Assembly (NCBI GenBank): GCA_030849075.1
Contig: JASAOO010003532.1
Location: forward strand, 1-64,000
Source of the DNA: Zelonia costaricensis
Lineage: Eukaryota > Euglenozoa > Kinetoplastea > Trypanosomatida > Trypanosomatidae
Length of the DNA stretch: 64,000 nucleotides
Reading direction: 5' to 3'
Shown here: one piece after another, positions 1 through 64,000 of the stretch
Numbering within the stretch: position 1 is the first letter of the stretch
Layout of the letters: each line of letters starts with the position of its first letter
Notes under the pieces: model-generated
The model's input: the letters and a program-made list of their open reading frames with translations, nothing else
What the model was told of the DNA's origin: nothing
The model's database searches: none
Program-made: the position numbers and the translations under genes

Positions 1-1
1 A

Positions 2-1858
2 GGTGCCAGCAGCACCGGCGGCAACGCGCGCTTCGTGCAGATGCCGTACCTCGTCAACGAGTTGGTCCCGCTCGCGCAACGCGCCGTCGCGCTGATCCCG
101 CAGCGTCGCCAGCTCGGCCTCCACGGCAGCGTACTCAGCCTGCTCGTTATCCGTCCGAGGAACGAACACGGCAGCCGCTGCCGCCACCCGCACCTCGCGC
201 TCTTGCGAGGGCGCCGGCGGCGACGCCTCCGCGGTAACGGGAGCAGCAGCACTATGCTCTGCCTCCTGCACCCGGGCGTGGAGCTCCTCGAGCTGGGGGG
301 CCACATCGGCCTCCTCGGCGCGCAAGTCGCGCTGCGCCTCCGTGCTGTCTTGCAGCGCCCCCTGGCCCGCCTCCATACGCTCGGCCATCTGCCGGTTCGA
401 CTCTAGCGTGACTTCGAGCTGTTCCTGGCGGAGCGCGTTGGCGTGTGCCGCGAGGTCCAACTCGCGCTGCAGGTTCTCTGCAAGACTACGCAGCTGCGCC
501 TCGCGGGCCTGAAGGGCCTGCGTCGCCTCCGTCTTGGCCGCATACGCGCGGTGTAGAGCCGCAAGCTCAGCCTCCGCACCCTCCTTGGCCTCCCGCAGAG
601 ACGCACTGAGCGCCTCTGCGGCGGCGAGGTTGGCGCTAGTCGTGCTGTGGGCATTCTGAAGGGCCTCGAAGTCCTTCTTCGACACCGGCGCGCGCTGCGA
701 GAGGGCCGCGACGAGCTCGTCCTCGGCGCCCTGCATCTCCGCGCAGCGCCCACGCAGCTGTGCAACGGACTCCGCCAGCTCCGCGCGGTCCGCGGCGTGG
801 GCCGCCTTCTCCGCAGCCAGCTCACGGATCAAGGCCTCGTTGCGGGACTCGAGCTCGCCCACCGCCTTCTGCAGAGCGGCTGCGGCGGCCTCGGCCTCAC
901 GCAGCGCGGCAGCCGCGGCGCCGCCAACCTCGCTGGGTACCGCCACACTGGGCGCTTCTCCGGCCGCACCCACCAGGCTGTTGCTGCGCCGCTGCGCCGC
1001 CGCCTCTGCCGCCGTGGCGGCTGCATTCGCCCGCTCGCACTCCTGCTGCAGCTCGCGCAGCTGCGCCTCCTTCAAGGTTAGCTGCGCCTGGTAGTAGTGC
1101 ACCGCGACGGAGGGATCAGCGCCGCTCAACACCGCCAACTTCGCCTGCACGTTGCGCGCGTTGCCCTCAGTTGTGGCGAGCTGCTGGCGGAGCTGCGTGT
1201 TGTCCTCGCGCAGGCGGTGCAGCGCCTCCCTGGCCTGCTCCTGTTCGCGCCGGAGGAGGTCGACCTGAACGTACGTGCCATGCAGCTCGTGCTTCAGGTG
1301 GGCGACCTCGCTGCGGTACTGGTCGCGCTTCGCGTACGCCTCGGCGAGGTGTCCGCCGAACTGCTTGGACGCGTCCTGCAGGTGCGAGGCGTAGTTGTAA
1401 AGCTCGTCGCTGCTGAGGTGGTCGATGCTGCGCTGCGCCAGCGAGCCCAAGTCGCTGACCTCGGCGCGCGTGGAGAGGGGCTGCGAGGTGGCGACGCCGC
1501 TAGTCGCCGCGTACACGGCGGATGCGGACGGAACGGCGAAGCTTGAGAAGGGGGGCGCGTACAGCGAGGGGGGCGGCGCCGCGGCAGCGCTCGCCCCGCT
1601 GCCAAACAGGCGCCCTGCACCGCTGCCGCTGCCGCCGTGCAGCGGGGCTGACGACGGTGGCACGGCCGGCCCACGTGGCTGCCCCAAGTCGCGCACACTG
1701 ATGGGCCGCGGGAGGTCGGGGGACAGGACGCCCGGGTAGGACGACGCCGAGGACGGAAGGACGAAGGACGCGCGCTCGCCTCCGCCTGGCCCGCGGCCTG
1801 CGAGACCCGACGGGCGCGGCGACGTCCCGGATGCGAAAGGTGGTGCGGTGCCCCACAT
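2..1858 (-). CDS. coiled-coil protein, unknown function (C-terminus beyond the window)
   Basis: The reading frame stays open for 619 codons from an ATG at 1858 down to the left edge, so the C-terminus lies outside the window. Residues 1 to about 140 are low-complexity, rich in Ser, Ala, Pro and Gly. From about residue 145 onward the protein is an almost continuous coiled coil of Ala, Glu, Gln, Leu and Arg heptads, with no membrane segment or catalytic motif visible. A trans-splice acceptor about 87 nt upstream supports this start. Such proteins in trypanosomatids are often cytoskeletal or basal-body/flagellar, but nothing here proves that. It is the most downstream gene of the cluster in the window. 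A long coiled coil is clearly seen; the function is not recognised. Confidence 0.8.
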   Translation of the reverse strand, partial: MWGTAPPFASGTSPRPSGLAGRGPGGGERASFVLPSSASSYPGVLSPDLPRPISVRDLGQPRGPAVPPSSAPLHGGSGSGAGRLFGSGASAAAAPPPSLYAPPFSSFAVPSASAVYAATSGVATSQPLSTRAEVSDLGSLAQRSIDHLSSDELYNYASHLQDASKQFGGHLAEAYAKRDQYRSEVAHLKHELHGTYVQVDLLRREQEQAREALHRLREDNTQLRQQLATTEGNARNVQAKLAVLSGADPSVAVHYYQAQLTLKEAQLRELQQECERANAAATAAEAAAQRRSNSLVGAAGEAPSVAVPSEVGGAAAAALREAEAAAAALQKAVGELESRNEALIRELAAEKAAHAADRAELAESVAQLRGRCAEMQGAEDELVAALSQRAPVSKKDFEALQNAHSTTSANLAAAEALSASLREAKEGAEAELAALHRAYAAKTEATQALQAREAQLRSLAENLQRELDLAAHANALRQEQLEVTLESNRQMAERMEAGQGALQDSTEAQRDLRAEEADVAPQLEELHARVQEAEHSAAAPVTAEASPPAPSQEREVRVAAAAAVFVPRTDNEQAEYAAVEAELATLRDQRDGALRERDQLVDEVRHLHEARVAAGAAGT

Positions 1859-1945
1859 CTGCCTGACGCCCTCCTTCACGTACGCGCACGATCAACAGAG
1901 ACGACGCGGCGGGAGGGCGGGGGAGCAGGGAGCTTCGGTAGAGCT

Positions 1946-1978
1946 CTCAACAAGGCAAAATAAAAACAAGAGGAGTTG
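1946..1978 (-). promoter_or_regulatory. polypyrimidine tract and trans-splice acceptor for the coiled-coil gene
   Basis: Read on the minus strand, 1978 to 1948 is a T/C-rich tract followed at once by AG (1947-1946). This is the usual spliced-leader acceptor layout in kinetoplastids. It would give a 5' leader of about 87 nt before the ATG at 1858. Confidence 0.5.
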
Positions 1979-2487
1979 CGCCCACGTGTCAGGCACTTAG
2001 ACGGTAGTTCGCGGGGGGACGAGGGGGGTCACAGTGCGCGCGGCCCTGCACAGCACCCGGCGCACCTTCTCCACGTGTGTCACTTCGGAGGTTGTCGTGC
2101 GAGGGCGTGGAGGGGGGTGGGCCTTGGGTGCTCGTGTCTGAGTTTGTGTGTCTGTGTTTACGCCTGAGTTTTATGAGTGTGTGTGTGTGTTCACTTGTGA
2201 GCTGTGGAAGCACACAGCCGATGGGGAGGGAGGTGGCGAAGGGTGGAAAGGGAGGCAGTTCAGCACGGCCGCTCACGGCGCGTCCTTGCGAGATGCCTCC
2301 TCGACGTGCCACGCACGACGCAGTCGCGACGAGACGATGGCGCGGGGGCCAGACAGAAGGGGGGAGAAGGGAAGGGAGAGAGAGAAGGGCACAGAAGACT
2401 CTTTATTCTGTATGGTGTGTGTCACCTATCCTGTTGATGTGTGAAGCTGTATCGGGGGTAACACGTTCGCATTCGTTTACGAGTGTG

Positions 2488-2490
<3 letters not shown>

Positions 2491-2526
<36 letters not shown>

Positions 2527-2541
2527 ATATGTGTGTGTGTG
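2491..2541. repeat. (GT)n microsatellite
   Basis: An uninterrupted GT run covers 2491-2525, followed by a short break and a second run to 2541. It lies in the spacer. Confidence 0.9.
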
Positions 2542-3154
2542 GTTGCAAGCCAAGAGTCGCGCGTCGTTGCAGCCGTTTGGGGGGGGGATAGAGTGACAAT
2601 AGGAAAGAAGGGGAGAGGCGGGGAGGGTGGTGGTGTTCGCAGAGCGCACATGGAACTGCACGCTCGAGAAGGCACTTGAAGCGTGGCCAGCGGCATCGCG
2701 GATCAGGCGCGCAGGCTGCCCGAAAAAAAGACAACGACAGCGGGTGTGGTTGACAGCTCTCACGGCGTTGTGTAAACACGCTGATGACGCCAGTCGGCAC
2801 GACCCCCCCCCCCTGTCTCTTTGTTTGTGTCGTTGTTCCTCTGCAGCAAGAGTCCCTCTGCTGCAGCTGTTCAGACTCCACATTTGTGTTCGTGGTCGTG
2901 TGTCTGTGTGTGTGTTTTCAAGATGTGAACAACGGATGCGTTAGCGCGGACAGTTAGCACGCGTGGAGGTGAGCCACCGCCGACGAGCTCTCACGCGCGT
3001 CTCCCACGCGGATGGGCCACCACGTGCGCGTGCTTGCTTTCTCTCCTGCAGCTATTCCTCCGCCCGATGATGTGCTTCAGCGAGCAAGATGACGGCCAAG
3101 CACGTCCACCACTGACTCGCTCTCCCTCTTTCCCCCATCCGCCGTCCTCCGACT

Positions 3155-4273
3155 TCAGCCCCGCGCAGTGTTGTGCTCCACAATGAACACCTCGCCGTCC
3201 TGCATCACGTACTTGTCATCCACCACGCGCATCTGCATCTCTGCGGACTCGAGGTTTGGCTTCCCGACGAAGGCGTCCCAGGCCATCACCTTGCCACGCA
3301 AGAAGTTTTTCTCGAAGTCGGAGTGAATCTCGCCAGCGGCCTGCCGCGCCGTCGCCCCGTGCACGACCGTCCAGCCATGCGCCATCTTCGGGCCTACCGT
3401 GAAGAAGGACTGCAGCCGCAGCATCGCGTACACCTGCTTCATGAGCACCTCACCACGCGGCACATCGATCCCGTACTCCTCCAGAAACATCAGCCGCTCC
3501 TCGCGCGAGGCGAGCTGGGCTGTCTGCTCCTCCACCGCAGCCGACACTCGACACGTGCGGGCTGCGCCGAAAGCGGTCTCGACCTCGTGAGAGAACGCGT
3601 TGCCATCCTTCACGGCGCGCTCATCCACGTTCAGCACAAACATCATCGGCTTGTTCGACAGCAGATCATAGCTCTGCAGCAGGTCCTTCTCGGCTGCGGT
3701 CATCTTGGTCTTGAGCGGCATGTCAGCCGCTGGTTTACCGTCCTCCAGCCACGCGAGCAGGCGCTGCAGGAAGCCGTACTCGGTGTCCATCGTCTTCTTC
3801 GTTTTCCCCACCTTGTGCATCCGCTTCTCGACCACCTCCAGGTCAGACAGGACGAGCTCGCTCACAATCACGTGAATGTCCGCGAGGGGGTGCGGCGTGT
3901 CGAAGCCCTCCTTGGCGCTCTCGAAGCAGCGCACCGTGTGCAGCAGCACTGTGCACGTGCGGATATCAGCCAGAAACTTGTTGCCGAGCCCGGCCCCCTT
4001 CGAGGCGCCAGCGATGAGACCGGCAACGTCGGTGAGGTCCACCTCAACGTCAACGATCTTCTCCGCCCCCGTGAACCTGGCCAGCTCGCGCAGCCGCGTG
4101 TCCACCACGGGCACCTTCGAGGTGTTGGCGTCGATTGTGCAGAAGGGGAAGTTGCCCGTCTTCGCGATCTGACTGCACGTCAGCGCGTTGAAGAGGGTCG
4201 ACTTACCCACGTTGGGTAGGCCGACGATGCCGGCAGCACGCCGCCTCCACAACACCACACAGCTGCGGAACAT
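3155..4273 (-). CDS. YchF: YchF/OLA1-family P-loop ATPase, possible mitochondrial form
   Basis: This is an Obg-related YchF protein of 372 residues. The P-loop GLPNVGKS is at residues 18-25. The switch II motif DVAGL has Leu where classical GTPases carry the catalytic Gln, as in HAS-type NTPases. The G4 motif is NVDE (215-218) rather than NKxD, the YchF signature linked to ATP preference. The last ~85 residues are the TGS domain. Family members of about 363-396 residues are universal and associate with ribosomes and stress responses. The N-terminus carries about 12 extra residues with three consecutive Arg (10-12) ahead of the canonical GIVGLPNVGKS start, which could be a short mitochondrial presequence. 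In-frame sequence upstream of 4273 translates (CA)n/(GT)n repeats and is treated as untranslated. Confidence 0.92.
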   Translation of the reverse strand: MFRSCVVLWRRRAAGIVGLPNVGKSTLFNALTCSQIAKTGNFPFCTIDANTSKVPVVDTRLRELARFTGAEKIVDVEVDLTDVAGLIAGASKGAGLGNKFLADIRTCTVLLHTVRCFESAKEGFDTPHPLADIHVIVSELVLSDLEVVEKRMHKVGKTKKTMDTEYGFLQRLLAWLEDGKPAADMPLKTKMTAAEKDLLQSYDLLSNKPMMFVLNVDERAVKDGNAFSHEVETAFGAARTCRVSAAVEEQTAQLASREERLMFLEEYGIDVPRGEVLMKQVYAMLRLQSFFTVGPKMAHGWTVVHGATARQAAGEIHSDFEKNFLRGKVMAWDAFVGKPNLESAEMQMRVVDDKYVMQDGEVFIVEHNTARG

Positions 4274-4404
4274 TATCAGACAAGAAATGTGAGCTAGTTG
4301 CAGGGGAGCGGGGGGACGCAACAGCCGCCACGTCCGCGTGCACGTGAGGTGCTGTGTGTGTGTGTGTGGGGGGACCTTTTCCAGCACCCTTGACTTGTGT
4401 GTGT

Positions 4405-4439
<35 letters not shown>

Positions 4440-5177
4440 CACATCAGCGGTGAAGGGCAGCATAAACAAACGCAAAATGGAGGAGATTCAAATGCACAAG
4501 TTGCGTCACGTTTCGTGCGGCACCAACGCGACATGAAGTTCTCGGGGGGCGAACACACATCTCGAGATGAGCTACCTTGTACGACCCGCACACCCATGCG
4601 CACACACACACACACACACACAGAACAAGGAAGACGGCGACAGAAACACCTCTCCCAAGAGCGATGCTGTGACGGATGAGGATGTCGGCAGCCACTCGGC
4701 ACGTCGCCGCCATGTCATGCGTCTCCGTGGCTGATGTTGTTGTGGATGCTGCCCATTTGTTTCCTCGACTTGTCAGTCATCGAACGCGCCTGCGCGCACG
4801 CATGCGCTGACGGCGAGGCGCGCGTGTGTGTTGTCTCACCCTGATGTGGGCGTCAACTGCATTAAGCAGCGCATCAGCGCTGATGTGAAAGGTGGTTTGA
4901 ATGCAGAGGAGGAGAGACAGAGACAGAGAGGGGAGGGCGTGGACCGGGCAGAGGTGCACCACAGCACCGCTCCCCCCCCTACCCCTCCGTCATGCTCCCT
5001 GACGCCGCACGCCCGCATCTCTGTGAACGTAGAACAGTCAGCTTCAACTGAGAAGTTCCTCGACAGCGACCTCGTGGATCGAAACCCGCCAGCAAGCACC
5101 ACCTCATGATCCTACACGCAGAATGCACACACGTCAGTGTGTGCATGCCCCAGGCCAACAACAACGGTGTTGCCTCC
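4274..5177. other. spacer between YchF and the phosphatase gene
   Basis: On the plus strand it holds a (GT)n run at 4353-4368, a longer one at 4396-4439, and a (CA)n run at 4602-4621. A possible splice acceptor AG for YchF lies at 4295-4294, about 20 nt before its ATG. No gene is seen. Confidence 0.6.
4396..4439. repeat. (GT)n microsatellite
   Basis: GT dinucleotides with a single GA interruption near 4410. The tract is about 120 nt upstream of the YchF start. Confidence 0.9.
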
Positions 5178-8100
5178 TCACAGCAACGTGAAGAACTCCT
5201 TCGGCTCCTCGCCCTCGTCCACGTACAGCACCCGTACGCGCATGATGGCCTGCGCCGCCGCCGCTGCGCCGCCACCACCGCCACGAGCAGCAAGCTCCGG
5301 CAGGTGAATGAAAGCTGTGCACCACTCCCGCGACTCCAGCGCCGCCACAGCCGCGTCGGCCGTCAACGCCGCCTCGCCTGCTAGATCGACACTGCCGTCA
5401 GTCTCGCAGAGCATGTTCAACGCGAACGCGCGCACGACGTCGGCGGTCTCCTCCGCGGCTTGGGTGCCGCGCCAGAGGTACACCGACGTCCCCGTCCGCT
5501 CCTGGAAACCCAGCGCGTAGCACTGGCCACCGTCCAGGTCGTCGAGGTCGGTGATGACGACCTTGGCATCTGCCGTGAACGGGAACGCGTACGCGAAGCT
5601 CTCCCCTGCCGCAAGGCTCACCGTGACGGGCGACGCAGTCGCGGTGTTCGCCCTGCGGGACGCGGTGCTGCCGCCACCGCCCTCGGCCCCGCTGTGCCCC
5701 CCAGCGCGGTGGTGATGGTGCGGCGGCTGAGGCTGCGTCGTGAATCTGAGGGGCAGCGTGGGCAGCACCGCCGCGGCACCACCGCCGCGGCGAGCGGCAC
5801 CACCACCAGAGGCAGCCGCTGGAGCCTCCACCGTCGTGGCCGCCGCGGCCGCGGAGAGCGACGCGGACGAGAGCGACAGTGAGGCCGGGCCGGCAGCGGT
5901 GGCGAGCGGCGTGATGGGCTGCAGCAGGAGGCGCTGCGGATGGACCATGGGGTGCGCTCTCGCCTCCGCTGCAGCCGGCCCGTCCCCGACACCAGCCGCG
6001 GGAGCTGCCGAAGCCGCGTGCGGCGGGAGCGGCAGCGACGTGCCGCCGCCGTTGCCGGACACAGAGAAAGTCGTCCCTGGCACAGCCGCCGCCGTCGAGG
6101 ATGCGCCGCCGCCACCCCGACTCGTGGGGGTGGCGTGGCGCGGGGTGCGGGGCGTGTGCCGCCCGGTGCGGAAGGACGGCGATGACGCCCTCGAGGACGG
6201 GTGGTAGGAGTGCGTGGGCGGCAGCGGGCTCGGAAGCTGCGGCACAGGGCCTGCGCCGGGGCCCGATCGGCTCGCCGGTCGACTGCCGCTAGACGTCGGC
6301 CCGCTTCGGGCCGTGGCAGCGAGGTCGAGCAGCTCCTTGAGCGCCGCCGTGCGTGCGTGCCGCCGCGTCGCCTCCGTTGCCTCCAGCCGCGCTTCGTCAG
6401 CGATGTGCTGCGTCAGCGCCGCGCCCAGCCGGACGGCAGGCGCGAAGAAGACGTCCCACTGCCGCTGTGGTGTCACAGCCACCCGCGCGGCGGCGCGGCT
6501 GCCGAGGTGCGCGGCGAGTTGCCGCTGCGCCTCCTCCGGTGAGACGGCGGCCACCGGCGCCGTGGCGGTCGTGGCGTGGCTCGGCATGGCGGTATAGCGC
6601 GCTGCGGCGAGCGACGCCGGCGACACGCGCGGGCTCGGCGGCAACAGAAGCCGTACCGGCCGGAGCGGATTGAAGTGGAGAACGCGGCCGGCGTCTGTGC
6701 AGCTTGCCGCGGGGGCACCGTGGTAGAAGCTGAACCGCAGAAACTTGTGGCACGTGGCAAGCGCTTGCGTGGTGTAGGCCACGTTCAGGCACTTGGGGCC
6801 GACCACGACGCAACCCGTGATGACGCCCCCTTCCGCGCTGCCGCACTTGTTGAGGTTGGAGTTGTTGCTCGCCGCCGTGCTCGCATTCGCGGTCGAGGTG
6901 CTGATGTGGCCCGTAGGAGCGAAGAGGAAGAGGTATGCGAGTCGAGGGTCTAGCGAGAGCGTCTCTGCCGCGGATGCGGTGCCGCTGCCACTCCCGCTGC
7001 TACGTGTCATGTTGACGGCGCCCGGCAGCACGTCGCTGCGCAGCTGCAGGTGCGCCTCTTTCTCGGCTGGTGGAGTGGCGCCACTTGACAGGGGCGCAGG
7101 GGACGCCGTGGCGGTCGTGGAGGCAGGCGCGGAAGCGGGCGAGCCCGCCGAGTCCGTCAGCAGCGCCGGAGCCGCCACATCAGCCTCCGCCGCTCCGGCT
7201 ACCGTACTGCTGCTCGTGCTTGTGGTGGTGGTGACAGCCGCGGTGGACGACGTCGCGGAGTCGAAGTAGGCGACGAGCTGGTACGACAGCGGTAGCGGCG
7301 CGCTTGCTGTGTAGGGCGCAAACGCGTAGACAGCGTTGAGGAGCGGCGTGGAGAGCTGCGCCTCCCAGAGCCGCAAGTTCATGAAGAACCCCAGGTTCGG
7401 GCTGCACACGTTGCGGCGCGCCCGCACCAGCTCGTAGGCGCGGTCGTAGCACAGCCCCTGCTTCCACATCACGTACGCCATAATGAAGGTGCAGGAGCGC
7501 GAGACACCCTGCTGGCAGTGCACGAAGACGCGCCCATGGTGCCGCTCCACCGCCTCCTCGATAAACGCGTTGACCAGCGCGAAGAGAGAGAAAATCGGTT
7601 CATCGGCGGCGTCGCTGAGGCTCAGCGTGCAGTAGCGGAAGAGGTCGGGGTGGAAGTTGTCGAGGCACCCGTACACAGTGTTTACGACATGTGTGACACC
7701 CTTGCGCAAGAGCTGGGCCCGGTCCCGCGCCGCGTCCTCGCCTCCCACAAACAAATAGGGCAGCACCTCCGTCACGTCCGGCTGCGCCGCCTTCAGCCGC
7801 TGCGCGCGCTCCTGCTGCGTGTGCACCTCGTTGAACTCGTCCGCGTCGTCGGTCGTGACGTGGCTGCTGCCATCGCCGCCGCGGTCGCCCGGGACCTTGT
7901 CCAGCTCATCCGTTGACGCAGCCTCCGACTCCGCCGCCTGCGAGTAGACGCGCTGGTGGCCGTGGTGGTGCTGCTGGTGGCTCACCGACGGGAGCATTGG
8001 GATCGGCAAGGCTGTCAGTGCGGGCCGCCCCGCCGATGCCCGCTCCGAGGTCCCGGCGGAGGCGCCTGCTGCGACCCCGCTACTGCCCGCTGTCATCTGT

Positions 8101-10688
8101 TGCCGCAGCGCGCCAAGGGGGAGACTCAGCGGGAGCCCCGTGCTGCCCGGCGTCGTGGCGGTGCTGGTAGACGGGCCAGTCCCCTGCGGGGACGGGGACG
8201 GAGCCGACAGCGATGAGCGCGGCGAGAGCGACGGAGGCGCTGCTGATGCAGCTGCGGCTGCAGCGTCAGGCGGCGTGCCGGCGCCAACGCGCCGCTCAGC
8301 GGAGGCGCCGCTCAGCGCCCCAAGTGGCAGCGTTGGCAGGGGGAGCGGGGCCGAAGGAAGCGTGTGCGCCGCGTTGCTCTCGCCCGCCGTGGCCGACGCG
8401 TTGATGTGGGTCGTGGTGCTGGCAGTGGGGACGACGGCGGCGGAGGTGGTCGTCGATGACGGCGTCCATGCGCGGCGCGGTGGGCGGCCGATGCGCGGCG
8501 TCGTAGTGCCGCCGCCAGCGCCGCTGCCGCCAGCAGATGCCGCTGATGCGGTGGCGGCTGTGCCCGTCGCGGCGTGTGTACTTGTGCCGGCCGCGGCCGG
8601 GGCGGCGCGGTGGACATCCAGCGGCTGCGGGCCTTGCAGCCAGCTGGAGAAGTTGAGCGCGGGCACCGACGTCACGGTGCCGTGGCCGCCAAGCGGGGAG
8701 CTGGCGCCGGCGTCGACCGTTCCGGTGCGCCACGGCGGCGGCGGCGGTGGGGGCCGGAACACAGGGAGCGGGTCGTGATGCCAACCCAGCGTGGCGCCCC
8801 CCGTGGCAACTCCTGCGGCACCACCACCAGCACCACCGCCGCTGGAGCCGCCCGGTCCACTCCCTGCAGCCCCCGGCATCGAGTACCGCGCGGAGGTCAG
8901 CGGGCTGACGAGCTCGCCGTAGTGCATCCACCGCGGCGTGCCGAGCCGCACGCCGTTGAGCACGCGGTACACCGCGTTGACGCTGTAGAGCTCCGCAGTG
9001 TTGGAGGAGACGGACGTGACGGGCATCGCGTGCTCACCGCCTCCAAACGGTGAGGCCACACTCGCCCCACGCTTGTCGAAGCGGGGTGCCACCACGGGCG
9101 CGGGGCGCAGCACGGTGAGCAGCTCACGGCGCAGCTCCCGCCACGCCTCCAGGGAGGTGCTGAGGTGGTGCAGGGAGGTGCCCGCCACGCCACTGCCGGT
9201 GCCACTGCGACCGCCTGCGACCCCCGACGCATCCGTGCCCGCCGCCGCCGCTCTCGAGCTGCTGCGTGCGCTCTTGCCGGAGGCCGTTGCGCCGCTGCTG
9301 CTGCCCCCGGCCTGGCGGCCGCTTGGGGCCTCAGGCGAGGTGTACAGGCTGTAGGCCTTGATCATCGCCTCCGTGCGGTCGGCGCTGAGGTTGTAGAAGA
9401 GGCGCCGGTCGAAGTCGGGGTTGTCCAGGAACAACTTCTCCACCGCACGCGCCGTGCAGAGGCCGGCGGCGGCGGTCATGGAGTTGGCCAGCTTGCCCGT
9501 GAGCAGGTGCACGCTGAAGTGAAAGCCGGTGTTGCGCGGCGTTGGCTGCGACGACATCGACCGTGGTGAGGCCTGCGGGTAGCCAGCCGCGCTCGTGTTG
9601 GCGTTGAAGACACTGACAGGGGTGCTGCGCGGCGTGGGACGGTTGCTCGTCGACCCGTTCGTGCGCGGCGTGGCGGACGGGGAGTACCACCCGCCCGCGC
9701 CCGCGCCGACCCCCGCGCCGGCCAAGCCGCTCGTCAGACTCGGCCGCGTCATATCCGTGGAGAACGGGGTGGTCAAGCCGCGTGGGCTGAAGAGGTGCAC
9801 CATGTCGCGCGGCCACTCCTGGTTGGCGCTGCCGCTGACGCCCGCGCTGCCCCCGGCCAGCCCACCGGCGCCCGCCGAGGCCGCTGCCGTGTTGATCGAT
9901 GTCGTCGCCGGCGTCGTGCCGTTCGACGACGACGTCGTGTTGAGGTTCACGCGCTGCACAATGACCAGGACGTACACCTCCGACGGCTTCACCTCGGTGG
10001 CGCGGCTGAGGTCGACGGGCTGCACCGACACCTCGCGGAAGATCCACGAGCGCGGCGAAAGGCTTGCTTCGCCGGACGCGGGCCCCGACGCCGCCGCCAG
10101 CGTGGGGCCGCGGCTGGCAGCGCGGCGCCGCTCTTGACGGGATGCGGCGGCGGTGGCGCCGGACGAGGACAAAGTCGTCGCGCCGGTCGCCGCGCCCTCG
10201 CTGCCCGCCGCGTCGCTGGCATCGGCCGCCCTGTCCAGGGCGTCGCTGCTGCCGTCTTCGCGCTGCGTCCCCGGCCGCCGATCACGTGAGCGCTGCGAGG
10301 AGAGCGGGCCCGCGTCGCCGGCCGGCTTGCGCCCGTGGCTGCCGAGTACCTTGGTGGCGCTGCGACTGCGCCCCGACCGCGTCGCTGGGGCGTTTGACAC
10401 GGGGGCCTGGCTGGAGGAGCGCTGCTGATGGCGCGTCCCGGTTCGGTCAAGCACGCAGCGCAGGGCGTGGAGGGATGTGTCGTAGTCGATGTAGAGGCGC
10501 TCCAGTTCCGCCTTTAGCGCCTCCTTCCGGTGTGGACTGCTGCTGGCGTTGTTGCTCGTTGTGGAGGTGGTCGTGCCGTGCTGCTGCAGCTCGGCCGGCA
10601 GCGAGTCCAGGAGCGGCGGGGCACGTGCAAGAGATTCGAGCTCCTCCAGCGAGAAGGCCGTCTGACTCGTCGACACGCGGTTGCCCAT
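5178..10688 (-). CDS. dual-specificity phosphatase with gelsolin-like repeats and N-myristoylation signal
   Basis: The protein has 1836 residues. It begins MGNRVS, with Gly2 and Ser6, a good N-myristoylation signal, so membrane anchoring is likely. A dual-specificity phosphatase domain lies at about 969-1110: the active site VHCQQGVSRS puts the nucleophile at Cys1058, with Arg in place, and Asp1026 sits 32 residues before it, the spacing expected of the general acid. Two gelsolin-like segments flank it. One, about 220-445, is split by a low-complexity insert (YVLVIVQRV, then SVHLLTGK followed by an Ala/Thr-rich helix). The other, 1688-1836, ends with an EPKEFF motif. Plant MKP1 also combines these domains, though in a much shorter protein. 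The remaining ~1000 residues are disordered Ser/Ala/Gly/Pro sequence. A strong acceptor 18 nt upstream fixes the start and excludes a longer in-frame extension to 11075. Confidence 0.85.
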   Translation of the reverse strand: MGNRVSTSQTAFSLEELESLARAPPLLDSLPAELQQHGTTTSTTSNNASSSPHRKEALKAELERLYIDYDTSLHALRCVLDRTGTRHQQRSSSQAPVSNAPATRSGRSRSATKVLGSHGRKPAGDAGPLSSQRSRDRRPGTQREDGSSDALDRAADASDAAGSEGAATGATTLSSSGATAAASRQERRRAASRGPTLAAASGPASGEASLSPRSWIFREVSVQPVDLSRATEVKPSEVYVLVIVQRVNLNTTSSSNGTTPATTSINTAAASAGAGGLAGGSAGVSGSANQEWPRDMVHLFSPRGLTTPFSTDMTRPSLTSGLAGAGVGAGAGGWYSPSATPRTNGSTSNRPTPRSTPVSVFNANTSAAGYPQASPRSMSSQPTPRNTGFHFSVHLLTGKLANSMTAAAGLCTARAVEKLFLDNPDFDRRLFYNLSADRTEAMIKAYSLYTSPEAPSGRQAGGSSSGATASGKSARSSSRAAAAGTDASGVAGGRSGTGSGVAGTSLHHLSTSLEAWRELRRELLTVLRPAPVVAPRFDKRGASVASPFGGGEHAMPVTSVSSNTAELYSVNAVYRVLNGVRLGTPRWMHYGELVSPLTSARYSMPGAAGSGPGGSSGGGAGGGAAGVATGGATLGWHHDPLPVFRPPPPPPPWRTGTVDAGASSPLGGHGTVTSVPALNFSSWLQGPQPLDVHRAAPAAAGTSTHAATGTAATASAASAGGSGAGGGTTTPRIGRPPRRAWTPSSTTTSAAVVPTASTTTHINASATAGESNAAHTLPSAPLPLPTLPLGALSGASAERRVGAGTPPDAAAAAASAAPPSLSPRSSLSAPSPSPQGTGPSTSTATTPGSTGLPLSLPLGALRQQMTAGSSGVAAGASAGTSERASAGRPALTALPIPMLPSVSHQQHHHGHQRVYSQAAESEAASTDELDKVPGDRGGDGSSHVTTDDADEFNEVHTQQERAQRLKAAQPDVTEVLPYLFVGGEDAARDRAQLLRKGVTHVVNTVYGCLDNFHPDLFRYCTLSLSDAADEPIFSLFALVNAFIEEAVERHHGRVFVHCQQGVSRSCTFIMAYVMWKQGLCYDRAYELVRARRNVCSPNLGFFMNLRLWEAQLSTPLLNAVYAFAPYTASAPLPLSYQLVAYFDSATSSTAAVTTTTSTSSSTVAGAAEADVAAPALLTDSAGSPASAPASTTATASPAPLSSGATPPAEKEAHLQLRSDVLPGAVNMTRSSGSGSGTASAAETLSLDPRLAYLFLFAPTGHISTSTANASTAASNNSNLNKCGSAEGGVITGCVVVGPKCLNVAYTTQALATCHKFLRFSFYHGAPAASCTDAGRVLHFNPLRPVRLLLPPSPRVSPASLAAARYTAMPSHATTATAPVAAVSPEEAQRQLAAHLGSRAAARVAVTPQRQWDVFFAPAVRLGAALTQHIADEARLEATEATRRHARTAALKELLDLAATARSGPTSSGSRPASRSGPGAGPVPQLPSPLPPTHSYHPSSRASSPSFRTGRHTPRTPRHATPTSRGGGGASSTAAAVPGTTFSVSGNGGGTSLPLPPHAASAAPAAGVGDGPAAAEARAHPMVHPQRLLLQPITPLATAAGPASLSLSSASLSAAAAATTVEAPAAASGGGAARRGGGAAAVLPTLPLRFTTQPQPPHHHHRAGGHSGAEGGGGSTASRRANTATASPVTVSLAAGESFAYAFPFTADAKVVITDLDDLDGGQCYALGFQERTGTSVYLWRGTQAAEETADVVRAFALNMLCETDGSVDLAGEAALTADAAVAALESREWCTAFIHLPELAARGGGGGAAAAAQAIMRVRVLYVDEGEEPKEFFTLL

Positions 10689-10706
10689 CTTCGCGGAGCA
10701 GCCACG

Positions 10707-10754
10707 CTGCGTGAGACGAGCGGGAGAAAAAAAAAGAAGGAAAGCCAAGAGAAG
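10707..10754 (-). promoter_or_regulatory. polypyrimidine tract and trans-splice acceptor for the phosphatase gene
   Basis: On the minus strand 10754 to 10711 is almost pure C/T, including a run of nine T. It is followed by an AG at 10708-10707. The leader left before the ATG is only about 18 nt. This is the clearest acceptor in the window and decides the start of the phosphatase. Confidence 0.75.
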
Positions 10755-12192
10755 CGCGGCAACCACAAAACAACAGCGCAGCGGGGTCGCACAGATCAGC
10801 GCCGCGTACCCCCGGTGCAGGTGTCGGTGCAGCCAGATACAACAGTGCCGACACACACACACACGCATACACCGCACGGGCTGCACAAAGCAGCTGCGAG
10901 AACGCAGCTGGAAGGAGCAGTGAGGGCAGCAATGGAAGGAGGAGAGGAAAGATGAGAAGACAACGAGTGAGAAGTGCGCGGGAGTGATGCCCTGTCGCGC
11001 GTTTCCTTCACTTTTTTTTTGTTTGCGGCAAGTAGCAAGCGGAACGCAAGAGGGGGACGAGGAGACGCACGCCACGCGGCGCCAAGAAGTTCACCAGCGC
11101 ACGCCCCGCACAGGCGCCGCAAGAAGAAAAGCAGGCGTCGAGGTGCACAATGACGAAGGCACGACCGCAGACGGGGGGAGCGTGAGGCGAGAAGGAATGC
11201 CCGGAGAGGCAAGGGGCAAAAAGGAGAAAGGACGACGCGCGAGTGCGAGGGTCCACCAAGTCGCGGAGCTGATCACCGTCAGCCTGCTCTGTGTGTGTGT
11301 GTGTGGGGGGGGGGGGGGTATCGAGGCGGAGGGGGGTTGGCGTGTCTATGGAGAAGGAAGAGAATACTGCAGTGGAAGGGCGCGAGCGCGGCGGCGAACG
11401 CGAGCAACACGCCAACACCCGAGGGCAGCAACGCCGCAGACGAAGGAAAACGGCTTTGATTGCCCCGATGCAGACTCCAGACAAGGGGGGGGCGGTGGGA
11501 GAGGCGACAAGACGGGAACGTCGATTGGGCAGGAGACGATGACGCACACGGCCGAGCAAAGGACGAAAGGAAAAGAAGGCGCCGCTGAGCAGAAGCCACA
11601 ATGACGGTGTTGCAGCAGGGCAGCGGAGGCGGGTGCTGAAGGGACGGCAGATGTATGCGTGTATTCGCACTTGGCAGTGAGTCGGGGAGGGAGGGGAGGG
11701 GGGGGGGCTCGGGCAGTTCCTGGCGACGACGGCACGCGAAAAGGCCACGGGGAAACAAAGCAAGCGAGCGAGCCAACGCTTTCGGTGAGGAGTGCACCAG
11801 TCCGGTGTGTTTGTGTTTGTTTTTGTGTTTGAGGGGATGGGGGCGCGAGGTGAATGACGAGGGAGAGGGAGGGGGGAGGGAGAGAGCGTTGTGAACGCAC
11901 GGTGTTCAACCAACTCGCTGAAGCGTGCCGGCGGGGATGGGGGGGAGGAGGGGGCACAGCGAGGGAAAGAAGTAAGGAAGTGGTGTGCGGAGTGCTGCAC
12001 AAGTCTGTGTGTGTGTGTGTGTATGTGTGTGTGGCGTGCTGTGGGAGCGAGAAGTAGGAATGAGAAGGGAGCGGGAGGGGTGGAACAGGGGGAAAACAAG
12101 AAACGAAGAAGAGGCGCAAAACGCAGGCGTATCTAGGAGCAGAGGTGAAAGGAAGACAAGCTACAAGTGCGCGTGCTTCTCGCTGCTGCTAT

Positions 12193-12196
12193 TGTG

Positions 12197-12241
<45 letters not shown>

Positions 12242-12249
12242 AAGAGAGC
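12193..12249. repeat. (GT)n followed by (GA)n microsatellite
   Basis: About 20 GT units with one CG interruption run directly into GA repeats. Confidence 0.9.
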
Positions 12250-13044
12250 GATGCAGGAGAGTTTCAGGGCCGTGTACGGATCAACGGAAGAGGGGGCGGA
12301 GACAGTGAGTTCTCAGCGGACGGCTGGGAACAGCGCCGGTGCCGCTCTGGGAAAGGAGGGGAAAACGTAGAGATCGGAGCAGTTCTCGTGTGTCTGCGAG
12401 TCGCGACGGCCGACAGCTCACCTTGAAGACCCCCCCCCCCCTCACGCGCTTCGCGCCCGATCTTATCCCTGACTTGCAGCACGACAAGCGGCCACAGTGC
12501 CTCGTTCCCGTACGCCGGCAGCCGTGCTGGAGGGCAGAACAGCAGAAGCAAACACCCCCACCCACCGTCCTTGCTCGGCAAGACCCGTGCAGTGAGAAGG
12601 TGTGCTGTGGGCGGCTTCCCTCTCTAGCCCTCCCTCTCTCTCTTTTGAGAGAGAGAGAGTCTCCTCGCAGGCGAGCACGTGCTGATGCTGCTTCTGCTGC
12701 TTCCTTTTCTTGTGTGTTACTTCAAGGATCGACTTCACCTACGCGCCTCTTCGCCGTTTCCTAAGGCGGAGCGTGCGGATACTCCACATGATGTACAGAC
12801 GGGGAAGAAAAAAAAACTCACAGAGTAGAAAGAGGGCGCGCAAGAGCGCGCGCGCGAAGGAAAGAGACAGAGAGGGCTATAGTGCATCGTAGATGGAAGA
12901 GATGGGGGAGCAACACACACATACACACATACACACACGGAGCGAGGCGACACCTCGTGTGGATGCCCTTGAGGGGGAGGCAGAGAGCGAGCGAGAGAGT
13001 GAGGGAGGTAGCTTGACATGGCGCCAGCAGATACAGAGAAAGGT

Positions 13045-13045
<1 letters not shown>

Positions 13046-13076
<31 letters not shown>
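13046..13076. repeat. (CA)n microsatellite
   Basis: An uninterrupted CA run about 500 nt beyond the stop codon of the PFR/SH3 gene. Confidence 0.9.
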
Positions 13077-13077
<1 letters not shown>

Positions 13078-13576
13078 ACGTCCGTCAAGCACGTAAACAC
13101 AAAAGCAGAAAAGGGTGGCGAAGCGGGGCCGTGTAGTCCCACGCCCCCCCCGCCCGCCTCTGCATGCGCCTACCCGAGTCAGTCAACGGGCGCAGGCACG
13201 CACACAACAGAAGCACAAGAACGAGAAAGCGCGCGCGCGCCATTCCGAAGACGTCAAAAAAAAAGTCCGGCGACGAGTGACAAGCGACTCGGCCCGCCAT
13301 CGCGCACGGTCCAGCATACCTTCACACACATAGGCAAGCATACACACACACACACACACACACCTCAAAATCCTTCTTGTCGTCGTGGTCGTGGCGGTGG
13401 TGTTCACAGTGAACATACGCTGAAGTACACTCACCAACACACACACACACATACACACGGGCACTGCCGGACAAGTCGGCCGCGACGACCTCGAGCGAGC
13501 CGCGCCACATCCGTGTGTGTGCGCGCCCTCTTCCCGCCACGTTGACGTCGCTTCATATCCCTCCTCATACCGCCGT

Positions 13577-15943
13577 TCACCGCGTCGCCGGGGCCTCCCG
13601 AACGGGCTCCACGTAGTTGATCGGGAACAGCCCCGTGCGCTGGTTGCACACGCCCCTAAACCAGCCTTCCTCCGGCGCGCGGCTAATGCAGATGATCTGC
13701 TGACCCGCCTCGAAGGTGAGCTCGTCAGGGGCGCGGGCGCGGTAGTTGAACATCGCCTGGAACGTCGCCCCCTCCATGTGCGTCGGCGGCGGGGCGGCCG
13801 GTGCCGCGGCAGAGCCGGCGCTGGCCGCTGCCGCCGCGTTGATCACCACAACCGCACCGCTGCCCTCCGTCGCGCCACCACCCGAGGCCGTGAGATCGGA
13901 CGTGGGGAGCCGCGCAGCGTGCAGTCCAGTTGCCGGCGACGCAGACACACCCGGCGTTGTTGCCATCGCCGTCGCCGGCGTGGCGCCCTTGCCGACGCGC
14001 GCACTGTCCTGCTGCACCATCGCGTACACCCGCTCCACGAAGCTAGACGGCGCTGCCTTGCTCGACGCGGAACCCGTGACAGTCGACTTGATGCCCGCCG
14101 CGCCGACCGACGTGAAGGCCGACCCATGCGCGGTGGCGGGCGGTGTGGTGGTCGTTCCACCGTGCCCGGCGCTGCGCAGGAGCTGCTGCTGCCGGTGCTG
14201 GACGCGCGTGGCAAGCTTCTGGGTGTCGAGCTCGCCGCGCAGCTCATCAATAGCGGCCGCCTCGCGCAGCACCGCAGCCGTGCCGTCGGTCTCGGGGTTG
14301 ATGAGGGTGCGGTAGTCCAGGATGGTGCTCCACCGGCTGAGGTTCATCTTCTCTACAATGACGCGCGGGTGGACGTAGGCGATGCCAGAGAAGTCGAGCG
14401 ACCGCAGCGTCGGCGTCACAGCCCGCTCGGCGCGCTCGAGCTTGTGGCGGATGTGCATCACCTCCTGTGCGACCTCATGCCGCTGCAAGGACAGACGCTG
14501 GTTCGCCTCCGCGTAGTCCTTCGCGCGGGGGTCGAGCGTGTCGGCGAACAGCTCGCGGTGCATGTCGTTGGCGCGCGTCTCCTCGTCCATCTGCTCGAGC
14601 CGGCGCTCCTTGCGGTAGAGGTAGCGGCTCGCGGCGATGTAGTAGTCCGAGAAGCGCTTGAAGTGGTGCTGCTGCACGAGGCGCAGCATCTCGCCCAGCG
14701 CGTTCTGCTGCTTGTCGTACTTGGCGGCAATGTTGTCGCAGCCGTCGAGCACGAAGTCGTTCAGCGCCGCCGCGACATCGCGTGCCGCAGCCGCGTTGTC
14801 AATGGTATCCTGCAGCTTCTGCGCGTGCTCCGTCGCGGCCTGCAGGAAGCTCTCATGCCCGCTGCGCCGCCCCGCCTCGCGCTCCTCCATCTGCAGCCGG
14901 CGCTCCACCTCCTTGCGGCGCTGCTGGGCGAGCGTCGTCAGCTCGCTCGAGCACGTCTGCAGCTCCTGGAAGATGGCGAAGATGCGGTTCCACACACTCT
15001 GCTGCTTCTCCTTGTTCTGCTGCAGGAAGTCGTCGCTCTCGGTGCGGTCCGCCTCGTACCGCTTCCGCTGCTGCGCGTCGTCGGCGTTGTAGTTCGCCAT
15101 CTGCTCACGGATCTTGAGCATGTCCTCCTCGCAGGCCTCGATCTGCCGGTGCTTCGACTCGATGACAGCGGTGATGTCGCGGTCGGCCATCCGGAAGACC
15201 GCCCAGCGGCGCCGGCGGTCGCTGTTGCGGGACTCGGAGTAGTAGTTCGAGATGACGGGGTACTGGTCCGTGATCAAGCGCAGGATGTGCTCGAAGACGT
15301 CCAGCTGGCGCTTCGAGATGTCCTCGGCGAGCCCCATCTCGCCGTTCGCGATGCTCGCCTCCAGCAGCTGCTCGCACTGATCAATGTCGGGCGACAGCTC
15401 CTCGATCGTGTTTTGGAATGCCGTGAGGTCACCGAAGACGCCGCGGGCGTTGCCGTCGTCGATGAGCTTCGTCTGAAGGGCATTCGTGATGAAGACGAGA
15501 TCGCGCGGCTCGAACACGACCGACTTCAGCTCCGCCTCACACTCCTCGATGAAGCGGCGCTGCTTCGGCGTGATGAAGGAGTGGGACTTGGTTTGCTGCA
15601 GCGTCGAGACCAGCTGGATCACCGCTGGCAGCTCTGCATGCTCATCGCCGTCGAGCTCCTTCCCGCGCCGCACGAGGCGCCGCTCCGCCATGTGCAGGTT
15701 GCAGTGCTCGATCACCGCCTTGCTGTTCCAGAAGGCGCCCTTCGCCACCGTGACGTGCTGCTGCAGCTCCGACAGCTGCTGCTCGCACCGCTCATACTGG
15801 AAGTCAAGCTGCGAGATGCTCTGGTCCAGCCAGGACTGGAAGGTGCGCAGGAACTGTTCGCTGCACACGATCGCCTGCAGTTTCGACTCCTCATCGAGGT
15901 ATATGCGCTTGTTGCGCTCGAACAGAGATAGTGTTGCCGTCAT
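13577..15943 (-). CDS. paraflagellar-rod-domain protein with C-terminal SH3 domain
   Basis: The protein has 788 residues. The central part (about 245-480) is a helical, charged region resembling the paraflagellar rod family domain, including VWNRI at 317-321 and an EVERR-type stretch near 345-350. The paraflagellar rod is the lattice beside the axoneme in kinetoplastid flagella. Residues 560-720 are a Ser/Ala/Thr/Pro-rich linker. The last ~66 residues form an SH3 domain: the ALYDY-equivalent is AMFNYRA, followed by the conserved Trp in EEGWFRG and the NYV end motif. That suggests docking to a proline-rich partner. The ATG at 15943 is preceded by a run of A on the coding strand. The rod-domain call rests on recognition of pattern rather than a profile search; the SH3 call is firmer. 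Confidence 0.85.
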   Translation of the reverse strand: MTATLSLFERNKRIYLDEESKLQAIVCSEQFLRTFQSWLDQSISQLDFQYERCEQQLSELQQHVTVAKGAFWNSKAVIEHCNLHMAERRLVRRGKELDGDEHAELPAVIQLVSTLQQTKSHSFITPKQRRFIEECEAELKSVVFEPRDLVFITNALQTKLIDDGNARGVFGDLTAFQNTIEELSPDIDQCEQLLEASIANGEMGLAEDISKRQLDVFEHILRLITDQYPVISNYYSESRNSDRRRRWAVFRMADRDITAVIESKHRQIEACEEDMLKIREQMANYNADDAQQRKRYEADRTESDDFLQQNKEKQQSVWNRIFAIFQELQTCSSELTTLAQQRRKEVERRLQMEEREAGRRSGHESFLQAATEHAQKLQDTIDNAAAARDVAAALNDFVLDGCDNIAAKYDKQQNALGEMLRLVQQHHFKRFSDYYIAASRYLYRKERRLEQMDEETRANDMHRELFADTLDPRAKDYAEANQRLSLQRHEVAQEVMHIRHKLERAERAVTPTLRSLDFSGIAYVHPRVIVEKMNLSRWSTILDYRTLINPETDGTAAVLREAAAIDELRGELDTQKLATRVQHRQQQLLRSAGHGGTTTTPPATAHGSAFTSVGAAGIKSTVTGSASSKAAPSSFVERVYAMVQQDSARVGKGATPATAMATTPGVSASPATGLHAARLPTSDLTASGGGATEGSGAVVVINAAAAASAGSAAAPAAPPPTHMEGATFQAMFNYRARAPDELTFEAGQQIICISRAPEEGWFRGVCNQRTGLFPINYVEPVREAPATR

Positions 15944-16581
15944 TTTTTTTTTTCTTGCTGACTCAGCGAGACAGAGGGTGTGTGTGTGTGTGGTGTCGGT
16001 ACGCGTGCAGACTGCGGAGGTACCATCGAGTGTTCGTTCACGAGAAGGCCACGGAGTTGAGAAACCGTTTGCATGTCGGCACGAGAGGAGAAGGGAGGAG
16101 AGGGTAGGGAGGGGTGGAGATGCGCTTGAGCAGGCGACGGGCGCCGAGGTTGAGGATAGATGATGGACCGCGTGAGGACGCGGCGGCGGCGTCCATCACG
16201 AGTCGTGCGCTTCGCTGTTCGTGATATCGTTCATGCCTCTCTTCAGTTGTGCGTTCTAGAGAATGTGGAATCGACGAGGGTTGTGCCGACGTGCTGCGTG
16301 CCAGATGCACACGCCCCCCCCCCCACAGACACCGACTGTCACACGCACCGCGGTCGGCGAGGGAGAGCGAGGAGGTTGACAGCGCACCAACACGCTCACG
16401 AAGAGAAAATAAAAAGGAAAAGAGGAGAAGCGAAGCGCCGTGTGAGATGCGCCCCGCCGTCTACAAAACTCCAAAAACCGCCGTAGAGAACCGTCGCAGC
16501 TGCAGCGCTGCGCCTTCTCCTGACTTTCCTCCACCCTCTCCCCACCCCTCTCTCCCCCAAACCTCCGCTCCGTGGGGGCGC
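15944..16581. other. spacer between the PFR/SH3 gene and the disordered protein gene
   Basis: It holds a short GT run near 15980, a C12 run near 16315, and an otherwise mixed sequence. Possible acceptor AGs for the PFR/SH3 gene lie within 40 nt of its ATG, but no strong polypyrimidine tract is seen. No gene is seen. Confidence 0.55.
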
Positions 16582-19500
16582 TCATGCTGCGCCGTCACCC
16601 GACGCGTAGCTCTCCTGCAGCTGCGCCTCCAGCGCCGCGCGCCACTGCGCGTAGCCGGCTCCGTCGCCGGCTGCACCGTGCGGCGGTCCCTCTTGACCGG
16701 AGGGTAAAGAAGGACTGCGAGCAGGCACGGCGTGTTGCGCTGCGCGTGGATGAACCCGTGGAGCGGCCTCGCTGGAGCCGGGGGTGGTCGTCTCGATCGA
16801 CTCCCACACGTTCGACGTGCTCACCGCGCTGTCCGCCTCGTCGCTCTTGCTGCCGCTACTGCTGCTGTTACTGCGGTTGCTAGCTTCAGCGATCTCGTCG
16901 CCATGGGCCGCACGAAGCCGCGAGAAGGGAAGCGGCGGCACGGGACAGCGACGTGGGTCGGCCGCACGTGCACGCTGATGGCAAGCCTCGTGGTCGTCGT
17001 GGTCATCGCCCGCGACGGGATCTAACGACGCAAGCAGCGGCACGGACGAGGACGAGGACGAGGCAGGGAGGCGCACAAGCATCGTAGCAGCTGCCGCGGT
17101 CCGCACGGTCGCCCGTCCTGCAGCCGACCCTTGCACAAAGGCCGCGCAACTACTCGTGTCGGTACCGGCGCTGGCGCTGGAGTGGCGGCTGCGGCGCTCC
17201 ACACTGCTGAGCACCAGTGCCGTCGGCTGCGGGGACGGCAGCTCGCTGTTGTCCTGCCCCGGCAGGGATGGCGACGATGATGAGGTTGCCAGCGGTGGCG
17301 CCAGCGCCGCGGCGTGTGACGGAGGTGAGGACGAAGAGGCCCACGACGGCAAGGAAGCGGCGTGGGAGGCGCTCCCCCCGCTCTCGCCGCCGCCCTGACC
17401 GATCCCGCCGCCGCCCTGCACCGCGCGGTACTGGAAGCTGCGGCACGGGATGGGCGACCGACTCGGGGTGGGCGCGGCCGGCTGCGAGCGGTCCGCGGAG
17501 GAATTGCCGGCCTCTGCCGTAGCGGTGCTCGAAGACGACATCTCGAAGGTGCGGATGCGGGTTGCGCGGCTGGCAGCCTCGCTCGCCGCGTTGCGACCTC
17601 TCGTCACGGTGACTTCGAAGTCCACGTCGCCACGCGCGGCGAGCGACGGTGGCGCAGGCGGCGGTGGCGGCCGGGGCACGCGTGGCGGCGGTGGCGGGAG
17701 CGGGGGCTGTGCTGCTGCTGCTGCGTTGGCAGGCGGTGCCCGCGACGAGCGCGATGCGGCAGAGCCGCCGCTTGAGGGGCGTGAGTGGTGGGGTCCACCC
17801 ACGGGAGCGGCCGTAGCGGCGGCGGGGGTTCGCAGATTGGGTGATGGCGTGCCTCGGCCCGAGGAGGCATCCCGACTGCGCAGCAGCTCCAGCAGGCTGT
17901 GCACCGCTGACGCCTGTCCGTTGTGGGGCCCCGCATCAACATCCGCCTCGTCGTCGTCGCTGTCGAGGGCGGTGTGCGCGTCGCGGTGGCAACTCGCGGA
18001 CTCATGGCCCACGCCTGACGCCGCGTGCGCTGCTCCCCTTTCCAGCGGAGTGCACTGGGCCCCTCCGGTGGCATGCGAAGTGGCGCTCTGCGTCGACCGC
18101 GGGGGCAGCGGCGGCGGCGACGGCAGCCGGCGCGGGGTGCGCCGCGTCACCCCGCGTGTCTTGCCCCGCCGCCGCGGCGCTGGCGAGAAACGTGCCGACG
18201 CTGCCGTGCCCAGTGCAAGCTCCCTCGTCTCGATCTGGGTTGCCGTGCTGGCGGACGTCGGTGCCGGCGATGCCGCCGTCGTGGGCGACCCCCGCGCCTG
18301 CGTCGAGTCCCGCTGCGGTGGGGAGTGGTGGGGCTGCAGCGCGCAGGCTGCGTCGCGCCACGCGGCTCGAATCGGTGTGTCGGCGACGCTTGTGTGCAGC
18401 GGGTGGCGGCGCGCGCGGGCAGCAGGATCGTTGCCAGCCAGCGCGGCGTCGCAGCTGTGGTTGTCGTCGTGCGTGCTGGGTGGTGCGAGCGGGGGCTCTG
18501 AGCCGGCGTTTGGCGCCGCCGCAGGCGAAATCAGCTCGCAGACCCTCTCCGGCCTTCCCGCGGGCTCGTGCGCAGGGTCGGGAGAGGCGGAGGGGCAGGG
18601 GTGGAGTGGGGCCGGGGAAGTGTGGCCGCCGCCCTCCACCCACGCCCGCACCCGCCCTCGCCCATGCACGGTGCGAGCGGCTGTGTGTTCATCACTCTTT
18701 GCCGGCACCCCGTCGAGTGCGTCACTCGGCAGCCGCCTGGCACCGTCGTCGCCACCGCTGTCGTCGCTGGTGTCGCTGCGGCTGCACGAGTACGCCAAGT
18801 TGAGCGAGCGTGCGAGGGAGCCGCGGAAGAGGTCGCTCACGGCGGAGTGCGACGCCGCACGCAGCGGCATGACCGGGGATGCACCAGCAGCAGCAGCAGC
18901 GGACTCTGCCGCCGCCGTCGACGTTGCGGTGGTGCCGCAGGGTGCACAAGATGCATCCACGCGTTCGGGCACACGTGCAGCAGCGCGACTGCCCTTTCCG
19001 CCCAGCGCCGCGTTGCGCCCCGCCTCCTCCGAGCACGCCACGAGCAGCTCCACCGCGGACTGCATGCGCCGCGCGCGCCGGGCAAGGCGCCGCTCACGCC
19101 GCGCCGCCTCCTTTACCTCCGCCTGCAGCGCGCGCGCGTGCCGCTCCCACGCCGCGCCATCCGCCAAAGCCTGCAGAAAGAGCGCTTGATAGAGCAGCGC
19201 TAGCTCCGCCGCGCTGCCGTCCCGCGGTGTCTTGCCTGTCGCGCCCACGACGCCCTCGAGGCGGTGCAACAGGCGCTGAACCCGGCCTGGGGATGCGCGG
19301 GTTGGGGGCGTCATCGGCGCAGGTGGCTGGGACGCCGCACGCGACACCGGTGACACTGCGCGCGAGGGGCGACTGCGGTGGCGGCTGTGTCCTTGCCGCG
19401 TGTGCCGTGACGAGGCGGGACGGTCGCAGCGACGCAGCTGATGTGGGTCGGAGTGTCGGGTAGGACTCTCCGGTGCGACTGCCTCAGCACCATCCACGCG

Positions 19501-20067
19501 AGTCGGCGAGTAGCGCCGCGGCGTGCGTTGCTGTCGTGCGCCCTCGCGCTCGCGGTGCTGCCGCTCATCCTCAACCAGCGCACGGACCCCAGAAGACGTG
19601 CGCGTCGTACCTTGGCGAGATCGGTGGCGGCGGTGCCCGTCGTTCGGGTGAATCTGCAGCGTCGGTGCGCTGCATGCGGCGGTGGCGGTGACGACGTTCA
19701 ACTGACTTGGCGAGATACACCGAAGCGGCTGTGCGAAGTCCTTCGCCGTGACGGGCACGCTGCGGCAGTGGCCGTCATAGCACGACGCGTGGCTCGCTCT
19801 CGTGTTTGTCAGCGCACACACTGGGGTGGCATGACACCGCGTCACGCCGCAAATGCAGCCGCCGTCGGCGCGCATGCCCCGCTCCGCCACGCACTCGCAC
19901 GCCGTTGTGCAGCAGCACCAGTCGTTCGAGCAAGGGAGGGGAGCGGCGCTGACGGGGTCGATGTGCGTCGTGCTTGCAACCGACGCGTACAGGTGTGGGC
20001 TGTAGCGTCGCGCACAGCAAACCGAGGCCGGCACGGCTCCACGTTTCGGGTGCGCGCACTCGTGCAT
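16582..20067 (-). CDS. large disordered protein, unknown function
   Basis: From the ATG at 20067 the protein is 1161 residues. Most of it is low-complexity Ser, Ala, Pro, Arg and Thr sequence with poly-Pro stretches. One ordered-looking piece, roughly 250-350, is helical and Arg/Glu/Ala-rich. There is no catalytic motif or membrane segment. The first ~110 residues are Cys-rich, unlike the rest, and may not be translated: a good polypyrimidine tract at about 20075-20110 is followed by its first AG only after the ATG at 20067, which would move the start to the ATG at 19875 or further. An alternative acceptor near 20136 would keep 20067. I do not recognise the family. The reading frame is open over 3.5 kb with sense-strand codon bias, so a gene is likely. 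Confidence 0.65.
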   Translation of the reverse strand: MHECAHPKRGAVPASVCCARRYSPHLYASVASTTHIDPVSAAPLPCSNDWCCCTTACECVAERGMRADGGCICGVTRCHATPVCALTNTRASHASCYDGHCRSVPVTAKDFAQPLRCISPSQLNVVTATAACSAPTLQIHPNDGHRRHRSRQGTTRTSSGVRALVEDERQHREREGARQQRTPRRYSPTRVDGAEAVAPESPTRHSDPHQLRRCDRPASSRHTRQGHSRHRSRPSRAVSPVSRAASQPPAPMTPPTRASPGRVQRLLHRLEGVVGATGKTPRDGSAAELALLYQALFLQALADGAAWERHARALQAEVKEAARRERRLARRARRMQSAVELLVACSEEAGRNAALGGKGSRAAARVPERVDASCAPCGTTATSTAAAESAAAAAGASPVMPLRAASHSAVSDLFRGSLARSLNLAYSCSRSDTSDDSGGDDGARRLPSDALDGVPAKSDEHTAARTVHGRGRVRAWVEGGGHTSPAPLHPCPSASPDPAHEPAGRPERVCELISPAAAPNAGSEPPLAPPSTHDDNHSCDAALAGNDPAARARRHPLHTSVADTPIRAAWRDAACALQPHHSPPQRDSTQARGSPTTAASPAPTSASTATQIETRELALGTAASARFSPAPRRRGKTRGVTRRTPRRLPSPPPLPPRSTQSATSHATGGAQCTPLERGAAHAASGVGHESASCHRDAHTALDSDDDEADVDAGPHNGQASAVHSLLELLRSRDASSGRGTPSPNLRTPAAATAAPVGGPHHSRPSSGGSAASRSSRAPPANAAAAAQPPLPPPPPRVPRPPPPPAPPSLAARGDVDFEVTVTRGRNAASEAASRATRIRTFEMSSSSTATAEAGNSSADRSQPAAPTPSRSPIPCRSFQYRAVQGGGGIGQGGGESGGSASHAASLPSWASSSSPPSHAAALAPPLATSSSSPSLPGQDNSELPSPQPTALVLSSVERRSRHSSASAGTDTSSCAAFVQGSAAGRATVRTAAAATMLVRLPASSSSSSVPLLASLDPVAGDDHDDHEACHQRARAADPRRCPVPPLPFSRLRAAHGDEIAEASNRSNSSSSGSKSDEADSAVSTSNVWESIETTTPGSSEAAPRVHPRAAQHAVPARSPSLPSGQEGPPHGAAGDGAGYAQWRAALEAQLQESYASGDGAA

Positions 20068-22495
20068 GAAGGCCACGAGGAGAGACGGGAAGAAACAAAA
20101 AAAAAACAAGTAAAGGTGATCGCGGTGGTGCGTCTAGGTAAGCGGAGGGTGAGGCGAAGAAGCCTCAATGTATGCAGATCGTTCGCCTATGTCGCGTGCA
20201 GCGGAGCGGGTCGACGGGGCGAGAGCGATGCCGCGGCCACCTCTCTTGTTGTGTGTGTGTCTGTTTGTTTTTGTTTGTTTGTTTCTCTTCACAGCACAGG
20301 AGAGATCCGACGGGTACTGTGCGCTGCTCGATGTCGATGTGGGTGAACGTGCTGACTGTCCGCTGTGTTTGTGTGTGTGTGTGTGTGTGTGTATTCTTCA
20401 CTCTTGTGTATTGAGGCTGCTGCGCTTTGAGTGTACATGTATGGGAGAGGGGGAGGGACGGGGTGGAGGCGGTGTTCCTGTGCAGCTCGCACCTGCCGCA
20501 GGTACGCGTCACCAATCGAGCGTCCGCTGGCTGAGCAGCCGAACGCGCAGAAGGTACGCGAGCGGGGAAGTGGGAGAACACGAAAAAAAGGGGGCGAAGA
20601 GATAGGACACAACGCATGTGCGTGTGTGGGTGGGGGGATGTGTGCAGCATCCGAGGAAGAGGCAAGAAGGAAAAAAAACGGGAGAAGCGACATGATGTAA
20701 TGCGTCGCGCAGGGTGGCGTGAGTGGCGCTTCACCGATGGCAAGAGAGTGAGCGCGAAGGTTGGTTGGCGCCGCCCACTCCGCCGCTCTCCGGCGTCGAC
20801 GCGGCAGAGAACCCACACCGACTACAGCGCACCTTCTCGTTCGTGGCATCGTCCTCCTTGTGGAAGCCATCCACTTGAGACGCGCGGGTCGCCGACGTCG
20901 AGGAGGAAACCCACTGTGCGACCCTCTCCACGCTGCCCCTCAAGTTGTTTTGAAGGGGAGAGCCGCGCAAGAGGAGCGGCGCACCTCGCCCCCGTCAGGA
21001 CCCTCGAGTGGTTACCTGTTGTGACGCCCTTCGTTAGACCGTTTGTCTTCTCTTTGCTTCCTCTTCTTTCTCCAACGGACTTGTATGGTACCCGACACCA
21101 GGCCTTACTTGCTTCGCCGCCTACATCAACATCAATAACGCTTGCCATGATACACACAAACACACAAACACAGACACACACAAACAGCCTCGCTGCGTCA
21201 AAGACACAAATCAAAGGAAACAGAAAAGAGAGGAAAAGAGGGAGAAAGTGTGTTAAGTTCGCCCGTTCATGACCGGCTCCGCAGCGCTGTGCGCCCTCCT
21301 CCCGTGCCGCTGGGCGTCTCCGGCGGGTGAGTGGGTGAGTGTGGCTGTGCATCTGCGCCGAAACGCATACGCAGACGCACATACAGAAAGCGTAGAGAAA
21401 AAACAAAAAGAAAAGGGAGCGACAACGCCAAACAACGTGCGCGCGCATCAACTGGCCTGCGCGCGGGGGGAGGGGGTGGCACACACGTGCACGCAGCGCT
21501 CGTCACGGTGCAGCCGTTCGAGCCACAGAGAGAGAGACAGGGGTTGATGCGGGAGTGAGGGAGAGAGAGGACGGGGGGGCGAGGGCGGGGGTACTGAAGG
21601 ATGACGGAAAATAAGCGAGTGAGCCGGGCCAGAGGCCGCACTGATGACGAGGGGGAGGGGAGGGGAGGGGGAGAGAGGCGTACGCACACGCACACGCACA
21701 CGCACCTCCCACACGGGGCAGAATCGTGGCGTCGCTCGCCGCAGCAACATCATACACAGGCAAGACAGAAACAAGAACACAGACAACGGCAAACGAGTCG
21801 TCCTAATAGTTGCCTCATCTGCAGAAGCGGCGGAGAGGCGGCGGGGGGGAGGGAGGCTGCGGGACGGGAGAGATCCGCCAACAAGGGAGTCGCGAGATGG
21901 GGGGAAAGACACGAGACGGTGGTGACGAACAAACAAAGGAAAACACACACACACAACGCAGCAGTAATGCAGGTGAGCCACTGCACGTCTCTCCATCCAC
22001 TCGATGGCCTACACAACGGAGTCGGCAAAAGCCCCTTCCGCGTGTGCGTGTGTGTGTGTGCGTGCGTGCGTGCGTGCTCGCCCGCGGAGAGGGGCGGGGG
22101 GTGTAGGGCTGTGGTTGGCGAAGGACGATCGAATAGGGTGCGACGGTCGTGTCGCGCACACCGACGCACGTGTCAGCGCTGACGAGGACGTCCGGTCAAA
22201 GAGAAAGAAAGCAGAAACCTGGGCGAGAGCGAGGCTGCAGGAGAGCGAAATGGAAGCGGGGGGGACGGAGTAAGTCCTGCTGGTGTACGCGTTCGCGATG
22301 TGCGGTGCGCGTCCGGACGGCCAGTGCGGCGCACCTCCAGCTGCACACACCCGCACATTCCCTCCTTTTTTTTTTCTTCCCAGTCCCCCGCTGTTGGGTC
22401 GCGGGGGGGGGGGTGGAGAACGACCGACTTCCTCTCGACGTTCTGCTGTTGTTGTTGCGCTTCGTCTTCGCCATCGCTGCCTCTCACGTCGCCTT
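20068..22495. other. spacer between the disordered protein gene and TRYS
   Basis: This 2.4 kb holds a (GT)n run at 20371-20392, CA-rich stretches at about 21145-21190, 21680-21700 and 21940-21956, GT-rich sequence at 22042-22075, and a G10-11 run near 22403. The two longest minus-strand ORFs translate low-complexity sequence with repeat-derived His/Thr or Cys/Val runs. I see no gene. Confidence 0.6.
20371..20392. repeat. (GT)n microsatellite
   Basis: Short GT run about 300 nt upstream of the start of the disordered protein gene. Confidence 0.85.
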
Positions 22496-24454
22496 TCACT
22501 CGTCCTCGGCCATCTTGTCCAGGTCCTTGTGCGTGACGGGGCGCGGGATGTTGTCCATCTTAATGCGGATCGCCGCGAACGGGCTATCCAGGCCGGTGAT
22601 GATCGACTTGTCCTCGCGAATGCCCGTTCCGCTGAAGGCATCACCGATCATCCAGCCGCCGATGATGGCGTAGTAGTCGTCCTGCTTCGTCAGGGGGAAG
22701 AGCTGCTGGTAGATCATGTTGCGCTCGCCGTAGTTGCCGCCCGACTCCGCGTGCACCTCGCCGTCGCCGGACGTGATCGTGACGTTGCGGCCGACGCGGC
22801 CAACGATGGGCTTCTTCGCGTACCCGCAGTGGCGCAGCTCGTCCGACAGCTCGTACTCGGCCTTCAGGATGGCGGGGTGTTCGGGGTGGTTGTGGTAGAT
22901 CATGGGCAGGATCGCCTTGTTGCTCGGGATGACCTTCCACATCGGCTCGAAGTACAGGATGTCCCAGTCATCGCCCAAGAAGATGTCGCACAGGCGCACC
23001 TTGTCCTTGGGCGACGGCTTCCAGCCCTCGCCACGCTCCTCGCGCGCCGCGTAGTAGTCCGTGATGGCGGACTCCCACATCCACGTCTTCCACACGTTGC
23101 GCAGCCGCACCCCGTCGCTGTCGACCACGTGGCCCTCCTCGTCGAAGTGGAACTCGTCGAACATGACGCACAGCTTCGTGTCCAGGCCGACGGCCTGCGC
23201 GGCCTGCATGCAGTACGTCGCCGTGTACTGCTCCTCCTTATCGTCGTCAACGCAGAAGTGCACGCGACCGGTGGCGCCGCTGTACTCCCACGCCATGCGG
23301 AGGTTGCGCTCCACGACGAAACCCGCGCCGCGCGTGTTCATCTTGTCCAGCCCCACCGACTCGGCCCACTTCTGCTGAATGCGGCCGCACTCCAGCAGCG
23401 TCGACGCGCTGTCGGCGTTGTACTCGAAGCACTTCAGCTCGCGCGTGTCGTTGTTGAAGGCGAAGTCGAAGCGGCCCGAGATGTAGGTCTGCTGGTACTT
23501 CCACGAGTGCCGAATGCGGGGCCAGAACTCCTCGGGAATCGCGAAGAGGCGGAGCTTCTCGTCGCTCTCGATCACCTGCCCGGTGGCCTCCAGGAAGATG
23601 CGGTGCAGCTGCGCGCCGTACGCGATGCAGCGGAGGTGGAACTCGTGGTTCACCTCGTAGTAGCTCACCACCGTCTCCTCCAAGCGCGAGCGGCTGACGT
23701 CCATGCCGAACTCTTCGACGAAGAGCTTCTCCGCCGGGTCGCTCATGTCCAGCCAGTTCACCTTCGTCTCCTCGGGAATGAAGTTGCGCCGCAGCAGGTA
23801 CGGCTTCGGCGGCTCGGTGTAGTAGAGCGACTGATGCAGCGTCACCGGCGGCGCCCCCTCCGGGCGGTTCTCGCGACCCGGGAAAGTCACCCAGCCCAGG
23901 GGGATCTGAATGTCGTCGGCGTCGATGTCGTCAATGATGGTCCAGATGCCGTCCTTGTGCTCCAGCCTCAACTTGTACGCGTGCGAGGTCTCCCACTTGT
24001 GAAAGCGGTAGTTCTGGTCTGCGACGCACACGTAGTCGTCGCCCACCTCGGTGATGGCGCCGACGTGGCCGACGATGTTCGTCTCGCAGGAGGGATAGAT
24101 CAGCAAGGTGTCCGCCACCGGCTTCTCCGCCGTTCCGTTGCGCACCGCCAGCACCGAGAAGTCCTCCGCCGTCGCCGCATCGCGCACCTCCTTGAGCTGG
24201 AAGATGTGGCAGGCCCAGTTGACGTCCGGCAGCACGAGCGCCTTGCGCTCCAGCAGCCAGCGACGCGCGAACTCGACGCACTGGTACTTGAAGCCGCAGA
24301 AGACATTGTCCTCGATGCTGCGCTCGCCGGAGAAGTAGTGGTCGTGCTTGTTGCTGTAGGCCGGAATGCCGCCCGGGGCGTAGCCCTGGATTTCCCCGAA
24401 GGGGATGTGGCCTGGCTTGTCGAAGCTCACGGGCTGGCGCTCGGGAGCAGACAT
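22496..24454 (-). CDS. TRYS: trypanothione synthetase
   Basis: This bifunctional enzyme has 652 residues, the usual length. It makes trypanothione from glutathione and spermidine with ATP, through glutathionylspermidine, in the cytosol. The N-terminal CHAP-type amidase domain (about 1-210) hydrolyses the product. Its triad is intact: Cys59 in [11 protein letters not shown], His130 in IVGHVG, and Asp146 in CVADQN. The C-terminal half is the ATP-grasp synthetase, with well-conserved stretches such as [34 protein letters not shown] and the [12 protein letters not shown] loop. It is the central enzyme of kinetoplastid thiol redox metabolism and absent from the mammalian host. A long C/T-rich leader precedes the ATG. 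I see no frameshift or truncation. Confidence 0.98.
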
Positions 24455-25272
24455 GATGGATGTTCAACAGAGTGGGGAAGGAGACGGAGGAGGAGCGGGG
24501 GGGTGGAGGGGGGTGGAGGAGGTGGTGAGAGTGGAGGGGTGGCTGAGGTGAGGGGCGGGTAGGCACCGACGAGGAGTGGAGGGTGAAGGAGAAGGCAGAA
24601 GAGGATAAGGGGGTGAGGGGGGAGGGAGTGTGAGGTGAGGGGTGTGCGTGTGTATGCGCGTGTGTCTGTGTGTTTGTGTGAAAAGCGCTTGTATGGACGC
24701 GAATCACGACGGCGGCGGCGGCGGACGAGAGTGCATTCTGCGAAGGCCACCAGCGCAGCCGCATCCGACGCGACAGAAAGGGGGGAGAAGGAGGAGAAGG
24801 GGGAGAAGGGGGAGAGTGAGGGGGGGAGATGAGTTGGGATGGGACGTGGAGTGCAGCACTTGAGCCGTTGCATGCGGTGGAAGGGAGAACGGGGGGGGAA
24901 GCGGAGGAAGCGGAAGAAGCCCACGTCGGGACAGGAGGAACGGCGGAGCAATCGCTGACACACTCGCACGCCGCACGCGCCTGCGCACGCCTGCCCGTCT
25001 CATCACGCCGCGACGTGGAGAAGCCCGGGCGATGAGGGAGGCGGTGCGATGCGGTCAGAAAACAAACTAGTCGAGAGGGCACGACGATTGAACGTGTTCC
25101 CGCGGTACGCGCAAACGGTGCGCAGCTGCTCACGCCACGGACAGGCGCCCTGAAAGGCATACCTGTGTGTGTGTGTGTGAGTGTGCGTGTCAACACGGTC
25201 GCCAGCAGGCAGAAATGAACAGAGCAAGGCGAGCCGGGAAGTGGATCTGTGACAAGGCAAACACGCCGTCGG
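24455..25272. other. spacer between TRYS and the 603-residue protein gene
   Basis: It contains the TRYS leader, GT-rich stretches at about 24640-24685 and 25166-25190 (plus strand), and purine-rich plus-strand sequence at 24780-24830. No gene is seen. Confidence 0.6.
24481..24600 (-). promoter_or_regulatory. pyrimidine-rich leader and probable trans-splice acceptor of TRYS
   Basis: The minus strand is nearly pure C/T over about 120 nt upstream of the TRYS ATG. The AG at 24544-24543, preceded by a C/T tract, is the best acceptor. It gives a leader of about 89 nt that is itself mostly pyrimidine. Confidence 0.5.
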
Positions 25273-27084
25273 CTACGGCGTCCGCGACCCAGAGAGCGGT
25301 GCCGCCGCCGTGGGGGTGGCCGCGGGTTCTTCCTCCCCTTCCGCGGGTGAAGCAGCAGAAGGGGCACCGTGCGAGTCCCCCGCGTCCGCCATTAAGCCTG
25401 CCTGCAGCGGCACATACGTCGCAGACGCCGAGACACCCAGCTGTGCCACCGCGGTCTGCCGCTCCCCCTCCAGCATGCGCTGTCGCTCCGCTGCCGCCCC
25501 GAAAACGCGCATGTTCGCCAGCACCTCGCGCTGCTCGATCAGCCGACCGTCCAGCCCGTACTTGTCCCCCCGCAGGAGGCTGCGCCCCTTGGTGGCGATG
25601 CCGTCGATCAGCTCCTGGCGCTGGCCGATCCAGCCGTCGTACTGCAGCAGCGTTGCCGGCGGGGCGAGGCCGGGGTAGAGCGCGGTGCGGCCGGGGTTCA
25701 GCGTCGACAAGGGCACCTCCCACGCCTCCTCCAGGAAGGCCCGCTCGAACTGCTCCAGCAGCACCGGCGGCACGTACAGCTCCACCGTGAAGCTGCGGTT
25801 GACTATAAGGGCCTCCTTCGCCTCGTTGCTCAGCCGGTGGAAGCCCTTGATGACCGCCTGCTGGTTGAGCTTGCCCAGCTCGTGCGCGAACCGTGGCACG
25901 CTGGAGTACTGGCACAGAACCGGCACGCGCACCACGTCCGCCACGAAGGGTGGCGCACAGGGCCGCGGCGGCTGATGCTGCGGCTGTGGATGGGGTCCTG
26001 TGGACGAGCGCGTCTCCCTCGGACCTCCGCCGCCCCGCATCGACCCGGCGCGGCCCACCTCCACCGCTTCATACAAGATGTTTCGATAGGCCGAAATCAT
26101 CTCCACCTGCGCCTCCTCCCGGCGGAAGCGCTCGTGGCGGATGTCGGGGTCGATGCAGACGGCGGTGTGGAAGTGCTGCCGAATGGCGTGCAGCGTCGTC
26201 GCCGCGCTCATCGCGGAGGCCGCCGAGTCAGCTGCGAGGCGCAGCGTGGCCTCACACACGCGGCAGCCCGAAAGAAGCGACGTGTCGCCGCTCTGCTGCA
26301 AGTGTCGCTGGTCCTCGTGGCCGTAGAAGTATGCGAGGTCGGTGGGGTGGTCGGCCTGAGGCGTGGACGAGCTCGATGCTGCAGTGGATTCACGCGCGTC
26401 AGCCTGGGAAGGGGGCGGCAGGACGCCGCCTTCTTCTCCACTGCAGGTCGCGCTACGCGTGGAAGCATCCCCGCTGCCGGTGGGGCAGCTGTTGCTGCTA
26501 TGGCTGGTCTCCTCCCGCTGCTCTGACCGCGTTGGCAGACCGAACGCCGGCACCGCGCGCCGCTGCAGCACCGCTCGCGACGCGGGCGCCGCCCAGTCGC
26601 TGTAGTAGGCGGGGTGCGCGCTGGGGAAGGGAACGGGGGCGCGCACCATGTTCTGCTCCACCGGGTCCACCACGAGCACGTGCCAGTCTCGCTTCTCCCG
26701 CAGCGAGGCCTCCGCGCGCTTCTTGCCCTCCACGACGTGGCGCATGCGCTCGTCGCCGGCCATGACCTTCTTCTTCTCGAGGGGGTTGCCCTCGCTGCTC
26801 GTCGGGTCATCGGGGTTCACGGCCGTGAGGAGGGAGGCGTCGATGGGGCCATACAAGTCGGACATCTGTGTCAGCGGCACAAGACGCAGGCGGCTCTCGA
26901 AGGCGATGGAGAAGGTGTCACGGCCGCGCGGGTGGTTGAAGGTCATGCCGGAGCGGCGCAGCCGATGCACACGCGACTCGTCGAGGCCGGAGTAGAAGCC
27001 GCGACGTGCATCGACGCCGCTGGCTGCGGACGGTGCCGATGCGGCGGCGGCAGCGCCGCACGTAAGGCAGGAACGCCGCCACAT
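25273..27084 (-). CDS. unknown protein, probable mitochondrial targeting
   Basis: The protein has 603 residues. It starts MWRRS followed by an Ala/Ser-rich stretch and RR near 27-28, with no acidic residue in the first 20, which looks like a mitochondrial presequence. Two ordered blocks, about 30-180 and 240-560, are separated by a Ser/Thr/Gln-rich linker. A second linker rich in Pro, His and Gln lies near 350-375, and the last ~50 residues are low-complexity. No catalytic motif or membrane helix is visible. An in-frame TGA six bases before the ATG means that the protein cannot start further upstream. I do not recognise the family; a mitoribosomal or RNA-processing role would be a guess. The codon use and strand match its neighbours. 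Confidence 0.8.
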   Translation of the reverse strand: MWRRSCLTCGAAAAASAPSAASGVDARRGFYSGLDESRVHRLRRSGMTFNHPRGRDTFSIAFESRLRLVPLTQMSDLYGPIDASLLTAVNPDDPTSSEGNPLEKKKVMAGDERMRHVVEGKKRAEASLREKRDWHVLVVDPVEQNMVRAPVPFPSAHPAYYSDWAAPASRAVLQRRAVPAFGLPTRSEQREETSHSSNSCPTGSGDASTRSATCSGEEGGVLPPPSQADARESTAASSSSTPQADHPTDLAYFYGHEDQRHLQQSGDTSLLSGCRVCEATLRLAADSAASAMSAATTLHAIRQHFHTAVCIDPDIRHERFRREEAQVEMISAYRNILYEAVEVGRAGSMRGGGGPRETRSSTGPHPQPQHQPPRPCAPPFVADVVRVPVLCQYSSVPRFAHELGKLNQQAVIKGFHRLSNEAKEALIVNRSFTVELYVPPVLLEQFERAFLEEAWEVPLSTLNPGRTALYPGLAPPATLLQYDGWIGQRQELIDGIATKGRSLLRGDKYGLDGRLIEQREVLANMRVFGAAAERQRMLEGERQTAVAQLGVSASATYVPLQAGLMADAGDSHGAPSAASPAEGEEEPAATPTAAAPLSGSRTP

Positions 27085-27995
27085 CGCTCACAAAGGCGTG
27101 GGAAGGGGTGCGAGCGATAGATGGGGTGTCGAGATACTCGAGAGGGGGGGGGGGCTCTGAAGCCGTACACGCGCGGTGCCTTCGTCACAATTGTGTGCAG
27201 CTTCACCCCGAACGCCGCGAGTGGGTGCAGAGAGGAAGCAAGACCCGTGGGGGAAGAGTTGGGGGGGAGAAGGGAGCCAAAGAGCGAGGGCGAAGGTCGC
27301 TCTCACGAGGACGTGCAGCGGTATTATACAAACAGCACATCAAAGAGGGAGGTGGAGGTGCAACCGCAGCGTCGCGGCCCTCCCCCCCCCCGGTGCGCAG
27401 CACGCAGGAGGCACCGCAGGCCTACCGCTGATGAGCGCAGCCGCGGTTGCGGTAGCGCTACCGCACTCACTCTCTCTCTACGAACGCGGGAGCATCGGCC
27501 ACCGCCTCCTCCTCCATGTGTTCCCCCATTTTTTTTTCTTCTTCTTCAATTCTTCAGCTGCATTCGAGTGTGCGTCACAACTCTCTGTTATCTTCGCGCT
27601 CCAACTCGACCTGCTTTTGCGCGATGAGACGGGGCCACTGCGGGGAGGGTGGCGGGCGGGGAGGGGGGAGGGGGGGGGGGCGTAGCGCGAGTGCTCGCCC
27701 GTGTGAGAAGGCAGGACGTATGACGAAACAGAATAAAGGCACGTCGGAGAAGCGGGGCGAGGGGGGGAGGGGTGCGGCGAGCGCACATCACCCCACTCAA
27801 AGACACACTCCGTGGGTACGCGCACAGGCGTGAGTTTGTGTGTGTGCGTGTGTGTGAGCGCGTTGGCGTGCGTGTGGGCGATGCAGGTTGCGGCTCGCGG
27901 ACGACAGCAGTAACCGATGGGGTGGCGCCGGGAGGGACAGCAGGGGAGGCTGCACACTCTGCTTGCCCCTCCCCCCTTCCAATCCACTGCGCGGT
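27085..27995. other. spacer between the 603-residue protein gene and MRE11
   Basis: It contains a G12 run near 27145, a C9-10 run near 27382, G-rich sequence at 27640-27680, and GT-rich sequence at 27836-27855. No gene is seen. Confidence 0.6.
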
Positions 27996-30443
27996 CTATT
28001 GCCCTTGTGAGCTGCCGGTCCACTTCGAAACGAGGTTGAGCATCGCGCTGCGAGAGGGGTTAGTCGCGCCGGCCGCGGTAGAGCTCGACGCAGCCGCAGG
28101 TGCAGCCGGGGCTGTGCGGCGCGGCACGAACGTCAACGTCGGGCCGGCACTCGCCCCAACCCCTGCCGGTGCCGCCGCTGCGGCGCCGGACATCAATGCG
28201 GGCGAAGCCGCACCGCCAGCGGCACGGCGACTTGCGGTGCGTGGCGCCTTCTTTGCCGAAGCCGCGGCACCGGCCCGGCGTCCGCGTGCAGCCGGCGGAC
28301 GCCGCGCCTCCTCGCCGTTCTCGCCCTCGTCGTCCACGTCTACCATCACCGCCTCGCCGTCGGCGCTGCGCGTGCGCTTCGACGGCGGCCCCGGCGTATC
28401 GGTCAGCGGGGGCGGACGCTGATGTTGGTCGTGGTGCTGATGCACGGCCTGCGCGATCATGCTCTCGATGGGCACGCGATCGAGCCCGTCGTCTGGCAGC
28501 TCCTCCCCCTCCCCCTCCTCTTCATGCTCACCGTGCTCGGCATCCCTCCCGCCCCACACAGTCGACCTCGCGTTCCCCGTCCCGTCAAGGCCTGCCGCAG
28601 CACCCCTTGGCCCATGGTCCGCCCAGCGAGCCGCTGACGCGGGGGGCGGCGCGGTGAGGCCGCCGAGCCCGATCACGTCTGCGGCAGGCCAGCCTCGACT
28701 CGTGGAAGCGCCAACTGCGCCGGCCCGCACCTCGTCGACGCCGTGATCGCGTTCCGCGCCACGACGCTCTGCCGCCTCACCGTCGTCCTTTTCATCCTCC
28801 TCGCCCTCGCCGTCTCCCCGCTGCAGTTGGGCGTCCTCGAGCTGTGCAGCGCGGGCGTAGCGCTCGTTCACGTGGCGCTTGTGTGTGGCCACCTCCTCCA
28901 CGACGCGGTCCGGCTTCAGGATCGAGTCGTTCGACCCGTTCTCCAGCCGCCGCCACACCGACTTCTGCGATGTGTGCAGCAGCTCCATGAGCCGCTCATC
29001 GATCGCGTCGCGCTCGCCCTTCTCGGCGAACGCGTACACTGCCGCGCTCAGCTCCGACTCGGACAGCAGCGTGCACGCGTTGCGCGTGTTGGCGTTGAAG
29101 ACGTCGGCCACCTTCACTCGGATGTCGAGCGTGTTGAGCGCGGGGATTGTGGGCACCACCGCGGCATGCAGCGCCGCCGCCCCGCCGGGCCCGAGAAACG
29201 TGCCCACGCCACCGCCCCCCGCGCGCCGGTCCGGCTTCGGCTTCACGGGCCGCAGCAGCTCACCAGGGTTGGCGACGACGTCCATGTATTGCTGCCCGAA
29301 GCGATTGAAGTTGGGCTGCGGGTACGGCGCGGAGGTGACGTCGGTGAAGTCGACGGCGAGGCGGATGAGTGGGTACTTCAGGTTTGGGTGGAACGTCAGG
29401 ACGTCGTCCGGGATGCGGGCGACCTGCTCCTCGGCCTCGCTGATCATGTCGTTCATCACGCTGTGCAGGAAGGTCTCCACGGCGTCCAGGGTGCGGCCGT
29501 CGGGCAGGTCCTGCCGCAGCTCAACCGTGCGCCGCACGACCGGCCGCACGCTGCGCAGCGTGTATGGGGTGAGGCGGTACGAGGTGCCGCGCACCTCCAG
29601 AATACCGTACTGCTTCGGGTTGCACTCCTGCGCCGACAGCGAGGTCATGACGGTGCTGCCGGGCTGCACCACGTCGAAGCCGTCAGCCGGCTGCGGCACC
29701 ATGAGCTGCTCATGCTCGTTCCCCCATATCACGAGATCCATGCCGAAGCCAGCGAGCATGCCCTCCATGATGCCGTTCTTACTGGCCGCCCCACGCACCC
29801 CGCGGTTCTGATGAAGCAGCAGAATGTTGAACCACCGCCGCCCCGGCACCGGCTTCGGGTACACGAACTGCACCTTGCGCAGGCGGAAGCACCGGTGCAG
29901 CCGCTCGTCACGCACGTTGCCGAGTCCGTAGAGCGCGATAAAGGTGCTGCCCTTCCGCAGCAGCACCGGCTCCAGCACGATCTCCTCCAGCGACGGGACG
30001 TGGCCGAAGTAGTTCAGGTAGCCGTTCGTGGCGAGCAGGTCGATTGAGGAGGTGCCGCCGACGGGGTCGTCGTGGTTGCCGTGGATCGCAAACACCGGCA
30101 GCGCGACGTTGACGTTGGGGTCCTGAAAGTTCGCCATGGGCAGCGCGTGGGTGGGGAAGGTCGTTGCCGGGTCGCTGAGCAGGGAGAAGGGCACGGGCTT
30201 GTTGCCGTAGACGTACTTGCGGAAGAGGGAGCAGGCGCGGACGAGGCAGCCCAGACTCGGCTTGTTTTCGTGAAAAAGATCGCCGCCGAGCAGCATCGCA
30301 TCCACGTCGTGCTCCGTCCGCGCAGCGCGCAGCACCTCCTCGAACGTGGTGAAGCTGTCATCCCCGCGGCGGGGGTCGCGCTCGGCGAAGCCCAGGTGGT
30401 TGTCCGTGGTCAACAAGATCTTGAAGGTGCTGCTGTCCGACAT
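27996..30443 (-). CDS. MRE11: MRE11 double-strand-break repair nuclease
   Basis: The protein has 815 residues. It is the nuclease subunit of the MRE11-RAD50 complex that processes DNA ends in the nucleus. The N-terminal phosphoesterase domain (about 8-260) shows the metal-binding motifs in order: DNHLG (Asp14, His16), GGDLFHE (Asp55), GNHDD (Asn123, His124), LLLHQN (His211) and WGNEHEQ. In the last, Asn242 stands where other eukaryotes have the first His of GHEHE; His244 is present. The MRE11 capping/DNA-binding region follows to about 450-500. The C-terminus is acidic, then an Arg/Ala/Gly-rich basic tail. The ATG at 30443 is chosen because a splice-acceptor AG lies at 30502-30501; the 41 in-frame residues upstream are unlike MRE11. 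Confidence 0.95.
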   Translation of the reverse strand: MSDSSTFKILLTTDNHLGFAERDPRRGDDSFTTFEEVLRAARTEHDVDAMLLGGDLFHENKPSLGCLVRACSLFRKYVYGNKPVPFSLLSDPATTFPTHALPMANFQDPNVNVALPVFAIHGNHDDPVGGTSSIDLLATNGYLNYFGHVPSLEEIVLEPVLLRKGSTFIALYGLGNVRDERLHRCFRLRKVQFVYPKPVPGRRWFNILLLHQNRGVRGAASKNGIMEGMLAGFGMDLVIWGNEHEQLMVPQPADGFDVVQPGSTVMTSLSAQECNPKQYGILEVRGTSYRLTPYTLRSVRPVVRRTVELRQDLPDGRTLDAVETFLHSVMNDMISEAEEQVARIPDDVLTFHPNLKYPLIRLAVDFTDVTSAPYPQPNFNRFGQQYMDVVANPGELLRPVKPKPDRRAGGGGVGTFLGPGGAAALHAAVVPTIPALNTLDIRVKVADVFNANTRNACTLLSESELSAAVYAFAEKGERDAIDERLMELLHTSQKSVWRRLENGSNDSILKPDRVVEEVATHKRHVNERYARAAQLEDAQLQRGDGEGEEDEKDDGEAAERRGAERDHGVDEVRAGAVGASTSRGWPAADVIGLGGLTAPPPASAARWADHGPRGAAAGLDGTGNARSTVWGGRDAEHGEHEEEGEGEELPDDGLDRVPIESMIAQAVHQHHDQHQRPPPLTDTPGPPSKRTRSADGEAVMVDVDDEGENGEEARRPPAARGRRAGAAASAKKAPRTASRRAAGGAASPALMSGAAAAAPAGVGASAGPTLTFVPRRTAPAAPAAASSSTAAGATNPSRSAMLNLVSKWTGSSQGQ

Positions 30444-31883
30444 TCTGACGTCGTCGGGCAAATTTGCCAGTGCGGGGAGGGGGTGAGGCCGACGGTGGTG
30501 CTTGCGGCACAAGGTGGGAACAGGGAGAGCGGCGGGGGCGAGGAGGAGCGGAGGTGAGAGAGACAAGGAGTAGCGAGGTGGTGCTCGTGACGTGTTCTAT
30601 ACTCGATGCCCTCCCGCGACGATAGCCTCCCACCGCGCAGTGTCTTGTACACACCAAGCTGGCTCGGGATGTGTGTATGGGTCTGTATATGTGAGGGAGG
30701 GTGTACGGGACCTAGGGGGGGGAGGGGGTTGTGCAGGTTGATCTTCTTCTTCTCTGAGTGTGTACTCGATCTTCGTTCTTTATGGAAGTGCAGGAGTGCG
30801 TGTATGAAGCTGTGTGGAAGTGTCAAGAAGGAGCCGTCCAGTCACGGTGTGGGGGGAGGGGACGCGCGTAAGAAGCGACCCAGCAGGGAGGCAACGGCCT
30901 CTCGCACGACAGCGCGTGCGCGTGCCGACCACCACGGTCGATGTAGCTTGGGAGAAGGAGGGGATGGGCAGAGCCGAGGCGCCGCTGTTGTACTCTGTTC
31001 CCGGCAGACGCACACCCACGTAGCTGAACAGGGGGAGGGGACCACCACACATCAGACAACAGAGAGGACGAGACGGAAGAGGAAAGCGGCATGACGATGC
31101 ACGTGCGTGATCTTCGTGTAGTGCATGGGTATCGGGTCGAGAGGCCACGCGGGCGCGTGTCACGCGGGGGCATCGCCAAGAGCCTGGCTGAAGCGTGCGG
31201 GAAGTGGGCTTCCGCCAGATGCCGCCGCGGATTCGCCGCCGGCGCGGCCCACCGCCGGCGCCGGAGTTCACGCGAAATGGGGGGGGAGAGAAGGGGGAGG
31301 GACGGAGGCCGCAGGAGCACCGGTGCGCGTACGTCGTTCGAAGTGCGCCGGCAGGTGCATCAGCTCCGGCTGCCCAGCCCCCCCCCCGTCCAGCGCGGTG
31401 CACGTACACCTTTATGCCTCTGCTGTCGGTGTGGACGCGTCTGTGAAGCCAACTGGGTACTTTCGTTTGTGTTTGCGTGTTTGTGTGTGAGAAAGAGAAA
31501 TGGGCAAGGCAACGGCGAACCACAGCGACACGACGCACAACAACGGCATTAGCGCATCAGACACACACACACACGCGCCAGCGCGCACGTGAACACAACG
31601 CGTGCAGCGCACAGGATCAGCACAGCAAAGAAGCCACAAACCACCGCAGGACCACCTACCAGACGGCACACGCGCCGTCGGCCCGCGCGCAAGACCCGCG
31701 CACACCACACACAGACACACACAGAAACACACACATGACACGCACCATGCCGAAAACAAAAGCGGCTGTTGAGGGCCTTGTGAAGAGTAGACCAGGGAGA
31801 AAGAGGGAGAGAGGGGGAGGGAGAGGGAGAAGAGCCGAGGGCGGCGCACTGCGCACCCGGTGCCAGAGTCGTCCACCGCACTC
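30444..31883. other. spacer between MRE11 and the 1284-residue protein gene
   Basis: It holds the MRE11 leader, GT-rich sequence near 30670-30695 and 31470-31490, a C10 run near 31378, and CA-rich sequence near 31563 and 31700-31735. No gene is seen. Confidence 0.6.
30501..30565 (-). promoter_or_regulatory. probable trans-splice acceptor of MRE11
   Basis: On the minus strand a C/T-rich region (30565-30510) ends in an AG at 30502-30501, about 57 nt before the MRE11 ATG. Confidence 0.45.
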
Positions 31884-34800
31884 TCACAGCTGGACCCACT
31901 TGGGCAGCGGCGTCTTGGTCTGGTAGTCGCGCACCGAGTCCTTGACAGCGCGCACCTTGCCCGTCTTCTTGTCCGTCTCCCACATGTGCGACGGCAGCAG
32001 CCCGGCGCTGTTGCGGTGCATGGCGACCTCGGGCCGGTTGAACTGCGGCATCGGGTGGTGCTGCCGCACCTCCCAGTACGTGCGGATCTTCTGCGCCTGC
32101 TTCCACGGCGTGACGCCGTCGACGAACTGCAGCAGGTCACGCACCTCGTGCTCGTAGTGGCGCAGGTATCCGTGCGGGCGGGCCTTGTACCGCCACGCGC
32201 GGTTCAGCGAGAAGAAGTAGCTGGCACCGAGGTTGTCGGAGCGAATCGTCTCCTGAATGATCGGCTGGTCCGCCTCCTGCACGGCGATCCACTCCCACGG
32301 CGTGTAGCGTGGCAGGTAGCCCTGCCGAACGTAGTCGCGGCGGTGCGAGATCGAGAGCGGGCGGTAGTTGTCCGCGCGGGCCGTGTCGAAGCGGTTCCAC
32401 TGATCCAGCTCCGTGATCTGCTTCGTCGTGCGGTACTTGCTCATCGTTGCCGCCGCCGCCGCGGTGCCGCTCAGCCGGCGCTCGTACTTCTCCAAGAAGT
32501 GATCATCGCCACCGGCTGCCCCCGTCGATGAAGAAGAAGTCGCGGTGGCCTTCTCGTTGTGCGGGTCGGCGACGTCGACGTAGCGGCGCAGCCCGGACGG
32601 GTTGTAGCGACGCGACTCGTCGCCGCTCGTGCGCTCCGGTCCGTAGTAGCGGCGCTGCCAGATGAGGACATCGGCCAGCGGCACAGCCTGCACGGCGCCG
32701 TCCGCGTGGAACGCCACAGAGACAAGACGCGGGTCGGGGTTGAAGAAGGGCTGCCGCGCGTACTGCACGATACAGCCGCGCTGGAAGTCCCCTGTCACAG
32801 CGCCGGCCGCAGGCGAGGAGGAGCCCGCGTCGGTGGGGGCGAGGCGGCGGCGCGCGCGCACCGGCAGCCCAGGCCGCAGCCCGTCCGCGTGCGTCGCCGG
32901 CGACCAGCCCTCCTCCCGCTCCGCCGTGGCCTGCTCCCAGATCACATCCTGCGTCTCTACGTAGTTGCCGCGGTTGTAGGCGTAGTCGCCGATACCAAAG
33001 TTCAAGGCGTGATTGTGCACCGCGCTGGCGGGCACCTCGAGCGGGTAGCGGGAGAAGGCCTCGTCCGTCAGCTCCATCGTCTCACCCGACTCGAGGCGGA
33101 CCGAGAGCGGCGTGACACTGCGAGCGGTGTGGGGCAGCACCTGATGCGCGTGGCCGTCCAGCATCACCACCGACGACGCGGGTGGTGGGGAGGACGAGGA
33201 CGCGTTTGGGGGCTCGGTAGATGCCGTGGCGCCCGCACCCGGCGCCGCGGGGCTGCCACGCGTGTTCAGCATCTTCGCCGACACAGTCACCACCGCGCCG
33301 CTCTCGGGGTGCTGCACGTCGACGACAGCGACCTTGAAGCCCTGCCCAACCACCTCGCCGTACTGCTGCTTCTCCGCGACGTAGCGGCGACCACGCGACA
33401 CCTTCGCCCACTCCTCCACCTGCGCCTGCGTCTCCTGTCGCACGTACTGCTCGTACATCGCCCGCTCCTCGGCCGTGAAGTGCTGCAGCACCGCCGGCGG
33501 CTGGGCGTACTTGATCACCGGCTCCGGCGCGCGGCCCGCGACATCCTTGGTGAACCCGCGCGCCCACCGATGCTGGAAGCCCTCGAAGAGAAGCATGCGG
33601 TTGATGTAGCGGCTGCTCAGCACATGCTCGCGCGTGTCGGCGGTGTCGAGCTCGTCGTTGGGGAGCTGCAGGTGCAGGTTCAGCGCAGCACCCTCGGCCC
33701 GCACAACGGACTCCACGACCGCTGGCGACGGCAGCACGTACGCGCCAAACCAATTGCGCAGCGTCTCCACGTCGACCCGTGCCTCGTCGTCGTTCGTGTG
33801 GAGCTTGGTTGTGTCGAACGGGGTGCGCTCGCACAGCTCATCGAGCGCGAGCCGGCGTGCGTCCCGCTCCTGGGCCGTCTCGTTCGCGGCCGGCTCCAGT
33901 CCGTGCAGGAGGGCCAGGTCGCGTCGCTGCTGGTGGTGCGCGCGATAGCGGGTGAAGAGCTCCCACTCGAACGCCTCTGGGCGCTGCTTCATCAGCGAGA
34001 AGCCCTCCACGTCGCGGTACATGCGGTACAGCCGCTGCGCGCGGAAGTCGGGGAAGGGCTTAAAGTAGTCCAGCGGACGCTCGCCGCGGCTGTTGCGATG
34101 GGACAGCACGAACTCGTCGATGGACTGCTGCACCGGCACGCCGTAGTGCACCGTGTGGCGCTCCGTCAAGTCCTGCTGCCCGTGCGCGACCCGGTCCTCG
34201 CGCCGCGCGATGTCGAAGCGGTTCGTGAGCAGCTGTCCCACCCCGCCCTGCGTGTTGCGGCGCACGTACGGGTCAACGCCTTCGTCCGTCGCGGTGCGGC
34301 GGTACGCGTTTTCGGAGAAGGCGAGCGCGTCGACGAGGCGCTCGTCGTTGGTGTGCTTCTTCAGCACGCGCCGGTCCGGCCCGCCGTCCTGCACGAGGGC
34401 GCCCTGACGCCCGAGGCCGAAGCGCTGCCGCCGGGCCTGAGCCTTGGCCTCCTGCGCGCTCTGCCGCCGCGCGTTCAGCGACTCCACCACGTCGCCCGTG
34501 AGGGCCTCGCCCAGCTTGGGTTCGTCGGAGGTGGTGTTCTGCGCGTAGGTCTGCCGCGCCTGCGACTCGGTGTCTGGCAGAGCGGCGGCCCCACCGCGCA
34601 GGTTCTTCATCGCCTCCTCCATGGACGATGGTGGCACGACTGGCGGCAGCTGCTGGGCGCCGTGCGGCCGGCCCGCGCGCTGCGCCGCGTAGCGGTCCAT
34701 GTCGTAGCCTTGGAAGGGCACCCGCGCGGCGCGCTGCATCACCTTGAAGTCGAACCGCTCCTTAGCCCGCAGGCCGTGGGCGATGCGCAGGTTCTCGTCC

Positions 34801-35738
34801 AGGAAGTCGTCCGCCGCGCTGGAGGTGCTGCGGTGCACCGCCTCCACCGCCTCACTGCCGCTCAGACCCGTGGCGGCCGTGTAGGAGACGTCGGGCGTGG
34901 CAGCGGCACCCGCGGTGGCGGCGCGGTAGCGGTCCAGCGTCGCCTGCTGCCGCACCTTCTCCTCGCTCAGCGCGCCGCTCGCGCGCAGCTGCGCCATGGC
35001 ATCGAGCGAGGACGTGCCGGGAAAGACGCCGCGGTAGCGGTCCGCCGGCAGGTGCTGCTGCGTGAAGGCGTCGCGCTCCGACTCGCTGCGTAGCTGCCGC
35101 GACGTCGCCCGTGCACTCTGCGCGGCATCACGCATCGTCGCCACATCGTGCGCCAGCCACTCTCGCCGCGCGGCGGCCGCCGCGTAGAAGCCGTCATCGG
35201 CGCTGCCGCTGCCCCCGCTGCCGTCCAGCGGGTGCGGGTAAGCGATGCGGCCACCCTGCGTGAAGTCGCGCGGCGCGTACTGCGGGCTGTACCCGGTGGC
35301 GGGGTCCCGGTAGTAGTCCTTGTGGGCCAGGCCGCCGAGGGGGTCGCTCGAGCCCATCAGCTCGCGCTGCAGCTGCGTCGCCCAGTCCGACATGACGGCG
35401 TCAGGCGAGGGCGGGGCGACGCGGCCGGCGCCAGCTGCAGGGAAGCCCTCACGACTCCTTCCACCACCCCCGCCGTGACGAGGTCCCCCGCGGCCGCTCC
35501 CCATCGCGCCACCGCCACCGCCATCGCCTCCGCCGCCAGAGGGGCGGTGTGAGGCGGCCGACGGGAAGGACGTGGTGGCTGAGGGCGGGGCGTTGTCGCG
35601 AATGAACGTGTGCACGCCCCGCTCGCGTGTGCCCCCGCTGCTCTGTGCGCGGCACGGCATGACGGCGGACGACCGCGACGAGGACGGCGTGCCTGCCGAC
35701 ACCGCCGCCGCGGCGGCGATGCAGCGACGACGCATCAT
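31884..35738 (-). CDS. large unknown protein, probable mitochondrial
   Basis: The protein has 1284 residues. The N-terminus begins MMRRRC followed by an Ala/Ser stretch with several Arg and no acidic residue until about residue 39, typical of a mitochondrial presequence; a Gly-rich linker follows to about 115. The remaining ~1150 residues are rich in Arg, Gln, Tyr and Trp, with many conserved-looking aromatic stretches, for example YKARPHGYLRHYEHEV and PRYTPWEWIAV near the C-terminus. There are no membrane helices or known catalytic motifs. The size and aromatic/basic composition recall the large lineage-specific subunits or assembly factors of kinetoplastid mitoribosomes, but this is inference. 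Two ATGs lie at the start (35738 and 35735). The region just upstream is purine-rich on the coding strand, so the splice acceptor is unclear. Confidence 0.82.
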   Translation of the reverse strand: MMRRRCIAAAAAVSAGTPSSSRSSAVMPCRAQSSGGTRERGVHTFIRDNAPPSATTSFPSAASHRPSGGGGDGGGGGAMGSGRGGPRHGGGGGRSREGFPAAGAGRVAPPSPDAVMSDWATQLQRELMGSSDPLGGLAHKDYYRDPATGYSPQYAPRDFTQGGRIAYPHPLDGSGGSGSADDGFYAAAAARREWLAHDVATMRDAAQSARATSRQLRSESERDAFTQQHLPADRYRGVFPGTSSLDAMAQLRASGALSEEKVRQQATLDRYRAATAGAAATPDVSYTAATGLSGSEAVEAVHRSTSSAADDFLDENLRIAHGLRAKERFDFKVMQRAARVPFQGYDMDRYAAQRAGRPHGAQQLPPVVPPSSMEEAMKNLRGGAAALPDTESQARQTYAQNTTSDEPKLGEALTGDVVESLNARRQSAQEAKAQARRQRFGLGRQGALVQDGGPDRRVLKKHTNDERLVDALAFSENAYRRTATDEGVDPYVRRNTQGGVGQLLTNRFDIARREDRVAHGQQDLTERHTVHYGVPVQQSIDEFVLSHRNSRGERPLDYFKPFPDFRAQRLYRMYRDVEGFSLMKQRPEAFEWELFTRYRAHHQQRRDLALLHGLEPAANETAQERDARRLALDELCERTPFDTTKLHTNDDEARVDVETLRNWFGAYVLPSPAVVESVVRAEGAALNLHLQLPNDELDTADTREHVLSSRYINRMLLFEGFQHRWARGFTKDVAGRAPEPVIKYAQPPAVLQHFTAEERAMYEQYVRQETQAQVEEWAKVSRGRRYVAEKQQYGEVVGQGFKVAVVDVQHPESGAVVTVSAKMLNTRGSPAAPGAGATASTEPPNASSSSPPPASSVVMLDGHAHQVLPHTARSVTPLSVRLESGETMELTDEAFSRYPLEVPASAVHNHALNFGIGDYAYNRGNYVETQDVIWEQATAEREEGWSPATHADGLRPGLPVRARRRLAPTDAGSSSPAAGAVTGDFQRGCIVQYARQPFFNPDPRLVSVAFHADGAVQAVPLADVLIWQRRYYGPERTSGDESRRYNPSGLRRYVDVADPHNEKATATSSSSTGAAGGDDHFLEKYERRLSGTAAAAATMSKYRTTKQITELDQWNRFDTARADNYRPLSISHRRDYVRQGYLPRYTPWEWIAVQEADQPIIQETIRSDNLGASYFFSLNRAWRYKARPHGYLRHYEHEVRDLLQFVDGVTPWKQAQKIRTYWEVRQHHPMPQFNRPEVAMHRNSAGLLPSHMWETDKKTGKVRAVKDSVRDYQTKTPLPKWVQL

Positions 35739-35887
35739 GATCGAGCTCCTCCCTTGCCTCTTCTCGCCAGATTACCTACTTGGGATACTACGGTACCTTG
35801 TGTTGTTCCTGTTACCCCCTGTGTGCCGCACGTACTTCTTCGTTGCACGCGCGACGTGATGACGCACGATTGCGCAAGTCTGTGTCT

Positions 35888-35890
<3 letters not shown>

Positions 35891-35926
<36 letters not shown>
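35891..35926. repeat. (GT)n microsatellite
   Basis: GT run about 150 nt upstream of the start of the 1284-residue protein gene. Confidence 0.9.
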
Positions 35927-35928
<2 letters not shown>

Positions 35929-36136
35929 GGAGAGGACTAGCGAGCCCGCGACTGACTCGTCCACTGGCGTCCGCGCAGCACGTAGGAATGCGCTTCTGAG
36001 GAAGACACGGGGAGCAAAAGAACGACGTGATAGGGAGACGGTGGAAACCAAGGGGTGGCGAGCCAGCGACATCAGCGCCGGCGCAGACGGTCGTGTGTAC
36101 GCGGTGGCGGCGCATGGAGGAGATGGGCGCAACGGT

Positions 36137-36163
36137 GCAGCAGCAGCAGCAGCAGCAGCAGCA
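36137..36163. repeat. (GCA)n trinucleotide repeat
   Basis: Nine GCA units in non-coding sequence; the only clear trinucleotide run in the spacers. Confidence 0.85.
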
Positions 36164-37702
36164 CACGTAACCTGCCTCTCCCCCCCCCTCGCTTGCTTCA
36201 CCGGAAGCGGGCACTCCCAACATAGCGGAGCAGCGCCAGAACGCGGAGCGAGACAGAGGGCAGTGCAAAGGGTTTCGCCTCCCGGCGAGTCCAGCACTCC
36301 CATCCGCCCCCCTTCCCCAACCCGCCGTCTAGATCCCCGGGAACTCCGCACACACGCAGACACACAGACACGCACACACACACGCATTGAAGCGTGGTGG
36401 CGTGGTCGCAGGGGGGGGGAGCGGACGGCAACGTGAGGCGGACCGGACGTCCGCCTCTCACCGTCGCATTCTTCATCTTCGTTCTTCACAGAGGGTTGTA
36501 GAAAGCGCCGGGCCGGTTTCCGCAGGACGCGGTGCTTGAAGTGCGCACGTTTGGGATGACGTCGAAAGTGCTGGTGAGGGAGGGGGGGTGAGGGGAGTGT
36601 GCGCCCCTGTCTGCGTCGGCTCATGCGTCCACACCCCTCACCACACACACACACGCGTAGACGTACGCACACGCGCAGAGGAGGGCATCGGCACCCTACG
36701 CAACAGGCAGACCGATGGTTGTAACGGTAACACGTTCCAGCGAACGCGAAGAGGAGAGGCGACGCACACAACTCCGGGGGGCGGGGGCGGAAGGCGGTCG
36801 GGCCGATGCAGCGAAGAGCTTCTTGATGAGCAACACAAACACACACACAGAGACAGACAAACCTGAAAGGCACACGCACAGACTCGCTACACCCCACGAG
36901 GGGAGGAGGCCTCTGCGCGGGCGTGCGCCGTCAACTCGCGCGCACGCCAACAACCACAACAAAGAGAAAGAGGGGAGGGAGAAAGCTCGGACGACGGAGA
37001 GCGAGAAGGTGACGGCGGCACGTCGCAGCGCCCAACCGCCACGCCGACCAAAAGGCGAGAGCAACACAACGAAGGGAGGAAGAGGAGGAGGAGGACGCGA
37101 GCGGTCATCGACGAGGACGCGAACGGCATCGATGCGCGAAGAACCACGCGTCAGGCGTGCTGCTCATCGCCCTTCTCCGCTTCTTCTGTGTGGGGAGGAA
37201 GGAGGGAGGGGCGGTTCGCGAGAGAGAGGAGACAAGCTTGGAGAACCAGAAGCGTTCCGCGCGCGCGGGCTGGCGGGCCCGTCCCCGGTGGCAATGCGAA
37301 GACGTCGACGGTGAAGAGCCAAAAATGGAAAGCACACACACAAGAAGGAAAGGCGCTACGAGGTGGGATGGGGTGAGGCGGGTGTGTGTGTGTGTGTGTG
37401 CGGGGGGGAGGGGGTGTCGCGACGTGACAGGCGAGCGCGCGCCAGCGTAGGCGCAGGGGGGAAGGGCGGCGCACACACGACCGCAGCAGGGGTTCTGGCG
37501 ATGGCGCTGCACGGTGCGCTGAGGGGCCGCAGGGAGGAGGGTCGCTTGCCTGCCGGTGACGAGTGTGCCCCATGGTGCTTCCTTTCCATGCCCTTCGCCG
37601 CACACGCCGACAAGCACGCGTCATCTTGCCTGCTTCTCGCCTCGTTCTTCCTCAACCCTTGAGGCATGATCAACCCCCCCTCCCTCCTCGCCCTCCTTCG
37701 CC

Positions 37703-38443
37703 TTAGGCACGCTGCACGCCACCGGCAGCAGGCGCGGCTGTGTTGGCGTTGCTGCTGCCGCTGACGAAGAACGAGGCGACCTGCCCCGCCGCCTGCGGCC
37801 GTGCCGCGGCCTGCGACAGCATGAAGGAGGTGAGCTTCTGCTGGGCATCGCGGCGGCACTTGAAGTACCCGAAAAAGTTCGACCCGGCCAGGAGCAGGCC
37901 CGCGATGGTGATGGGCAGGTAGCGGAAGGACAGCAGGTTCATGATGAAAAGGATGATCCAGGCGACGCAGTTGGCGCCCGTCGTCACCCAGAAGAACCAG
38001 TTGTCGTAGGCATTCACGCGCTGGTCGGCCTCCGGGCTGCTCTCGAAGACCCACTGCGTCGACCCGTCCTCCTTCACCTCATTCCACCACCGCATCGAGA
38101 CGAGGATGCGGCCGGTGATGTTCTTGGTCGTCCAAAAGTCCGCCGCGAGGAGGAGGATCGTGATGACGAGCAGCAGCACGTACTTGAGGCCGAAGATGCC
38201 GCCCAGCAGGAAGACGAGAATCGCGGCTACCTTGAAGCACACCTGGAAGAAGGCGGCGATGGGGTGCACTCCCTTGTACCCACCGTGGTCGGTCGTTTGC
38301 GCTGGAATGGTAGTCCCATCCTGCAGCGGTGCCGCCGAAAACTGGTTTGTCGGCTCCGCGCTGTAGCTCTCTGCGCCGAAGCCGTTACTCGCCGCGCCGT
38401 TGGGCGCCGGCGCGCTGCTGAAGTCGAAGTTGGGCTTGCTCAT
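37703..38443 (-). CDS. TVP23: TVP23/FAM18-family Golgi membrane protein
   Basis: The protein has 246 residues. It matches the TVP23 (DUF846) family of small Golgi-membrane proteins, which in yeast act in retrograde endosome/Golgi traffic. Residues 1-58 are a polar cytosolic tail. The family core starts at HPIAAFFQVCF (60-70). Four hydrophobic segments lie at about 62-82, 86-101, 150-170 and 173-193. The conserved loop between the second and third contains DFWTTKNITGR and RWWNEV, followed by WVFES and NAYDNWFFW. A soluble Ala/Gln-rich tail follows. The start at 38443 is fixed by an acceptor AG only 13-14 nt upstream; in-frame sequence further upstream translates repeats. Confidence 0.93.
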   Translation of the reverse strand: MSKPNFDFSSAPAPNGAASNGFGAESYSAEPTNQFSAAPLQDGTTIPAQTTDHGGYKGVHPIAAFFQVCFKVAAILVFLLGGIFGLKYVLLLVITILLLAADFWTTKNITGRILVSMRWWNEVKEDGSTQWVFESSPEADQRVNAYDNWFFWVTTGANCVAWIILFIMNLLSFRYLPITIAGLLLAGSNFFGYFKCRRDAQQKLTSFMLSQAAARPQAAGQVASFFVSGSSNANTAAPAAGGVQRA

Positions 38444-39695
38444 CGTGGAACAGCCTCTGTGACGTCCCGTCGTGCGGGTCAGGAAGGAAGAGTCGGAGGG
38501 CGAGAAGGCACGGAAAAGAGGGAATGAGCGAGAGGGTGTGAAGGTCGTGTGTGTGTGCGTGTGTGTGTGAGTTCTCAGAAGAAAAAGCAAGCTCTTGAAT
38601 ATGTGTGTGTGTGTGATACGAGCAATAGAAGGAGGAGGGAGACAGAGAATGAAGTGGACAACAAGCTCACGCACTTGTGTGTGTGTGTGTGTGTGTGTCT
38701 GTGCCTCTACCGACGATCGGAAGAGCGTGCGCGTGAGCCGCACCTCTCCCCCTCTCGACGCAGGCGTGTGCGCAGGCGGAGTTGTGGCAGTGGGAGAAGG
38801 CCACCTCCGTGCACCTCATTCTCTGGCAGCGGGATGGTGGAGCGGCTCGTCGTACCCAGTATGGACACCGCTACCCCCCCCCCCTCGTACCCGCACCGAC
38901 CACCTTCCCCCCCCCCTCCCCTCTCCACCGCAGCCTCCAGAGCCTGCGCTGATGAAGGGCACAGCTCAACACACGTCGACACCCAGACGTTAACATCACG
39001 GCAAAGGGCATCAGCCGCACCTCAGCGCACCGACCACTCCACTGTGTACCCCCTGCTGTGGCTCCGTCCCGTGTCGCCGAGTGGGGCGGAGCTGCCCATG
39101 CCGAGCGTTGCGTCTCTCTCTTTCCTTTTCTTGGTTAGTTAATACGAGAAGGGTGCGGGTGGGCACACAGGCGGACCTGACACAACCACAAAACACTCAC
39201 CGGATAGTCCCCATCTCATGCCTGCGCATCCACCAAGACGGCAGCCGACAACGACCACCCCCCCCTTCACACACACACACACACACAACTCGCCGCATGA
39301 ATTGTGCTCGCTACTCTGGTGTAGGCAGCGCCCACAGTGGGGTCGGTGGCCGCGCGAACTACGCGGAGGTGGTGATGCGCTGCAGCGGCCGCCTTGCGCT
39401 CACCTCTCCCCCCTCCAGTCGATGCGGTCCACGACACGACAGGCTCGGGAGAAGGGCGAGGAGGGCAGCTTGGGAAAGTGAGCAAACACAAGCGCTGAAG
39501 GAGTGTGAAGAAGAAGATCACGACGCACACACAAAGCCCACGCAGCGCGCGCGGGGGGAGAGGAGCGGGGGGAGGGGGAGGGGCTGACGCAGGGTGAGGA
39601 CGCTGAGGACGACGTCGGACGTGTGCGGCGCCGACGCCACAAGGAAGAACAAATGCAACTCGCTGTCGACCTCCGCGCATCACTCTCTCTGGCCT
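38444..39695. other. spacer between TVP23 and the CX9C gene
   Basis: It holds the TVP23 acceptor, GT runs at about 38548-38570, 38602-38614 and 38675-38698, C8-9 runs near 38875 and 38908, and a (CA)n run at about 39268-39288. No gene is seen. Confidence 0.6.
38457..38540 (-). promoter_or_regulatory. polypyrimidine tract and trans-splice acceptor of TVP23
   Basis: The minus strand from about 38540 to 38480 is strongly C/T-rich. The first AG after it is at 38458-38457, leaving a leader of about 13 nt before the ATG. Confidence 0.6.
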
Positions 39696-40121
39696 TCACT
39701 CCAGCGCGTGCGAGCCGGCGCCCGCCCCGCCCTGTCGCTCCTTGTGCCGCTGCACGAGGTACACCATGCCGCAGTACACCGTCTCCAGCGCCTCCGCCTC
39801 GCAGTCGCGCCCCTTCGCCCGTTGGCAGCGCTGCAGCGCGCGCTGCTCCACTTTGCACGTCGGCGCCGCAGCCGCAGCACGGAAGACGGCCGCCTGTTTC
39901 TTCTCGTCCTCCAGGCACCGGCGCGCCACCTCCTGATACGGCTTGCAACGCTTGACGCCGCGGCGCTGCAGGCTCTGGTCCACGTAGCTGCCGTCGATGT
40001 GCGGCGGTACGAAGTTCTGGATGCACGCGTCGAGGTCGCTCGCCTGCCCAGCGCAGAAGCGGTCCGTCATCAGCTTCGTCAGGAGAATTTGGAGATTCTC
40101 GTTGGTGATGGGTTCCGCCAT
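39696..40121 (-). CDS. quadruple CX9C (CHCH-type) protein, probable mitochondrial intermembrane space
   Basis: The protein has 141 residues and four CX9C motifs: Cys23/33, Cys59/69, Cys89/99 and Cys107/117. Cysteines in two paired CX9C hairpins are the hallmark of proteins oxidised by the MIA40/ERV1 relay in the mitochondrial intermembrane space. There is no cleavable presequence, as expected for that route. Four CX9C motifs in a protein of this size is the arrangement of the complex I accessory subunit NDUFA8, so that is the leading candidate; a complex-assembly factor is the alternative. The start MAEPITNENL follows a splice-acceptor AG at 40176-40175; the longer in-frame extension upstream is Pro/Ser-rich and unlikely to be translated. 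Confidence 0.85.
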   Translation of the reverse strand: MAEPITNENLQILLTKLMTDRFCAGQASDLDACIQNFVPPHIDGSYVDQSLQRRGVKRCKPYQEVARRCLEDEKKQAAVFRAAAAAPTCKVEQRALQRCQRAKGRDCEAEALETVYCGMVYLVQRHKERQGGAGAGSHALE

Positions 40122-40174
40122 TCTTCTGCGGAGTTCTTCCTTTTTTTCTTCTTGACTTGCCTTTGTATTCGTCG

Positions 40175-40240
40175 CTCGTGGAGAGTGAAGGAGTCGCAGG
40201 ATGTGGGGAGGGGAGCGGGGGGACGGAGTGGGCCTGCGAC
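40175..40240 (-). promoter_or_regulatory. probable trans-splice acceptor of the CX9C gene
   Basis: A C-rich pyrimidine tract on the minus strand (about 40240-40185) is followed by an AG at 40176-40175. This gives a leader of about 53 nt, which is purine-rich near the ATG. Confidence 0.45.
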
Positions 40241-40577
40241 CTTGTTCCAATCAACGAGCAGAGTCCGTCAGCGTCGATGCGCGGCAGGAGCGCAGCACAC
40301 AGAGCAGCCGCGGTGGTGATGATGCTGATGGTGCTGTGTGCGTGTGTGTGTGTTTGTGTGTGTGCACGCGCAACGAGGCAGCGTGACGTAGAAACGCAGG
40401 GGATTGAGTCCACGAATGCAATTCACGTGCACAACGTGTGGGTGCACCTTCTCGAGACGGTGATTCGTGTGTTTGAAGTTTGCCGGTTCCGGCAGAGGAA
40501 AAGTTGGCAGGGGGTGAGGGGTGGGGCAGCACGCCTAACAATGGTGAGTTTAAAGGGGGGAGAGAGCCGTCACCACC

Positions 40578-40620
40578 GGGGGGGGGGGGGGGGGGGCCCC
40601 GGCGNCCGGGGGGGGGGGGG
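40578..40620. repeat. poly-G segment with an undetermined base
   Basis: About 19 consecutive G (40578-40596) are followed by CCCCGGCG, an N at 40605, CC and 13 more G. This is a likely sequencing or assembly weak point, and the true length is uncertain. Confidence 0.85.
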
Positions 40621-41028
40621 CACCGGCGTGTCGACAGAGATCCGCAGACCAGTCTTCGGCTCTCCTACATGAGATGCCTCGTTGCCCACGTCGAGCTGAT
40701 CGCTGTGAGGGCAAGCTCGTCGCTTGCGCATGCAACCTCCCCCCCCCCGCCTACGTGGGACACAAGAGAGAGTGGAAAGAACTGCGCCGACACCTGTCGG
40801 CATGCTCCTTCATTCGTTTCGCTCGAAGTTCGTTGGCCGCGCGGACTCCACAAAGAAGAAAGAAGGGAAGCGAGGACGAGGCGCACGGATGAAGAGCAGC
40901 ACAACACACACGCACAGAACTGCACACAATGCGCCACACGAGGTTTGCATCGCGACAACAAAGCCAATCATAAGCACGGAAAAATAGACACATGCACACG
41001 CACGCACACACGCGCGCCGACGGCCACC

Positions 41029-44000
41029 TCACCTCACCCGAGCCTGCGCTCCCTGCCACCTGCGCCACAGCGCGTACTGCTCGCTGCTCCACACAAGTGG
41101 CGGTGGTGGTGGTGGTGATGCACGGCCGGAACTGGCGACTAGGGCATCACCCGCCGGTGGCGGCGGTGGGGTCTGCGGCACAGGCAGACCCGCCCGCCCG
41201 AGGTCCTGCACGGGCGACGACGATACCGAGGAGAAGGGGGGCGACCCAACAAGCGCGGAGGGACTTCCGCTGTTCCTGCGGCAGTGCGGCTGCTGTGGCG
41301 GCATCGACGCCGGCGCTGCAAGTCGTGTCGAGCGCACACGCGACCGTCGCTGCAGCTGCTGCTGTCGCTGTCTGTGCCCCGCGCGCGGTGGTGCGGAGCG
41401 CCACCGCTGCCGCTCGCGAAGGAAGAGCTCTATGCTCTTATCATCCTCCTCCACCCAGCGGCCCCACGCCACCGCGAGCAGCACAACGCGCACCACGAAG
41501 GAGGCGATCACGAGCAGCAGCAGCAGCAGGACGGCGTACGTGCGGTACGCATCCTTCAGCCGGCACTGGCCGTACTGTGCGCAGCAGCCAGCAATGCCAC
41601 GCTGCAGGGCGTGGTGCGAGCCTGCCTCCTCGTCCGCGAAGCAAGTCGCGTTGCACCAGCTGATCTGGAAGTAGTCGGCGAAGGTGCCCTCCGTAGGGAG
41701 GAACGTGTGCGTGGTATTCCGCACTCGCTGGACAGCCGACGGGGCGGGCACTGCGTGCAACACCAACGACGCATGGGAGGAGCGGCTCAGCACTGCGGCC
41801 TGCACAGCTGCATGCGATAGAGAGGCGAGGTGCGTGCGCGAGCTGCGGCCATCGCCAGGGCCCCAGCCACCCCCTACGTCCCCTTCTTGGCAGTCACGGT
41901 AGATGCTCACACGGTACACAGGCGAGATGCCGTCCAAGCACCGCGGCAGCTGCTCTGTGTAACACGTGCTGAACCACGGCGCGCTCGAGCGGGAGCGCAG
42001 CTGGTGGTCCGCCTGTAGCGTGGACCCAATCACCGCCGCGTAGTACCCGCTCACCGTGACGAGCACCGCCGCGGCGCACAGCAGCGGCCACCAGTGCTGC
42101 GCGCGTCGCAGCGCGGCGATCACGACGTAGTGCAGCGCCAGCACGCTGCCCGTGGCGAGGAGCAGCACGCCCTGATCACCCCAGTTGTCCAGCAAGAAGA
42201 CGGTGGCGAGGTACGCATTCGCAGTCGTCACACTGTCGAGCTGCACACACGTTCGCAGAACCGTGAGTCGCTGACGCACCCGTGAGAGCGAAACCTGCAC
42301 GATGCCCTGCGCGTACTGTCGCCAGCCAAAGCTCGCGTGCACCCACGGGGTCAGCAGCGCCGAGACGACGAAGAGGACCACGCTGCTCGCGACGCCGACG
42401 CAGGTGAGCGCGAAGAGCGGCTCCAGTACGGGCTCTAGTGGGCGGCCCGGGTCGCGCGTGGGGGCAGAGCCGCTATCGCTGAACGCGCTGCTGCTGCTGC
42501 TACTAGGGCTGCTGCCGAAGACGCCGCGGCGCGCCCATTCCCCGTCGCTCACACCACGTCCGCCGCCGCTGCGAAGCGCCTCCTCACCCCGTCCCAGCGC
42601 GAGGCGACTCTGATGGCGGCCCCACGACGGCCACGCCAAGCCCGCCAGCGTGGTTGCAGCTGCCGTGGGCGGAGGCACCGACGCGGGCGCCGCGCGCATG
42701 TAGCTGGTTGCCACGAAGGGCAGGAAGTACGCAGCGCGGCACACCTGCAGCGCCACCACAACCGCCTGCACCACCAGCAGGCCGCCCTTCTCGTAGCGTA
42801 CGGCCCGCACGGCGAAGCGCACGGTGAGGAGGCCGTTCAGCATGAAGCAGACGAGGCTGAAGGTTAAGTCGGCCTGCACGCGGTCCTCGAAGGAGAAGGT
42901 GTTGCACGCCGTCATGTCGTGCACCTCCGCGACACGCGTGCGGCGATACGCAAAGACGCCGAGCATCGCCACCGTCGCCGTCAGCATGGCAAGCGCAGCG
43001 TACTGCAGAGTCACGTAGACGCGCCCGATCCACGGCACGCGCATCAGCGTGCCTCGCCGAGGGGGCGGCCTCCGTGGGAGCGGGGGCGGCGGCGTGCCCG
43101 CTGTCGCACCCGCACTTTCCGCTAGCCCCGCGGCGCCGGGGTCAGCGCTGGCGGTGCGGCGGTGGTGGTCGATGCCGCCGCGGTCGGTGGGCGAGGCCGC
43201 CGCTTCGTGGCGAGGCCGCTTCCACACCCTATAGAAGTCAATCGTGCGGTGCGTGGCGCGGCGGCACGAGACGGCGGCGTGGCGCACCGACGTTGGCACC
43301 CACGCGAAGCGAAGGCGCCGCGTCGACGGCAGCGCTGATGTGGCGGGAACCGGGCGGCTGGTGAGGTCCGCCTGCCGCCCGCTCTCCCCGTCATGCTTCG
43401 CCGTGGCCGATGCAGCGCCTCGTGACGAGGGTGGCAGCTGGGGAAGCAGCGAGGACGGCGTCAGTGTCGCTCGCGCCGAGATGGTGTGGCGCGTGCGGGA
43501 TGGCCGACTGCCACTGCTCGTGCTGCCGGCCCAGCCTTCGCCTTCGTGTGCCACGTCGCTCATGTCCTCCCCGTCCTCGCCGTCGCTGTCCGGGCCCGCC
43601 AGGTGCAGGGGACGTGCCGCCGCCGCGCGGCTGGAAATCAAAAGGTGCCGCTCGGGTGGCAATCGCTCGCCGCGCTCCTCGCCGTGGTACGCGTGCCAGA
43701 GGCGGTGCGGCGCTGCCCATGCGCCGTTGTGCGTACGGTGGTCTGCGCCCCGGGTGTCCGGCAGGAGATGATCATCCTCGGCTGCACTGCCGTCCGCCTC
43801 TTCCTCCCCGTCGCTGCCAGCAAGCGGAAGACATTCGAGGCACAGGATGCACACCGCCCCACCGCACACGCACGGCCGCCGCCGCAGCAGCCACCGCAGT
43901 GGCACCGTCACGCAGACACACCCGCAGCACGCGAAGCGGAGCACGAGTGTCCGGAGAAGCCGAAGCACGCACAGCGCCAGCTCTGCCAGCCGCATCGCCC

Positions 44001-45231
44001 CGCCCTCATCGAACACGTCATCGGCCCAGTCCTCCCACACGCTGCTGTCCTCGTCGCTCTCGGTCGCCACGTCGGCCTCAGCATCGCCGCCGCTGCCGCC
44101 GCCGCGCGCAGGGTCACGTGGTGAGAAAGCTGGCATCGCGCCCGCACGGCCGCGTAGAAGCGCATCGCGCCAGCGCGATGTGTCCACAGAACTCGCAGTG
44201 CCGGTGTCGCCACCCGCAGCGGGTGTTGGTGTGGGTGCTGGTCGTACTGACGACGTCCGTGCGTGCGGGGTGGGAGAGAAGGCGTGCGTGCGTGTCGCCG
44301 GTGTCGGGCAGAACACCAGCGCAGCAGTGCTCGCGACGGTGCCGTTCCGTGGCAGAGGAGCGTCGCCGTCGCTACCGCTTCGTGCGCTGCCCTCCTCATC
44401 CCCATCCGGCTCCCCTTCGCGGTCTGCGTCCGCGCGCGCCTGTGACTGCCGCAGTGAAGGGGGAGAGCTCGTCGTTTCGGCGCGCCACACCGCTGTTGTT
44501 GTCGCCATCGCGGCCCCTCCCTCCTCCGCGCCGACAGCCAAAGTTTCCATCGCGAGCGCATCGCCTGGGAAGGGGGCGGCCGCCAGCGCAGACGCGTCTC
44601 TACCGTTGAGGTGGTGGTCGGGGTAGGCGCCGACGCCGCTGAAGTCGTTGACGAGGCGTGCCGAGGCCGCGGGCGGCGGCGGCGACAATGGCGACAGCGT
44701 GTTGGCGCCGCAGTCGAAGAGGAGCCACGCCGCCGCCTTGCGGGCCGCGTGGCACTCCGCACCGCCACCGCCACCGCCGCCGTCGTCGTCGTCGGAGTCG
44801 AGGTCGGGGGAACGCCGACATAACGACTCGCCCGGCAGCTCTCGCGCGGCAGCCGTGAAGTGGGCCATTGCCTGTGCACGGTGGGCGTGCCAGAGGTCGA
44901 GGGGCGCCGAGGTGGAGAGCGTGGACGTTGAGGGGTTGGCCTCCGCCGCGACAGCCGCCGCGACCGCATCGGCGGCACCAGCCGCTAAAAAGTGGGGAGG
45001 AGCATCATCGTGGCTAAAGTAGGGTTGGGTGTCCTGGTGGGCCAGGACGCGCGAGGGCGCACAGGTAGAGCGAAATGAAGTCGCGGACACCGAGCACGAG
45101 GTCCCATCGCCGCTGCGACCGTCGCGCGAGGCCGCGGAGCTGCGCAGCTCAGGAGGTGAGGCGCGTCCACCGCGGGCGCTGGGGGGCCCTGCCGGAGCAC
45201 GCACGGCCGCGGATGGCGTGTACGTGTCCAT
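41029..45231 (-). CDS. large multi-span membrane protein with Cys-rich loop, unknown function
   Basis: The protein has 1400 residues. The first ~400 are disordered, with acidic Asp/Glu runs and poly-Gly. A hydrophobic Cys-rich segment lies at about 412-450. A membrane core spans roughly 738-1250, with about six or seven further hydrophobic helices. Between the last two is a long loop with about ten Cys (pairs such as CC and CxxxC) and two Asn glycosylation sequons (NTT, NAT), suggesting a lumenal or surface face stabilised by disulphides. The tail is Pro/Ser/Gln-rich. I do not recognise the family. The start at 45231 is preferred over the ATG at 45423 because a strong polypyrimidine tract and TAG acceptor lie between them. 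Confidence 0.82.
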   Translation of the reverse strand: MDTYTPSAAVRAPAGPPSARGGRASPPELRSSAASRDGRSGDGTSCSVSATSFRSTCAPSRVLAHQDTQPYFSHDDAPPHFLAAGAADAVAAAVAAEANPSTSTLSTSAPLDLWHAHRAQAMAHFTAAARELPGESLCRRSPDLDSDDDDGGGGGGGAECHAARKAAAWLLFDCGANTLSPLSPPPPAASARLVNDFSGVGAYPDHHLNGRDASALAAAPFPGDALAMETLAVGAEEGGAAMATTTAVWRAETTSSPPSLRQSQARADADREGEPDGDEEGSARSGSDGDAPLPRNGTVASTAALVFCPTPATRTHAFSPTPHARTSSVRPAPTPTPAAGGDTGTASSVDTSRWRDALLRGRAGAMPAFSPRDPARGGGSGGDAEADVATESDEDSSVWEDWADDVFDEGGAMRLAELALCVLRLLRTLVLRFACCGCVCVTVPLRWLLRRRPCVCGGAVCILCLECLPLAGSDGEEEADGSAAEDDHLLPDTRGADHRTHNGAWAAPHRLWHAYHGEERGERLPPERHLLISSRAAAARPLHLAGPDSDGEDGEDMSDVAHEGEGWAGSTSSGSRPSRTRHTISARATLTPSSLLPQLPPSSRGAASATAKHDGESGRQADLTSRPVPATSALPSTRRLRFAWVPTSVRHAAVSCRRATHRTIDFYRVWKRPRHEAAASPTDRGGIDHHRRTASADPGAAGLAESAGATAGTPPPPLPRRPPPRRGTLMRVPWIGRVYVTLQYAALAMLTATVAMLGVFAYRRTRVAEVHDMTACNTFSFEDRVQADLTFSLVCFMLNGLLTVRFAVRAVRYEKGGLLVVQAVVVALQVCRAAYFLPFVATSYMRAAPASVPPPTAAATTLAGLAWPSWGRHQSRLALGRGEEALRSGGGRGVSDGEWARRGVFGSSPSSSSSSAFSDSGSAPTRDPGRPLEPVLEPLFALTCVGVASSVVLFVVSALLTPWVHASFGWRQYAQGIVQVSLSRVRQRLTVLRTCVQLDSVTTANAYLATVFLLDNWGDQGVLLLATGSVLALHYVVIAALRRAQHWWPLLCAAAVLVTVSGYYAAVIGSTLQADHQLRSRSSAPWFSTCYTEQLPRCLDGISPVYRVSIYRDCQEGDVGGGWGPGDGRSSRTHLASLSHAAVQAAVLSRSSHASLVLHAVPAPSAVQRVRNTTHTFLPTEGTFADYFQISWCNATCFADEEAGSHHALQRGIAGCCAQYGQCRLKDAYRTYAVLLLLLLVIASFVVRVVLLAVAWGRWVEEDDKSIELFLRERQRWRSAPPRAGHRQRQQQLQRRSRVRSTRLAAPASMPPQQPHCRRNSGSPSALVGSPPFSSVSSSPVQDLGRAGLPVPQTPPPPPAGDALVASSGRASPPPPPPLVWSSEQYALWRRWQGAQARVR

Positions 45232-45325
45232 CGAGAAGTGGGGTAGGGGGGGACAGCAGCGCCTCACGCGGGCTTCGCCACACATGCACCTGCACGGTAG
45301 CGTCGCGTTGCGTGCGGTGGAGGCG

Positions 45326-45400
45326 CTACACAAGGGTGAGGGAGAGACGGGTGTGAAAGGGACGAGACAGAGAGAAGAAGGACGAGGAGGGTGACTGTGT
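45326..45400 (-). promoter_or_regulatory. polypyrimidine tract and trans-splice acceptor of the 1400-residue protein gene
   Basis: On the minus strand 45400 to 45330 is C/T-rich and ends in GTGTAG, with the AG at 45327-45326. The leader would be about 94 nt. It lies inside the longest possible ORF and therefore rules out the upstream ATG. Confidence 0.7.
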
Positions 45401-46351
45401 AGGAGAGGCAGTAGAGGCGGCATTCGCCAGTTCTAGCGAAAGAAGGCGGCGGTGCGGAGGTGCGGGACCGGTAGGGAAAGCAAGATGTGCCCGAATGTGT
45501 GTCTCGAGGTGAACCGCGAGCGCGGCTACATGCGCGTACGTCGATTCCTACACACACACCGCCGGCGCCCCTTCCCAAAACTCGTCTCTTCCTCGCTCCA
45601 ACTCCAGGGTCTCACTGCTGCACCGCGACAGCGTCAAGACTTGTCCGGTACTTTTGTTGCTTACTGTTCATTATCTCTCGTTTCGTTGACATTGTTCAGG
45701 CAGGGCCGCACCAACCACCGCATGACAGCCCCGACCACCTCGCACCCGTCTGCCCAGAGCAGCGCGTGTTCACGCTTCACGAGAACTCGCTTGCTCACAA
45801 CGAGAGTGCAGTATTAAAAAGGAGAAGTGGTTTGAACGTGACGACACGCTGGCAGGCTCGCAGACATGAGAGAGAGGTAGCAACACAAACACACAGAGCA
45901 CACACACACACACACGCACACACACGGGGAAGGGAAAGAAAGAGCCACCGCGCGTAGACCATCTTCAACCCGGCACAGACGCTCAGCTCGTTGCGATCCG
46001 ACCAGCCGCTCATCAGCCTCCCCTCACGGAGAGACCATCGTCTCTGTCCGCCGGCGTGCGCAGTTGGTGCTGCCGCGCACCGATCCGTCCGTCCCACTCT
46101 CCAGCACCTGTGGCGTGCGAGAGACGCGCAAAAAGAAGAGCCGAGGGCGGAGGAGCGACGCGGCAGACCTTCTCGTTGCCTCCTGTCTTCACAAAGCTGA
46201 AGGGCACGGCACAGAGAATGACCTCGCACACGCACCGCAGCGATGCGCACGCGCGGGCCGCGGCGCGCACACTTGGCCCGTGACGTCCATCGGCGTGGGT
46301 GCCAAACAAAAAAAAAAAGCGATGAGGGTTCCAGCAAGCCCCGCGAACGCG

Positions 46352-46430
46352 CCAACACACACACACACACACCAACACACGCACCAACACACACACCAAC
46401 ACACGCACATACACACGCACACATGCAAGC
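46352..46430. repeat. CA-rich imperfect repeat
   Basis: CA dinucleotides interrupted regularly by CCAA, giving repeated CACCAACACACG-like units. Confidence 0.8.
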
Positions 46431-47459
46431 AAGCAAGACCCAAAAAACATGAGATCCGAGGGAGAATCCGCAAGTGGGGAAGGCAGAGGTGAAAGCGGCG
46501 CGGCGGGCAACTGGTCTGTGCCAGCAAACACACACACACACACAGACACACGCACGCGCGGGTGCCTGCACCCACTTGATGAACAAAGGAGAAGCGAGGA
46601 TGAGCAAGGAAACAAAAAAGAAAAAAGAAAGAGTTGACGTCAGACACGACGCCACCCGACTCCGGTACGGGGGCAGTGGCAGCAGCCGGCGTCGCAGACA
46701 CACCCAAGCGAAGCACAGTGAGAAGACAAGCCAATCGCCTGGACGTGAGCAGCTTCGTGTACCGGCGCTTCGTCGATGCCTGCCGTGAAGAGAAACGAAC
46801 CCCTTGTGTGGACTCGCGCCCAGGCGCGTCTGGTTGGGTGGGGGAGGGGGGGGATGTTTGATGAGGGGGAGGGGGGGCGGCGTCCCCCGTGCGCGCTCAG
46901 GCCTGGGTATCGTAACCCGCGCTCGCTCGCGCTCTCTCCCTCTTCTGCGAGGTCGCCTCTCAGTCAGCTGGCTCGCGTCTCAGGCACGGTTTGGGTTTTC
47001 GCTCAACCCATCAGCAACACCCAAACGGTAGAACGAAGAATGAAAAAAAAAAAAGGAAAAGACGACTTGGCGCGCGAGCGCGCTGTGCACATGGCAGTGG
47101 CACAACGCACGAGACGAGCGCCGACGAGGGCAGGTGGGAGGTGCATCCCATCACCGTGGGGAATCTCGGTAGAAAGAGGTGGCGCCGCTCCGCTTGTTGC
47201 TGTTTTCGTTCGGGCTGGAGTGAAGGGTGGGGGGATGGTGATGCCAGTGCCGGTGAAGCAGCGAGGCAGCTGCGGGCTGACGTCGTCCACAACGAGTGTC
47301 CCAGTTCTACTTTTTTTTCTTGAGCTGCCGCCCTTCCCATCCCGCTCACCGACCCCACACGCCTGTCAGCATCCGTCAACCCTCCTCCCAAGCGCGCAGC
47401 AGTTCGGTTCGCTTGTGTGTGTGCACTACCTTATTGCTCGCTTCGTCATCGGCGCTGGC

Positions 47460-48566
47460 TCAGTTCGGGACGTCGTAAGGGTCGCGCGTGACCGGCCGCA
47501 GCTCCCGCGCATCCCGCGACGTCATCTCTGACTCCTCCACCGCGCCGCTACGGACGCCGTTGCCGCCGCGGCCCGCACTCTCGCGCGACGCTGACTTGGA
47601 GGGGTACGCGTCCTTGTCCCCCTCCTTCGACGCGAAGGGCTCCGCGGCGGCCGCCGTGGCAAGCCCGGCCGCCTGTCCCCGCCCTCCAAGTGGCATCAGC
47701 TGGCAGCGCGGCATGCGACGGTGCGGTGAGATACACAGCACGCGGAACGCCGAGAAGCCGTACCAGAGGAACAACAAGATGCGCAGCACCAGCGCCACTA
47801 CGGTGAGGTAGTAGCCCGAGGCGTACCGCACCTTTCCACCCTGCGCCTTCGCTGTGTTGTACACCCACGCAATGTTGTACAGCACCACGCTCTGCAGTAC
47901 GAGCCCGATGAGCTCCACGCCCCAGTGCACGCCGTAGATGCCCGCGTTGCGTGACAGGCGCGACCGCTCGTTTGCCTCGAAGCCGCAGCACGGCCCCAGC
48001 ATGCCCTCCTGCTTCCACGCACTCGGCACCCCGCCCGCGCTGAACACGCGGCCGTCCGCGTGCACCTGCGCCCCGCGCCTCTCCAGCAGCTCGCGGTTGA
48101 AGGACTCCTCACTCACGCGTGCGTGCTGGTCCAGTAGCACGCAGCACGTGATAACGATAGGGCAGATGCAGGAGAACAGGATAAGAAAAATGATGACAAG
48201 GATAGAGCAGATGATCAGCGATGTGCTGCGCTGTGGCGAGTCAGCCAGATCGCCCGCGTAGCCACCTATGATAGCGCTGTAGAAGAAGTTCTGCACGGCG
48301 TAGCACGGCGTGCAGAGCCCAAGCAGCACGAGCAGAAACGCGATCACCTCAAACAGCACCATCGCGACCGCCGCTAAGAGCCGCAGCGCGTACACGCGCG
48401 GCGAGAGGGAGTAGCCCGGGTGCACGACGAGGTAGCGCTGCTCATCGTAGCCCACAGCGAGGTGGTTCTGCTCGTGCGCCTCTGTGGATAGGGTGGAGTG
48501 GCGGACACCCGGTGGCAGCACGGTGGCAGGCACCACGGCCACGACATCTGCAGCGTGCGCGTCCAT
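47460..48566 (-). CDS. four-span membrane protein, tandem copy 1
   Basis: The protein has 368 residues and is the downstream member of a tandem pair with the gene at 51038-52009. Residues 1-55 are a soluble N-terminus. Four hydrophobic segments follow, at about 62-85, 113-142, 216-237 and 250-278. A ~70-residue cytosolic-looking loop between the second and third contains a conserved GPCCGFEANERSR stretch. The tail after 290 is polar and ends in DPYDVPN. Four spans recall amastins, but the amastin signature after the first span is absent and the loop is far longer, so I do not call it one. The first ~55 residues and the loop are nearly identical to copy 2 in DNA; the spans differ. The ATG at 48566 is the start shared by both copies. 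Confidence 0.85.
   Translation of the reverse strand: MDAHAADVVAVVPATVLPPGVRHSTLSTEAHEQNHLAVGYDEQRYLVVHPGYSLSPRVYALRLLAAVAMVLFEVIAFLLVLLGLCTPCYAVQNFFYSAIIGGYAGDLADSPQRSTSLIICSILVIIFLILFSCICPIVITCCVLLDQHARVSEESFNRELLERRGAQVHADGRVFSAGGVPSAWKQEGMLGPCCGFEANERSRLSRNAGIYGVHWGVELIGLVLQSVVLYNIAWVYNTAKAQGGKVRYASGYYLTVVALVLRILLFLWYGFSAFRVLCISPHRRMPRCQLMPLGGRGQAAGLATAAAAEPFASKEGDKDAYPSKSASRESAGRGGNGVRSGAVEESEMTSRDARELRPVTRDPYDVPN
47926..48134. repeat. near-identical 209-bp block shared with the second four-span gene (loop)
   Basis: Compared base by base with 51369-51577: same length, one mismatch in 209. It encodes the loop between spans 2 and 3. Confidence 0.9.
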
Positions 48567-48590
48567 GACGGCAGCAGCGGGAAGCACACA
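48398..48590. repeat. near-identical 193-bp block shared with the second four-span gene (5' end)
   Basis: Compared with 51841-52033: same length, four mismatches in 193. It covers the first ~55 codons and 24 bases of the 5' leader. Confidence 0.9.
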
Positions 48591-49563
48591 AGCGTGTTGA
48601 GTGCGGAGACGGTTTGCTCGATCAGGTAAGAGAGACACTGATACAGCAGTGCTAAGGTGGGAGTCGTCACGCACAGTGCAGTGGCAACGGGGTGTGAGGC
48701 TGTGTACGTCAGCGGGGTGAAGAAGCTGCCGAGGGTTGCGGTCCAGCGTCGATGCGTGAGCGCGTGTGTGGTGCTGGTGGTTGCGCGCAACGAGGTGGTG
48801 GGGCAGGTGGGAAGCCGGAGAGGTGAGAAGGGAAGGAGGATCAGAAAACAGAGAAGCATCACGCGGTTCCCTCCATCACGCACGCGGCGGAAAGCAGACG
48901 CAGCAGGCAGGGAGCGCGGCGCGCCGTAGCTGCACTCGCACTGGCCAGCTGCTGCACGCGCCACCCCCCTCCCTTCACTTCATACTACACGATGAGGCCA
49001 CCACGAACGCCACATGGGCCTGAGCCCGCACCCGCACGAGAACGGAGGCGCGCCATCTAGTGGGGCGCAGGGGGGAGGGGGACTAAACCACGAAAGACGA
49101 CGACCGCTGACGTGTGTGCGCGTCGGCTGCGCGCAACGCACTGGTGAGCCGCGTGTGCAGCCGACGCGCTGTTTCCTTTTTCGTGGGTTTGGTCGCGAGT
49201 GCGGTGTGCAGTGGCGCGCCATCGTCCCTCTTCCGTTCCCGCTCCACTCCAGCACTCTTGATCACAACGAGAAAGAACAAAAAAAAGGAGATGCGCACGT
49301 TGCAGTGGTAGTGGCCGGCGTGTGCCACAGAGACAGCACCGAGAAAGTGGCTGTGCAGCCGAGGCGGCGAGGTGACGGAGGGACGAGAATACCAAGACTC
49401 GAGTGCGCTGGTAGTGCGCTGGGTGTAGGTGTGGGTGTGGGGGTGCTCTCGCAAGGCCGGAGACACGCACGCATGTGCACTACATAGAACGCAGGAAAGA
49501 GACAAGGCAACGAGGCTGCGGGGGGGGGAGGCTGGAAGGCAGAAGGACTTTAAATGAGAGCGG

Positions 49564-49603
<40 letters not shown>

Positions 49604-51037
49604 GCACGAAGGAGAGCGAAGATGAGCCGTAGAATAGAGAAGGAGAGGGTGTCCAACCCGCACGTCGGTCACGGACGCACCGGCGCACGAGACAACCGAA
49701 GCCGTGCCTTGGCACAACGCAAGAGACGCGCAACCCAACCCCACGCACGCCTCCCACACGCACGCACACAGTTCGCGCACACCCGCACCGTGTGCGTAAC
49801 AGCGGGAGAAGGAGAAAGAGAGAGGGGCAGCGAAGGACAAGAGACACGCGCGTGTGTGGAGGGTGAGAAGGCGGGAGGGGGTGCTGTAGAAACACCCGCG
49901 ACATGCCCATGTGCAGCAAGCGGCACTAGCACTAGACGGCGTGGGAAACCGCCCTCGTGAATGGATGTCCATCGGCGTGTGTGTGTGTGTGAGAGGGAGG
50001 GAGAAAAAGGGGAGGGATGTAAACAAACGAAAAATGTTGCCGAGCGCCGCAGCAGGTGAACAACAATGCGGGGCTGTCGGGATTGAGATAGAGAAATGGG
50101 GGAGACGACAACGGCGAGAACGCAGCGGGGGGGGGGCGCCTAGAAATAGACTGAGTTCGTTGAGGCCGGCCACCGATCCACGTGAGACACCGGTGTCTGT
50201 GCGGGCCTGCGTGTATGTGCGTGTGTATATATAAAGCAGTAAAGAGGGTGGGAACTCTCAGCCAGACCGCGCGAACGTGAGAGAGAGAGAGAGCGTCGAG
50301 TGTCACCTCACTTGAAAACGAAGAAGGGAACACATAACAAAAAAAAGGGAGAACACGAGCTGCTCGATGTAGACATCAAAACATCAGTGGGCTTCGTCTT
50401 TCCTTATTTTGTTAAGAGCTTCACCGATTGCAGCAACGAGAAGAGGAAGGAGAGCAGCATGAGACAGACGAGGTGGTGACCAGCACACCCAGCCGCACCA
50501 CCACACAGGCACCCCGCCGCCGCACTCCGTCCACACCGGGATGCGCACCCACGGGAGAGGGGTTGCCCTCCCCCCCCCCCTCTCACCCCCAACCCTCCGC
50601 TCTTCGCATCCTCGGGTGCACTGCACCGCGTGGCGACGCTGCGCAGCGCTCGGTGGGTGCCAGAGCAGCTGGTGGCGAGAAGGGGTGCTGCGGTGGCGTG
50701 CTGTGCAGCCTCGGCGTCGCACTCATGAGCTCAAGCACACAATTCACACGCGCTTGATCAAAGAACTCAAATGCAACCTTGATGGGCAGGCGCGCCATTC
50801 AGCTGCGGCGCGCACCGCAGCGAGGCGGTGCGGTTGACGAGGTCCATCTCCCGCGAGCCACGCACCGACATCATCCCACTTACATAGCAGAAGAAAAACA
50901 AAGTAAAGGAGCCGCGCGACGGGTACGAGCACAACGCTAATGGCCGCGAACGCGATGCCAGCTCGCCGCGTCCTAGCGCATGGCAGGTTCTCCTCCGCCA
51001 CATTTGCCGCCTAGTCACCCAGCGCGTCATAGGGCAG
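48567..51037. other. spacer between the two four-span genes
   Basis: This 2.5 kb has a (CA)n run at 49565-49602, GT sequence at about 49976-49992 and 50205-50230, a G9 run near 49521 and a C10 run near 50571. Beyond the 24 bases next to the ATG it does not resemble the flanks of the other copy. ORFs here are low-complexity; no gene is seen. Confidence 0.6.
49565..49602. repeat. (CA)n microsatellite
   Basis: Uninterrupted CA run of 19 units in the spacer. Confidence 0.9.
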
Positions 51038-52009
51038 CTACTTGCTTCCCTCCACCTTCTCGCCCGCGTTGACGTCAACACCAGAGCACTGCCGCGCGGA
51101 CAGCTCCACCGCGCGCGACGCTGCGGAGGGGAGTGGAACAAGCTGGCACCGCGGCATCCGGCGATGCGGCGCGATGCACAACACACGAACCGCAGAGAAC
51201 CCGTAGCCCAGGAACTCAAGCGCCTTCACCACCAGCGCGGCGATGACAAGGTAGAAGCCGGCCATGAACTTGGCGGACAAGAGGTTTAATACCGCCACCC
51301 GGTGCACCCACATCATGTCGTACAGTATGATACTCAGCAAGATCACGCTGACGCACTCGATCGCGCACTGCACGCCGTAGATGCCCGCGTTGCGTGACAG
51401 GCGCGACCGCTCGTTTGCCTCGAAGCCGCAGCACGGCCCCAGCATGCCCTCCTGCTTCCACGCACTCGGCACCCCGCCCGCGCTGAACACGCGGCCGTCC
51501 TCGTGCACCTGCGCCCCGCGCCTCTCCAGCAGCTCGCGGTTGAAGGACTCCTCACTCACGCGTGCGTGCTGGTCCAGCGGCACGCACACCGCGATGACCA
51601 CCGGGCAGATGCACGAGAACAGGATAAGAAAGATCATGACGATGAGGCTACTCACGATCATCGAGAAGGCGCGGCCGGGAGAGTTCGACTGGTACCCGCC
51701 GTAGCCACCGTCCAGCGACACGTACGTGATGTTATCGATCCGGTAGCACGGGGTGAAGAGAGAAACCAGCACGAGCAGCAGGGAGAGCACCTCCAGAAAC
51801 ACCAGCGCGATGGCGGCTGCCATTCGAAATCCGAAGACGTGCGGCGAGAGGGAGTAGCCCGGGTGCACGGCGAGGTAGCGCTGCTCATCGTAGCCCACAG
51901 CGAGGTGGTTCTGCTCGTGCGCCTCTGTGGAGAGGGTGGAGTAGCGGACACCCGGTGGCAGCACGGTGGCAGGCACCACGGCCACGACATCTGCTGCGTG
52001 CGCGTCCAT
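51038..52009 (-). CDS. four-span membrane protein, tandem copy 2
   Basis: The protein has 323 residues and is the upstream member of the tandem pair. The layout is that of copy 1: soluble N-terminus, spans at about 62-85 and 113-142, long loop, spans at about 215-235 and 250-275. The polar tail is shorter and unrelated, ending GEKVEGSK. Against copy 1, the N-terminus differs at only a few residues and the loop at one, while spans 1-2 and the outer loop between them are clearly diverged and spans 3-4 more so. The short sequence TPCY after span 1 and FLILFSCICP in span 2 are kept. Function unknown. Both copies are intact, so divergence of the membrane and outer parts may be functional. Confidence 0.85.
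   Translation of the reverse strand: MDAHAADVVAVVPATVLPPGVRYSTLSTEAHEQNHLAVGYDEQRYLAVHPGYSLSPHVFGFRMAAAIALVFLEVLSLLLVLVSLFTPCYRIDNITYVSLDGGYGGYQSNSPGRAFSMIVSSLIVMIFLILFSCICPVVIAVCVPLDQHARVSEESFNRELLERRGAQVHEDGRVFSAGGVPSAWKQEGMLGPCCGFEANERSRLSRNAGIYGVQCAIECVSVILLSIILYDMMWVHRVAVLNLLSAKFMAGFYLVIAALVVKALEFLGYGFSAVRVLCIAPHRRMPRCQLVPLPSAASRAVELSARQCSGVDVNAGEKVEGSK
51369..51577. repeat. near-identical 209-bp block shared with the first four-span gene (loop)
   Basis: Partner of 47926-48134, with one mismatch. Confidence 0.9.
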
Positions 52010-52033
52010 GACGGCAGCAGCGGGAAGCACACA
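51841..52033. repeat. near-identical 193-bp block shared with the first four-span gene (5' end)
   Basis: Partner of 48398-48590, with four mismatches. Confidence 0.9.
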
Positions 52034-52941
52034 GGTGAAACAGGATCGACAGGGCTACCCGTAGCGGTGGGCTGCGTGCGACAAACGGAACCGGAGACAC
52101 AGACTCGCGAAATCTCGCAGTAACACGGAGAAGCGGTGGTGCCGATATGCAGGCGGTCCGATGGCAGCCGGGGGCGGAGTCGCAGAGATGGAGGTCTGGT
52201 GATGGTGGTGTGTGTGTCTGTGTGTGTGTGTGTGTGTCAGAGAGTGAGCGACAAAGACGGGAGGCTGCCGATTCGAGAAAACAGATGGACGACAGGCGTA
52301 GACGATCGGGAAGGAGGAGGCGGAGTTGGGCATGCAGCACTGTGGACAAAAGGAAAAGAAAAGAGAGAGAAGAGGGCATGGCGGCCACAGCCGTAAGCAG
52401 TCGCGAGCGGCGCGTCGTTGAGGCCCATGCGCGTGGCATCACTGCGCTGCACCTGCGCAGGGACAGACAAGATGCGCTTTTTACGCATCTTCGCTTCGCG
52501 GCAAAACGGCAGCTCCGATGTAGAGCGTTCTCGTGAGCGTGCGAAGCGTCGGGTTTGAGTATGAGCGAGCGTTCACGGTTTGGGATAGCGGGATACGTGG
52601 TCAGAGGACAGGCGAGGGAGAGAAGAGGTAGGGGACCTCAGGCGATCGACACTGCCGGGTCACGTCGTCAGCGAGTAGGTCGAGGGTGACACGCATCAGA
52701 GGGTGTCTGTGTATATGTCTCTGGGTTCGTGTGCTCGCGGAAACACGAATGGGGGCGAGATGAAGCCACGTCGCACCGTACTCTTCCCTTTCCATAAAAA
52801 CAAGAGAAAAGAAAGGATGACTGACATCAAGCATGAAGAAGTAACTCGACTGCTGTACATGGTCAAGAGCGCCGCTGCCGCAACGCTGACACACAACAAC
52901 GTGGAACTTTGCGGAGCTGCCGAGTTGGTACTGCCGCACCA
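52010..52941. other. spacer between four-span copy 2 and the 232-residue protein gene
   Basis: It has a GT run at about 52207-52238 and otherwise mixed sequence. A possible acceptor for copy 2 is the TTTGTCGCACGCAG sequence on the minus strand near 52070. No gene is seen. Confidence 0.55.
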
Positions 52942-53640
52942 CTACCGCGGCTGCCACGTAATGATGTTGTAGGAGGTGGAGTTCATCTGGCGATCAAGGA
53001 AGCGCTGTCGTGACGCGTACTGCGCACGTGCGGCGGCCTTGCGAGCCTCCAACACCTCCTTCCCACCTGTGGTGTAGCACTGATGGGTGATCGGGTCGCG
53101 GTCGTCCTGCTCGCGATTCTTGCGCGTCGTGCCAGTCACGTCGGCAAGGCGCTGCTGCTCCGCGGCGAAGTCGGCATCGCGGGACGCCTGCAATGCCGCC
53201 TCACGCGCCGCGGCCCGCACGCGACGCGTATTGAGGTGTTCCTGCGCCTGCTGCCGCGCCGACACGCGCGCTCGGCGTAGCGCGTCGTCGGCGGTGAGGT
53301 TGATGTCGAGTCGCTCCGAGTCCGTCATGTATGCGGCTCCGCCACGGCCGCTGGCGCGGCGCTCGCGCGGGTTCGGCTGGAGCTGCTGCAGAAGAACGCC
53401 ATAGCTGGACGACGGCGACGCCGAAGCGGCGGTGTCTGCAGTCCTGCAGTGGGCGGCGGCGGCGGTGCTGGTGTTTGTGGTGTGCGCCGTGGGGGCCGCC
53501 GGCTCTGTGGACACGGGGGGCAGGGGGATGATGGGATGCTGGTAGCCGGGTGGGTGCTGCAGCACCTCTGCCTGGTGCTTGCGCACCCCGCGGTACGGGA
53601 TGGGCTTGAGGTGAAAGGGAGCCTCGTTGCCGAAGATCAT
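52942..53640 (-). CDS. small unknown protein
   Basis: The protein has 232 residues and is basic. Residues 1-45 have a Pro/His/Tyr-rich motif (PIPYRGVRKHQ, then HPPGYQHP). A Thr/Ser/Ala-rich linker covers about 45-85. From 105 to 215 it is a single helical, Arg/Ala/Gln-rich region, and it ends with a compact polar segment, NSTSYNIITWQPR. No membrane helix, signal peptide or enzyme motif is visible. Short basic proteins with Pro/Tyr-rich N-termini and helical tails occur among axonemal microtubule-associated proteins, but that link is speculative. The ATG at 53640 follows a C/T-rich stretch, with the best acceptor AG at 53693-53692. Confidence 0.75.
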   Translation of the reverse strand: MIFGNEAPFHLKPIPYRGVRKHQAEVLQHPPGYQHPIIPLPPVSTEPAAPTAHTTNTSTAAAAHCRTADTAASASPSSSYGVLLQQLQPNPRERRASGRGGAAYMTDSERLDINLTADDALRRARVSARQQAQEHLNTRRVRAAAREAALQASRDADFAAEQQRLADVTGTTRKNREQDDRDPITHQCYTTGGKEVLEARKAAARAQYASRQRFLDRQMNSTSYNIITWQPR

Positions 53641-55560
53641 GTTGATGCGAGGGAAGGGACGGGGAAGGGAGGGGAGGGGAGAAGGCGCAGGCTTGGTACA
53701 AGTGTGACACGGCTCGTGTGTATGTGGGTGGGTGAGTCAACGGGCCTGTGAGCTGAGGGTGGACGCTTGGAGGCGGCAGGGGGGGTAAGTGGTAAAGGTA
53801 AATGTTCGGAAGGAAAAACCGGAGAAGACATGAGTGAAGCAGGGCGGCGTGCACACGCACCAACACCCGAGAACAAGAAAGGGAAGTGGAGGGGGGGTGC
53901 GGGCGTTGAAAAGAAGGAGGGTGACGGTATGCGAGGTGTAGAGGTGACTTATACCGGCATCATCGGACGCGTGCACGACCTCGCTTCCGCTCCAAGCTTC
54001 TCATCATGGGGCGCGTCATGGGAGGTGAGCTGGACGGGGAAGGAAGTCAGCGATAAGGTCAGTGAGTCGCGTCTTTGTGGCAACGCGAGGGCGAGCCATC
54101 AGCCGCGTCCGCAACAACTCGCCCGCTGCTCATCTCCTCACACACACTTTCTCCCGCTCTTTCTCTTGTTTCACTCTTCACGCGGGCACGCGTCAGCGAA
54201 GCTCGTTCACTCTCAGGAGCCACACACCAGAAACACATCAACACACACACACACACACAGGCAGGGACGTCCACAAATAGAGAGAGAGGAGGGGGGAAAG
54301 AAAGCGAAACAACAACTGGCAACGACGGAGACGGTGAGATGAAGGCGGGACACGTGCAGCAAGTGGCAGACGACCGCGCCCGTTGCAGCCTTCCTTCTTC
54401 TCTGCTTTCCATTTTTTTTCTTCTCTTCTTCTCATTAGAGCCGTGCGTGTCCACCCACCGATGCCCTCGGTGCCCCTCTGTCGAGTTGATGTCTTCTCCC
54501 TTCACATGCATTCTCCCGCTTGCCGCCGACACGCCTCTTGTCCGGGAGGAGGCGTGTCTGCGGGACGTGTGTGAGCACCGCCCGCCCCCCCCCCGCCATC
54601 GGTGGTAGACAGGCGGAGGAGCGAGCGAGAGGGGCAGTGGGGAATGGGAGGGGGGAGAAGGAGGCGAGTGCGTGGCTGCAACGTGCGCAGAGGCGGACCT
54701 CGCCGCCTCGCTCAGCGCCCCACATCGAGCCACACACACACGCACGCCTCTGTCTGCCAGACTGAACGCACGAGAGGAGGGAGAGGAGAGGGAAAGAGGA
54801 CGAGGAGGTGACAGACAGGCGTGCGCATGCGTCCCTCACACCGCCCCCCTCCTGCCCCGCCCTCGCCCCCCTCCCCCCATCAGCGAGGAGAGCACTGGAA
54901 GAAAGTCGATGTGCGGCACAGCCTGAAAGGAAGTGGGCGAGAGAAGGAGGAGGGTGGGGGGCGTCGAACAGAAAGTATGGAGGCATCGAGTCCACGCGTG
55001 GCATGTTAACCGTCCTCCGCCGGCATTCTAAAAATCTGGTTTCCGTCTTCGTTTGGTTTTTTTTGTTTGCCTCCCGTGTGCTTCCACCGGTGAGGACGCC
55101 ATCAGCGTCGTGACGCCACCGCCGCGCACCGCTGCGGACGGCGGACTGCCGCGGCTGCCCCCCCCCCGGGGGAGGGAAAAGAGCACAGCAGAGACAGAGA
55201 GAGGAGGGGGAAGAGGGCGCTGGCGGGGAGACGGGCAGAGCGCATGGGCAGGTTGACACACACGCACACACACACACACACGTGCGTGTACACAGGTGCA
55301 CATGCACGTGCCGGGCGTCTGTGTTCACCCACCCGTTACTCACCTCTCCCTCCCCGCCCCCCTGCAGCCTGTGCCCCTCCCTGCTCCTACCCTCACCCAT
55401 CAATAACATCCACGTGTCTGGCGACCTCCCTGCCAGACCGCCTAGACACAGACCCCGGTCACACTAACACAGACACCTCCACATCCACGCATGACGTGTA
55501 TACGCGTGTGTGTGTGTGGCGCCCGCCCGCACCGGCCCACTCCGGTGGGCTCCCGCACGC
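53641..55560. other. spacer between the 232-residue protein gene and the CRK9-like gene
   Basis: This 1.9 kb holds G-rich plus-strand sequence near 53650-53690, CA runs at about 54240-54258 and 55257-55282, a T8 run near 54412, a C9-10 run near 54585, and GT sequence near 55505-55520. ORFs are low-complexity. No gene is seen. Confidence 0.6.
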
Positions 55561-58422
55561 CTAGATGCCGCTACCGTCCTCCTCGTCTTGATCGCGCGTG
55601 CTCATGCGAGTGCGAAGCTGCGCCTGCGACTGATCGTCTTCGGCGTCGCCATCGTCGACAGGAGCAGCAGCTCCCGCCAGGACGACTTCCTCACGGCCTT
55701 CACGCGGAACCCCATCAAGGGTGGCGTGATGCCCGCCGCTGAGCTGCGCGGGTGACGAGGCCTCATCCTCTGCTGATGCAGCTGGCACTGCGACGGCGGC
55801 AGCCACCTGCGTCGTCACGGCAGTCGAGACTGCTGTCGTCTGTGCGGCGGACGCGTCGGGCGGCAGATCGACCACGTGCCGCAGCGCGGGTGGCACACTC
55901 AGCGAGGCAGTCGCTGTCGACGGCGAAGGTCCACCTTGTGCATGCGAAATTGCCTTCTCGGTTGAAGTGACCTTTGATGCCGTGACGTGCGTCGTCGCCG
56001 TCGCCCGCATCGCGCTCCGCGTGGCGCTGAGCACGGTCGGCTGGGCACCCTCGCGTCTGTCACTCCCACCAGCGTGCAGAGCGGTGGCCACCGCGTCCTG
56101 CCACGGCATTGGCCGCATCAACTCCGCGGGGGCGCATGGGAGTGGGTCCTCGCGGAAGAAGGGATGCTGCAGGGCCTCAGCAGCGGATGGTCGCCGCCGT
56201 GGGTTCCACTGCAGTATCGCCGCGAGCAGCTCCACGCCGCTGGCAGGGAGGAGGGCGCACTCCGCCGCGACGGGGACGTCGCCGTGCGTGACGGTCGGCA
56301 GCGTGGCGCCGCGCTGCTGGAAGAGGGCGGCGAGCCGCGAGACGCGGTTCCAGCGCGGCAGCGAGCGCATCATGGCTTTGGTCTGCGGAAGGTGATAAAG
56401 GCCAGGGAACGCCTCCTCGGTTGGGATGCCGAGCACATCGCACACCGCCAGGAGGTGCTGACTGTCCGACGACGCGTGGAAGAGCGGGCGGCGAAGAAAG
56501 AGCTCCGCGAAGATGCAGCCCACAGACCAGACATCCATCTTGTGCGAGTAGTCCACCACGCCGAAGTGCAGCTCCGGGGCGCGGTACATGAGGGTCACGA
56601 CCGTCGGCGTCAGCGCCTGGCCTTCGCGGTAGAGACGGCCGAGGCCGAAGTCGCACACCTTCACGCGGCCGTCCTCGCCGAGCAGCACGTTCGATGTCTT
56701 CAGGTCGCGGTGCAGGGTGCGATTCTCGTGCAGGAAGGCAACGGCGCGGAGCATCTGGTAGACAATGGACTTGGCACGCGCCACGAAGTTAGCCGCCGCC
56801 AGCGGGTGCACGTTGCGCGGCGTGACATGGAAGTAGGGCACCTGCACCACCGGCGCCCTGTGGCCGTGGTGTGGCGCATGCCGCTCGCGGTCGCTGCTCG
56901 CCGAGTTTTGGAGCAGCTGCCCGTCCGCCGCCACGTTTGCGTAGCGGCGCATGTAGCTGCCGAGGTCGTAGGGGCAGTAGTCCATGACGATGAACATGTC
57001 CTTGGTCTGGCTCGTCGCCCCCACAGCGGCGAGGGGGCGGGCCGCTGCAGCAGCAGCAGCAGGAGCCGTCGCCGTTGTGGCCGCAGCCTCCTCCACCTTG
57101 GGCTTCTTCGCCGCAGCGCTCCCGCTCGCCTCGTCGCCGTGCACCTTCCCCTCCAGGCTCGGCTCCCGACCGCGGTGGTGGCGATCGCCGCGGCGGCTCG
57201 CGGTGGGCGCTGACGGCGCCTGTGCGTGCGGCCCCTTCGGGCCATCGCCGTCGGTCCCCACCGCAGGCGACGCCGTCGCCGACAGCGCGCCAGAGGACGA
57301 CGAAGACGACGACGAGGACGACGACGCGGTCGAGTCCGTCGAGGGCGAAACATCCGAGGCGTCCGCAGGCGCGGCGGTGATCGCGGGGCGCGGCAGCGGC
57401 AGTGGGTCGAGCAGAACGAGCTCGAGCGCGCCCATGATGTTGGGGTGCTGGAGCCGGAGCAGCAGGTCGATCTCGCGCATCAGATACGGTGGCATGCCCA
57501 CCTCGGAGTCCTCGAGCCACATCTTCTTGATGTGCTTGAGGGCAAAGCTGCGGAGGTGGGTGAGTGACACGGCGTGGCCGGACGCGACCGGCAGCGGCGG
57601 CGATGGTGGCGTCGCCTGCTGTTTGGCGCGCCGGCGGGCCTCGCGCCGCTGCTGCCGCTCCCAGTCCGATGTCTTGACCGCGCGGAACACCACGCCGTAC
57701 ACACCCTGCGAGATGCGGGCGACGCGGGTGTACGTGTTCACGTCGCGGCAGATGGGCCGCACAGCACCAGAGACGTCCACGCGCGCCGCCGCACAGGCGG
57801 ACATGTACGCGGCATCATCAAAGAGAGCGGCACCGCGCGCCAGCTTCGGCGTCATGTCCGACGCGGCACCACGCGCTGCGAGTGCCTCGCGCAGCCTGGA
57901 CACGGTCATGTCCAGCACGGGCGACGCCGGCGGCGCGGTCTCGCCGCTGCTTGCGTCTGCAGGCGGGTCGGCGAGAAGCAGCAGCTGCTGAAGGACTCGC
58001 ACCGACATGCCGCCTGTGAAGGGGATGCAGAGTGCGTCTGCCGCGGCGTCGCGGTAGTCGGGCCGCGCTGAGAGAGGTGACGCGAAGACCGGCGGCGGCG
58101 CCGGCACCCCCGCTGCCGTAGAGGCACCTGCGGCACCCGCCGTGGTCGTGGCAGACGCTGCGTTGACGGCTGCAGTGCCGGCGTGCGGCGGCGCCGCGGC
58201 GTCTGCAGCGCTACCCTTGGAAGCGGCTCCGCCAGACTCTGCGCCACTTCGCGCGACCACAGCGCCCTCCACCCCATCCTGAGCGGCCGGGGCGCTCCCG
58301 TTCGGCGGCGCCGTTGACGCCGGCGGCGCGGACGAGGCGCCTGCAGCAGCCGCAGCGGCGGTCGCGGCGGCCTTCTCCTGCCGCAGCTTGCGCATCCGCT
58401 CCAGCAGTGAGTTGACCTGCAT
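55561..58422 (-). CDS. CRK9: CDK-family kinase, probable CRK9
   Basis: The protein has 953 residues. After an Ala/Ser/Gly-rich N-terminal extension of about 255 residues comes a CDK domain. The Gly loop QGVYGVV, Lys296, the C-helix GMPPYLMREI (a divergent PSTAIRE), HRDLK (Asp573), DFG (Asp591), T-loop Thr605 and APE are all present, so an active kinase is expected. Two inserts interrupt the N-lobe: about 25 residues before Lys296, and about 125 Ser/Ala/Thr-rich residues at roughly 345-470. A disordered tail follows the kinase. A long N-terminal extension plus inserts in the catalytic domain is what I recall of CRK9, which in Trypanosoma brucei is needed for spliced-leader trans-splicing. The exact CRK assignment is less sure than the CDK call. 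The true start may be Met10 (58395), see findings. Confidence 0.85.
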   Translation of the reverse strand: MQVNSLLERMRKLRQEKAAATAAAAAAGASSAPPASTAPPNGSAPAAQDGVEGAVVARSGAESGGAASKGSAADAAAPPHAGTAAVNAASATTTAGAAGASTAAGVPAPPPVFASPLSARPDYRDAAADALCIPFTGGMSVRVLQQLLLLADPPADASSGETAPPASPVLDMTVSRLREALAARGAASDMTPKLARGAALFDDAAYMSACAAARVDVSGAVRPICRDVNTYTRVARISQGVYGVVFRAVKTSDWERQQRREARRRAKQQATPPSPPLPVASGHAVSLTHLRSFALKHIKKMWLEDSEVGMPPYLMREIDLLLRLQHPNIMGALELVLLDPLPLPRPAITAAPADASDVSPSTDSTASSSSSSSSSSSGALSATASPAVGTDGDGPKGPHAQAPSAPTASRRGDRHHRGREPSLEGKVHGDEASGSAAAKKPKVEEAAATTATAPAAAAAAARPLAAVGATSQTKDMFIVMDYCPYDLGSYMRRYANVAADGQLLQNSASSDRERHAPHHGHRAPVVQVPYFHVTPRNVHPLAAANFVARAKSIVYQMLRAVAFLHENRTLHRDLKTSNVLLGEDGRVKVCDFGLGRLYREGQALTPTVVTLMYRAPELHFGVVDYSHKMDVWSVGCIFAELFLRRPLFHASSDSQHLLAVCDVLGIPTEEAFPGLYHLPQTKAMMRSLPRWNRVSRLAALFQQRGATLPTVTHGDVPVAAECALLPASGVELLAAILQWNPRRRPSAAEALQHPFFREDPLPCAPAELMRPMPWQDAVATALHAGGSDRREGAQPTVLSATRSAMRATATTHVTASKVTSTEKAISHAQGGPSPSTATASLSVPPALRHVVDLPPDASAAQTTAVSTAVTTQVAAAVAVPAASAEDEASSPAQLSGGHHATLDGVPREGREEVVLAGAAAPVDDGDAEDDQSQAQLRTRMSTRDQDEEDGSGI

Positions 58423-58463
58423 GATGAGAGAGACGCGAACAACAATAACAACAACAATTATAC

Positions 58464-58524
<61 letters not shown>

Positions 58525-59843
58525 ATGACGGCACAAACAGAACGGCAAGCGATCGTCGCTGAATGGAGTCTTGCGGAGGCCTCTGCTGGCACTCACTCTG
58601 TGTCTCTCCTCGTTGAGGTGTGTATGAATGGGGCGAAGGAGGCGGGTGGGAGGGGGGGGGTGTTGTTACTCAAGTCGCTGCGGGACGCGGCGTAGGAGAA
58701 AACCCAAAAGAAGCAAGACACGCGTGCGGCACGTCGACAGGCGGTTGAACGGCGCGCGCGAACACCGTGAAGAGAGGGGGAGGGGGGGGGGGGCCAGGGG
58801 ACGTGAGAAGTGAAAGCTGAAGAAAGAGCGCAGCTGCTGCGCTTCACGCTTTCCTTCGTGTGCGGCGCGATACGGCAGCGATGAGAGTCACCGCCGAGCA
58901 CGACGACACGCGTGTGCCTGCTTGCGCCTCGCAGCGCGTGATGCAGCGGGGTGGGAGAGGAGGTGGGGCAAGAGGCGACGAGAGAAAGGGAGGCCCCCGC
59001 CGCGCACGCTCGCCGCACCGCTCCCTAGCTGCGAGAGGTAGCGGAGTGGTGCAGAGCATCAGGCGCGCGACGGCACAGAGGCCGCGTCCGCTCTCGCCGT
59101 TCTCCGCCGCATTTCCCGTCGCAGTCAGTATATCCACACACACAACCTACATGCCAGTAGGTGGACACACACGCGCGCGGCCTATGCCGCGGGAGTCGGT
59201 GGGCAGGCCTGCATTCCGAATGTGCCACTCATATCCATCCATGTTGTGTCGTTGCTGCTTGTTTGAACCGCAATCGGTACGCCGTGAGAGACGCAAGCTT
59301 CTACTATGCATCGATTGTGTTTGTGCGCATCGACGAGTGTGTGCCGGAATGTGTGCACGCTTGAGTCTCGACTCCGTTGGATCGGGAGAGGTGCGAGATG
59401 CGCGTCCGGCAGGGGGAGCCATATCAACACACACACACACACGTATAGACACGCGAAAGAGAAAACTGCTGAAGAGAAAACAAGTGCAGACTCGCCGATC
59501 TGCCGAGAAGTGCTGAAGTACATCGAGTCGTGCGGGGCAAGCAGCCCAACGGTGGTCCTGCCCGGATGCCCTGCGCTATCACACGGGGCCCAGTGAGATT
59601 GGGAGGAGTGGACGACGTGAAAGGGGGGTGAAGCAACGGGGACGACGAGTCACGCATGAACAAGAGAGCCCCAGAAAGAAGAATGCTGATGTACATGCGA
59701 GGCAGGGTCGGCGTAGACAGCGCGCTGAGTAGGCGGTAGGGGGAAGAGGGTTCGAGTCTGCCACGGACGAGCCGGGCCTCGCGGGAGATGGGGGGGAGGG
59801 CGAGGACGGCGGAGGGGTATACCACCGCGCACACACACACGTG
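58423..59843. other. spacer between the CRK9-like gene and the AK7-like gene
   Basis: It holds the (GT)n run above, G9-11 runs near 58654 and 58785, and CA runs near 59137, 59429-59444 and 59829. A TTCGAGT-containing stretch near 59750 superficially resembles a tRNA B box but has no matching stem. No gene is seen. Confidence 0.6.
58465..58523. repeat. (GT)n microsatellite upstream of the CRK9-like start
   Basis: About 29 uninterrupted GT units, the longest dinucleotide run in the window. It reads (CA)n on the coding strand and ends 43 nt upstream of the ATG. Confidence 0.95.
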
Positions 59844-62800
59844 TTAGAGTGTCACACGACGCTGACGCTCGTAGAGAACATCGGCGAGTGCTAGGACCGG
59901 GTCATTGGGCCGCATGCGCACCACATCCGTCATCGTCGGCGTCAAGTTGGGCAGCACGTACTTCATCAGGTACGTCTCACTCGGCAGCGACAGCATCGAG
60001 GCCGTGTCGGAGCCGCTCTCCACGAGCTGCAGCCGCCGCAGCGTCGCGAGCTCGTGCAGGATCGTGGACATCTCCAAGTCTGGCGCTCCAGCTGACAGCG
60101 ACTCGGGGCCCCCCGCCGCCGAGGCCGTGGCGACCGACTTATCCGCCCAGGTCGGCTTGGGGGCCGAGGACGAGACATCCGCGGCCGCCGACGTCGAGGA
60201 GCTGACTGGCGCGTCGAGGAACAGGGGCGAGGCGGCAAAGAGGCCGCTGTCCGGCGTCTTGCAGGCCGTCGAGCGGCCCCCGGCAGCGGGCAACACGGAC
60301 AGCGGCGTCATGGCGGGCGCAGGCGACGCTGCCGGCGAGGACGACGACGCCACGCACCGCGCGGGCGCCACACGCCGGCACACGTCCTCGGCAAGCGGCT
60401 GCAGTGACGTGGCGAGCGACGCCGTCGGCGTGTCCGCGGCGGCGGTGTCGCCTCCGTTGCCGGCGCAGTGCGGGGCACCGAGGTACACGTCCCCCGAGTG
60501 CGGCGCCGCCGCTCCGGTCCAACACCGCGGCGCCAGCCGCAACAGCGCCACCGGCAGCTTCGTCGACGCCATCGCCGTCCCAGCCTCGTCCGCGACCTCC
60601 GCAGCGTGCACCCGGTGACCTGCCAGCGCTGTCGCAGCGGGGGAAGCGGCCGACGCCGCCGATGCCTCCGCAAAGACGGCCGCGTTGCGTGCCGCCGCGC
60701 TGCACCAGCCCCGCTCCACCTCCTGCGTCGTGAGCCCCGGTGCGAGCATCAGGTGCACCTCCGCTGTGCGCGTCGTGGTCGGGGCCTCGAGCGTCGTGAC
60801 AGCGGCACCACCACCGCTGCCGTCCGCGTCGTCGGCCCCCGCTGCTGCTGCCGCGTCCCCTGCGCCACCCGCAGCCCCGCTGTCCATGCCAGCGACGTCA
60901 TCGCCGTCCTCACCGAGATGCGGTTGGGGTGGCGGGACGAGGACAGGCGCGCGCCGCACACCCAGCGCGGCGGTGGTGGTCACGGCGCCAAGCCACGCCA
61001 GCAGCGACTGCGTTGGCCGACCCGCCACGGCGTGGTGCTCCTGGTACCAGTCGAGCAGCACCGCGTACGGGGTCGTGTGCAGCAACTCGCGCAGCGCCGC
61101 CGTCGCACTCGACGCGTCCCCGTCGGCGTCGGCGTCAGGCTCGCGCTCCGCCTCCACGTCCAGGCGCGTCAGCAGCGCCTCTGCCACCGCACGCAGCGCG
61201 GCGGGCTCGCCCTGCACGGCAACCACGTGGTCCACGTAGAGCCCCTCGTCCACCGGTGCCAAGATGTTCTCGGCGTCCGGCGACGCATCCCCGGTCTCCG
61301 CATTGGGGCTGCTACCCCCCGCCGACGCCGCCTTGCCGCCCTCACCATCCTCCTCCCCTGTGCCCGCGATGGCCCAGCGGTATGTCGGGTCGCGGCCGCG
61401 GCGGTGCGCCCGCTCGAGTGCGACCACCTCCTCCTCCTCGAGGTGGAGCACATCCGGCAGAGGAAAGTCCGCGTCAAGCGGGGGCGGCAGGTCGGCTGCA
61501 CCGTCGTCGTCGCCGCCACCGCCCGCGGCGTCCTCGGCCTCCTCCAGCGCCGTGTGGTCGTCCGGCCGGGCCAGCAGCGGGGCGAGCGCCCGCTGCCGCC
61601 GCAGCTCCCCACCCTCTAGCTCCGCCTCGTTCGCGCGGAAGCACAGCACCGCCTGCGCCAGGGTCTGCGGGAAGTCACTCAGCACGTACCCCTGGCAGCG
61701 GCAGTCCGGCTGACGCAGCCGCCAGCGGCACATGACGGCCAGCGCGCTGTCGAGGTAGTCAGCCCCGTCCTCCGCCCGATCGAGCACCAGGTCGGGGTTC
61801 ACCGCTGCCGCGGCGGCGGCCGCAGACAGCGGCGGCTCCGCCCACGCGTCCTCCTCGCCCTCCTCGTCCTCCTCCTCGTCCTCATCCTTGGCACCGCCGC
61901 CTGCCGCATCCCCGCGGTGATCGGCGCCGTCACTCCCGCCGTCCCCGCCCTCGCCCTCCTCGTCTTCCTCGTCGTCCTCTTCGTCGTCATTGCTGCCGCT
62001 GCCGCCGCGCCGCCGCGCCCCGCCGGCGTCGCGGTCGTAGTCCTCGTCCCCGTCCACCTCGTCCGCGGGGGGCGGCGGGGGACGTGGAAGCTTGCCGTCC
62101 GCGGCGGACACCCTCAACGCCAGTACCTTGAGCCCCAGTAGGTACTCCTGCCGCAGCGCGGCAATGCAGCGCAGCTCCTGCTGGTCGACGTCCCGCGCGA
62201 AGGCGCGGCCGCGACGGCGGGCCGCGAAGCGCGGCTGCACCGGCCCCCCCTCGGCCGCAAAGGTGGTGGGCAGACCCTCTGGCGGGGGCGGCAGCAGCTC
62301 GCGGTCCTCCTGCAGCTCGGCCTGCGCCTCCTCGTCACGCACGTCGAGCTGCGCGAGCCAGTTGCCGTCCTCCCCGTCCGCGTCCTCCGCCTCTTCCCGT
62401 TCCTCGTCGATCCCGAAGCCGCCGTCATCGCCCTCGTCGCCGCCGTCATCACCGCCTGCAGCTGCTGCCGCCGCCGCCGCACCGCGGATGTACGTCTCGT
62501 CCACGACCTCCTCCACCGGCCGGCGCTGGGCCGACGCGGCCACCGCTGCGGCATTCTGCTCCGCCTGCGCATCGCCCTGCGACACGTCGTCGTCCTCCGC
62601 ATCGTCCTCACCGTCTTCGCCGCCCTCCCCCTCGTCCGGCCGCCGCGCAAGCGGTGGAAGGAAGATGGACATAGACGACGCGTTCGACACGAGCTCGGAG
62701 CCGGCGGCGTTCTCGCCCGAGTCGTCCCCGCTGCGCCCATCGCTGTCGGGCGAGGCGGCCTTGCTGCGGCCCCCACTGTGCGGCTCCGCAGCGGTGTCGT

Positions 62801-64000
62801 CGAGGTCGTCATGGTCGGCGAAGTCGGCGTCATCCTCGTCTCCGTCGCCCTCTTCGCCGTTCTCGCGCCGCTCCTGCCGTAGACGCCGCTGCTCCTGCCG
62901 CTCCTCCCGGCGTTGCCGCGCCGCCTCCACCTTCGCCACCCGCTCCGCCTCGCGTGCATCAGCCGCCTGCCGGACCAGCCGCGCGTGCACGCGGTCACGG
63001 CGGCGCTGCAGGCGGCGCATCAGCAGCCCCCGCAGCGCCCCGCGCACATCCGCGACGTGCGCCGTGTAGGCAGCCACGATGCTCTTGCGCGTGAGGCACG
63101 GCGCGCTGCAGCGCTGCGCCACGGCCGCGGCCACGGCGTCGGCGCCGCTCAGCGGCGGCCCCGTCACGAGCGCGCGTACGGGCTTGAAGGACTCCCCGTG
63201 AGCGGCGCGGAACTGCGCGCACACGGTGTCGAGGTTGGCGAGAAACCCGTTCAGTGCCACCCACTCGTCCTCCGGGTGCACGGTCAGGGCCGTGGACGGC
63301 TCCGCCTGGATGTCCGACAGCACGAGCGCCGTCAGCAGGGCGCCGCCGTCGCCCCAGCACGGCGTGTTGCCGAACGCAGCGAAGAGCTCCTCCGGCGTGC
63401 TTGGCGGCGGCAGCTCGAGCTTGTCGAGGTGCACGAGGTCGGCGAACGGCAATGCGCTCGACGTGGTAGCACCGGCAGTGGGTGCGACGGCGGGCTGCAC
63501 GGTGCCGCCGAGGCAGGCCTGCACGGCTTGCAGGAGCTGGCGCTGCGTCACGCGGCCCTGGTCGACGGCAAAGAGGTAGCGCTCCGGCAGCACGTCGTAG
63601 GCGCTGCCCACCTTGTACAATACCGCCGCCAGGTCCTGCACGTGGATAAGCGGGATCTGGTTGACGCCGGCGCCGTACTGCGGTAGAACCTGGTGATGCC
63701 ACGCGCTGCGCAGCAGCCCCTGCAGCACGTTCGCCCCCTCCCCCGCGCCGTAGGGCAGACCAGCGAAGACGACGTACGTGTGCAGTGTCTCCGTGTTCGA
63801 ACGCTTCACGAGGTGCTCCAGCGCGTGCCAATGCTGGAAGCGCGGGTGCGGCACCCGCTGGCTGTATGCGTCGTCGGTGAAGACGCGGTCCGGCACCTGC
63901 TCCCGGATCTCCGCCTCGTCCTCACCGCTCGGGGGCTCACGCAGGGACAGGGGAAGCCGCTTCTCCATCGCGGCACGATGCGCGGCACGGCGCGCGGCCC
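59844..64000 (-). CDS. adenylate kinase 7-like protein with Dpy-30 motif (5' end beyond the window)
   Basis: The frame is open to the right edge, so the N-terminus is missing; 1384 residues are visible (first complete codon at 63998). The visible start matches the second half of the NAD-binding-fold domain that precedes the kinase in AK7 (HTYVVFAGLPYGAGEG, then NQIPLIHVQDLA). An adenylate-kinase-like domain follows, but its P-loop reads GPPLSGAD at 63161-63138, lacking the catalytic Lys and the Ser/Thr. The core is broken by a very long acidic, Ala-rich insert; the later GYVLSDFPQT corresponds to the NMP-binding GFP motif region of AK7. The last ~45 residues are a Dpy-30 dimerisation motif (YLMKYVLPNLTPTM, then RPNDPVLALADVLYE). 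AK7 is a ciliary protein, so a flagellar role is likely. The acidic bulk makes it far longer than AK7 (~720 residues). Confidence 0.88.
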   Translation of the reverse strand, partial: AARRAAHRAAMEKRLPLSLREPPSGEDEAEIREQVPDRVFTDDAYSQRVPHPRFQHWHALEHLVKRSNTETLHTYVVFAGLPYGAGEGANVLQGLLRSAWHHQVLPQYGAGVNQIPLIHVQDLAAVLYKVGSAYDVLPERYLFAVDQGRVTQRQLLQAVQACLGGTVQPAVAPTAGATTSSALPFADLVHLDKLELPPPSTPEELFAAFGNTPCWGDGGALLTALVLSDIQAEPSTALTVHPEDEWVALNGFLANLDTVCAQFRAAHGESFKPVRALVTGPPLSGADAVAAAVAQRCSAPCLTRKSIVAAYTAHVADVRGALRGLLMRRLQRRRDRVHARLVRQAADAREAERVAKVEAARQRREERQEQRRLRQERRENGEEGDGDEDDADFADHDDLDDTAAEPHSGGRSKAASPDSDGRSGDDSGENAAGSELVSNASSMSIFLPPLARRPDEGEGGEDGEDDAEDDDVSQGDAQAEQNAAAVAASAQRRPVEEVVDETYIRGAAAAAAAAGGDDGGDEGDDGGFGIDEEREEAEDADGEDGNWLAQLDVRDEEAQAELQEDRELLPPPPEGLPTTFAAEGGPVQPRFAARRRGRAFARDVDQQELRCIAALRQEYLLGLKVLALRVSAADGKLPRPPPPPADEVDGDEDYDRDAGGARRRGGSGSNDDEEDDEEDEEGEGGDGGSDGADHRGDAAGGGAKDEDEEEDEEGEEDAWAEPPLSAAAAAAAVNPDLVLDRAEDGADYLDSALAVMCRWRLRQPDCRCQGYVLSDFPQTLAQAVLCFRANEAELEGGELRRQRALAPLLARPDDHTALEEAEDAAGGGGDDDGAADLPPPLDADFPLPDVLHLEEEEVVALERAHRRGRDPTYRWAIAGTGEEDGEGGKAASAGGSSPNAETGDASPDAENILAPVDEGLYVDHVVAVQGEPAALRAVAEALLTRLDVEAEREPDADADGDASSATAALRELLHTTPYAVLLDWYQEHHAVAGRPTQSLLAWLGAVTTTAALGVRRAPVLVPPPQPHLGEDGDDVAGMDSGAAGGAGDAAAAAGADDADGSGGGAAVTTLEAPTTTRTAEVHLMLAPGLTTQEVERGWCSAAARNAAVFAEASAASAASPAATALAGHRVHAAEVADEAGTAMASTKLPVALLRLAPRCWTGAAAPHSGDVYLGAPHCAGNGGDTAAADTPTASLATSLQPLAEDVCRRVAPARCVASSSSPAASPAPAMTPLSVLPAAGGRSTACKTPDSGLFAASPLFLDAPVSSSTSAAADVSSSAPKPTWADKSVATASAAGGPESLSAGAPDLEMSTILHELATLRRLQLVESGSDTASMLSLPSETYLMKYVLPNLTPTMTDVVRMRPNDPVLALADVLYERQRRVTL

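What the first reader, a model, noticed from the sequence alone, without database searches (positions are those of the whole stretch)
47460..52009. Tandem four-span genes are a mosaic of near-identical and diverged blocks with sharp edges
The two genes share a 193-bp block at the 5' end (4 mismatches) and a 209-bp block over the loop (1 mismatch). The 263-bp segment between these blocks, equal in length in both copies and encoding spans 1-2 and the outer loop, is strongly diverged, as are spans 3-4 and the tail. The switch from ~99% identity to divergence is abrupt. That is what repeated short gene conversion would leave, with the outer and membrane parts escaping or being selected to differ while the inner domain is kept uniform. 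The same pattern appears in surface-antigen families, but this family is unknown to me.
Basis: partly seen in the sequence, partly recalled or inferred. Interest (0 to 1): 0.75.

Follow-up and report, generated by a model that had tools for sequence, protein, structure and literature searches.

The report
Twin genes evolving partly in concert
Two neighbouring genes for a four-span membrane protein in a relative of Leishmania keep copying their inner parts from one another while their membrane and outer parts drift apart, and a second genus shows the same patchwork with its own sequence.

Summary
Confirmed to the base. Tandem genes A (48566..47460) and B (52009..51038) share a 193-bp 5' block (4 mismatches) and a 209-bp inner-loop block (1). 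The equal-length 263-bp segment between, spans 3-4 and the tails are diverged. dS steps from 0.05 and 0 of 50 sites to 0.8-1.2. The longest identical run was not reached in 20000 codon permutations. Novymonas esmeraldas holds the same pair next to the same upstream gene. Its copies are 96-97% identical to each other in these two blocks, 54-79% in the spans and loops, and only 65-77% identical to the window copies in the blocks. Constraint cannot do that; recurrent, lineage-specific gene conversion can. Trees of the blocks reject orthologue grouping; span 1 plus outer loop leans towards it, not significantly. Selection to keep outer parts different is possible but not shown: dN/dS is 0.4-0.5, and edge and controlled placement tests are not significant. 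The unnamed protein (LMJF_27_1930 in L. major) looks like a remote amastin/claudin-like relative. Partial conversion of tandem genes is known in trypanosomatids (PMC1855330).

The parts
47460..48566 (-). Gene A, downstream copy, 368 aa four-span protein with the longer C-tail
   Evidence: ORF; same family as the hits (alignment); its tail matches that of NESM_000527000 best of the six tails compared
51038..52009 (-). Gene B, upstream copy, 323 aa four-span protein with shorter tail
   Evidence: ORF; best hit NESM_000526900, 63% identical
48398..48590 (-). 5' near-identical block of A (24 nt upstream of ATG plus codons 1-56)
   Evidence: 4 mismatches to B, dS 0.05
51841..52033 (-). 5' near-identical block of B
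48135..48397 (-). Diverged 263-bp segment of A: span 1, outer loop, span 2
   Evidence: dS 0.78, dN 0.41 over codons 57-144
51578..51840 (-). Diverged 263-bp segment of B
   Evidence: dS 0.78, dN 0.41 over codons 57-144
47926..48134 (-). Near-identical inner-loop block of A (codons 145-213)
   Evidence: 1 mismatch, 0 of 50 synonymous sites changed
51369..51577 (-). Near-identical inner-loop block of B
47460..47925 (-). Diverged spans 3-4 and C-tail of A
   Evidence: dS 1.21, dN 0.48 over codons 214-289
51038..51368 (-). Diverged spans 3-4 and C-tail of B
   Evidence: dS 1.21, dN 0.48 over codons 214-289
52942..53640 (-). Upstream neighbour, homologue of NESM_000526800; anchors gene order
   Evidence: NESM_000526800, LSCM1_03545 and JKF63_03372 each carry the locus tag next to that of the family member of the same species

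Best explanation
A and B are an old tandem pair of a four-span membrane protein, a remote relative of amastins. Their 5' end (with the N-terminal part) and their inner loop keep being overwritten from one copy to the other by short ectopic gene conversion. Spans 1-2 with the outer loop, spans 3-4 and the tail have escaped it long enough for synonymous sites to approach saturation. Shown: the dS steps, the within-species homogenisation of the same two blocks in Novymonas to a different sequence, and the rejection of orthologue grouping in both blocks. Inferred: that one duplication before the window/Novymonas split underlies both pairs; that a feedback (similar stretches convert, dissimilar ones no longer can) together with purifying selection on the inner module sets where the blocks lie; that the N-terminus and the span 2-3 loop face the cytosol; and that the two proteins share one cytosolic partner or anchor while differing in their membrane and outer faces. 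The confidence given is for the gene-conversion statement; the functional inference is much weaker.
For: dS 0.047 (N-block), 0/50 synonymous changes (loop) against 0.78 and 1.21. Longest run 132 nt, 0 of 20000 permutations. Novymonas pair: 95.9% (residues 8-56) and 97.1% (145-213) identical to each other, 65-74% and 74-77% to the window copies. The eight Leishmania/Porcisia sequences are hardly more conserved in the N-block (0.64) than in span 1 (0.61), yet A/B identity is 0.96 against 0.46. Orthologue grouping rejected for N-block and loop (AU p about 2e-4 or lower); for span 1 plus outer loop it is better by 5.1-5.8 log units, species grouping not rejected (p 0.13). Four sites fit A-N2/B-N1 and none A-N1/B-N2. 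Neighbouring locus tags put the Novymonas pair next to the same upstream gene. The homogenised stretch around the loop runs to residue 228 in Novymonas and starts, with two mismatches, near 132, against 145-213 in the window, so its edges are not fixed functional boundaries.
Against: No orthologue DNA was examined, so dS across species was not measured. Over all diverged columns, over spans 3-4 and over span 2 species grouping is best, and in span 2 the tree with duplication before Leishmania is rejected (p 0.040) and the plain orthologue tree is at p 0.053; 15 of the 43 species-pair sites lie outside the two blocks. So two independent duplications, or conversion beyond the two blocks, are not excluded. 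No reads or second strain to rule out a collapsed or chimeric assembly.
Confidence: 0.85

Rival explanations
1. An addition to the best explanation rather than its opposite: conversion is balanced by selection. A and B have different membrane/outer functions, so conversions that overwrite spans or outer loop are removed, while the shared inner module is free to homogenise (the red/green opsin situation).
For: Spans and outer loop are diverged in both species; A/B identity in span 1 is 0.46 although the outgroup sequences conserve it about as well (0.61) as the N-block (0.64). Orthologue-like signal is strongest in span 1 plus outer loop, and outer loop B-N1 identity is 75% against 43% for A-B (A-N2 is only 39%).
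Against: dN/dS 0.4-0.5; edges not significantly at membrane boundaries; co-location after control for conservation 20 of 283 shifts; span 2 leans to species grouping and the Novymonas loop stretch enters span 3, so conversion reaches the membrane part too.
Confidence: 0.35
2. Two independent duplications, one per lineage, each followed by divergence of spans and outer loop and by conversion of the same blocks.
For: Species grouping is best over all diverged columns together, over spans 3-4 and over span 2.
Against: Same position next to the same neighbour; 4 to 0 copy-specific sites; A's tail matches N2 best. A recent duplication without conversion is excluded, since diverged parts (dS 0.8-1.2) cannot be as young as blocks with dS 0-0.05.
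Confidence: 0.2
3. Strong nucleotide-level constraint (antisense ORF, RNA element) on the two blocks rather than conversion.
For: A 107-aa antisense ORF overlies most of the loop block in both copies.
Against: Novymonas copies are 97% identical to each other but about 25% different from the window copies in the same protein stretch; a constraint strong enough to freeze synonymous sites would freeze the orthologues.
Confidence: 0.02
4. Assembly artefact: repeats collapsed or copied between the two genes.
For: The blocks are in the length range of short reads; no reads were available.
Against: Five scattered differences are resolved inside the blocks and another genome shows the same pattern with its own sequence.
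Confidence: 0.04

Closest known systems
Partial concerted evolution in trypanosomatid tandem arrays (Jackson 2007, PMC1855330; abstract and one section read, which names PGK and hexose transporter arrays)
   Same: Tandem neighbours, parts homogenised by conversion, other copies or parts diverged and retaining orthology
   Different: In the section read, segregation is mostly by whole gene copy or by UTR; here two internal coding blocks alternate with diverged ones in a two-gene set of an unnamed family
mtrA-1/mtrA-2 of methanogens (PMC4632066; abstract and outline read)
   Same: Non-membrane domain homogenised by conversion in separate lineages while the membrane part differs
   Different: There the distinct membrane domain came by domain shuffling and fusion; here the membrane parts are homologous and only diverged
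Red/green opsin divergence peak (PMC3924837; passages read)
   Same: Low divergence by conversion flanking a peak of divergence
   Different: In opsins the peak sits on known functional changes; here no functional difference is known
Amastins (PF07344)
   Same: Four spans, likened to claudins (PMC4671664, passages read), remote profile match
   Different: No significant Pfam match, no amastin signature in the outer loop, about 65-residue inner loop with PCCGFEANERSR
LMJF_27_1930 / LPMP_271920 / NESM_000526900 and 527000
   Same: Direct homologues of the window genes
   Different: One hit per species in Leishmania and Porcisia, two in Novymonas; all unnamed

Membership tests
Tandem paralogues under partial gene conversion | Sharp alternation of near-zero and high synonymous divergence | tested here: met
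   dS 0.047, 0.78, 0.0, 1.21 along the gene
Tandem paralogues under partial gene conversion | Converted blocks group by species, against orthology | tested here: met
   N-block and loop: orthologue trees rejected, AU p about 2e-4 or lower; protein sequences only
Tandem paralogues under partial gene conversion | Unconverted blocks group by orthology | tested here: inconclusive
   Span 1 plus outer loop favours it by 5.1-5.8 log units, species grouping p 0.13; span 2, spans 3-4 and all diverged columns lean the other way
Tandem paralogues under partial gene conversion | Sliding dS against orthologue DNA | not testable with these tools
   By their descriptions the DNA collections hold bacteria, archaea, viruses, phages and plasmids, or allow no scan (metagenomes); none was scanned for this. 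G000 has no relatives held
Amastin (PF07344) | Match above Pfam gathering score | tested here: not met
   Neither window protein lists it at E up to 1; 1 of 12 members matches, at E 0.14
Amastin (PF07344) | Cysteine/tryptophan signature of the outer loop (as described in PMC4671664) | tested here: not met
   Read from the alignment: no member has the LW-C-C arrangement in outer loop 85-112; the window copies have one Cys there
Amastin (PF07344) | Remote homology over the four spans | tested here: met
   hhalign score 37.4 (probability 63.5%) against at most 22.3 in 60 local column shuffles and 16.6 reversed; bridge proteins at C361/C449 score 53.5 (89.1%) to this family (60 shuffles at most 28.4, reversed 17.0) and 67.3 (96.3%, no shuffles run) to amastins
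Claudin/TARP/LHFPL fold | Structural match of the four-helix core | tested here: inconclusive
Antigenic-variation family | Many silent donor copies feeding an expressed site | tested here: not met
   3 matches among 4 scored candidates in G000: the two copies and one at E 0.006; counts are lower bounds

The most novel reading that the evidence does not exclude
The pair is a long-lived conversion-selection balance: two membrane proteins with different outer/membrane specificities are held on one shared, continually re-uniformed cytosolic chassis, maintained in parallel in at least two lineages since a single old duplication.
Probability: 0.3. Interest if true: 0.55.

Novelty: new member of a known kind. 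Interest (0 to 1): 0.38.

Why it matters
It is a clean, small, two-gene example of partial concerted evolution with the same blocks homogenised in two genera, in a family that is unnamed in the records seen. It gives a natural map of which parts of the protein may be shared and which may differ, and it warns that orthologue assignments and trees made from whole sequences of this family can mislead.

Tried and rejected
Nucleotide constraint or antisense coding as the cause of block identity: rejected, because orthologues differ in the same stretch. Alignment of block edges with membrane boundaries: not significant, 0.12 with all hydrophobic segments (including two short N-terminal ones that are hardly spans) and 0.10 with the four main ones. 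Co-location of homogenised stretches in the two species: 9 of 290 circular shifts raw, but 20 of 283 after controlling for outgroup conservation, and 22 and 16 of 283 with other smoothing widths. Positive selection on the outer loop: dN 0.55 against dS 1.23, no support. Whole-diverged-region tree as proof of a shared duplication: not obtained. Sequence search of solved structures: three matches, best E 0.34, nothing meaningful. Literature on the locus: no held paper contains any of six identifier spellings; two of them (LmxM.27.1930, LinJ.27.1810) were my guesses. Host species: not established. The Zelonia and Endotrypanum assemblies in PMC10747355 (passages read) differ from G000 in size and contig number, which does not exclude other assemblies of those genera. 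The first amastin extraction script picked wrong strands for several loci and was redone; only numbers are used. Of the 20 amastin matches, extracted 18 (not L017 and L018, second domains of frames already taken) plus L003; six of these 19 frames (L003, L019-L023) were left out of the amastin alignment as weak, partial or bridge proteins.

Full report
Observation. The window holds two genes on the minus strand, B (52009..51038, 323 aa) upstream and A (48566..47460, 368 aa) downstream. Base by base from the ATG they differ at only four of the first 169 nt, and 24 nt before the ATG are identical. They then diverge abruptly for 263 nt without an indel, become identical but for one base over nt 433-641, and diverge again. 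Nei-Gojobori counts give dS 0.047 (codons 1-56), 0.78 (57-144), 0 of 50 sites (145-213) and 1.21 (214-289); dN is 0.016, 0.41, 0.006 and 0.48. The longest identical run, 132 nt, exceeds the maximum (80) of 20000 codon permutations. At positions where the amino acid is the same (Met and Trp left out) the codon is the same in 117 of 119 cases within the blocks and 53 of 82 outside. A stretch whose protein is conserved without conversion exists in the same gene (codons 271-290, dS 2.2), which is a useful internal control.

Relatives. A search of the protein collection returned 10 homologues: two in Novymonas esmeraldas (NESM_000526900 = N1, NESM_000527000 = N2) and one each named for L. donovani, L. 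orientalis, L. mexicana, L. panamensis, L. major (LMJF_27_1930), L. martiniquensis, Porcisia hertigi and L. tarentolae. A profile search returned the same 10. Both searches scored only the roughly 8000 candidates sharing most words. Entries are clusters at 90% identity, so a second near-identical copy in Leishmania is not excluded. The window's upstream neighbour matches NESM_000526800, LSCM1_03545 and JKF63_03372, each with the locus tag next to that of the family member of its species. The locus is therefore syntenic, and if locus tags follow position the order is neighbour, B/N1, A/N2 in both two-copy species.

Conversion in two lineages. The Novymonas copies are 95.9% identical to each other over the N-block (residues 8-56) and 97.1% over the loop, but 65-74% and 74-77% identical there to the window copies. 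Eight outgroup sequences have mean pairwise identity 0.64 (N-block), 0.61 (span 1), 0.52 (outer loop) and 0.69 (loop); the A/B values are 0.96, 0.46, 0.43 and 0.99, and the N1/N2 values 0.96, 0.57, 0.61 and 0.97. So conservation does not explain the blocks. Novymonas is more homogenised elsewhere too (spans 2 and 3 at 0.78-0.79). Constrained trees (LG+G4) reject orthologue grouping for the N-block and the loop separately (AU p about 2e-4 or lower). For span 1 plus outer loop the orthologue trees are better by 5.1-5.8 log units, with species grouping at p 0.13. Span 2, spans 3-4 and all diverged columns together lean the other way; in span 2 the orthologue tree is at p 0.053 and the tree with duplication before Leishmania at p 0.040. 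A-N1/B-N2 pairing is rejected by AU in all eight column sets examined. Unconstrained trees of the diverged parts also pair the copies by species, with weak to moderate support (50-80). Among sites in the four sequences, 4 fit A-N2/B-N1, 0 fit A-N1/B-N2 and 43 fit species pairs, 28 of these 43 in the two blocks. I read this as one old duplication with recurrent conversion that has also touched span 2; two separate duplications with the same later behaviour remain possible.

Why these parts. The edges differ between the species: the Novymonas stretch around the loop runs to residue 228, inside span 3, and begins near 132, inside span 2, with two mismatches. Coincidence of the window's edges with membrane boundaries is not significant. 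dN/dS in the diverged parts is 0.4-0.5. A feedback, in which similar segments go on converting and dissimilar ones no longer can, is enough for the data; selection to keep spans and outer loop different is compatible but unproven.

Known kind. Partial conversion of tandem genes is documented for trypanosomatids (PMC1855330, abstract and one section read; PMC4413820 and PMC7400496, passages read). A membrane/non-membrane split of the same sort is reported for mtrA (PMC4632066, abstract and outline), and the divergence-peak theory is set out in PMC3924837 (passages). No held paper contains any of six identifier spellings tried. Hence: new member of a known kind, unusually clear because two genera show it with different sequences.

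Noticed in passing
G000:C361 (L021) and G000:C449 (L022): Two proteins of 505 and 572 aa bridge this family and amastins: four spans, long inner loop, Pro-rich tails; the C361 protein shares the N-terminal YxAxHPxYS pattern with the window genes.
   Followed up: partly
47938-48261 and 51381-51704, + strand: A 107-aa antisense ORF lies over most of the inner-loop block and part of the diverged segment in both copies, probably a by-product of GC-rich coding sequence.
   Followed up: partly
P0001 (NESM_000526900): The annotated protein carries an N-terminal extension not seen in the other 11 members of the alignment; the start is probably placed too far upstream.
   Followed up: no
52942-53640: The upstream gene encodes an unnamed conserved protein (MIFGNE start) with hits in Leishmania, Porcisia and Novymonas, a 91% identical copy (P0011) and two distant ones (P0020, P0021) from a source labelled lgn.
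   Followed up: partly
C-tails of A (47460-47700) and B (51038-51140): A and NESM_000527000 share a tail ending REL-PV...P-D; B and NESM_000526900 have shorter, dissimilar tails, so the tails may differ in function or sorting.
   Followed up: partly
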